Part shown: piece by piece, positions 1-24,388 of the stretch | How the letters are laid out: each line of letters opens with the position of its first letter | Numbering within the stretch: position 1 is the first letter of the stretch | The notes under the pieces: model-generated | Seen by the model: the letters and a program-made list of their open reading frames with translations, nothing else | What the model was told of the DNA's origin: nothing | The model's database searches: none | Source of the DNA: a virus | DNA: 24,388 bases | Strand: one strand, 5' to 3' | Virus record (IMG/VR): IMGVR_UViG_3300021178_000042 | Coordinates: 1-24,388 of that record | Position numbers and translations under genes: made by a program

Positions 1-309
1 GGCAACAACGCAGCCGGTCAAATTCGCGATGCGAACGGAAAAACCATCCGACTTGACGTACTGCATCCCGCGTTCGTACGACGTACCCGATCCAAACGCC
101 CATGCGTTGGTCACCGGGTCGAGATACTGCAGAACAAGATATATTCCGAGCGTGACGAACCAGGTGCCGGACGGAATGACGAAAACGTCACCGGCATTCA
201 GCGTCTGTCGATTCGACGACGGGTCGTTCGGCGCGTTTTGCAGCTGCGACGGATAGTAGTTCTGTGGGTACATCAACCCGACGCCAGGCCCTGAAAGAGG
301 AGTCGGCAT
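1..309 (-). CDS. Virion-associated hypothetical protein, partial
   Basis: The frame is open for 103 codons and runs off the left edge, so the C-terminus is missing. It starts at an ATG whose upstream sequence AAGGAG lies five bases away, a strong ribosome binding site. The visible protein is Gly/Pro/Asn/Tyr-rich at the N-terminus (MPTPLSGPGVGLMYPQNYYP) and then beta-strand-like, with a stretch around GDVFVIPSGTWFVTLGIYLV. It is the next gene after the major capsid gene in transcription order, a place where decoration or head-completion proteins are often found. I do not recognise the family; a structural role is inferred from position only. The plus-strand HNH gene now separates it from the capsid gene. 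Confidence 0.75.
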   Translation of the reverse strand, partial: MPTPLSGPGVGLMYPQNYYPSQLQNAPNDPSSNRQTLNAGDVFVIPSGTWFVTLGIYLVLQYLDPVTNAWAFGSGTSYERGMQYVKSDGFSVRIANLTGCVVA

Positions 310-354
310 ATCAGCTCCTTGCGTTCATGAAGTTCTGAGGGTAAGGTAAATCAA

Positions 355-1017
355 ATGATCTGCCAAAGCTGTTCCGCGGAGCTTCCGACAAACCGGCGAA
401 AATTCTGCTCACGTCGCTGCACCATGAAGTGGCACAACGCTCGTGCAGAATGGTCGAAACGTCCTGATCGCGCACAACAGAATCAGCGTCGCCTCGCTGT
501 TTATTGGAATGATCCGGAGCCTGCCAAAACGCGAGCTCGAAACTATCGATTGCTCGACCCCGAAAAAGTACGTGCCGCCGATCGAATCGAATACCAGCGA
601 AACAAAGAAAAACATACTGCCCGCGTCGTTCGATATCGCAAATTACATCCAGAACTAGGACACAAAGTGTATTTATTAGCAAAACAACGCTACCCGTGGA
701 AACCCGCGCTTTCCAACGCTGCAAACCGTGCTGGTAAGAAAAAACTTGCATTCGATTTAACTAAAGAGTGGTGCGAAAAACGATGGACCGGCAATTGCGA
801 ACTCACCGGAAGTCCATTCGTGTTTGGATCGCAACGCTACTTTCCTTTTTCTCCAAGCATCGATCGCATTCGAAGCGATCTAGGTTACACTCAAGACAAC
901 TGCCGTTTCGTTCTCTTTGCTATCAACTCGTTCAAAGGCACTGGCACCGATGAGCAAATGCTAGAGATAGCTAAGGCTTTGATTTCACATCAAAAACTTG
1001 CTCCGAGTAAGTTATAG
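355..1017 (+). CDS. HNH-type homing endonuclease with N-terminal zinc finger
   Basis: The 220-residue protein begins with a zinc finger (C3, C6, C18, C22), has a basic linker and ends with an HNH-like nuclease core: CELTG at 148-152, then PSIDRIRSDLGYTQDNCRFV at 167-186 and N191. This Ser-x-Asp-Arg-Ile ... Gly-Tyr ... Asn pattern is typical of small phage HNH endonucleases that act as mobile genes. It lies on the strand opposite to the structural genes, between the capsid gene and the next virion gene. Codons are clearly richer in A and T than in the neighbours (many AAA, TTA, CAA), which fits recent arrival. The ATG has AAGG eight bases upstream. Its last 28 bp overlap, tail to tail, the last codons of the capsid gene. 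Target site is unknown. Confidence 0.85.
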   Translation: MICQSCSAELPTNRRKFCSRRCTMKWHNARAEWSKRPDRAQQNQRRLAVYWNDPEPAKTRARNYRLLDPEKVRAADRIEYQRNKEKHTARVVRYRKLHPELGHKVYLLAKQRYPWKPALSNAANRAGKKKLAFDLTKEWCEKRWTGNCELTGSPFVFGSQRYFPFSPSIDRIRSDLGYTQDNCRFVLFAINSFKGTGTDEQMLEIAKALISHQKLAPSKL

Positions 1018-2039
1018 CCCCAGAAGCCTGAAACAGATTTTGCAGTGATCACGTCGTAGCCGACCACGACCACCCCCTGCTGCCCGATCTGCCCAAGTGG
1101 GACCAACGAGTAGAACCCGGAGAAGTCAAACGCCGCATCCTCCGACAAGTACATCGACGTGTACTTGACGTTGACGCCAAAGACGTTGCCCTTCGGACAG
1201 AAGTGATCGGCGAAAATCGGAATGCCGGCGACACTCAAGTTCGGGAACGATGATCGAACCGCGGTGTCCATCGTGAACTGCGAACCCGGCGGGGTCTGCG
1301 TCTGCTCGATCCCGATGAAGTCCTTGTTCAACGTGGCATAATCGCCCGGCGCCATCACCACGAAGGTCGGTGATTCACCACCCGCCTGGTCAGTAGCGTA
1401 GGCAAGCAGCGTCGACATCGACGCGCGGGTAAAGCCCGTCGTACCGAGCGAGCCGATTGGGCCGGTCGCCGAGTTCAGATTGATGTATTGCCCCTTGAAA
1501 GCCGAGTTGCCCGCAGCGTTGCGGTTGATACCGCCGTAGGTCGGAACGTTGGTGCCATCGTCAAACGCATCGACGAAGGAATTCGGCAGCAGCGGATTGG
1601 CCGAGTTGTTCAGAAACATCAGCCGCGCCATGTTCTGGCGGGTCACGGCGTACACGTCGTTCATGCGCGCCTTGAGCAGACTGATCTCGCGATCGGTCGC
1701 CTGAATCACGGTTTCGCCGAATGGGAGCGGAACCGGGCAAACCCAGTACGCAAGATTCCACTGGCCGTTTTGAATACCTGGAGTGATGACGGGCGAATTG
1801 AAGCCGCCGCCGTAACCGGTGAACTGACCCTGCACCATGCTTTGGCCTTGCATGGGCACAGTTACCTGGTTCAGCCCGCCCGCTGCACGTTGGGCATTAC
1901 CCGTCATATAGAACAGCGTTGGCGAACCAAAATATATCTGAACAAACAACCGCGGGACGAATGCGCGCCTTGTCACGGAAGTCAATTCGGTGTAAAGTGA
2001 CCCTGCAGCCGGGGCAACTCCGAGTCCTGGAAGCGGCAC
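990..2039 (-). CDS. Major capsid protein
   Basis: The 349-residue protein would form the icosahedral shell (probable HK97 fold, from family knowledge). Its C-terminal half carries a pattern I associate with phage major capsid proteins: VAGIPIFADHFCPKGNVFGV, then a KYTSMYLSEDAAFDFSGF stretch and QQGVVVVGYDVITAK. It follows the scaffold-like gene and the portal and terminase genes in the usual order. Translation starts at GTG; the upstream GAAGGAG seven bases away supports this start. The C-terminal tail (about SGFWGYNLLGASF) is encoded inside the overlap with the opposing HNH gene, so the native end may have been replaced when that gene inserted. No protease domain is fused. The fold assignment is from memory of the family; the capsid call is strong from context and motifs. 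Confidence 0.88.
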   Translation of the reverse strand: MPLPGLGVAPAAGSLYTELTSVTRRAFVPRLFVQIYFGSPTLFYMTGNAQRAAGGLNQVTVPMQGQSMVQGQFTGYGGGFNSPVITPGIQNGQWNLAYWVCPVPLPFGETVIQATDREISLLKARMNDVYAVTRQNMARLMFLNNSANPLLPNSFVDAFDDGTNVPTYGGINRNAAGNSAFKGQYINLNSATGPIGSLGTTGFTRASMSTLLAYATDQAGGESPTFVVMAPGDYATLNKDFIGIEQTQTPPGSQFTMDTAVRSSFPNLSVAGIPIFADHFCPKGNVFGVNVKYTSMYLSEDAAFDFSGFYSLVPLGQIGQQGVVVVGYDVITAKSVSGFWGYNLLGASF

Positions 2040-2097
2040 TTTAAGTCTCCTTCAACTACGCCAGAGTTACGCTGGCAGCAAAAGAGGAATCAAACCG

Positions 2098-2913
2098 ATG
2101 CCAATCAGCAAGATCTGCCCTCAATGTGGAACTGAATTTTCGGTAAAGCCGAGTCATGTTCAGCAGCGTTTTTGCAGCAAAACGTGCGTAACCGCGCACG
2201 AACAAATTCACGGCCGCGTTGCTGCGCAAGTACCGTTGATCGACTTCAACTGCAAAGAATGCGGCAAGGTTTTTTCGTACAAACCATCCGCCGTGAAAGT
2301 CTATCAAAAGAGGTACAGCAAAGATCCGATGTATTGCAGCATGCCGTGTTCTGACCTCGGCAGACGAAAAGACACGATGGAACGTCAACGTTTCACCTGT
2401 CTTCAGTGCGGAAAAGAGCAAAGCCGCCGCCGAATTCCAATCGGGCGGATTTATACTCAACAAAAATTTTGTAACCGAGCCTGCAAAGCTGCTCATCAGC
2501 GCCAAACCGCACTCACGCGATTTGAACAAGAAGGCCCGACAACGCGCCACATTAAGCGTCACGGATATGCGTGGGTTTCGATACCTAGCCTTGTCACTGG
2601 CGTAAAACATGCGGTGCTTGAACATCGATATGTCATGTCCAAGCATCTCAGACGTGAACTGCTCTCTGAAGAAACCGTTCACCACATTAACGGCGACCGG
2701 AAAAACAATGATATTAGTAACCTCGAGCTTTTCTCCAGCCGCCACGGTCCCGGTCAGCGCGTCGTCGACAAAGTCAACTTTGCTATCGAGATACTGAAGC
2801 TGTACCCCGAGTTCGCCGCCGCGCGTGGCTATCGTATGATTCCCATCCACCCGATTACCGACGCCCCGGTTGCCCTCGAAGCTCGCCAAGCGCTTCCCCC
2901 GCCATCTTCATAA
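2098..2913 (+). CDS. HNH homing endonuclease with three zinc-finger modules
   Basis: The 271-residue protein has three CxxC...CxxxC modules (C7/C10/C26/C30, C52/C55/C80/C84, C101/C104/C125/C129), likely DNA-binding, followed by an HNH_3-type nuclease: HRYVMSKHL at 176-184, then VHHINGDRKNNDISNLELFS at 194-213 and H216. The His-His, Asn and His residues of the active site are all present, so it looks intact. It is on the strand opposite to the head genes, inserted between the scaffold-like and capsid genes. GAGG lies about ten bases before the ATG. The last 20 or so residues (Pro- and Ala-rich) are read antisense to the end of the scaffold-like gene and look like a run-on tail rather than conserved domain. 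It probably spreads itself into phages lacking the insertion. Confidence 0.88.
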   Translation: MPISKICPQCGTEFSVKPSHVQQRFCSKTCVTAHEQIHGRVAAQVPLIDFNCKECGKVFSYKPSAVKVYQKRYSKDPMYCSMPCSDLGRRKDTMERQRFTCLQCGKEQSRRRIPIGRIYTQQKFCNRACKAAHQRQTALTRFEQEGPTTRHIKRHGYAWVSIPSLVTGVKHAVLEHRYVMSKHLRRELLSEETVHHINGDRKNNDISNLELFSSRHGPGQRVVDKVNFAIEILKLYPEFAAARGYRMIPIHPITDAPVALEARQALPPPSS

Positions 2914-3451
2914 GAAGGTGGTCGTTCTCTCCGCGCGTCTCGATGAGCTTCTTGATGTCGTTGTTAGTGTCCGACAACGCCTCTTCCATGAAATTGTAAG
3001 CGCCGGATCCCCCCGGCGTTGCAATCGTCTGCGGCGGATTGCGCTTGTCGAAGATTGCGGCGGCGTCCATCGGATCGAGAAGGGCCTTTTCCTCCATGAT
3101 CTTCTTGATCGCCTCGATGCCCTGGTCGGTATAACCGCCGGATCGAAGGTCGGAAAATGCCTTGTTCTGCATCTCCGCGGTCTGATTGAGCGAGCGCGCC
3201 AGCTTCTCTTCGTCGCGCTCTTTCTTGATCGCAGCCAGCTCGTCGTCGAACTTCTTCTGCATCTCGCCAAGCGGTTGGCTGAGCGCGGTCTGCTGATCGA
3301 CAGTCGGTGTCGCGGCGGTCGGCTCTACCATCTTGTGAGCCGTCTCGAGCAAGGCTCGCGCCTTCGGATTTGCGACGACCTTGCGAGCGATGTTCATCAG
3401 CGCTTGATGCTGATTCCACTCATTCTCGTCGACTTCAACCAGCTTGGGCAT
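2855..3451 (-). CDS. Probable capsid scaffolding protein
   Basis: The 198-residue protein is highly charged and mostly helical, with a central coiled-coil-like segment around LGEMQKKFDDELAAIKKE and KLARSLNQTAEMQNKAF, low in aromatic residues, as expected for an internal scaffold. It sits directly before the major capsid gene in transcription order, the standard place for a scaffold. The start ATG lies four bases after the stop of the preceding 61-residue gene; the ribosome binding site (GGGAAG) is weak, so coupling to that gene is likely. The 3' end overlaps the opposing HNH gene by 59 bp. No protease motif is seen. The role is inferred from composition and position; sequence similarity to a named scaffold is not claimed. 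Confidence 0.7.
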   Translation of the reverse strand: MPKLVEVDENEWNQHQALMNIARKVVANPKARALLETAHKMVEPTAATPTVDQQTALSQPLGEMQKKFDDELAAIKKERDEEKLARSLNQTAEMQNKAFSDLRSGGYTDQGIEAIKKIMEEKALLDPMDAAAIFDKRNPPQTIATPGGSGAYNFMEEALSDTNNDIKKLIETRGENDHLLMKMAGEALGELRGQPGRR

Positions 3452-3454
3452 CGA

Positions 3455-3640
3455 TTACTTCCCAACCGTGGAGCCAGCGTTCGGAACGTGGCTCAGCCCC
3501 ATCGACGGCGATTTCTCGGTCGCCGGCAAATGCGACTTGCGCCCGCCGATCGCGATGTGCTCCATGTCGACGCGCACGATCTGCTCATCGCTGGTCGGGA
3601 TCGACTTGGCGCTGTTCTGGAAAATGTTCAGATTGGACAT
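3455..3640 (-). CDS. Small conserved head-region protein, 61 aa
   Basis: The protein starts MSNLNIFQNSAKSIPTSDEQ and has no recognisable domain. A full AAGGAGG ribosome binding site lies shortly upstream of the ATG, partly overlapping the stop codon of the previous gene, so translation is well supported. It lies between another 61-residue gene and the scaffold-like gene. Its length and the start pattern (polar, with NIF in the first ten residues) resemble the previous gene, whose start is MTTKFNIFEDKTP; the two may be distant duplicates, though the rest of the sequences does not align by eye. Likely a head-assembly accessory protein, but the function is unknown. Confidence 0.8.
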   Translation of the reverse strand: MSNLNIFQNSAKSIPTSDEQIVRVDMEHIAIGGRKSHLPATEKSPSMGLSHVPNAGSTVGK

Positions 3641-3651
3641 GGCTGTCCTCC

Positions 3652-3837
3652 TTAATACCCGTGACCCTTGCGAGGCCGGTCGAGATTCCTGACACTTGCG
3701 TAATCATGCGGCAGCGATGCCGGCAGCATGTTGTAATGCACCTCGGGCGGCGTCATCGCGGCGCGACAGACATCCTCGCTCTTGCCCTTCGGCGGCATCG
3801 GCGTCTTGTCTTCGAAGATATTGAATTTCGTGGTCAT
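3652..3837 (-). CDS. Small head-region protein, 61 aa
   Basis: The protein starts MTTKFNIFEDKTPMPPKGKS and is basic, with no transmembrane segment or known domain. Its ATG overlaps the stop of the preceding 121-residue gene as ATGA, indicating translational coupling. The stop codon lies within the ribosome binding site region of the next gene. The position within the head-assembly operon and the small size suggest an accessory head protein. Function is not recognised. Confidence 0.75.
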   Translation of the reverse strand: MTTKFNIFEDKTPMPPKGKSEDVCRAAMTPPEVHYNMLPASLPHDYASVRNLDRPRKGHGY

Positions 3838-4199
3838 GCGGCGCGAGCCCCACCTTGCGGCTGTTGCATCTGCTTCAGCGCCTGCATTTGCTGGTTGTTC
3901 TGCAGCATTCCCATTTGCTGCTTCTCGATCGCGTTCTTCTGGGCCGCGGGAGTAACGGAACCTTGCGGAACGAACTTCACCAGCTTGCCCAGTGCGTCGA
4001 GAACAGCCTTGCCGATGTCCGATGACGCTCCGACCTTCGGCAGCAGAGATTCGAGTTGCTTGACGATGACCCCCAACTCCTGAAGCCCGGCAGCCTGATA
4101 GCCCTGATTCGGAGTCGCGCCCGTTGCGGAGCTCGACCCGAAAGGGGGCTGTTGCGGCTGTCCACCCGGAGCGCCAGGAGTTGTGGGAACTTCAGGCAC
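3834..4199 (-). CDS. Pro/Gln-rich small head-region protein
   Basis: The 121-residue protein has a Pro/Gly-rich N-terminus (MPEVPTTPGAPGGQPQQPPF), a central helical part (about residues 40-80, LQELGVIVKQLESLLPKVGA) and a Gln/Met-rich helical tail with repeated QMQ motifs. It starts at GTG, four bases after the stop of a 14-codon ORF, and ends in an ATGA overlap with the next gene. Similar low-complexity proteins are common between portal and scaffold in phage head operons, but I cannot name a family. The low-complexity ends may be disordered and mediate multivalent contacts; this is inference. Confidence 0.75.
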   Translation of the reverse strand: MPEVPTTPGAPGGQPQQPPFGSSSATGATPNQGYQAAGLQELGVIVKQLESLLPKVGASSDIGKAVLDALGKLVKFVPQGSVTPAAQKNAIEKQQMGMLQNNQQMQALKQMQQPQGGARAA

Positions 4200-4202
4200 C
4201 GG

Positions 4203-4247
4203 TTACTTCCGGCCCTTACGGTGCTTGCGACGATTACGAACGAACAC
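4203..4247 (-). CDS. Possible 14-residue highly basic leader peptide
   Basis: The ORF reads MFVRNRRKHRKGRK, with 8 Arg/Lys in 14 residues, and starts at GTG. A perfect AGGAGG lies five bases upstream, a stronger site than that of the gene it precedes, and its stop TAA is three bases from the GTG of the 121-residue gene. An in-frame TAG just upstream excludes a longer N-terminus. It would be the first coding unit of the head accessory operon. It could be a leader that couples translation, or a real nucleic-acid-binding micropeptide. Chance occurrence cannot be excluded at this length. Confidence 0.45.
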   Translation of the reverse strand: MFVRNRRKHRKGRK

Positions 4248-4363
4248 AGCGACCTCCTAGGTTAGAGTTGGAAGATGATGACACGTCTTCCGCCGTGCCT
4301 GAGCAACCTCCGCTGCAAGCCAAACCAAGACCAGAGACTGTGGATGAGTGGCTTTAAGCGGTT
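4248..4363. other. Intergenic region between divergent gene groups
   Basis: This 116-bp gap separates the minus-strand head accessory operon from the plus-strand HTH gene. On the minus strand it must hold the start of any local transcript for the accessory and scaffold genes; only weak hexamers are visible (TTGCTC and TGTCAT, 17 bases apart), together with the AGGAGG site of the micro-ORF. A plus-strand frame crosses it but overlaps the 121-residue gene and has no good ribosome binding site. Confidence 0.4.
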
Positions 4364-4368
4364 TTGAG

Positions 4369-4397
4369 TTGTTTTGCGGAACTTGATGCGCTATGGT
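4369..4397 (+). promoter_or_regulatory. Weak candidate promoter for the HTH gene
   Basis: TTGTTT (4369-4374) and TATGGT (4392-4397) are 17 bases apart on the plus strand. The second hexamer ends eight bases before the ATG at 4406, so a transcript from here would start at or next to the start codon, that is, leaderless. The -35 match is poor (3 of 6), the -10 match fair (4 of 6). Confidence 0.3.
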
Positions 4398-4405
4398 CCA
4401 TCCCC

Positions 4406-4624
4406 ATGACGGAGACCGCCTCATCCTCGCGTCGTTGGTGGACTTTGAAAGAAGCCGCAGCGCATCTCGAGATACATCCAGTGACGATGTACCGTCGTGC
4501 TCGTAAGGCGCTTAAGAAATACACGCGCAAGCAAACCGGAATGCCGGTCGTACGCCACGAAGGACGCGAGTACCGATTTCCGATTGAAGAATTCAAAACG
4601 TGGGCGAGACACCCCACCGATTAG
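4406..4624 (+). CDS. Small helix-turn-helix DNA-binding protein
   Basis: The 72-residue protein has an excisionase/MerR-like winged HTH: WWTLKEAAAHLEIHPVTMYR near the N-terminus followed by a basic segment and a wing with REYRFPIEEFKTWA. This pattern (sensor aromatic, helix-turn-helix, then a beta-hairpin with R-x-Y-R-F-P) is typical of HTH_17-like phage regulators or excisionases. I chose the ATG at 4406 because the longer frame from TTG at 4364 adds residues unlike the family; no ribosome binding site is visible, which would fit a leaderless message. It is on the plus strand inside a minus-strand structural block, and its stop lies eight bases before the next plus-strand gene, so both are probably cotranscribed. 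Target DNA is unknown; an immunity, late-control or excision role is possible. Confidence 0.72.
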   Translation: MTETASSSRRWWTLKEAAAHLEIHPVTMYRRARKALKKYTRKQTGMPVVRHEGREYRFPIEEFKTWARHPTD

Positions 4625-4632
4625 GAGCAGTG

Positions 4633-4992
4633 ATGTACAGCCTCTCGATCCACTTCGGCCCTTCGCAGATGTGCTGGGCTTTCTTGTTCAAGGACAAGGA
4701 TCGAGCTGAGCAAGCTTTCCGCACCGCAGCTTCTTTGGAAATTGCTGGGCAATCTTCAGCTTTTCAAATTGCAGACGACTTCGGACAGAACGGAATGTTC
4801 AACTATTCGGGCGTGCACGGCATTCTCCTCGAGGACATGGACGTTTCACAGGAAGCCGCGATCCAGCGCGGACTGCATCAGGCGCGCGGACAAGCCAAGG
4901 CGCAATCGCGAGCGGGAAGCGACACTACGCTGCGCACCCTCAGCGCCGGCCGCGGCCCCGCTATCCTTAGCCAGTTCCCGCAATCGAACTAA
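4633..4992 (+). CDS. Conserved phage hypothetical protein, 119 aa
   Basis: The ATG at 4633 has AGGAG five bases upstream, in the stop region of the HTH gene, so it should be well translated. The protein begins MYSLSIHFGPSQMCWAFLF, with an alternating beta pattern, followed by a helix (KDKDRAEQAFRTAA), a strand region ending in SGVHGILLEDM, and a charged helical tail. The FGPSQ...W..FKDK and DDFG...HGILLEDM patterns are familiar from small conserved proteins near phage portal genes, but no function is known to me. It ends tail to tail with the portal gene, the two stop codons overlapping by 4 nt. Confidence 0.75.
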   Translation: MYSLSIHFGPSQMCWAFLFKDKDRAEQAFRTAASLEIAGQSSAFQIADDFGQNGMFNYSGVHGILLEDMDVSQEAAIQRGLHQARGQAKAQSRAGSDTTLRTLSAGRGPAILSQFPQSN

Positions 4993-6713
4993 CGGCGAGA
5001 TCCCGTCAGCTGCTTGACAGCGATCTTTTCGCCTGCCTCGGGGAATTGCTTCATGATCTTCTCTTGCTGTTCCTGCTGCGACTTCTTGCGCTCACGCAAC
5101 GATGCCTTGGCCTGCTCCTTGTTTGGCAATGGCAGATTGTCGATCGCGTACTCGCCATCGACATCGTTGGTTTTGCGCAGTGCGAAGATCAGTTGCTGAT
5201 TCTCATCGGAGAAGATCGGGCTCGACGAATGGCTGTCCACCGTGATGCGCCAGTCGTCCGGTAAATCGCCAAGAATGAACGTCGTTTGCTCCGCATCCTG
5301 AAGCGTATCAGCCTTGGTCCAGAATTTTCTGGTTTCCTTGGCCTCCATCAGCGACGCCGTCTTGTCCGCAGCGATGGCACACTGGCGCTCCATCAGCAGT
5401 GCGCGATCCCGCAGCGTTGGTGACGCCGTCTTGAGCAACGTATTGGCGTGCGTACCAGCCCGAACCCCCGACTCACCCTTGCCTTGCATGATGTCAGGGA
5501 AGCCGCCGAGCATATTGATCGTCTCGATCAGGAACTTGATAACCTGCTGCAGTTCCGCCGGGAATTTTGGCGTCATGTCCTTGACGTCGGCACCATGCGG
5601 CAGGTTGCCGTAACCCGCCATCCGCATCTGGCCGTACTGTTCATCCTGGATGCCGGTGTCGCCGACGAAAAACAGGATCTTGTCCACCTGAACGCCGATC
5701 AGCCGCGCCATGTCCTCGACGAGCTGCGACAATAACGCCTGCGGCTCAATCATATCGATCAGTTCGGAGCGACCCCAGAACCAGTTCGTCACTTCGTTCG
5801 GCTGGATCAACGTGTAAGGCTGCGATCGACTCTCAGGAATAAACAGATTCGAGATCTTGAACTTCGTAACGAGAATATCCGGCTCTATGATCTGTATCGT
5901 CTGGTAATCGTTCTCGCCCTTGACCCACAACTCGTGCATCTTGACGATCGGAGCCCCGATCATCGGTCCCATGATCGAGAAATTCGGATCGTTATTGAGT
6001 TGAACGATGCCGCCGGGAATTGGCCGCGTCATTCCCTGCACGCCCGTATTGAGTTGCGACGTCGACAAGACCTGGTGGAAGAATGAATTCGGCTCGCCCA
6101 TCGCTTCACCAGATTTGGCGTGCGCCGAAATGTCCTGATAAAGCCGCTTGGCGTTCGGAAAACGATAAATCCGCTGCCATACCTCGGGCAATGTCATCGT
6201 GATTGTCTCGCAAAGCGCTTCCTGCTCCTCGATGTCGTTCTCGTCTTCGCGATAGACCCCAAAATTCCAGGGCATCACGAGCTTCTTGTGATACTTCGGA
6301 TGATCCTGCTCCTCGCCTTCCATCGAGCACCACTGTTTCAGGATCGCAGCACCGTACTTAAGAGCTTCAAACCCCGCACGCTGGAACGTATTGTCGAGCG
6401 AAGCCCGTTCCCAGTGCCGAGTGACGTGAGTCGCAAACACGTTGCCGCGCTTGATCTGCTCCGCAGGGTAGATGTTGTCGAAGTCGATCGAGAATTTCAG
6501 TTCCACCGGGCTGAACAGGTGCGTCGCTGTACGAAACAGGTGATTGTACAGCATGTTAATCTTGGACTTCGTCCCATCGAACCGGCCGGTCTCCGACAGA
6601 ACATTCAAAGTTCGGTAATAAGCCGCTCGCGTCATCTGGCTGACACGACACTGCTCGATCAATTGGTTGCATTCCGAAAGAAGGGATTTCTCGTCTTTGG
6701 AAAGCGGGATCAT
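4989..6713 (-). CDS. Portal protein
   Basis: The 574-residue protein has the size and features of a phage portal, the dodecameric ring at the capsid vertex through which DNA passes. The N-terminal half is helical and tryptophan-containing, the middle has a beta-rich part with the segment NEVTNWFWGRSELIDMIEPQ, followed by a long helical stem region (ALLSQLVEDMARLIGVQVDK), and the C-terminus is a charged helical tail (ERKKSQQEQQEKIMKQF). It lies immediately after a zinc-ribbon gene that follows the terminase, the usual packaging order. The ATG overlaps the stop of the upstream gene as ATGA, so translation is coupled. The C-terminal stop overlaps that of the plus-strand 119-residue gene. Specific portal subfamily is not assigned. 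Confidence 0.88.
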   Translation of the reverse strand: MIPLSKDEKSLLSECNQLIEQCRVSQMTRAAYYRTLNVLSETGRFDGTKSKINMLYNHLFRTATHLFSPVELKFSIDFDNIYPAEQIKRGNVFATHVTRHWERASLDNTFQRAGFEALKYGAAILKQWCSMEGEEQDHPKYHKKLVMPWNFGVYREDENDIEEQEALCETITMTLPEVWQRIYRFPNAKRLYQDISAHAKSGEAMGEPNSFFHQVLSTSQLNTGVQGMTRPIPGGIVQLNNDPNFSIMGPMIGAPIVKMHELWVKGENDYQTIQIIEPDILVTKFKISNLFIPESRSQPYTLIQPNEVTNWFWGRSELIDMIEPQALLSQLVEDMARLIGVQVDKILFFVGDTGIQDEQYGQMRMAGYGNLPHGADVKDMTPKFPAELQQVIKFLIETINMLGGFPDIMQGKGESGVRAGTHANTLLKTASPTLRDRALLMERQCAIAADKTASLMEAKETRKFWTKADTLQDAEQTTFILGDLPDDWRITVDSHSSSPIFSDENQQLIFALRKTNDVDGEYAIDNLPLPNKEQAKASLRERKKSQQEQQEKIMKQFPEAGEKIAVKQLTGSRR

Positions 6714-7264
6714 ATACGACGCCTGTACAGCGGATTCGACAACTCTAGTGCGGGACGATCAGATACTGCGGACCCTCGCGATATCTCGGTATGATGTTGC
6801 TTCATTCCAAGCAAGGATTTCAAGCCAGTATTTCGATCTTTCGGGTTCTCGGCCGTCGATACTGTTTGGGAGAAACCGAGACCGTTATTGCCTTGAAATC
6901 CGCCAACTTTATTTTGCTGCATGAACGTCGAAACGGGGTTATTCACCTCCGACACCGCAAACTGCGTATCGTTGCGATCATTTAAATTCGTGATCTTGAG
7001 CGAAGCCATGTCCTCAACCGACGTTCCGGCGAGCTGCGCAGCCATCTCCTGCCGCTGAACCGAACCATCCATGATCGATCGACCGACACTATCCACCGAT
7101 TTGGTCTGCGCCGAGATCAGCGCCGGCATGTAAATCACGTTGTCGTCACGCTCAGCGTAAGCGTAATCGCAGTTCGGCAGAGGACAGACTTTTGGCTCAG
7201 GCAAATCCTTGGACCACGAGAACTTGCCGCGGCACTGCGGGCATTTATAAACGAAAGAAGCCAT
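6710..7264 (-). CDS. Zinc-ribbon protein between terminase and portal
   Basis: The 184-residue protein starts MASFVYKCPQCRGKFSWSKD and has a zinc ribbon formed by C8, C11, C27 and C32. The rest is polar, Asn/Gln-rich and without predicted helices of note, ending in a basic LYRRRI. The start ATG lies immediately after the terminase stop (TAAATG), with GGAGAGG upstream in the terminase coding sequence, and the 3' end overlaps the portal start as ATGA. The location between terminase and portal suggests a packaging or portal-assembly role. I do not know a named family for the full protein; only the ribbon is clear. Confidence 0.8.
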   Translation of the reverse strand: MASFVYKCPQCRGKFSWSKDLPEPKVCPLPNCDYAYAERDDNVIYMPALISAQTKSVDSVGRSIMDGSVQRQEMAAQLAGTSVEDMASLKITNLNDRNDTQFAVSEVNNPVSTFMQQNKVGGFQGNNGLGFSQTVSTAENPKDRNTGLKSLLGMKQHHTEISRGSAVSDRPALELSNPLYRRRI

Positions 7265-9223
7265 TTAACGTCGTCCTCTCCAGGCTTGCCGAACCGCCAG
7301 CCGCTGCTCCATCTGGCGCACCGACGACTTCTGACGAAAATGCATTTCCAGCGTATTCTGGTTGAACAGAAACACCTGATCGGTGATGCTCAACCGCTTG
7401 CGCGCCGCCTCAGCTTCGCGCGTTCGCTTCTGGATCACAAGCTGCTTGCGCGACTTTTCTTCCCAGCAGTGAACGGCAAACGCCGCAGCCAGCACCCGAT
7501 CATCGTGCTTGGTCGAACCATCGGCCTTGATGCTATCGCCATCCCGCGCAATCGTTTTCATCTCATCGAGCAGTTCAAAACTGCGAATATGGAACATGCC
7601 ATTCGAGACGAAATCCCGCAACCGCTCCATGATCGTGACTTTGAGATGCGTCGTTGTCTTGAAATGCAAGTTGTATCCTGCTCCCATCGAATCCGGACGC
7701 GAGTAAATATATTGCGACACGTTCCGAAAAATGTTTTTCAATCCAGATTCTTCAAGCGGCGGATAACCGTTGTCGATCTGATGCCGCAGTGAACGAAGTT
7801 CGTTGAAAACTGCCGTACCCGGCCCATTGAGTTCGAGGATATACCGAACCCGCGACGTCCCCTTGCTGTACCAGCCAAGTAGTGCGGCGACGACCCACGC
7901 CAACTGGCGTGTATTGATCATTGTGAAATTATATTCCGCCACCTGATCGATGCCATCGGCGTAACAGCGCAACACTTGGATCGACGATCGGTCGTTGTGC
8001 TCGTTCTCGCCGTAGGCGGGATCAACACCGATCACGTACTCCGCATCCTCAGCCGGATCCTCCCATACTTTCAGCTCAAGCGATTTGGTGTTCTCGGCCT
8101 TCAACACCCGCATGTCTACGAATTCCTGCCCGGTCAGGAACATATAGCCGTGGAATTTTTTAGATGCGTGTTTGTTGGTTTGATCGGTCAGCTTCTCGCT
8201 GCCGAAGAAAATCGCTCCGGTCTGCTGGAACGCTTCTTCCTCGAGCCAGGGCTGCTCCTGGATGCGTGTCGTATTCGCTTCGAACGTCGGATCGGTATCG
8301 CCCTCGGCTCGGGCAGTCGGATCGTATTTCTTGCGAACCCACGCGAGCTGTTCCGGCGTAATGTCGACGCCGTATAGTTCCTTGACTTGCTGGATCTTTC
8401 GAATTTCCTCGGGGCTTGGCGCGATATGATCGCCGTACAGCGCCCAGTCCTTATCTGCGTGCTCGATACGTTGTGCATCGTGCGACCACCAGCCGAGAAA
8501 AATGCACTTGCAATGCTCGGTATCCTTGCGCGCTTCCTTCCACATATCGAACCACTGATTGAAACCTCGCGCGGTCGACTCCCAAATGTACAAACGGTTC
8601 GGATTGGTTTGCGCCAGCGCGTTCTTGAACGCTTCCAGACCCTCGGCATTCGACCACGAGCACATTTCCGAACAGTGGGCCAGGCTGAGGCCAGCGGATC
8701 GTCCGAGCGTTCCGGACGTCACCGACTGCCGCACACCCGCAGACATGAACAAAATTTTCGAATTGTTCTCGAGCGTGAGCCCGGCACGATTGTCTTTCTT
8801 GATGCTGGGAAATTTCAACGACTCGGGCAGCGCCCTGATCATGTTCACGAGTTCTTCGCGCGCATCTTCCTTGTGCTCGGAAGTGTCAAACACCAGCGCG
8901 CCTTTCAAACCTTTATGAAGCCCGAGGAAGAAAACCGTCAGCGCGCGGGTGATCGTCGAGAGCCCTAATTGGCGCGATTTCAAAATAAAAAAGTCATGAA
9001 TGTCCTGTTCGAGGCCGTCAAACACCATCGTAATAGCGGATCGCTGACTGGCGTAAAGATGTTGACCAAGAACGATCTCGCCATCTTCCTTGCTGTCGAT
9101 AATGCAGCGATCGAGATACGCGTAAAACGCCTGCTCGACCGCTAACCGCTTCTGGCGAGTCCAGCCTGCCAAGGAACTACTGAGCCTCAAGACCGTTGTA
9201 AAATTACAACAGGAGGCTGACAT
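7265..9223 (-). CDS. terL: Terminase large subunit (packaging ATPase-nuclease)
   Basis: The motor that cuts and packages phage DNA. Numbering from the ATG at 9223: the ATPase has a Walker A-like loop LKSRQLGLST at 81-90 and the downstream SLAHCSEMCSW block at 180-190; the RNase H-like nuclease has VIGVDPAYG with D401, then ELNGPG with E464 and HDDR with D574/D575, the expected acidic triad. At about 652 residues the length is usual. The start is uncertain: the ATG shares a CATG with the divergent plus-strand gene and has no ribosome binding site, and homologous sequence seems to begin nearer to residue 25, so a TTG inside (VL or SSSL) may be the real start. The gene is followed by the zinc-ribbon and portal genes. 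No small terminase was identified in this window. Confidence 0.92.
   Translation of the reverse strand: MSASCCNFTTVLRLSSSLAGWTRQKRLAVEQAFYAYLDRCIIDSKEDGEIVLGQHLYASQRSAITMVFDGLEQDIHDFFILKSRQLGLSTITRALTVFFLGLHKGLKGALVFDTSEHKEDAREELVNMIRALPESLKFPSIKKDNRAGLTLENNSKILFMSAGVRQSVTSGTLGRSAGLSLAHCSEMCSWSNAEGLEAFKNALAQTNPNRLYIWESTARGFNQWFDMWKEARKDTEHCKCIFLGWWSHDAQRIEHADKDWALYGDHIAPSPEEIRKIQQVKELYGVDITPEQLAWVRKKYDPTARAEGDTDPTFEANTTRIQEQPWLEEEAFQQTGAIFFGSEKLTDQTNKHASKKFHGYMFLTGQEFVDMRVLKAENTKSLELKVWEDPAEDAEYVIGVDPAYGENEHNDRSSIQVLRCYADGIDQVAEYNFTMINTRQLAWVVAALLGWYSKGTSRVRYILELNGPGTAVFNELRSLRHQIDNGYPPLEESGLKNIFRNVSQYIYSRPDSMGAGYNLHFKTTTHLKVTIMERLRDFVSNGMFHIRSFELLDEMKTIARDGDSIKADGSTKHDDRVLAAAFAVHCWEEKSRKQLVIQKRTREAEAARKRLSITDQVFLFNQNTLEMHFRQKSSVRQMEQRLAVRQAWRGRR
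9195..9210. promoter_or_regulatory. Inverted repeat between divergent genes
   Basis: GTTGTAA and TTACAAC form perfect 7-bp arms separated by two bases. The element lies directly before the AGGAGG site of the plus-strand membrane gene and within the putative 5' part of the terminase gene. On the plus strand it contains TAAAAT, a good -10 match, so it may be an operator over a promoter. No strong -35 is visible. Confidence 0.45.
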
Positions 9224-9434
9224 GCCCAACCTTATTATTCAACTGATTATTGTGATGCTGATCTGCGGCTTCGTCTATTGGGTCTGGTTGAAGATCGCTC
9301 CACTGATGCCGATTGCCGAACCCTTCGCCAGCATCATCAACGTAATGATCGTGATCCTGATCGGCGCCATCATCCTGTTCTACGCGATCATCCCGCTACT
9401 GGAATCGCTTGGACATCTAAGCCTTGTTCACTAA
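9222..9434 (+). CDS. Small two-helix membrane protein
   Basis: The 70-residue protein has two transmembrane segments, about residues 4-24 (LIIQLIIVMLICGFVYWVWL) and 39-60, separated by a short loop with IAPLMPIAEPF. Its ATG has AGGAGG five bases upstream, the best ribosome binding site in the area. It is on the plus strand, divergent from the terminase start and convergent with the 90-residue gene, with stop codons overlapping by 4 nt. Small double-helix proteins like this occur widely in bacteria and phages; a holin-like or other membrane role is possible but no lysis enzyme is nearby. It looks like an independently transcribed accessory gene. Confidence 0.8.
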   Translation: MPNLIIQLIIVMLICGFVYWVWLKIAPLMPIAEPFASIINVMIVILIGAIILFYAIIPLLESLGHLSLVH

Positions 9435-9703
9435 CGACGCATAAACGCCTGCTGGCCTTTCTGAACATCCGCGAGCGCATCAAGCGCGCGATCGACCAGA
9501 CTTTTTGCGGTGGACCAGAATACCACGGGATCGGACTGGCTCAGCAGCAGCGTTTCGACCTGAGCTCCGCCGTCTTGCGGGGGCACAATCACGATCGCAC
9601 CGCCAAACACCGCCTCGCTGTTGTGCCTGATCTGCTCGGCCATCTTTGCAAACGGCGTCGAGACATCGGCTTGCGGACGCTCGACGAGATGCTGGTCACT
9701 CAT
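9431..9703 (-). CDS. Hypothetical protein, 90 aa
   Basis: The protein has an acidic N-terminus, a beta-like hydrophobic stretch (AVFGGAIVIVPPQDGG) and a helical basic C-terminus. Its ATG overlaps the stop of the KTSC gene as ATGA, so it is translationally coupled to it, and its stop overlaps that of the plus-strand membrane gene. No family is recognised. It is the last minus-strand gene before the divergent terminase region. Confidence 0.72.
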   Translation of the reverse strand: MSDQHLVERPQADVSTPFAKMAEQIRHNSEAVFGGAIVIVPPQDGGAQVETLLLSQSDPVVFWSTAKSLVDRALDALADVQKGQQAFMRR

Positions 9704-9921
9704 GCGTATCGATGACTATAATTCGGTTTGATTTCCATGTTCAGCATCTGCCCAACCGATGGCGCTTTGGACAGCGCCTCCGCGGTTGCCTCGTCCACGC
9801 CTGAGTAGATCGACACCCGGTTACGACCTTTATGCCAGGTAATGATCAGCTCGCTGGTGTCAGTGTCATAACCCACTGACGAGACGTTGCTCGAAAACAC
9901 GTCCTTCGTCCACGTTGCCAT
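9700..9921 (-). CDS. KTSC domain protein
   Basis: The 73-residue protein matches the small KTSC domain pattern: SSNVSSVGYDTDTSELIITW, a GV loop (YSGVDEAT) and the helix ALSKAPSVGQMLN with the A-x-S-x-G signature. The domain occurs alone or fused to lysyl-tRNA synthetase-like and other proteins and in phages; its role is not settled but nucleic acid binding has been suggested. The ATG at 9921 has AGGAG about seven bases upstream, which sets the start; the frame is open further but the added residues are not KTSC-like. Its first 56 bp overlap the end of the TPR glycosyltransferase gene in a different frame. Confidence 0.8.
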   Translation of the reverse strand: MATWTKDVFSSNVSSVGYDTDTSELIITWHKGRNRVSIYSGVDEATAEALSKAPSVGQMLNMEIKPNYSHRYA

Positions 9922-11299
9922 GCACCTTCTCCTGCAGCGCAGCCACGATCCGATCGAACACCGGTTCCCAACGCATATCCGGCCCTTGCTGGAACGTTCG
10001 ATGGTTCTTGTACCACAAAATCCGATCGCCACGCGGACCTAATCGGAAATCTCTTCCCATATAGCTATAAGGAATCCAGCATTCCTTGTTGTTGGCGCCC
10101 GCGATGTGTCCCATCGCCGACTCCAGCGTGATCACAAGATCAAGGTTTTGCAGCAGCGACGACGTGTCGACCACATCGCGGATAAAGTTCGACAGGTCGG
10201 AAATTACTGGAGCCGCGCCGATCTGGTGCATCTCCACTTTGCGCGCATCCACCTGCAGCGAATAAAGCTGGATCCCCGGCACCCGGTAAAGCTCGAGGAA
10301 ATGATGAACCGGCACCGCCCGATGCTTGTCGATGTCGTTAAGCGCCGAGCCCGCCCAAGCAATACCGATGTGGAATTTGCGACCCGGAACCTTCCAGTGT
10401 TGCGGCGGAATATTTCTCGTCAGCATCTTGAAGTTCGGCGCCGACTTGATCTGCTCGTCGTTCAAGCCAAGCGCGTAAGGAAGACTGACGAACGTGGTCC
10501 AGAAATCCGCATCGCCCGGAAAATTCATCGGTTGCGGATGCCAGTTAATGTTCGGATACGCCATGAAGGCGTAACGAAAGGTTTCCAGAAGCTCGGCTTG
10601 CACCACCGCATGAATGAACCGCGCTCGTTTCGCAGCTTGAGGAACGAAGCGCGCATACGATAGCGTGTCCCCGAGCCCCTGATCAGCTACGAGAAAAACC
10701 GTACGATCCTTCTCGCCCTTCCACTCCGGGTAAGGATAAGCCAGAAACTGCGGCAGGCGATGCTCGAACCGGGCCTCAAACGCCTTCAAACCCTCGGCGT
10801 ATTTCCCAGCAAACAACAACGCAAAGGCGAGCTGAAATTCGGCCAATGCGTGATCTGCAGTCGCGAGTTCCTTGGCTTTTATTGCGCAGGATAACGCGGT
10901 CTCGGTATCGCCAAGCGTCGAGTGGCAGATACCGAGATGCATCCAGGCCAGCGGCAGTTTTGGTTCAAGCTCAATGCACTCGTGCAGGTGCGTCACTGCC
11001 TCGTTGATCTGCCCGAGCTCCTGCAAGGTCCATGCAAGATTGGTCTTGATTTTTATTTTTTCTTCCTTGGTAAGCTCGCACTCAAGACCGCGGCGATAAC
11101 AAGCCACAGCAGCATGCAACTTCCCCAAATCATGCGTATTGTTGCCATTGGAAAAGAAAGCATGGCCGTAATCGGGATCAGCATAACAAGCGCTAGAGAA
11201 AAGCTGAAAGCCGTGATCGAGCGCAGCCGGGAATTTTTTCTCACGCACCACCTCCTCGGCCTTGGCGAGAATCTTTTGCGCCTCTTCACGCCTGCCCAT
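9866..11299 (-). CDS. TPR protein with GT9-like glycosyltransferase domain
   Basis: The 477-residue protein has an N-terminal set of TPR-like helical repeats (about residues 1-185, for example LGKLHAAVACYRRGLE and LGDTETALSCAIKAKEL), then a GT-B domain. Key signs of the domain are VADQGLGDTLSYARF near residue 204, GIAWAGS followed by a basic R in the D-x-x-R region, SLQ, and LDLVITLESAMGHIAGA near residue 395. Proteins of this architecture are related to heptosyltransferases and are found in bacterial O-linked or surface glycosylation loci. Here it lies in a phage operon with other glycosyltransferases, so virion protein glycosylation is inferred. The start overlaps the preceding gene by 14 bp. 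Sugar donor and acceptor are unknown. Confidence 0.82.
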   Translation of the reverse strand: MGRREEAQKILAKAEEVVREKKFPAALDHGFQLFSSACYADPDYGHAFFSNGNNTHDLGKLHAAVACYRRGLECELTKEEKIKIKTNLAWTLQELGQINEAVTHLHECIELEPKLPLAWMHLGICHSTLGDTETALSCAIKAKELATADHALAEFQLAFALLFAGKYAEGLKAFEARFEHRLPQFLAYPYPEWKGEKDRTVFLVADQGLGDTLSYARFVPQAAKRARFIHAVVQAELLETFRYAFMAYPNINWHPQPMNFPGDADFWTTFVSLPYALGLNDEQIKSAPNFKMLTRNIPPQHWKVPGRKFHIGIAWAGSALNDIDKHRAVPVHHFLELYRVPGIQLYSLQVDARKVEMHQIGAAPVISDLSNFIRDVVDTSSLLQNLDLVITLESAMGHIAGANNKECWIPYSYMGRDFRLGPRGDRILWYKNHRTFQQGPDMRWEPVFDRIVAALQEKVHGNVDEGRVFEQRLVSGL

Positions 11300-11534
11300 A
11301 CTTCACCCGCAAATGCGTCGCAAAACAAATTGCCGAGCGCGTCATCGGCTTAACCCCGATCTCGGCAACCGATTCGGTCCAGCAATGTATCCACTGTTTG
11401 TACTTGTCGTCCCACTGCAACGAGCGATCGTTCTTGCAGCGAGGACAAATATCCTTGCATAGAGTTTCAAATCCGATCTCGTCGTAGATCGTAATCGTAA
11501 AAGGCCGACGCCGTAACACGAATTCTTCAGTCAC
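11286..11534 (-). CDS. Small zinc-binding protein, CPxC...H...SxC family
   Basis: The 82-residue protein begins at GTG, overlapping the recombinase stop as GTGA. It carries CPRC at 30-33, H50, and SAICFATHLRVKYG near 67-80, a pattern that would bind zinc through C30, C33, H50 and C70. The same motif order occurs in the 84-residue protein encoded at 22838-23092, so the two are paralogues. The frame extends far upstream but the longer version lies inside the recombinase and is not coding. Function is unknown; a nucleic-acid-binding or protein-interaction role is possible. It lies between the recombinase and the TPR glycosyltransferase. Confidence 0.72.
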   Translation of the reverse strand: MTEEFVLRRRPFTITIYDEIGFETLCKDICPRCKNDRSLQWDDKYKQWIHCWTESVAEIGVKPMTRSAICFATHLRVKYGQA

Positions 11535-12247
11535 GACGCCCTCTGAATCTGCTCGACCATCCGCTCTATCTGCAGCGGCTTGAACGTCTTGCCGCTCCGC
11601 GACCGCAACCCCTGCTTCTCCAGCCCATTGACCATCCGAAGCGGCGAAAACAGATGGCCGTAGGTCTGCCGCGTTGACTTGACCAACTCCAGTACGCGCT
11701 GCTCCCCGAGCTCGATCTCCAGCCGCGCCTCGCGCCCCTGGCCCACGATCTTCCAGCCATACGGTGCCGAACCGCCGGCATGCCCGCCCTTCATCCGCTT
11801 CGCTGCCTTGCCTTCCAGCATCCGCCCGCGGATGGTATCGCGCTCGAGCGTCGCGCACGCCGCCATGATGGTGAAAAAGAAATGCGCCATCCCGCCATCC
11901 ATGTTGACGGGCTCGTTGCCGAGATTCTGCAGCACGAGTTTTACCCCTTGCTCCTTCCACTTCTCGGCAACGTTGAGCGCGTCCTTGGCCGAGCGGAACA
12001 TGCGATCAAGCTTGGCGGCAAATACCGTATCGCCAGGCCGCGCATCGGTCAGCAGCTTCTCGCCGCCCGGTCGCAGATGCAGCGGGGTCGCCCCTGATAC
12101 CCCGGCATCGACGTAAATCTGCAGATCGAACTTGGTAAAACCCATCATCTGGGCATAACCGCGCGCGATCTGTTCCTGGGTTTCCAGCGACGTCCGATCA
12201 GCAGCTGCTTGTTCATGAGTCGACACGCGGGCATAGGCAAGAAGCAT
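11531..12247 (-). CDS. Serine recombinase (resolvase/invertase family)
   Basis: The 238-residue protein starts MLLAYARVSTHEQ, with the catalytic Ser at position 9 and Arg at position 7. Further family features are the CxxD-type strand IYVDAGVSG, GDTVFAAKLDRMFRSAKDAL and the long E helix ATLERDTIRGRMLEGKAAKR. The C-terminal part is a short HTH-like DNA-binding region (MVNGLEKQGLRSRSGKTFKP). Such enzymes cut and rejoin DNA through a serine-phosphodiester intermediate in inversion or resolution. I chose the ATG at 12247 because AAGGGG lies about seven bases before it; the frame opens 24 bp earlier. The ribosome binding site falls within a hairpin, and a palindrome lies just upstream. No obvious paired recombination sites were found by eye. 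Confidence 0.88.
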   Translation of the reverse strand: MLLAYARVSTHEQAAADRTSLETQEQIARGYAQMMGFTKFDLQIYVDAGVSGATPLHLRPGGEKLLTDARPGDTVFAAKLDRMFRSAKDALNVAEKWKEQGVKLVLQNLGNEPVNMDGGMAHFFFTIMAACATLERDTIRGRMLEGKAAKRMKGGHAGGSAPYGWKIVGQGREARLEIELGEQRVLELVKSTRQTYGHLFSPLRMVNGLEKQGLRSRSGKTFKPLQIERMVEQIQRAS

Positions 12248-12248
12248 A

Positions 12249-12265
12249 ATAACCCCTTCGGTTAT
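12249..12265 (-). promoter_or_regulatory. Hairpin holding the recombinase ribosome binding site
   Basis: On the minus strand ATAACC and GGTTAT pair around the loop GAAGG, so the purine-rich site is in the loop and the first bases of the stem. It ends one base before the ATG. It could limit recombinase translation. Confidence 0.45.
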
Positions 12266-12267
12266 CG

Positions 12268-12288
12268 GCACACTATGCTATAGTGTGC
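12268..12288. promoter_or_regulatory. Palindrome upstream of the recombinase gene
   Basis: GCACACTAT and ATAGTGTGC form perfect 9-bp arms around GCT. The site overlaps the stop codon of the gene before it and lies 21 bp upstream of the recombinase start. It has no T-run, so a terminator is less likely than an operator or a recombinase binding site. Related cores occur at 21015-21029 and 23356-23370. Confidence 0.6.
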
Positions 12289-12298
12289 GTGGCGTCAA
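12272..12298 (-). promoter_or_regulatory. Candidate promoter of the recombinase operon
   Basis: TTGACG (12298 to 12293) is a near-consensus -35, and CATAGT (12277 to 12272) is a fair -10, with 15 bases between, short for sigma-70. The -10 lies inside the palindrome, so a protein binding there could repress it. The expected start falls at the hairpin that precedes the recombinase ATG. Confidence 0.4.
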
Positions 12299-12770
12299 GT
12301 GCCGTTTTGGCCATATGCACGATCAGTTGATCCAGCGACTCGCCGTAAAACGGTGCCCAGGTCATGACGTGCTTGCCATACGCCTTGGCGAGATCGTCGA
12401 CGATCTGGGCAAGATTGCTCGTTCCATTGGGTTGGAAAATCGCGACATGCTTGCAGCCCTTCGCCGCTTCAAGAATACTCATGGTCATCTTCAGGGTCTG
12501 GACAATCCGTTGCAACTCGGTTGATTCTTGCGGCGGACTGGCGATTTGAAAAATCGCGGCAAATTTCTGCCAGTGGAAATAAGCGTAATAGTCCGAGGTG
12601 TTGGTCAGATCGAAGATGCTGTACTCATCGCCCGGTCGCTCATTGATCGGACCCGGCGGATACTTCAGATCGTAAACCGCGATCCAGGTTTTTGGCTCGA
12701 TCTTCCTGATCTCCTCGATCAGCCGCGCACCCATGCGCGAAGAGCCGCCACAAATCCCGATTTTCCTCAT
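12273..12770 (-). CDS. Small Rossmann-like protein (SDR/epimerase-like, truncated)
   Basis: The 165-residue protein begins MRKIGICGGSSRMGARLIEE, a beta-loop-alpha with a glycine-rich loop, followed by WIAVYDLKYPP with the acidic residue that usually ends strand beta-2 of NAD-binding folds, then FDLTNTSDYYAYFHW and IFQIASPP, as in nucleotide-sugar epimerases. The YxxxK catalytic pair and the C-terminal substrate domain are absent; family members are usually twice as long. It may be a reduced or non-catalytic protein. It is coupled to the 83-residue gene before it by an ATGA overlap, in a group with a glycosyltransferase, which fits a sugar-related role by inference. Confidence 0.6.
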   Translation of the reverse strand: MRKIGICGGSSRMGARLIEEIRKIEPKTWIAVYDLKYPPGPINERPGDEYSIFDLTNTSDYYAYFHWQKFAAIFQIASPPQESTELQRIVQTLKMTMSILEAAKGCKHVAIFQPNGTSNLAQIVDDLAKAYGKHVMTWAPFYGESLDQLIVHMAKTALDATHTIA

Positions 12771-13018
12771 TCGACACTTCCCCGCAAATGATCGTGGAGC
12801 TGATTAAGTAATTGGTGCACTCCGATAACAGCCAGAAATCCTGGCAACAGAACAATTGAATCAAAACTCGTGCCTGCAGCATCTTCCCAACGTTGCACCA
12901 ATAAAGCTTTCATCTTAGACGTCTGCACCATTTTGCGATTAGATTTAATCCGTTCGTTGATAGAACTTTGCCAATTAATAAATTGCTGCGATGTTCCAAC
13001 CACTGCTATTGTTTTCAT
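12767..13018 (-). CDS. Hypothetical protein, 83 aa
   Basis: The protein starts MKTIAVVGTSQQFINWQSSI, with a beta-turn-like N-terminus reminiscent of the start of nucleotide-binding folds, and has a hydrophobic strand FDSIVLLPGFLAVIGVHQLL near the C-terminus. Both ends overlap neighbours as ATGA, with the glycosyltransferase before and the Rossmann-like gene after. This tight coupling supports translation. I do not recognise a family. Confidence 0.65.
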   Translation of the reverse strand: MKTIAVVGTSQQFINWQSSINERIKSNRKMVQTSKMKALLVQRWEDAAGTSFDSIVLLPGFLAVIGVHQLLNQLHDHLRGSVE

Positions 13019-14253
13019 TCCGCCACCTGTGGAAGATCCGCGTACGAAAAACCTTTTTCAACATATTCCGGTTGCCGCTCCGGCGCCGCGACGCCGTAAA
13101 ACATCCCACCCGCGCTCATGCCCAGCGTCATCATCCGGTAAGCGTTGGTCCCCGGCACCGTGATCTCGACAATTTGTGGGTTACTTTCGTCGGGCGCGAG
13201 CTGAGGCGCCGCGCGGAAGCCCGACAGGCGATCGATCAGTTCGACATTCGCGCCTTGCTTTCCGCCGCTGACGAGGAACGAGCAAGCACCATAAACAGGA
13301 ACGAACAGCGACCCGCCAGAAACGCCGGCTTGATACGCAAAAGGTCCGAAACCTTGCGCCCATTTGAATCCCCAGTCGCCCGAGTATTGCCCACCGATCA
13401 TGTGCAGCTGATGCGGATAGTAGATCGTGTTGTCGCGCTGGACCTGAAACCGGTCAAACACATTCAAACGCAACTTGCCTTCGCGAACAAGTTTTGTGCG
13501 CTCACGAAAAATCTCGAATGCCTCGTTATTGCGTTTGTCTTCAAGCTCGGCATCCACCAGCTTCAACCCCTGCTCCTCAATGTTCTGACCAATCATCGTT
13601 GCCTTGGCAGGTGTAAGAGCGAGAGCCGCGAGGCCGTGATGCGCAAGCAGCGTATCCCAATGCCAATCGGCCGTCGTCGCATGCTCGTGGGGACCAAAAC
13701 ACCAGTCGGGGCGAATATCTATTCCGGAGAGAAGCGCAAAAGTACGCCAGTTTTCAGACGTATAGCCAGTCCGATAGTTGCGAAGAATTATTTCCGCCGC
13801 CTGCCGGGTGAAAATAATATGACCAGCACCGATATTACACATAAGAGCGTAACCATCTCGCTGAACGAGAACTCGATCGACGTAGCTTCGCGCAGAGGCG
13901 GCTCCGACAACAAGACCATCTTTCGCTCCCTTGTCGAACAGCGCCATTGTCGGTTCGAGCCAATCAGGCTCTAGCAGAACATCGTTCTCGAGAAGACCAA
14001 CATGAGTATTGCTAGGTTCAGCGAGCATCTGCGAAAGCGCGAACACAATCGCTGCATCAGCTCCGCCAGTCACACGTGAGCAATAAGGTTTTGGTGAAAG
14101 GGATGACTGCAGCAAATGTTGCAGCGATCGACCATCCTCGCTAGTGCTGCCATCGTTCCAATACAAAAATCCAGGAAACTCGCGAAGACGTCCAATCGTC
14201 TCTTTCGTCAGCTCGATCCGATCTTTCGTAGAATAAGCGAGCGCAAGCTTCAT
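13015..14253 (-). CDS. Glycosyltransferase family 2-like (GT-A) protein
   Basis: The 412-residue protein has a GT-A-type N-terminus: MKLALAYSTKDRIELTKETI, then YWNDGST at 31-37 and GLLENDVLLEPDWLE near 86-100, the acidic nucleotide-sugar binding region. Substrate-binding segments DIRPDWCFGPHEHATTADWH follow near the middle. The C-terminal third (after about residue 270) is beta-rich and may be a sugar-binding or virion-binding module. Its ATG overlaps the stop of the repeat protein as ATGA and its stop overlaps the next gene in the same way. The 20-residue N-terminus has a close relative in the 34-codon fossil at 19052-19156. Sugar and acceptor are unknown; action on virion proteins is inferred from context. 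Confidence 0.75.
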   Translation of the reverse strand: MKLALAYSTKDRIELTKETIGRLREFPGFLYWNDGSTSEDGRSLQHLLQSSLSPKPYCSRVTGGADAAIVFALSQMLAEPSNTHVGLLENDVLLEPDWLEPTMALFDKGAKDGLVVGAASARSYVDRVLVQRDGYALMCNIGAGHIIFTRQAAEIILRNYRTGYTSENWRTFALLSGIDIRPDWCFGPHEHATTADWHWDTLLAHHGLAALALTPAKATMIGQNIEEQGLKLVDAELEDKRNNEAFEIFRERTKLVREGKLRLNVFDRFQVQRDNTIYYPHQLHMIGGQYSGDWGFKWAQGFGPFAYQAGVSGGSLFVPVYGACSFLVSGGKQGANVELIDRLSGFRAAPQLAPDESNPQIVEITVPGTNAYRMMTLGMSAGGMFYGVAAPERQPEYVEKGFSYADLPQVAE

Positions 14254-15212
14254 GCCGGATCCCCAATTTCATCCAGAAAATGCATTTCAAAATACCCCGG
14301 ATACGACGCGAAATTACCCGCCTGCAAAAACACTTTCCAGATCCCGACTTCGTTCATCTCGTTCGTAAACGTTGAATACACCACGTAGTTGAACGCGGGA
14401 AGCGAAATCAGGCTCGTCGTCAAACCAAACGACGGCGAGTACACAAACCCCGGCGTCGACAGCACAATCGCCCCGCTCGGTGCCGTAAAGTTCAAACGCA
14501 GATTTTGTGCCGCGGACAGGTCCGTCGCGATATTGAAAAATAGCGAGAACGACTGACCTTGAATCAACCTGGAACCGGTCACGTAGCTGTTGATCGGATC
14601 GACAACAATGAACCGCCCTTGGGTATCCCGACCAACGATCGGAATGAAAATCTGGACAGAAAAATTGCCGGCTTGCGTGTTGCCCGAGACGCCGAGCAAC
14701 GACAACGCGCTGGAAATCTGGGTTGAAAACGCACCGGCTTGCCCCGTGCCAGAGACGCCGATCAGAGGAACAAGCGCGGCAACCTGGGCGCTGAGCGTAC
14801 CTGCTTGACCAGTACCACTGACCCCGATCAGAGGCACATCGACTTCGACAACAAACGTTCCAGCATGGCCAGTGCCGGCGACGCCAACAAGCGGAACGTC
14901 GACCTCGACGCCGAACGTGCCGACCTGCCCCGTACCACTAACGCCAATCAAGCTCGGTTGGATATTCGGCGTGAAGCTGCCAGCTTGACCGGTACCACTG
15001 ACGCCAATCAAAGCCGGCTGGACATTCGGTGTAAACGTTCCGGCAGCGGCGGTTGCTGAGACCCCAGCAAGAGTTACGTCGACTTCAGGAGTGAACGATC
15101 CGGCAGCGCTCGTTGCCGAGACGCCGGTAAGCGCGACATTGACCGCCGAGGTCGCAGGTTGTGGTTTGCTGATCCACGGATGGATCGGAAACGATCGCCC
15201 GAAGATCCCCAC
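14250..15212 (-). CDS. Repeat-containing virion/tail protein
   Basis: The 320-residue protein has an N-terminal tract of eight tandem repeats of 20-22 residues with consensus LIGVSGTGQAGTF near residues 25-190, followed by a beta-rich C-terminal domain (GRDTQGRFIVVDPINSYVTG through to FEMHFLDEIG). The repeats are strongly hydrophobic/Gly/Thr and probably form a beta-solenoid, a shape seen in phage fibres and adhesins. It starts at GTG; the upstream signal AAGAG is weak. It lies between other virion genes and the glycosyltransferase gene, with which it overlaps by ATGA. The repeats look recently amplified. A fibre or decoration role is inferred. Confidence 0.75.
   Translation of the reverse strand: MGIFGRSFPIHPWISKPQPATSAVNVALTGVSATSAAGSFTPEVDVTLAGVSATAAAGTFTPNVQPALIGVSGTGQAGSFTPNIQPSLIGVSGTGQVGTFGVEVDVPLVGVAGTGHAGTFVVEVDVPLIGVSGTGQAGTLSAQVAALVPLIGVSGTGQAGAFSTQISSALSLLGVSGNTQAGNFSVQIFIPIVGRDTQGRFIVVDPINSYVTGSRLIQGQSFSLFFNIATDLSAAQNLRLNFTAPSGAIVLSTPGFVYSPSFGLTTSLISLPAFNYVVYSTFTNEMNEVGIWKVFLQAGNFASYPGYFEMHFLDEIGDPA
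14640..15140 (-). repeat. Eight tandem 60-66 bp coding repeats
   Basis: The units encode GVSGTGQAGTF-type motifs, with the middle units most alike and the outer ones more divergent. Spacing varies by one or two codons (20, 20, 20, 20, 20, 22, 22, 21 residues). Such in-frame repeats can change number by slippage or recombination without breaking the gene. Confidence 0.75.
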
Positions 15213-15222
15213 ATGCCAACTC

Positions 15223-15738
15223 TTAGATTTCGACGATTATGTAGCAGTAAGCATTGACCGCCGCAGCGAACGTCACGCGAATTCGCGTAAACTTGCCGCT
15301 CTGGCACGTTGGCTCGCGACCGAGCGGGAATTGCTTCACGTACTGGTTTGTTCCGGCGATCTGCTGGATATCAAAGTTGCGGACCACCGTAATCGAACCT
15401 TCGACGGTTGCCGTGTACCCGGTGTTTGCGGTGCCGACCTGAATGAGATTGGTGATCGGACTACCGCCGGCAGCAAGTGCCTCGGAATTCCATTTCGTGA
15501 TATCGGCTAATGCCGTCGCTGTCACTGTCGCGGCCACGTCGGTTTCAATCAGTTCGACTTCGCCAGGCGTTGCTGCGGCCGATCCGTCGAATGAAATTCC
15601 CCATTCGATGATCTTCGCAATCGCCGTTGCTGACGGTTGAAACTGCAGCATCGTCTTGATTGCGGTGCCGGTTGTTACCTTGGCAAACGCTGCAGTAGTC
15701 TGCATCGGACCATTGGCGATAAGATATTGCAGAGCCAT
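15223..15738 (-). CDS. Virion structural protein, 171 aa
   Basis: The protein is Ala/Thr/Ile-rich and beta-strand-like (MALQYLIANGPMQTTAAFAK ... GTNQYVKQFPLG ... AYCYIIVEI), with no helix-rich region. It resembles small phage surface or tail proteins in composition, without a named match. It starts with ATG at 15736-15738 and follows the beta-helix gene in transcription. Position in a series of virion genes supports a structural role, though this is inferred. Confidence 0.7.
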   Translation of the reverse strand: MALQYLIANGPMQTTAAFAKVTTGTAIKTMLQFQPSATAIAKIIEWGISFDGSAAATPGEVELIETDVAATVTATALADITKWNSEALAAGGSPITNLIQVGTANTGYTATVEGSITVVRNFDIQQIAGTNQYVKQFPLGREPTCQSGKFTRIRVTFAAAVNAYCYIIVEI

Positions 15739-15751
15739 GACAAAAATTCTC

Positions 15752-17656
15752 CTAAAAGGGCGTACCGCGATCGAGAATCAACTGGCGTGCGACCGATCCT
15801 TGTAGCTCATTGGCGTAAACACCTGGCGCGAGGATTTCAGACTTACTCACCGGCACGCCCGATATCGATGGCCGCGGATCAATGTAGTAGGTCGATGATG
15901 CCTTGGCGGCTTTGACGTAGATATTGATCGGGCCAGCCTGTCCCGGTGTAAAAGATGGCACGGTGATCTTGAAGCCGTTACCAGCACCGCCGCCGCCCCA
16001 CGTCGAGGCATCAGATGAATTGTTCACAGCGACGGATGCGGCGAGGTTGCTGGCCTTGGTCGTCGTCAGGATCGTGCCAAGCGGCGAACCTGACGATCCC
16101 AGATATTCGATCTCGACCCAGATTTCATCATCATGGGGAACGCCCCCGCCGGTCGTTGTACCGTAGATCGTCAGCGTCGTGATGGCGCTGGTCGATGTGT
16201 TCCAGATCGTAATTGGAATACATTCAAATGGTAGCACCCACTTGCTGTTAGCTGTCGTAACTATTTTCCAGCTTATCGATGTCGTCCCATCCGTTGCCCC
16301 GCCCGTGCGGATGATCGTCGTTTCAACTGTTTGGGTAGCTTCATAACGATATTTTTCATGCCGATAGTTGGTGCCAGATGAATCGGCTCGTATAAGATAA
16401 ATGCTTTGCGTAACACTAGATGGGGCGGCCGCCACCGTCACCGACGCGCCCAACTTGCAATCTTGGATAATTGTTTGTTGGTTGATGCCACTTGTTCCGA
16501 TCAATGTCTTGCCAGAACCAAATCCGCTTAAATCGCATCCCTGAAGAAACAAAAGAGGCGGAGGGGGAGTAAAGAGCGTAGTTGGAACATTGGCTCCCAC
16601 TGAAAACGTACAACCCCTGAATGTGACTGGCTGCCCAGCAAGACTACCAACAATAGTTTGGCCCGTCGCACTGCCAAATGTGAAAGTACATTTATTCAAT
16701 AGAACGCTGCCACCTGACGCTCCTGTCGGCAATATGAACTGCGACGATGCACTCGTATTGTTCAAAGTGAAACTACAATTTCTGAAAGTCGAACTCCTGC
16801 TATCGTTGCCGATGCTTATACTGGCAGTATTGGCTGCGCTTCCTGCTTGAAATGTTATACCGTCCCAATCTCCGCACATATTTCCTGCGGGATTGATAAC
16901 TGTAATTGAATTTGCTCCGGTGGTTGAAATTGTCGCCCCCGTTGTTGTGGAAACGGGCGGAACAGTCGTTTTCGCAACACAATAAAAATAACTAGGAGTG
17001 GCTTGGGTACCAATAGGAGCGTTGTAGCTAATAGCCGAAGCCTGCGTTTCGGCATGTTCGCTGGCAATGAAAAAGGCATTACCAGATTGTCCCCATGTCG
17101 CAGTAATCGCATTGCCCAATCGCGCATGTGGCGCAGACCACCCGGCGAAGCTCGCACCGAGAGTTACCCACGTCGCGCCGCTCACCGTAGTTGCCCCCGC
17201 TGTCGTATAAGCAGCCCAAGAAGGTTCAGCACCGCCAAGATCAGTACCAGCCACAGTGCAAATCAGAATGAGCGTACCGGCGACGTTTTGAATAACCTGA
17301 CCGAGGGTAATTGCCTGCCCTTTAATGCTGGCATTCGACCATAACGGCGTGTTTGTCAGATCGCCATTTAACGCAGCGATGCCGGTGCATTCCTGCCAAT
17401 TGATCGTAGCGGTGTCGGCGTTAATCGCGCCACGAGTGACGGTCCATGTTGGCTCGCTTGCGCCAGTTGCACCCGTACCGCTAGTGCTCTTGATACAGAT
17501 GAATGTCCGTTCGCTGCCGACTGCGGGCGCCGCAGCTTGCCGAATGATATTTCCGCAGACTTTCGTGGTCAGCGTTACCCATGCCGTCACACCGTAGTAG
17601 CCGGTGGTCGAACCATCGCCGAAATCCACATACCATGCGTTGTCGACGAGCGCCAT
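15752..17656 (-). CDS. Large virion protein with beta-helix core
   Basis: The 634-residue protein has N-terminal modules with the pattern ASEPTWTVTRG ... ATINWQECTG (about residues 66-92) and AEPSWAAYTTAGATTVSGAT (143-162), a Trp-centred repeat seen in phage structural proteins. A right-handed beta-helix-like region follows at about 262-405 with five coils of the form hxxCxh (FRNCSF, LNKCTF, FRGCTF, LQGCDL, IQDCKL), 25-29 residues apart. The C-terminus is a separate beta domain. This architecture fits a tail spike, fibre or decoration protein; no catalytic residues were identified. Its ATG follows the stop of the previous gene directly (TAAATG). Any binding to host glycan is inference. Confidence 0.7.
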   Translation of the reverse strand: MALVDNAWYVDFGDGSTTGYYGVTAWVTLTTKVCGNIIRQAAAPAVGSERTFICIKSTSGTGATGASEPTWTVTRGAINADTATINWQECTGIAALNGDLTNTPLWSNASIKGQAITLGQVIQNVAGTLILICTVAGTDLGGAEPSWAAYTTAGATTVSGATWVTLGASFAGWSAPHARLGNAITATWGQSGNAFFIASEHAETQASAISYNAPIGTQATPSYFYCVAKTTVPPVSTTTGATISTTGANSITVINPAGNMCGDWDGITFQAGSAANTASISIGNDSRSSTFRNCSFTLNNTSASSQFILPTGASGGSVLLNKCTFTFGSATGQTIVGSLAGQPVTFRGCTFSVGANVPTTLFTPPPPLLFLQGCDLSGFGSGKTLIGTSGINQQTIIQDCKLGASVTVAAAPSSVTQSIYLIRADSSGTNYRHEKYRYEATQTVETTIIRTGGATDGTTSISWKIVTTANSKWVLPFECIPITIWNTSTSAITTLTIYGTTTGGGVPHDDEIWVEIEYLGSSGSPLGTILTTTKASNLAASVAVNNSSDASTWGGGGAGNGFKITVPSFTPGQAGPINIYVKAAKASSTYYIDPRPSISGVPVSKSEILAPGVYANELQGSVARQLILDRGTPF

Positions 17657-18136
17657 TTATTGCCCCGTCGCCGCACGGATTGTCGTGGCCGCCGTTGCTG
17701 CCGGCGTTAGTTTATTGGTTCGCAGGGTTGTCACCTGCCCCGCCGTCAATCCGAATGCGTTCTCCAACTGGACATTGGTGAGACTGGAAAGAAAGTCACC
17801 AATCATGATTGCCTGTGCCTGCGTTGCAACCAGGTAGGCTGCTCGCAGCGCCGCCACATTGTCGGCAACGATGGAGTAAACAAATGTCGGGGAAGCGAGA
17901 GAGCCGATAGTTGTCACAGCGGCTATGTTGCTAGCAATCTCAGCAGCAGCCAAGTTGGCGGCGAGGATGACGGCATAAGCAGCCAACGCTGCGTTGTGAT
18001 CGAGAGCAACATCAGCAAGGTAGACGTGATCGTATTTCAGGCCGACGAGATCGGTGTGGATTTCATGCACCCAGCTTCGACCGTCCTTCTGCAACAGAGA
18101 AGATTCGATGACTGAGCTTGCGATGTTTCCGGCCAT
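17657..18136 (-). CDS. Ala-rich helical virion-region protein, 159 aa
   Basis: The protein has a short polar N-terminus (MAGNIASSVIESSLLQKDGR), then a long Ala-rich helical stretch (about residues 48-115, AALAAYAVILAANLAAAEIA) and a C-terminal FGLTAGQVTTLRTNKLTP. The Ala-rich part is not long or hydrophobic enough to be clearly a membrane segment; a helical bundle or coiled structure is likelier. The stop is joined to the next ATG (TAAATG). No family is recognised; it is in a row of virion genes. Confidence 0.65.
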   Translation of the reverse strand: MAGNIASSVIESSLLQKDGRSWVHEIHTDLVGLKYDHVYLADVALDHNAALAAYAVILAANLAAAEIASNIAAVTTIGSLASPTFVYSIVADNVAALRAAYLVATQAQAIMIGDFLSSLTNVQLENAFGLTAGQVTTLRTNKLTPAATAATTIRAATGQ

Positions 18137-18144
18137 GCATCATC

Positions 18145-18609
18145 TTACGCAATTCTGAGCAACGCGTTCGACGAGTTGTTGGTCGGCTGCACCAGCGTCA
18201 GCGTCCCCGACGTCACGGTTTGAGTGCCGCCAAAGCTGCCGACGTACACCGCCTGGTTCGATGCGCTCGAATTGTAGATGATGCAGCCCGAAGTGCTGAA
18301 ACTCGCCGATGTCCAGGATGGATTGACCGACCATTGCCAGAACGCCGTGGTGCCCGACGTCGTCGGCGTAATGTTCTGCGCCGCGGTCCAGGCAAATCCC
18401 CCGGTCGTGTACCCCGATCCGTTCGCCACCTCATCGGAGTTGCCGGTCAGGTTCGAGTAGTTCGTGGTTGCCGCACCATAGGTGCCGGTCGGCGAAGCAA
18501 TCCCGAGCGCCACCTTGAAGACGTTGCCGGTCGTCGCAGTGTAATTGTGGATCGCCTGCGGAAGCTCGGCTTTGGCTGAGGTAGGGAATGCGGTAGTGAA
18601 CCCCGCCAT
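18145..18609 (-). CDS. Phage virion protein, 154 aa
   Basis: The protein starts MAGFTTAFPTSAKAELPQAI and contains GNVFKVALGIA and SGYTTGGFAWT, then a Trp/Ser-rich beta region and a C-terminal TLVQPTNNSSNALLRIA. This combination is familiar from a common family of phage structural proteins of unknown precise role. It is almost entirely beta-strand and low in charge. The ATG follows the previous stop directly (TAAATG). A tail or head surface role is likely; a specific one is not known to me. Confidence 0.72.
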   Translation of the reverse strand: MAGFTTAFPTSAKAELPQAIHNYTATTGNVFKVALGIASPTGTYGAATTNYSNLTGNSDEVANGSGYTTGGFAWTAAQNITPTTSGTTAFWQWSVNPSWTSASFSTSGCIIYNSSASNQAVYVGSFGGTQTVTSGTLTLVQPTNNSSNALLRIA

Positions 18610-19026
18610 TTACGCCCCCTGCCTGTCGCGATGCCAGGACTGCTCGATGTGCGCTACCGTATTGAAATGCATCAGCAGCGTCTGTCTGACAAACTCCAGT
18701 ATTTCCGGTTTGCCAAAGTGCTGCTCGAACATTGAGCCCTTGACGACGTCCTGTACTACGTGCAGGCTTTTCGCAAAATGGTCGCTGGCGAGCGCATCGT
18801 GCGGCGCCTCGATATTGGCGCGCACCGCGATCTGCGCAGCCGTGTGAGGCTCCAGCAATCCAGCAACCAGCTTCTCGCGAAGAATGTTCTTGGCCTGCAA
18901 CGCCTGCTCGTATTGCAACGCGGTCGGCTCGATCTCGATGATGTCGACGAGGCGATCGGCCGACTGCTCGGCCCATTTCTGTGGCGGATGGGGTCCACCA
19001 TTGGTGATCATCACGCCGATCTGCAT
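18610..19026 (-). CDS. Conserved phage protein, 138 aa
   Basis: The protein begins MQIGVMITNGGPHPPQKWAE, a start known to me from uncharacterised phage proteins, and is helical with many His and Gln residues (DHFAKSLHVVQDVVKGSM). The ATG is preceded by GGGAG about nine bases upstream. It is downstream of the glycosyltransferase fossil. Function is unknown; proximity to virion genes hints at an assembly role. Confidence 0.7.
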   Translation of the reverse strand: MQIGVMITNGGPHPPQKWAEQSADRLVDIIEIEPTALQYEQALQAKNILREKLVAGLLEPHTAAQIAVRANIEAPHDALASDHFAKSLHVVQDVVKGSMFEQHFGKPEILEFVRQTLLMHFNTVAHIEQSWHRDRQGA

Positions 19027-19051
19027 GATCCGTCTCCCGATCGGGGTAACC

Positions 19052-19156
19052 CTACATCACCGTCTCGCAGTCGTCTAGGTATGCAACAGGGACTTTTATC
19101 ACCTGCTCCGTCAGATCAACGCGATCCTTGGTGGAATAGGCGAAGGCGAGTTTCAA
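19052..19156 (-). pseudogene. Fossil joining GT2-like start to STELLO-like end
   Basis: The 34-codon ORF starts at TTG, overlapping the terminal TGA of the HNH remnant. The first 20 residues (MKLAFAYSTKDRVDLTEQVI) closely match the first 20 of the GT2-like protein at 13015-14253 (MKLALAYSTKDRIELTKETI). The last 14 (KVPVAYLDDCETVM) match the C-terminus of the STELLO-like protein at 19698-20705 (AAFAYLDDCESVL). So most of two glycosyltransferase genes was lost and the two ends were joined in frame. The ORF could still be translated, but has no catalytic part. Confidence 0.7.
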
Positions 19157-19218
19157 ACTATCCTCGCAAACTCGCCATGATGCACAATAGCAGCAGCGTG
19201 CCTCGCTTCTATAGCATC
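19153..19218 (-). other. Orphaned in-frame C-terminal part of the AP2 domain
   Basis: After the TAG stop of the endonuclease gene the same frame continues for 21 codons, DAIEARHAAAIVHHGEFARI, then TGA. These residues fit the missing end of an AP2 domain (an A-x-x-A-R helix followed by H-G-E-F-A). Only a single stop codon therefore separates it from the gene. Confidence 0.7.
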
Positions 19219-19698
19219 CTATTTTTTGGCAAATACCCCAAGCCAAAAACGTTTTTTGTTTGCGTTCAAATAAGCTCGCCATCGTCCTTGATAAAATGAA
19301 ACGCCCTTTACTCCGCTGGTACTGTTTATACGAAATTGTTTTGTGTTCGCCATGTTCTGAGCATGAGTAGCAGCGCGTAAATTATTCCACCGATTATTTG
19401 ACGGATCTCCATCTCGATGCTCCGGATTAAGTATTGGATCTTTACCAGTTATGATTTTCCACGCTACGCGATGCGCTGAATATTTCACCAAATTAATTCT
19501 AGAAAATAGATGCCCGCTTGTATTCGCGGATGTAAACGCACGCTTTCCAGCCCACTTCTTATTGAAACAAAGCCAAGCTGCGCGACTGTTAAAATGTTTT
19601 CGCGGGCGCATTTTCCAAAAGAAAATGCCATTCAGTTCCTGATAATAAAAACACTCTAGCAAATATTTTCGAGATGGAAGTTTCTTTGCCGGCATCAT
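19219..19698 (-). CDS. HNH-AP2 homing endonuclease cut short by an amber codon
   Basis: The 159-residue product has an HNH_3-type nuclease with H76, then PEHRDGDPSNNRWNNLRA at 92-109 (His94, Asp96, Asn101/102, Asn106), followed by an AP2 DNA-binding domain beginning INSTSGVKGVSFYQGRWRAY. The AP2 domain is cut by TAG after LGVFAKK; its remaining residues follow in frame (see 19153-19218). The nuclease part is intact but DNA recognition may be lost. The start ATG overlaps the stop of the upstream glycosyltransferase as TGATG. The gene is A/T-rich compared with its neighbours, a sign of recent arrival. Other genes here end in TAG, so reassigned TAG is unlikely. Confidence 0.85.
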   Translation of the reverse strand: MMPAKKLPSRKYLLECFYYQELNGIFFWKMRPRKHFNSRAAWLCFNKKWAGKRAFTSANTSGHLFSRINLVKYSAHRVAWKIITGKDPILNPEHRDGDPSNNRWNNLRAATHAQNMANTKQFRINSTSGVKGVSFYQGRWRAYLNANKKRFWLGVFAKK

Positions 19699-20705
19699 CA
19701 CAAAACCGATTCACAGTCGTCGAGATAAGCAAAAGCTGCACTCACAGTGCGCTCCGGTACCCATGGAGTGTGTGCTAACAAATCCCAAATTCTACGACAG
19801 TCTTCTACTACTGATTTCCCGAGAAGAGGTAATTCATCCAAAAGCCTGGTTAACTTTATTACTTGGTCATATCCGTCGAGCTCGGCACGTAAATCCTTGA
19901 CGAGATCGTGAGCGTTGCGCTGCTGCACAACGAAGGGTTTACCGAGATGTACACAATAATTCCGCTCGCGCATGACGCGCTGAACCACGAGGCTAGCGTA
20001 GATATCATCATGGCGCCCAACTCCCGGCCACATGAACCAGGCCGGCAGGAACTCGCGCAGGATCGCTGTGTTCTGGCTGTTGAAAACCGTCCAGGTCTGG
20101 TGATGCGCGACAATCCCGTTCTCGACCAGCTGCGACACCTGCTGGACATCCGGCGCATTCACCATTCGCGTCGTCGCATCAATGTCGGGATCCCCGAGAC
20201 ACATGCCGGCGGCGACGCCAACCTTTGCGCCAACGATCGGTTGGTAAACCGCCTCATGCGTCACACTGTTCGGAAAGCCGCGATGCTTTGCAGGTGGTCG
20301 CAGATACTGGCCGGGATCGATCCAGTGATATTCTCCTCGCGCGCCAACTCCATCAAACCGACCTTCCAGCACAGCCCTTAAATCCTTGAAAAACGAAAGA
20401 GCGTGCAAAGGAATATTGTCGTCATCGATGCTGAGCACCGCGCTAGCACCCCACTTCAATGCCTCGAGGAAACCAATGTTGCGCCGCTGAATACAATTGA
20501 AGCCGATCAGCTCCGAACACTTCCACTGATGTCCTGATTCCGGCATCGAGATTTGAGTGTTGTCCAGGGTCAGCGCAAACTCGTACGCTTCCTTCGGGGT
20601 CTTCCTGTCGCCGACAACGAAAAACCGGACATCCGTGGTACACGCCCGATAAAGCTTCAGGACGTGCGGAACGTTGATCGTTGTAGTGACGAGTGCGAAT
20701 TTCAC
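19698..20705 (-). CDS. STELLO-type glycosyltransferase
   Basis: The 335-residue protein begins MKFALVTTTINVPHVLKLYR and has VGDRKTP near 31, KCSELIGFNCIQRRNIGFLEAL near 62-83 (shown in part), and SIDDDNIPLHAL at 92-103 with the DxD-like metal-binding residues. This set (V-x-x-T-T-I-N ... D-R-K-T-P ... R-R-N-x-G ... D-D-D-N) is that of the STELLO/DUF288 glycosyltransferases. Family members transfer sugar in diverse loci, and phage copies are near virion genes. GTG is the start, overlapping the stop of the RHH-like gene. Its C-terminal AYLDDCESVL tail recurs in the fossil at 19052-19156. Donor and acceptor sugars are unknown. Confidence 0.8.
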   Translation of the reverse strand: MKFALVTTTINVPHVLKLYRACTTDVRFFVVGDRKTPKEAYEFALTLDNTQISMPESGHQWKCSELIGFNCIQRRNIGFLEALKWGASAVLSIDDDNIPLHALSFFKDLRAVLEGRFDGVGARGEYHWIDPGQYLRPPAKHRGFPNSVTHEAVYQPIVGAKVGVAAGMCLGDPDIDATTRMVNAPDVQQVSQLVENGIVAHHQTWTVFNSQNTAILREFLPAWFMWPGVGRHDDIYASLVVQRVMRERNYCVHLGKPFVVQQRNAHDLVKDLRAELDGYDQVIKLTRLLDELPLLGKSVVEDCRRIWDLLAHTPWVPERTVSAAFAYLDDCESVL

Positions 20706-20908
20706 TCCCCATCCCCTTCAACCTCGATCGGCGCGGGCTTCGCCAGCTCGAACGTCCGCCACGAATGCAAAATTTTCCGGATCAGCGCCCCCATCGTGGT
20801 GTCGGTCAACCGGGCGCGACGAATCAGGAAATTATGCAAGACCTTGTCAAGCTGGACCGAGGTCGGCTGCATCAATTTGTTCCGACGCTTGTAGCGACCG
20901 CGGGGCAA
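20702..20908 (-). CDS. Ribbon-helix-helix-like DNA-binding protein
   Basis: The 68-residue protein begins with a basic tail (MPRGRYKRRNK) and then PTSVQLDKVLHNFLIRRARL followed by TMGALIRKILHSWRTF, which fits a short strand, helix, turn and helix as in Arc/CopG regulators. The TTG start has AGGAG six bases upstream inside a small inverted repeat (CAGGA and TCCTG). It is the first gene of the STELLO glycosyltransferase operon and overlaps it by GTGA. It may regulate this operon, for example at the palindromic motif near 21015-21029; this is inferred. Confidence 0.65.
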   Translation of the reverse strand: MPRGRYKRRNKLMQPTSVQLDKVLHNFLIRRARLTDTTMGALIRKILHSWRTFELAKPAPIEVEGDGE

Positions 20909-21023
20909 TCAGGACTCCTGAAATAAACAAGCCGGGTTCGCCTCGTTGGGGGGCAACTATGAAAAAACGAACCCGGCCTGCGCTCGAGTGGCAACACGAG
21001 CAAAACAATCTTGTCACTATGAT
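20909..21023. other. Mostly non-coding leader region of the RHH operon
   Basis: This gap of about 115 bp lies before the RHH-like gene on the minus strand. It has a 10-bp inverted repeat with long loop (20931-20977), an inner G-run hairpin (GTTG and CAAC around five G) and a possible 22-codon plus-strand ORF. No tRNA-like cloverleaf is seen. It may be a structured 5' leader or a small RNA. Confidence 0.4.
20931..20977. repeat. 10-bp inverted repeat with 27-base loop
   Basis: GCCGGGTTCG (20931-20940) and CGAACCCGGC (20968-20977) are perfect complements. The stem is G/C-rich but no T-run follows on either strand in terminator position, so an RNA element or operator is likelier. Confidence 0.65.
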
Positions 21024-21027
21024 CTAG
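20959..21027 (+). CDS. Possible 22-residue basic peptide ORF
   Basis: The ORF starts MKKRTRPALEWQHEQNN and ends LVTMI, with a G-run a few bases upstream of the ATG that is a poor ribosome binding site. Its TAG overlaps the stop of the minus-strand 118-residue gene by 4 nt, the same layout as two well-supported plus-strand genes in this window. That layout is the main argument for it. It may be chance. Confidence 0.3.
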   Translation: MKKRTRPALEWQHEQNNLVTMI

Positions 21028-21036
21028 TGCTTGTCA
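21010..21036. promoter_or_regulatory. Operator-like palindrome flanked by direct repeats
   Basis: CACTA and TAGTG (21015-21029, five-base spacer) form a palindrome that matches 13 of 15 bases of the core at 12271-12285. CTTGTCA occurs on both sides (21010 and 21030), exactly 20 bp apart, two helical turns. On the minus strand TTGACA is a perfect -35 hexamer but no well spaced -10 was found. Confidence 0.5.
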
Positions 21037-21380
21037 ACCGGCTTGTTCTCGGTCGTCGGCGAAGCGTCGATCTTAACCGGCTCGTCTTTCCTAGGCTCAC
21101 CCTGCGGCGCCGTGATCAATTTGGTCTGCATGTAAGTCGCAAACGCCCCAAGGTCGAGATTGCGCGCCTGCGCTGCCGTGGCCAGCACTCCCTTTTCCCC
21201 CATCAGCATCGCAAACTCCGCCTCGCTGATGAACAGTACCCGGCACGGATTCTTGTCCGGGCATGGGATTTTAGGGGCGTCCTGAGCGTGTGCATACGCA
21301 ATGAAAAACAGCACAATTGCGCCGGCCCAACCCAAACTCCCAATCGTCCAATCAACACGTTCGTAAAAATCCTGGGTCAT
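21024..21380 (-). CDS. Exported or membrane-anchored protein, 118 aa
   Basis: The protein has a hydrophobic segment, about residues 14-33 (GSLGWAGAIVLFFIAYAHAQ), ending with an AxA-like cleavage site before QDAP, then CPDKNPC and a helical part with GEKGVLATAAQARNLDLGAF and an acidic, Pro-rich tail. A signal peptide or N-terminal anchor with a periplasmic domain is likely. The ATG overlaps the previous stop as ATGA. It ends the microgene chain. An envelope or lysis-related role is possible from topology only; no spanin signature (such as a lipobox) was confirmed. Confidence 0.7.
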   Translation of the reverse strand: MTQDFYERVDWTIGSLGWAGAIVLFFIAYAHAQDAPKIPCPDKNPCRVLFISEAEFAMLMGEKGVLATAAQARNLDLGAFATYMQTKLITAPQGEPRKDEPVKIDASPTTENKPVDKH

Positions 21381-21574
21381 ACCTTGATTTGACTCCATGA
21401 AATGCCGCAGTGCCTGCAGCGGTGAATCACGATTTCCGTAACCACGAACCGGCAGTTGGCGTCGATCGGCGTCAGCACCGGCTCATCCCGCCAGCTGTGA
21501 AGCCCGTGCCTGCAGAGCCAGCGGTAAAGACGCTTCACGAGATCCACCAAAACAACAGGAGCCAGCGCCACCAT
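21377..21574 (-). CDS. Small Cys/His-rich protein, 65 aa
   Basis: The protein starts MVALAPVVLVDLVKRLYRWL with a hydrophobic N-terminus and has CRHGLHSW at 21-28 and HRCRHCGISW at 51-60, so C21, H26, C53 and C56 may bind zinc. Its start lies inside the preceding 31-codon gene in another frame, and its stop overlaps the next ATG as ATGA. No good ribosome binding site is visible, so coupling is likely. Function is not recognised. Confidence 0.62.
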   Translation of the reverse strand: MVALAPVVLVDLVKRLYRWLCRHGLHSWRDEPVLTPIDANCRFVVTEIVIHRCRHCGISWSQIKV

Positions 21575-21630
21575 GAGACCGGGCGCTCGTCGATCAAGTC
21601 CTCGCAGAGCTCGACCAAATCCTCGTCCAT
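21535..21630 (-). CDS. Tail-anchored microprotein, 31 aa
   Basis: The product starts with an acidic helix (MDEDLVELCEDLIDERPVSW) and ends with the hydrophobic WRWLLLFWWIS, so it could insert in the membrane by its C-terminus. Its ATG overlaps the stop of the 29-residue gene as TGATG. It overlaps the start of the 65-residue gene by 40 bp in another frame. Confidence 0.55.
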   Translation of the reverse strand: MDEDLVELCEDLIDERPVSWWRWLLLFWWIS

Positions 21631-21719
21631 CAAACCCATCCCAACAGCCAAAATAGTTCCGACCAGAACACGAGGCAAGCCAGAAATGCCGCGATCCAGA
21701 ACAGCCCGACGTTGAACAT
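21630..21719 (-). CDS. Single-helix membrane microprotein, 29 aa
   Basis: The product MFNVGLFWIAAFLACLVFWS followed by ELFWLLGWV is almost all hydrophobic, a single membrane helix. Its ATG overlaps the previous stop (TGATG) and its stop overlaps the following ATG in the same way, placing it in a strict coupling chain. Such peptides occur in phage lysis regions and as regulators of membrane proteins; none is identified here. Confidence 0.6.
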   Translation of the reverse strand: MFNVGLFWIAAFLACLVFWSELFWLLGWV

Positions 21720-21910
21720 CAGTCAACCTGCTTCTCGACGTCCAATAGAAAATCCGACACCGGCCGCCAGTGCAAAACCTCTTTGCCGCCAACCAGCTTC
21801 AGCTGCGCACAGGAAATTCCCTCGAAGCTCGAAAAGTCGACGACCCGCCACACCTTGCCATCCCTGGTTCGATAGGATCGACCTTCCTTCAAATTCCCCG
21901 AGAACACCAT
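21719..21910 (-). CDS. Hypothetical protein, 63 aa
   Basis: The protein begins MVFSGNLKEGRSYRTRDGKV and continues with WRVVDFSSFEGISC, a beta-rich small domain, ending WRPVSDFLLDVEKQVD. Its ATG overlaps the stop of the coiled-coil gene as TGATG. It is probably soluble. No family is recognised. Confidence 0.65.
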   Translation of the reverse strand: MVFSGNLKEGRSYRTRDGKVWRVVDFSSFEGISCAQLKLVGGKEVLHWRPVSDFLLDVEKQVD

Positions 21911-22275
21911 CAGTGCCGCCAGATACTCAAGATCACAGCAACGACAGCGGCGAGCGACGCCAGAGAACTGATGATGGTTCCGATCGATCCGAACCCCGCC
22001 GAGCGTCCGCGCTGCGTCGACTCGATTGTCGTAATCCGCAAGGCCAGAGCATCAAGCTTCTCCAGCAACGCCTGATGCTTGCCCTCGTATTCCGCACGGG
22101 TCAGCATCATTTTGCCCTGATCCGCCATCGCGCCGCGCAACTCGTTCATCCCGCTCAACCGGTCGGACATCGCAGTTTCAGCCTTGCTGACCGCCTTGTC
22201 CATGCTGTCGAGCCGCGCTGAGAAATACTCCTTCAGCGTCGCAACCGTCCACCCCTCCGCATCCTTATTGGGCAT
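21910..22275 (-). CDS. Coiled-coil protein with C-terminal membrane helix
   Basis: The 121-residue protein has a long charged helix (LKEYFSARLDSMDKAVSKAE through KHQALLEKLDALALRITTIE) and a C-terminal transmembrane segment of about 22 residues (TIISSLASLAAVVAVILSIW). This layout is common in phage proteins near holin and tail genes. GGAGG lies very close to the ATG at 22275; a TTG nine bases earlier has no site, so the ATG is preferred. The stop overlaps the next ATG as TGATG. A membrane or lysis-associated role is inferred only from topology. Confidence 0.72.
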   Translation of the reverse strand: MPNKDAEGWTVATLKEYFSARLDSMDKAVSKAETAMSDRLSGMNELRGAMADQGKMMLTRAEYEGKHQALLEKLDALALRITTIESTQRGRSAGFGSIGTIISSLASLAAVVAVILSIWRH

Positions 22276-22288
22276 GCCCTCCAAAATA

Positions 22289-22301
22289 GCAGATTATCTG
22301 C
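22289..22301. repeat. Short palindrome upstream of the coiled-coil gene
   Basis: GCAGAT and ATCTGC form 6-bp arms around one base, in the 32-bp gap between the two minus-strand genes. It is too short and lacks a T-run for a convincing terminator; it might be an operator. Confidence 0.35.
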
Positions 22302-22307
22302 AAGGCG

Positions 22308-22640
22308 CTACTGGCGGACCTCCTGACGCCTTTGCCCTCGCTTGTCGAGCGCTTCCTGCGCCTGCGCCCCGATATCCCAGCTGGTGCCGAGCGCCCTGAC
22401 CGCGACCGAGAACGCCCGAAGATCGTCGATGGTCCACTCGCAGGTTCCGGAAAGTTTCAACTTAGCCATGTTGAAAGCGTTGAGAACTTTCACCACGCAC
22501 TGCGCCTTCTCATAGTTCTCGCGCTCGACCAGCGAAGCGATCATGTCGGGAGCGCCGGCATCCTCGGTCTTCATCGCCTCGCGCATGTCCCGCATGTTGC
22601 CGACCCGGTGGGCGTCGTTCAGAACGTCAAGAGCTGACAT
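22308..22640 (-). CDS. Helical hypothetical protein, 110 aa
   Basis: The protein starts MSALDVLNDAHRVGNMRDMR and is helix-rich with the ERENYEKAQCVVKVLNAFN segment and a basic C-terminus (KRGQRRQEVRQ). I chose the ATG at 22638-22640, with GGAG about nine bases upstream, rather than the longer frame, because the extra residues lie inside the previous gene. It overlaps that gene by 14 bp. Function is unknown. Confidence 0.65.
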   Translation of the reverse strand: MSALDVLNDAHRVGNMRDMREAMKTEDAGAPDMIASLVERENYEKAQCVVKVLNAFNMAKLKLSGTCEWTIDDLRAFSVAVRALGTSWDIGAQAQEALDKRGQRRQEVRQ

Positions 22641-22896
22641 TGGGGTTCTCCACAATCTGTAAACCTGCGTCTTCCAGTTCCCGAAGTATACCCGCTGCAT
22701 CGCAAGCCGCGCCTGCCCCGGTATAGATCGCGCCGATCGCACGAGCCCGGATCGAAGCAACAGACTGATCGAGCTTCAACAGATCGAGCGCCACAAGCGA
22801 ATCGACGATGGCGGCAGCGGACGCTCGACTCATGAATCTAAGTCCTGCCTGGGACTGTGCCGTGCTGACGCGACTGATCGCCTGCTCGCGCGTCAT
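22627..22896 (-). CDS. Helical hypothetical protein, 89 aa
   Basis: The protein starts MTREQAISRVSTAQSQAGLR and is Ala/Ser-rich and helical, ending with LRELEDAGLQIVENPNVSS. The ATG has AGGAG about eight bases upstream, in the coding sequence of the preceding 84-residue gene, which decides the start. The longer frame upstream reads into that gene and is rejected. No family is recognised. Confidence 0.65.
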   Translation of the reverse strand: MTREQAISRVSTAQSQAGLRFMSRASAAAIVDSLVALDLLKLDQSVASIRARAIGAIYTGAGAACDAAGILRELEDAGLQIVENPNVSS

Positions 22897-23092
22897 TCTT
22901 CTGCTCCTGCTGGGAAGCATAAAATTTGCGAAGCCCGGTGGCGAGACAGAACGAATGCCTGAACCCGCCCGTGACGTCGTAATCATGCACAAATTCTTTC
23001 GTGTCATCTCGGAAACGAACCGGGCGCCCGGCATTGCAGACCGGACAGGTCTGGTTCACCGCGGTGATAAATTCGGATTCGGTTAAGGGCAT
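22838..23092 (-). CDS. Small zinc-binding protein, CPxC...H...SxC family
   Basis: The 84-residue protein carries CPVC at 16-19, H36 and HSFCLATGLRKFYA at 46-59, a pattern shared with the 82-residue protein at 11286-11534 (CPxC, H, S-x-C-x-A-T-x-L-R-x-x-Y). It probably binds one zinc. The C-terminus is basic and disordered-looking. Its ATG overlaps the previous stop as TGATG. Two copies in one phage, in two operons, suggest related jobs; function is unknown. Confidence 0.7.
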   Translation of the reverse strand: MPLTESEFITAVNQTCPVCNAGRPVRFRDDTKEFVHDYDVTGGFRHSFCLATGLRKFYASQQEQKNDARAGDQSRQHGTVPGRT

Positions 23093-23283
23093 CAGATCAA
23101 CCCGTTCCCTCGTTTCAACCGCCCCTCGGCAATCTGCTTGCGACGCCTTACGGGGGCCGAACCGTTAGGCGACTGATAAGGAAAGCGCGTCGTTGCGCCG
23201 TACCGGCCCCATTCCCGCCGCTTACGCATCGACTTCACGCCGGGCTGCATGACGTGCATCGAGTAGTGATGGCCGCGAGACAT
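23092..23283 (-). CDS. Basic small protein, 63 aa
   Basis: The protein starts MSRGHHYSMHVMQPGVKSMR and is strongly basic (many Arg, with KRREWGRYGATT and RRRKQIAEGRLKRGNG), so nucleic-acid binding is possible. Its ATG overlaps the stop of the 21-codon ORF as TGATG, and its own stop overlaps the following ATG in the same way. No family is known to me. Confidence 0.6.
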   Translation of the reverse strand: MSRGHHYSMHVMQPGVKSMRKRREWGRYGATTRFPYQSPNGSAPVRRRKQIAEGRLKRGNGLI

Positions 23284-23348
23284 CAGATCAATCCCTTGTC
23301 CTTCGGCAGATGAAGGACGCGTTCACGTTCGGTTTGAGAAAGAGCCAT
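23283..23348 (-). CDS. Possible 21-residue coupled peptide ORF
   Basis: The ORF starts MALSQTERERVLHLPKDKG and ends LI, with its TGA overlapping the next ATG as TGATG, as in the rest of this chain. No ribosome binding site lies upstream; the ATG is eight bases after a -10-like TATAGT, so it might be read from a leaderless message. Tight coupling supports it, but it is short. Confidence 0.45.
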   Translation of the reverse strand: MALSQTERERVLHLPKDKGLI

Positions 23349-23350
23349 GT

Positions 23351-23384
23351 CTTGCCACTATACCATAGCGCGGGGGTTGGCAAG
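23351..23384 (-). promoter_or_regulatory. Promoter-like site nested in inverted repeats
   Basis: On the minus strand TTGCCA (23383 to 23378) and TATAGT (23362 to 23357) are 15 bases apart. Arms CTTGCCA and TGGCAAG flank the whole element, and CTAT/ATAG form an inner palindrome. The core matches that of the palindrome near 12268-12288. It lies in the 55-bp gap before the 21-codon ORF. Confidence 0.5.
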
Positions 23385-23403
23385 GGGTTATTTCAGGACC
23401 GCT

Positions 23404-23571
23404 TCAAATATTCTTGCGCTCCGCATCCAGATGCTCGATCATCGCCTTGCAGAAGAATCGGAGATCATCGCCATCAAGCCCCAGTTCCTTGAACCGGCGA
23501 AGCAGCTCGTCGCTCAGCAACTTAAAAGCTTTCGCCTTGCGAATGTCCTCGATCGCTACCGGGTCGGTCAT
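23404..23571 (-). CDS. Small acidic helical protein, 55 aa
   Basis: The protein starts MTDPVAIEDIRKAKAFKLLS and continues with DELLRRFKELGLDGDDLRFF and a C-terminal helix ending AERKNI. It is amphipathic and helical, with mixed charges. Its ATG overlaps the stop of the preceding coiled-coil gene as ATGA. It is shorter than many annotation cut-offs and could easily be missed. No function is known. Confidence 0.65.
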   Translation of the reverse strand: MTDPVAIEDIRKAKAFKLLSDELLRRFKELGLDGDDLRFFCKAMIEHLDAERKNI

Positions 23572-23780
23572 GCACGTACGTCCAAATATTTCAGCTCAGC
23601 CTCCGCAACCTCCGCCCGCCGCTTCCACCGATCGCGGTCGATCGCCAGATTACGCACCGTCACCTCGAGCTTGGCAATATCGCCCCGCAGCCAATGGTTC
23701 TCCTGCGCCTTCTTGCTCGCCACCCGCTGCGCCCGCTTGAACTCCTCGCGATGATCGCGAAACTCGGTGGAGTCGATCAT
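23568..23780 (-). CDS. Coiled-coil protein, 70 aa
   Basis: The protein is one long charged helix (FKRAQRVASKKAQENHWLRG through LAIDRDRWKRRAEVAEAELK) with heptad-like spacing, and no membrane segment. It starts with an ATG that overlaps the stop of the methyltransferase frame A as ATGA. A role as an assembly or regulatory coiled coil is possible; nothing specific is recognised. Confidence 0.62.
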   Translation of the reverse strand: MIDSTEFRDHREEFKRAQRVASKKAQENHWLRGDIAKLEVTVRNLAIDRDRWKRRAEVAEAELKYLDVRA

Positions 23781-24388
23781 GGCCTCAGCTCGTACATCGC
23801 CTCTACGGCTGATGTGACGAACGCTGACGCCGGGCGCGGGTCGATCGCGTTACCAAAACCCCGCAGGAGACCCACGCGATTGGGAAACTCATCAACCAGC
23901 AGACGAACTCCGGATTTAACGCGCCTCGCTTTTCCATCGGCACCGATGACCCAATCGCAGCAATCTGCTGCGTCAGCGGAATCCCCGTATCGTGCGGGCG
24001 CGGCGGCTGGTTGCCCCGCCTGTGCTCCACTGCGGTCGGCGTATTCCACGTTGCAGCGCTCGCCTGGTTCGCCAGCTGCTCGCCGTGATGCACTTTCCTC
24101 GGCGTGTGCGTGCGCTCGTGACTCGTCGCCGTTGCCCAAAATGTTTGACTCGGTAGCGGTTGGCCTCCCGCTCCGAACTGCATGTTCGGTCCACCCTTCT
24201 CGCCGTCGCTCGCGCGGATCGTCGACCACACTACCCGCCCCAATAACCCGTTCACCGGTACGTTCGGGCAGAACGCTCCGTCCTTGTGATCTCTCGTCGT
24301 CGTCGGCCAGGTCGATGCCGCGGCTGTTTGAATATTCATCCCGCCGTCGCGACCTTCCGTTCCAGCTCCCGTGCTGCTGCTGTGAACC
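23777..24388 (-). CDS. Cytosine-5 DNA methyltransferase, C-terminal part (partial)
   Basis: This frame is open to the right edge, so the N-terminal catalytic motifs, if present, are outside the window. Its C-terminus has the features of motif X and the segment before it: WVIGADGKARRVKSGVRLLV then RVGLLRGFGNAIDPRPASAF, with the G-N-A-I signature. The preceding part is low-complexity and contains RREGWTEH. Its TGA overlaps the next gene as ATGA, in keeping with the operon. Methylation of phage DNA to avoid restriction is the usual role. A second frame over the same DNA (23803-24339) also looks methyltransferase-like, so the true product here is open. Confidence 0.6.
   Translation of the reverse strand, partial: GSQQQHGSWNGRSRRRDEYSNSRGIDLADDDERSQGRSVLPERTGERVIGAGSVVDDPRERRREGWTEHAVRSGRPTATESNILGNGDESRAHAHAEESASRRAAGEPGERCNVEYADRSGAQAGQPAAAPARYGDSADAADCCDWVIGADGKARRVKSGVRLLVDEFPNRVGLLRGFGNAIDPRPASAFVTSAVEAMYELRP
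23803..24339 (-). CDS. Alternative frame with methyltransferase-like C-terminus
   Basis: This ORF of 178 codons overlaps the frame A gene nearly completely. It begins MNIQTAAASTWPTTTRDHKD, has DGEKGGPNMQFGAGGQPLPS and ends with KRGALNPEFVCWLMSFPIAW, a pattern also seen at the C-terminus of phage DNA methyltransferases. Its ATG overlaps the stop of the short upstream frame as ATGA, which favours it as a separate gene; there is no close ribosome binding site. It may be a second product, a frameshift remnant, or the sequence of a related gene read in another frame. Confidence 0.4.
   Translation of the reverse strand: MNIQTAAASTWPTTTRDHKDGAFCPNVPVNGLLGRVVWSTIRASDGEKGGPNMQFGAGGQPLPSQTFWATATSHERTHTPRKVHHGEQLANQASAATWNTPTAVEHRRGNQPPRPHDTGIPLTQQIAAIGSSVPMEKRGALNPEFVCWLMSFPIAWVSCGVLVTRSTRARRQRSSHQP
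24336..24388 (-). CDS. End of an upstream gene (partial)
   Basis: Sixteen codons run in from the right edge and read FTAAARELERKVATAG before TGA, a helical C-terminus. The stop overlaps the ATG of the 178-codon frame as ATGA, as with most gene junctions here. The identity cannot be determined from so little sequence, and it competes with frame A for the same bases. Confidence 0.4.
   Translation of the reverse strand, partial: FTAAARELERKVATAG

Follow-up and report, generated by a model that had tools for sequence, protein, structure and literature searches.

The window, i.e., the whole stretch of 24,388 nt analysed here (IMG/VR virus record IMGVR_UViG_3300021178_000042), carries on its minus strand (i) a resident STELLO/RGP-like glycosyltransferase gene (20705-19698), hereafter STELLO, (ii) an HNH gene (19701-19219) overlapping the STELLO stop, (iii) a 34-codon ORF (19156-19052), hereafter the fossil, whose tail has its source in the STELLO family, (iv) a block of six genes (19026-14250), encoding proteins of 138, 154, 159, 634, 171, and 320 aa, and (v) an intact GT2-like gene (14253-13015), hereafter GT2, whose start codon overlaps with the stop codon of the last gene of the block (320 aa). 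GT2 is followed by genes for a short epimerase-like protein, a recombinase, and a TPR protein, and then by terL. The epimerase-like gene (12273-12770, minus strand) encodes 165 aa matching the first ~77-104 residues of an epimerase of ~334 aa (L001 and others, relatives being designated by L numbers) and is likely truncated.

The resident STELLO-like protein scores 25.3 bits against the Pfam family RGP (cut-off 23.8) and 24.8 bits against the Pfam family STELLO (cut-off 27.8), and is related to both, at best as a putative member; its relatives in the PDB comprise 7yua, 7xpr, and 7xpu (E ~1e-40). For the GT2-like protein, no sequence match was found in Pfam, PHROGs or the PDB; its AlphaFold model (pLDDT 88) finds structural matches in GnT-I and SpsA (E ~1e-7) and, judging from this model, the protein is a glycosyltransferase of GT-A fold. 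No relative of GT2 was recovered from cellular genome contigs, where a cellular or prophage source was sought. Regarding the six-gene block, it is missing from the corresponding place in all relatives examined, and its 154-, 634-, and 320-aa proteins find no match in the searched records of relatives. As to its source, the 138- and 634-aa proteins have no phage match, and the 154-aa protein (18145-18609, minus strand) is the only one with distant phage relatives, matching at 51% gp59 of Roseobacter phage CRP-603, which is encoded between the coat protein and tail fibre genes; from this likeness, the block is probably structural.

The fossil starts with a TTG at 19156, encodes the peptide LKLAFAYSTKDRVDLTEQVIKVPVAYLDDCETVM, and ends with a TAG stop (19052-19054). 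It is composed of a GT2 head (~19091-19156, codons 1 to ~22) and, fused in frame, a STELLO tail with its stop (~19052-19090, the last 10-12 codons). Position-specific matrices were built for GT2 starts and for STELLO ends, using the window and 30 relatives but not the fossil. With the GT2-start matrix, the fossil head scores 50.7 bits, the next-best place in the window besides the true GT2 start reaching -2.7 bits (29,234 six-frame positions). With the STELLO-end matrix, the fossil tail scores 20.6 bits, the next-best place besides the true STELLO end reaching 11.4 (36,793 positions), or 5.1 when a stop is required after it (873 positions), and the stop of the tail aligns with the STELLO stop position. 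The best breakpoint falls between codons 22 and 25 (~19082-19091). The view of the first-pass annotation that this ORF joins a GT2 start to a STELLO end is thereby borne out far above chance, a chimaera model scoring 79.8 bits vs 53.0 for GT2 alone, which rules out the tail as a mere continuation of GT2. The head shares 13/21 aa and 40/60 nt with the resident GT2, and the tail 8/11 aa and 25/36 nt with the resident STELLO, which is the nearest match to the tail; the halves being only partly identical to the resident genes, the fossil is not a recent copy of either. Since the head is nearer to GT2 starts of other phages (16/21 aa in L022, 46/63 nt in L020) than to the resident GT2, the label of paralogue initially given to its source is unsupported.

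The HNH gene of the window matches PF13392 (47.2 bits, cut-off 24.8) and phrog_99 (1e-43). An in-frame TAG (19219-19221) ends it ~21 codons before the family end. Past this TAG, the frame runs for 21 codons matching the C-terminal end of related HNH genes, and this former 3' end (19153-19218, minus strand), which reads DAIEARHAAAIVHHGEFARIV and then TGA, overlaps the TTG start of the fossil, across which GEFARIV-stop can still be read. Recoding of the TAG as the cause of the HNH stop was ruled out, as TAG terminates the portal gene and other genes of the window; being an ordinary stop there, it probably leaves a truncated HNH nuclease. Considering its domain together with the occupied and empty alleles met among relatives, the HNH gene would be of the free-standing homing type, its cutting activity being predicted. 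A perfect 9-bp inverted repeat (GGCGAGTTT...AAACTCGCC; 19145-19176, minus strand) lies across the fossil start codon and may be a product of chance, its first arm being in the old HNH end.

Relatives were gathered stepwise, from one close STELLO relative to 12 by a two-member alignment, then 30 and finally 45 by GT2 alignments. In 44/45 of these related IMG/VR records, STELLO precedes GT2, within ~1 kb upstream, and the recombinase, TPR protein, and terL come after GT2 in most of them. At least nine relatives have an HNH gene standing alone precisely at the STELLO-GT2 junction, whereas most others lack it; its presence at this same junction upholds the earlier suggestion that the locus is a hot spot of recombination next to an HNH gene of homing type. 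In each of the eight HNH-bearing junctions displayed, the HNH gene (its end mostly reading ..GEFA..) extends over the start of GT2, which puts the GT2 half of the fossil in its proper place. As the HNH frame of the window continues to its TGA over the TTG of the fossil, the HNH gene and the GT2 head correspond to the ordinary arrangement of HNH-bearing phages; what is unusual in the window is that GT2 breaks off at ~22 codons and is followed by a STELLO end, the block, and then the intact GT2. No second copy of STELLO or GT2 was found at the locus in any of the 45 records, and 11 records searched whole contain one STELLO each, the six with GT2 having one GT2. The proposals of the first-pass annotation that second full copies of both genes were lost with more than 2 kb of DNA, and that the locus once had a larger, duplicated glycosyltransferase set, find no backing in these counts; the full GT2-STELLO pair it suggested looking for in related phages was not found at the locus, and GT2-then-STELLO as a former gene order is at odds with the order in relatives, a single join being sufficient to produce it. 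Among HNH-less relatives, a small ORF separates STELLO from GT2 in L048 and L040. A different, HNH/AP2-like ORF occupies this place in L021 (5442-5924), and an HNH gene lies just upstream of STELLO in L046 (4381-4767); the STELLO-GT2 cassette seems to attract several nuclease types.

A matrix scan revealed one further fusion ORF, in L032 (IMGVR_UViG_3300021180_000318), a distantly related phage from another sample, where the order is STELLO (986-2050), HNH (2047-2553), fusion ORF (2550-2663), a 75-aa ORF, and GT2. This fusion ORF encodes 37 aa, namely MNKIALAFLTKDRVELSKRTIVPL (GT2 head) followed by GLAWCDDCDEAMK (STELLO tail), its start and stop overlap the neighbouring genes, and its junction is within one or two codons of that of the window scar in both genes. 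Compared in 60-column steps, the STELLO gene of L032 is 92-100% identical to that of the HNH-less L048 at nt 1046-1677, with 82-83% over nt 1678-1797; over nt 1798-1971, its identity to the HNH-bearing L039 is 100% while L048 drops from 97% to 59%, and in the last step L039 and L041 stand at 70-74% vs 59% for L048. The displaced tail of L032 shares 38/42 nt with the STELLO end of L030 and 35/42 with that of L040, but just 15/39 with the STELLO end that L032 now has. A contiguous match to L041 (72.6%) runs in L032 from the end of HNH to within the stub head, and the L032 tail with the start of the next ORF matches the STELLO end and next gene start of L048 (78.6%), the 75-aa ORF being placed like the small ORF between STELLO and GT2 in L048 and L040. 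On these sequence comparisons, the STELLO end of L032 is a replaced one, of the type of HNH-bearing phages, and the original end is displaced downstream behind a GT2 head; only gene ends would be duplicated here, and whole genes need not have been. The join (CCGTTG, then GGTCTTGC) presents a possible TTG microhomology when L030 is taken as proxy recipient. In the stub head, the last 39 nt are identical to the phage's own GT2 and the first 30 match at 18/30.

The HNH genes of the window and L032 are ~30% identical, and the stub head and tail of the window resemble the GT2 and STELLO of its own branch, those of L032 likewise. The two scars are apparently independent on this basis; alternatively, gene conversion may have kept one ancient scar matched to the resident genes. 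The first-pass annotation considered that its reading would fall if relatives carried the fossil as a conserved stand-alone peptide: the 37-aa ORF of L032 does so in form but not in substance, since it is built from the GT2 and STELLO of its own lineage, which makes it a second scar. A conserved peptide was also rejected for lack of any counterpart in the other relatives scanned. The patterns AYSTKDR and AYLDDCE retrieved five viral contigs, none in the STELLO-GT2 set; the one inspected, L049, has a chance AYLDDCE within an unrelated frame. Scars were counted in 2/10 HNH-bearing vs 0/34 HNH-less records (p 0.048), an association that is not relied on here, the cases being too few and the HNH-like ORF of L021 being missed by the count.

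The fossil is probably the scar of HNH homing with one-sided illegitimate repair rather than the remnant of two whole genes. The donor phage would have possessed STELLO-HNH-GT2, and the recipient phage STELLO, an unrelated insert (the six-gene block in the case of the window), and GT2. The HNH nuclease would cut the recipient close to the STELLO end. The left broken end would then be repaired through STELLO homology, with the donor serving as template for the end of STELLO, for the HNH gene, and for the first ~22 GT2 codons. On the right side, the recipient having unrelated genes between STELLO and GT2, there would be no adjacent homology and the new end would be joined illegitimately to the other broken end, i.e., the one carrying the recipient's last ~12 STELLO codons, the stop, and the six-gene block. 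The GT2-before-STELLO order of the fossil would stem from this single join of an HNH-bearing cassette to a STELLO end not followed by GT2. Where the cut fell, which phage was the donor, and that one event sufficed are all inferred. Homing is supported by the anatomy of the scars, by the gene order STELLO-HNH-GT2 kept among relatives, and, in L032, by one STELLO end being replaced and another displaced; both scars have the HNH gene on the left and, on the right, a GT2 separated from the STELLO end by unrelated DNA. For the window itself, the account is drawn by analogy with L032; against it, the STELLO end of the window is the one nearest to the fossil tail, so that no replaced end is seen there. 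In L032, the mosaic stub head (39 nt as in its own GT2, 30 nt not) would call for an extra template switch or a later gene conversion.

That mosaic head would be explained by two steps, namely a short tandem duplication from GT2 codon ~23 back to the STELLO end, again duplicating gene ends alone, followed by two-sided HNH homing into the first copy of the junction; the 30 nt unlike and the 39 nt identical to the phage's own GT2 then have their explanation, and in phage T6 the tandem amplification of segments, with microhomology, has been linked to a homing endonuclease (PMC13096335). Such a course nonetheless requires that two events struck one place, and did so in both phages; the duplication without HNH is seen in no relative, and this course is considered unlikely. 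The deletion put forward initially, where a second full GT2-STELLO pair lost over 2 kb and had its ends fused, would yield the same join and fits the difference of both halves from the resident genes; with no relative harbouring second copies at the locus, and with deletion having to occur twice with nearly identical end points, it appears improbable. Slightly less probable again is that the fossil has been retained as a small protein or serves as a translational bridge coupling HNH to the next gene: the frame is open in both cases (~1 in 9 by chance) and the L032 ORF overlaps its neighbours at both ends, but the two peptides track the genes of their own lineages and not each other, the window exhibits a TTG start, an early-ending HNH frame, and a gap before the next gene, and the other HNH-bearing relatives scanned lack the fusion ORF. 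A misjoining of two cassettes during assembly is conceivable in a metagenome contig and is hardly credible here, the same anatomy being found in an independent contig from another sample and the fossil halves not being copies of the resident genes.

Homing with one-sided illegitimate repair, the preferred reading, resembles known processes and the scar would be a variation on one-sided homing and gene-end replacement. In atp6 of Allomyces macrogynus, and in atp6, atp9, cox2, and nad3 of Glomus, mobile endonuclease ORFs bring a replacement gene end (PMC3630166). The likeness, i.e., a new 3' gene end, an endonuclease gene, and a displaced native end, holds at sequence level in L032 and partly in the window: a displaced native STELLO end is present downstream of the endonuclease in both phages, and in L032 the host gene carries an in-frame replacement end of foreign origin. 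The fungal elements are, however, mitochondrial and of the LAGLIDADG or GIY-YIG type, whereas an HNH gene in phages is concerned here, and the displaced end is here joined on to the start of the neighbouring gene. In phage T4, one-sided illegitimate intron homing with microhomology junctions is documented (PMC2988022); as there, homology would exist on one side of the break only and the other junction may involve microhomology (the possible TTG of L032), but here a free-standing HNH gene lies between two genes of natural phages, whereas T4 homing concerns an intron and crosses made in the laboratory. At the borders of exchanged modules, free-standing homing endonucleases are described in ICP1 and other phages (PMC10448857), as are HNH genes in Skunavirus (PMC12724721); in the parts of these reports considered, an HNH gene is likewise variably present at one site adjoining an exchanged module, and no displaced gene end beside the nuclease was found for them in the open-access literature, an earlier phage report being possible. 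As for SegB of phage T6, a homing endonuclease linked to tandem duplication junctions with microhomology (PMC13096335), whole tRNA-segB units are amplified under selection, unlike the single fused pair of gene ends described here.

Two apparently independent scars with near-identical end points predict where an HNH nuclease of uncharacterised type cuts. They also suggest a natural occurrence of illegitimate homing repair, which is familiar from laboratory crosses of T4. Such repair would leave short in-frame fusions that would otherwise be taken for small genes or traces of lost paralogues. At a recurrent site, homing can alter how a glycosyltransferase gene ends and can mark the place of entry of foreign modules. 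A bolder and rather doubtful proposition is that HNH elements at the STELLO-GT2 border cut in the last ~12-14 STELLO codons and carry a divergent, cut-resistant STELLO end, homing repeatedly swapping the C-terminus of the glycosyltransferase and failed right-hand repair, in recipients where GT2 is not adjacent, leaving a fusion that records the cut site. If this is true, metagenomes could reveal where uncharacterised phage nucleases cut in vivo.

An AT-rich tract (19100-19925) spans the HNH gene together with the final ~225 nt of STELLO, and might conceivably be an imported segment. GC3 falls from 0.66 to 0.43 toward the STELLO end of the window, with similar dips elsewhere and a boundary chosen post hoc; the last 45 residues of the window STELLO are 62% like those of the HNH-bearing L025, whose HNH is also the nearest (50%); both features would be compatible with an imported end. 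Co-conversion of flanking sequence, clear in L032, may on these two signs have occurred in the window. As a general sign of HNH presence, the GC3 shift was set aside as weak (HNH-bearing vs HNH-less, p 0.04 for STELLO ends and 1.0 for GT2 starts). AT-rich STELLO ends or GT2 starts also occur at the STELLO-GT2 border of L033, L034, L021, L030, and L044; in L033 and L034, where no HNH gene was detected, they are possibly traces of past homing. Elsewhere in the window, two more ORFs judged by eye to be of HNH type (355-1017 and 2098-2913, plus strand) flank the capsid and scaffold genes, on the opposite strand to these.

Follow-up and report, generated by a model that had tools for sequence, protein, structure and literature searches.

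A phage C5 cytosine methyltransferase probably encoded as two subunits in overlapping reading frames

We analysed a 24,388-base virus record (hereafter the window), the last 612 bases of which contain two overlapping reading frames on the minus strand. We propose, with a probability of roughly 0.85, that the locus encodes a two-subunit phage C5 cytosine methyltransferase, in which frame A (alpha) provides the catalytic subunit and frame B (beta) provides an internally started recognition subunit of the same enzyme. Both frames are under selection, B shows an excess of start codons, and the parts of single-frame enzymes that A and B match complement each other.

Specifically, frame A would yield a catalytic subunit with motifs I–VIII and X, while frame B would be translated separately in the host, from a start inside A, into a second subunit composed of an N-terminal piece overlapping motifs VI–VIII, exchangeable W-x-T-P... 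modules in a row, and a motif-IX-like end. In A, the residues facing the B modules would form a poorly conserved and probably disordered linker. The two products would bind each other and assemble into one enzyme, in which B would choose the target site and supply motif IX as well as recognition; the heterodimer would methylate the phage's own DNA, probably protecting it against host restriction. If this is so, a single locus specifies a heterodimer, and the specificity of the enzyme evolves in an overlapping frame. Most overlapping genes are short or have no clear function; here the second frame would be the missing half of a well-known enzyme.

The two frames in the window

Frame A (23777-24388, minus strand; 203 codons and a stop) is the C-terminal part of a C5 cytosine methyltransferase, as identified by the motifs in its relatives, their match to PF00145 over about motifs IV–VIII, and an M.HhaI-like fold. 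Its 5′ end is cut by the contig edge. In complete relatives, frame A holds C5 motifs I, IV, VI, VIII and X in one chain, the motif names being our assignment by pattern; the window contains only the motif X part. The motif X core, GFGNAI (23843-23860, minus strand), of which GNAI is invariant in the alignments, lies within a conserved C-terminal segment, DGKARRVKSG...GFGNAIDPRPASAF... (23780-23938, minus strand), which corresponds to conserved alignment columns.

Frame B (23803-24387, minus strand; 194 codons and a stop) is shifted by +1 relative to A (−1 from B to A) and would comprise target-recognition modules and a motif-IX-like end. Its 5′ end is likewise cut, and the B start lies beyond the contig edge. 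The end stretch, LNPEFVCWLMSFPIAW (23872-23919, minus strand), aligns with the matching stretch of single-frame enzymes, and its assignment as motif IX is made from its place before motif X. In relatives, the B residues P, W and L of this stretch are conserved at 0.99-1.00, and A is variable there.

A preliminary description of this DNA had proposed two overlapping methyltransferase-like frames, each with an ATGA link to a neighbour, and a database search with each translation. Both frames are real, and their PHROG matches, to families named DNA methyltransferase, differ: A matches phrog_363 (E 3.4e-4), and B matches phrog_31772 (E 1.7e-12) and phrog_1008 (E 2e-7), the latter two being matched by the B frames of relatives as well. 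The best PHROG match of window frame B is phrog_27243, which has no named function, and a Pfam search with both window frames gave no match. Queried separately with tblastn, A and B match the same phage methyltransferase records in different frames. The A and B profiles gave no match to each other, and the B profile gave none to PDB sequences.

The link between A and the next ORF (70 aa; 23568-23780, minus strand; no PHROG match) is real as sequence, with the stop of A overlapping that ORF as ATGA at 23777-23780. The link proposed between B and a preceding frame (ATGA, 24336-24339) is probably due to chance, since no stop interrupts B between this point and the contig edge, and the preceding frame has only 16 codons in the window. 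The ATG at 24339 was also considered as the start of B and was rejected, B being open upstream of it.

Elsewhere on the minus strand, PHROG matches to a major head protein (990-2039), a terminase large subunit (7265-9229) and an integrase/DNA invertase (11531-12271) indicate that the window probably comes from a tailed phage with a temperate life cycle.

Stops and substitutions in the second frame

Long extra frames are favoured by high GC, and the GC content of the window is 63%. In the window alone, shuffling A synonymously leaves B equally open in 95 of 2000 cases, and shuffling B leaves A equally open in 29 of 2000. The double opening within the window is mildly unusual and constitutes weak evidence; the relatives are decisive, also against the explanation that B is a mere shadow of the constraint on the A protein combined with high GC.

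The relatives were gathered through frame A alone, as the best 80 from IMG/VR and the best 80 from GTDB genomes. The main stop test used looser patterns on these 160 loci, from which six duplicates and six loci without an A ORF by the pattern were removed to leave 148 distinct relatives, and it covered the span from eight codons after motif IV to 14 codons before motif X, with the expectation derived from synonymous shuffling. Frame B contains 0 stops vs 428.4 expected and is open in 148/148 distinct relatives, while the other frame of the same relatives contains 1414 stops vs 1278.7 expected. The B motif-IX pattern is present in 139/148.

A narrower set was defined by a motif pattern that took 218 of 258 loci (40 were missed), of which 186 were distinct; one with ambiguous bases was dropped, leaving 185 genes. 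In the 130 of these that were reached through frame A, B contains 9 stops from codon 45 on, vs 436.6 expected, and 0 stops in alignment columns 96 to 868. Codon usage varies along the gene, which matters for stop avoidance at alignment columns 64-96.

We also compared codon positions in 56 close pairs, drawn from 403 candidates with every sequence used once. The ratio of differences at A position 3 to differences at A position 1 is 3.96 over motifs I–IV, before the overlap, 1.38 over motifs VI–VIII, 0.71 in the recognition region, 0.88 at motif IX, and 3.46 at motif X. The commonest site of substitution is A position 3 ahead of the overlap and A position 1, the wobble position of B, in the recognition region. 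The DNA thus evolves like A before and after the overlap, like B in the recognition region, and like both over motifs VI–VIII. In addition, B residues are fixed where A varies: a B tryptophan at 0.99 lies opposite an A leucine at 0.81, a B tryptophan at 0.98 opposite an A leucine at 0.52, and a B proline at 0.99 opposite an A proline at 0.53.

On these sequence comparisons, the overlap is true dual coding, with both frames under selection. Dual coding had been among the explanations first offered for the locus, and the relatives support it: instead of one frame being unselected and interrupted by stops, B is uninterrupted throughout and bears its own codon-position signature of purifying selection.

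That B merely mirrors A is ruled out by the synonymous shuffling and by the codon-position results, with their concentration of differences at A position 1, and we give the idea practically no credence. Furthermore, the same overlap is present at 42-48% GC, in phages L260, L261 and L262 (0/1000 shuffles each; L numbers are our handles for loci), and the +1 frame shows no excess openness in two single-frame actinophage enzymes, Gordonia phage Phinally gp5 and Mycobacterium phage Akhila gp60 (145 and 186 codons, reached in 166 and 58 of 300 shuffles).

Complementary parts of one enzyme and the start of B

Phinally gp5 and Akhila gp60 each have one frame that contains motifs I–VIII, LLPTP modules, a stretch resembling motif IX, and motif X. 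Their modules (LLPTP...) and IX-like end resemble B, and their motifs IV–VIII resemble A; they differ from the overlapping pair in having every part in a single frame. The B profile matches the recognition region and motif IX of the single-frame actinophage enzymes (E 1.6e-7, probability 93.9), and the A profile matches their motifs IV–VIII (E 3.6e-12), with motif X not covered.

In the AlphaFold model of A, the catalytic part scores mostly 90 or more, and the top PDB match is M.HhaI (E 1.7e-8). Residues 190-216, opposite the B modules, score below 50 and are without structure. B alone is modelled poorly (mean pLDDT 64.8, pTM 0.31): an N-terminal helix and hairpin are modelled, a C-terminal helix less well, and the rest is poor. 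A Foldseek search with this weak model found no PDB match at E 0.001. The poor model of B alone would not conflict with B being a subunit that needs its partner in order to fold.

The profile match of B to the recognition region and motif IX of single-frame C5 methyltransferases argues against the alternative that B, rather than being a methyltransferase subunit, is an overprinted protein of its own with a different function, such as anti-restriction or regulation. The absence of a modelled recognition domain in A argues against it as well, as does the presence of motif X in B in three relatives (L277, L293 and L325). We consider this alternative improbable, even though B has no Pfam or NCBIfam family at the cut-off in the members scanned, and even though in one relative (L022:2086-3414) the B ORF does not stop with A but reads on into an endonuclease VII domain (PF02945, E 6.4e-24). 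The latter arrangement, apparently a fusion of recognition subunit and nuclease, would fit an independently made B product.

The position of motif X differs between relatives. In L277, L293 and L325, A stops just past motif VIII, and B holds the modules, motif IX and motif X, while in Paenibacillus phage HB10c2, which is related to these three, motif X is in A. A motif X supplied from either frame makes most sense if both products form one enzyme. The earlier suggestion that an old frameshift changed the frame used in different phages holds only in a limited sense, in that motif X is in B in these three loci and that the single-frame actinophage enzymes have everything in one frame. Motif X appears to have been swapped between the overlapping genes, being in frame B in L277, L293 and L325 and in frame A in a related phage, L349.

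An ATG in frame B, between the last stop and the conserved core, is present in 184 of the 185 genes of the narrower set; the same count in shuffled genes has a mean of 153.5 and a maximum of 161 (20 shuffles). A Shine-Dalgarno match of at least 5 bases precedes the B ATG in 86 of 185 genes (shuffled mean 27.4, maximum 35), and a match of 6 bases in 44 genes (shuffled mean 7.65, maximum 13). The start position differs between relatives, with hot spots at alignment columns 53 and 108-109. Despite this variability, the enrichment of starts and of Shine-Dalgarno-like sequences indicates that B is most likely made by internal initiation, as a separately initiated second subunit and not as a frameshift product.

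These starts bear on a further proposal of the preliminary description, namely that programmed ribosomal frameshifting fuses both frames into one methyltransferase chain. The two frames have one fixed offset in the records compared, and a +1 shift just past motif VIII in L277, L293 and L325, at the end of A, would yield a complete enzyme. With a programmed frameshift, no conservation of the second frame would be expected ahead of the fixed shift site; however, the codon positions of B are constrained already over motifs VI–VIII (1.38 vs 3.96 upstream), a stretch that a shift after motif VIII would leave unused. In addition, A is complete without the B frame in most relatives, with its own motif X, and the enriched start codons and Shine-Dalgarno-like sequences of B point away from a shift. 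We therefore regard programmed frameshifting as highly improbable.

Recognition modules, known systems and breadth of the overlap

The recognition region of B in the window is a mosaic, the blocks of which (all on the minus strand) match different relatives. The block STGAGTEGRDGGMNIQTAAA (24316-24375) is common to the window and L003, with 18/20 residues identical in B and 8/20 in A, and with 2, 2 and 13 differences at B positions 1, 2 and 3. The recognition module TWPTTTRDHKDGAFCPNVPVNGLLGRVVW (24226-24312) is similar in L003, L007, L010 and L018. The first 26 residues of the module WSTIRASDGEKGGPNMQFGAGGQPLPSQ (24145-24228) are identical in L002; over this block, WSTIRASDGEKGGPNMQFGAGGQPLP, identity is 26/26 in B and 15/26 in A, and the 11 nucleotide differences fall 0, 0 and 11 at B positions 1, 2 and 3. 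A further module starts with TWNTPTAVEHRRGNQPPRPH (23992-24051) and has the W-x-T-P module pattern. B is the better conserved frame in 9/9 blocks compared. In two window comparisons (the C-terminal part of L011, and L013), B position 3 was not the most variable. Across 32 independent module pairs of equal length, taken from loci whose N-terminal parts are unlike, identity is 84% in B and 48% in A, and the differences number 178, 114 and 519 at B positions 1, 2 and 3. Blocks and pairs alike were picked for their similarity in B, a choice that favours B, so the figures serve as illustration and the 56-pair codon-position test is the fair one.

We find it reasonably likely that the arrangement extends across a large phage C5 methyltransferase family, in which the recognition half would be overprinted on the catalytic gene, cassettes would be exchanged under selection on B, A would serve as a tolerant linker, and motif X would be mobile between the subunits. 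The locus would then be a testable case of specificity evolving inside an overlapping frame.

The closest known enzyme is M.EcoHK31I (C5, YGGCCR), which has two polypeptides where we find two frames. Its small polypeptide is reportedly encoded within the large gene in a different frame (work attributed to Lee, Kam and Shaw, 1995). According to one source, the large polypeptide of M.EcoHK31I carries motifs I–VIII, motif X and a predicted recognition domain, and the small polypeptide carries motif IX (PMC3404938). Likewise, the A frames of relatives carry motifs I–VIII and X, of which the window has only X, and the IX-like end is found on the second frame, B. The two systems differ in the recognition domain, which that source places in the large subunit by prediction (PMC3404938), while in the phage family studied here the conserved recognition modules are found in frame B. 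As the placement in that literature is a prediction, the placement in B may correct it; if so, the recognition domain of M.EcoHK31I-like enzymes would lie in the small subunit and not in the large one.

M.AquI (CYCGRG) is also a split C5 enzyme, the second chain of which carries motifs IX and X. The window differs from it, having motif X in A, while the layout of L277, L293 and L325 is similar, with both motifs in B. Unlike in M.AquI, the overlap in the phage family spans most of the gene. In Arthrobacter phage Kabreeze (gp80/gp81) and Mycobacterium phage Jarcob (gp69/gp70), a single C5 enzyme has its motifs split over two genes in different frames, with motifs I–VIII or I–VI in one frame and the remainder in the next; as annotated, these genes overlap at the junction only, and the downstream gene holds the modules and motifs IX and X. 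Within the open-licence literature we found no description of a phage overlap of this kind, which is a weak negative, nor of recognition modules in an overlapping frame, module exchange or motif X movement.

The overlap is common to hundreds of phages and prophages, with the second frame kept open for about 160-320 codons across hundreds of loci. A tblastn search with one B returned 226 phage records, the frame relation being checked in those fetched, and three scans of IMG/VR confirmed at least 597, 588 and 507 relatives, the best 80 of each being used. When 80 loci were classed by pattern, 50 had the overlap, 21 lacked a motif IV match, 5 had no hit, 3 were classed as other, and 1 was in frame; reading the rows of the 21 showed the same overlap in 20, the remaining one being L293. 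In L260 and L263, the overlap is present with another N-terminal type of C5 enzyme.

Annotation of the locus is inconsistent, records carrying A only, B only, both or neither, and specificity prediction or enzyme cloning from one frame would fail. In phage K1ind2 (L014), both frames are annotated, as nested DNA methyltransferase genes at 1042-1971 and 1130-1927. A single frame is annotated in N15 (gene 58), RcIroh, YMC16/01/N133, MET_P1_001_43 and ctNMl277, yet B is open over most of A in each. Neither frame is annotated in SAP012 (L264), and the annotation of R6L (L265) covers the B end only. The public records of K1ind2, SAP012, R6L, PhiXhv-18 (L266) and K1H (L267) have none, the B end only, or both annotated.

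Some loci depart from the common layout. In L295:1-2050, the overlapping pair occurs in two tandem copies, the second apparently without a start. In L303:788-2033, B extends about 140 codons past the end of A, possibly as a further fusion. In L310:2298-3260, each of three frames holds one of the recognition modules, motif IX and motif X, a pattern like that left by an indel, which may be a mutation or a sequencing error.
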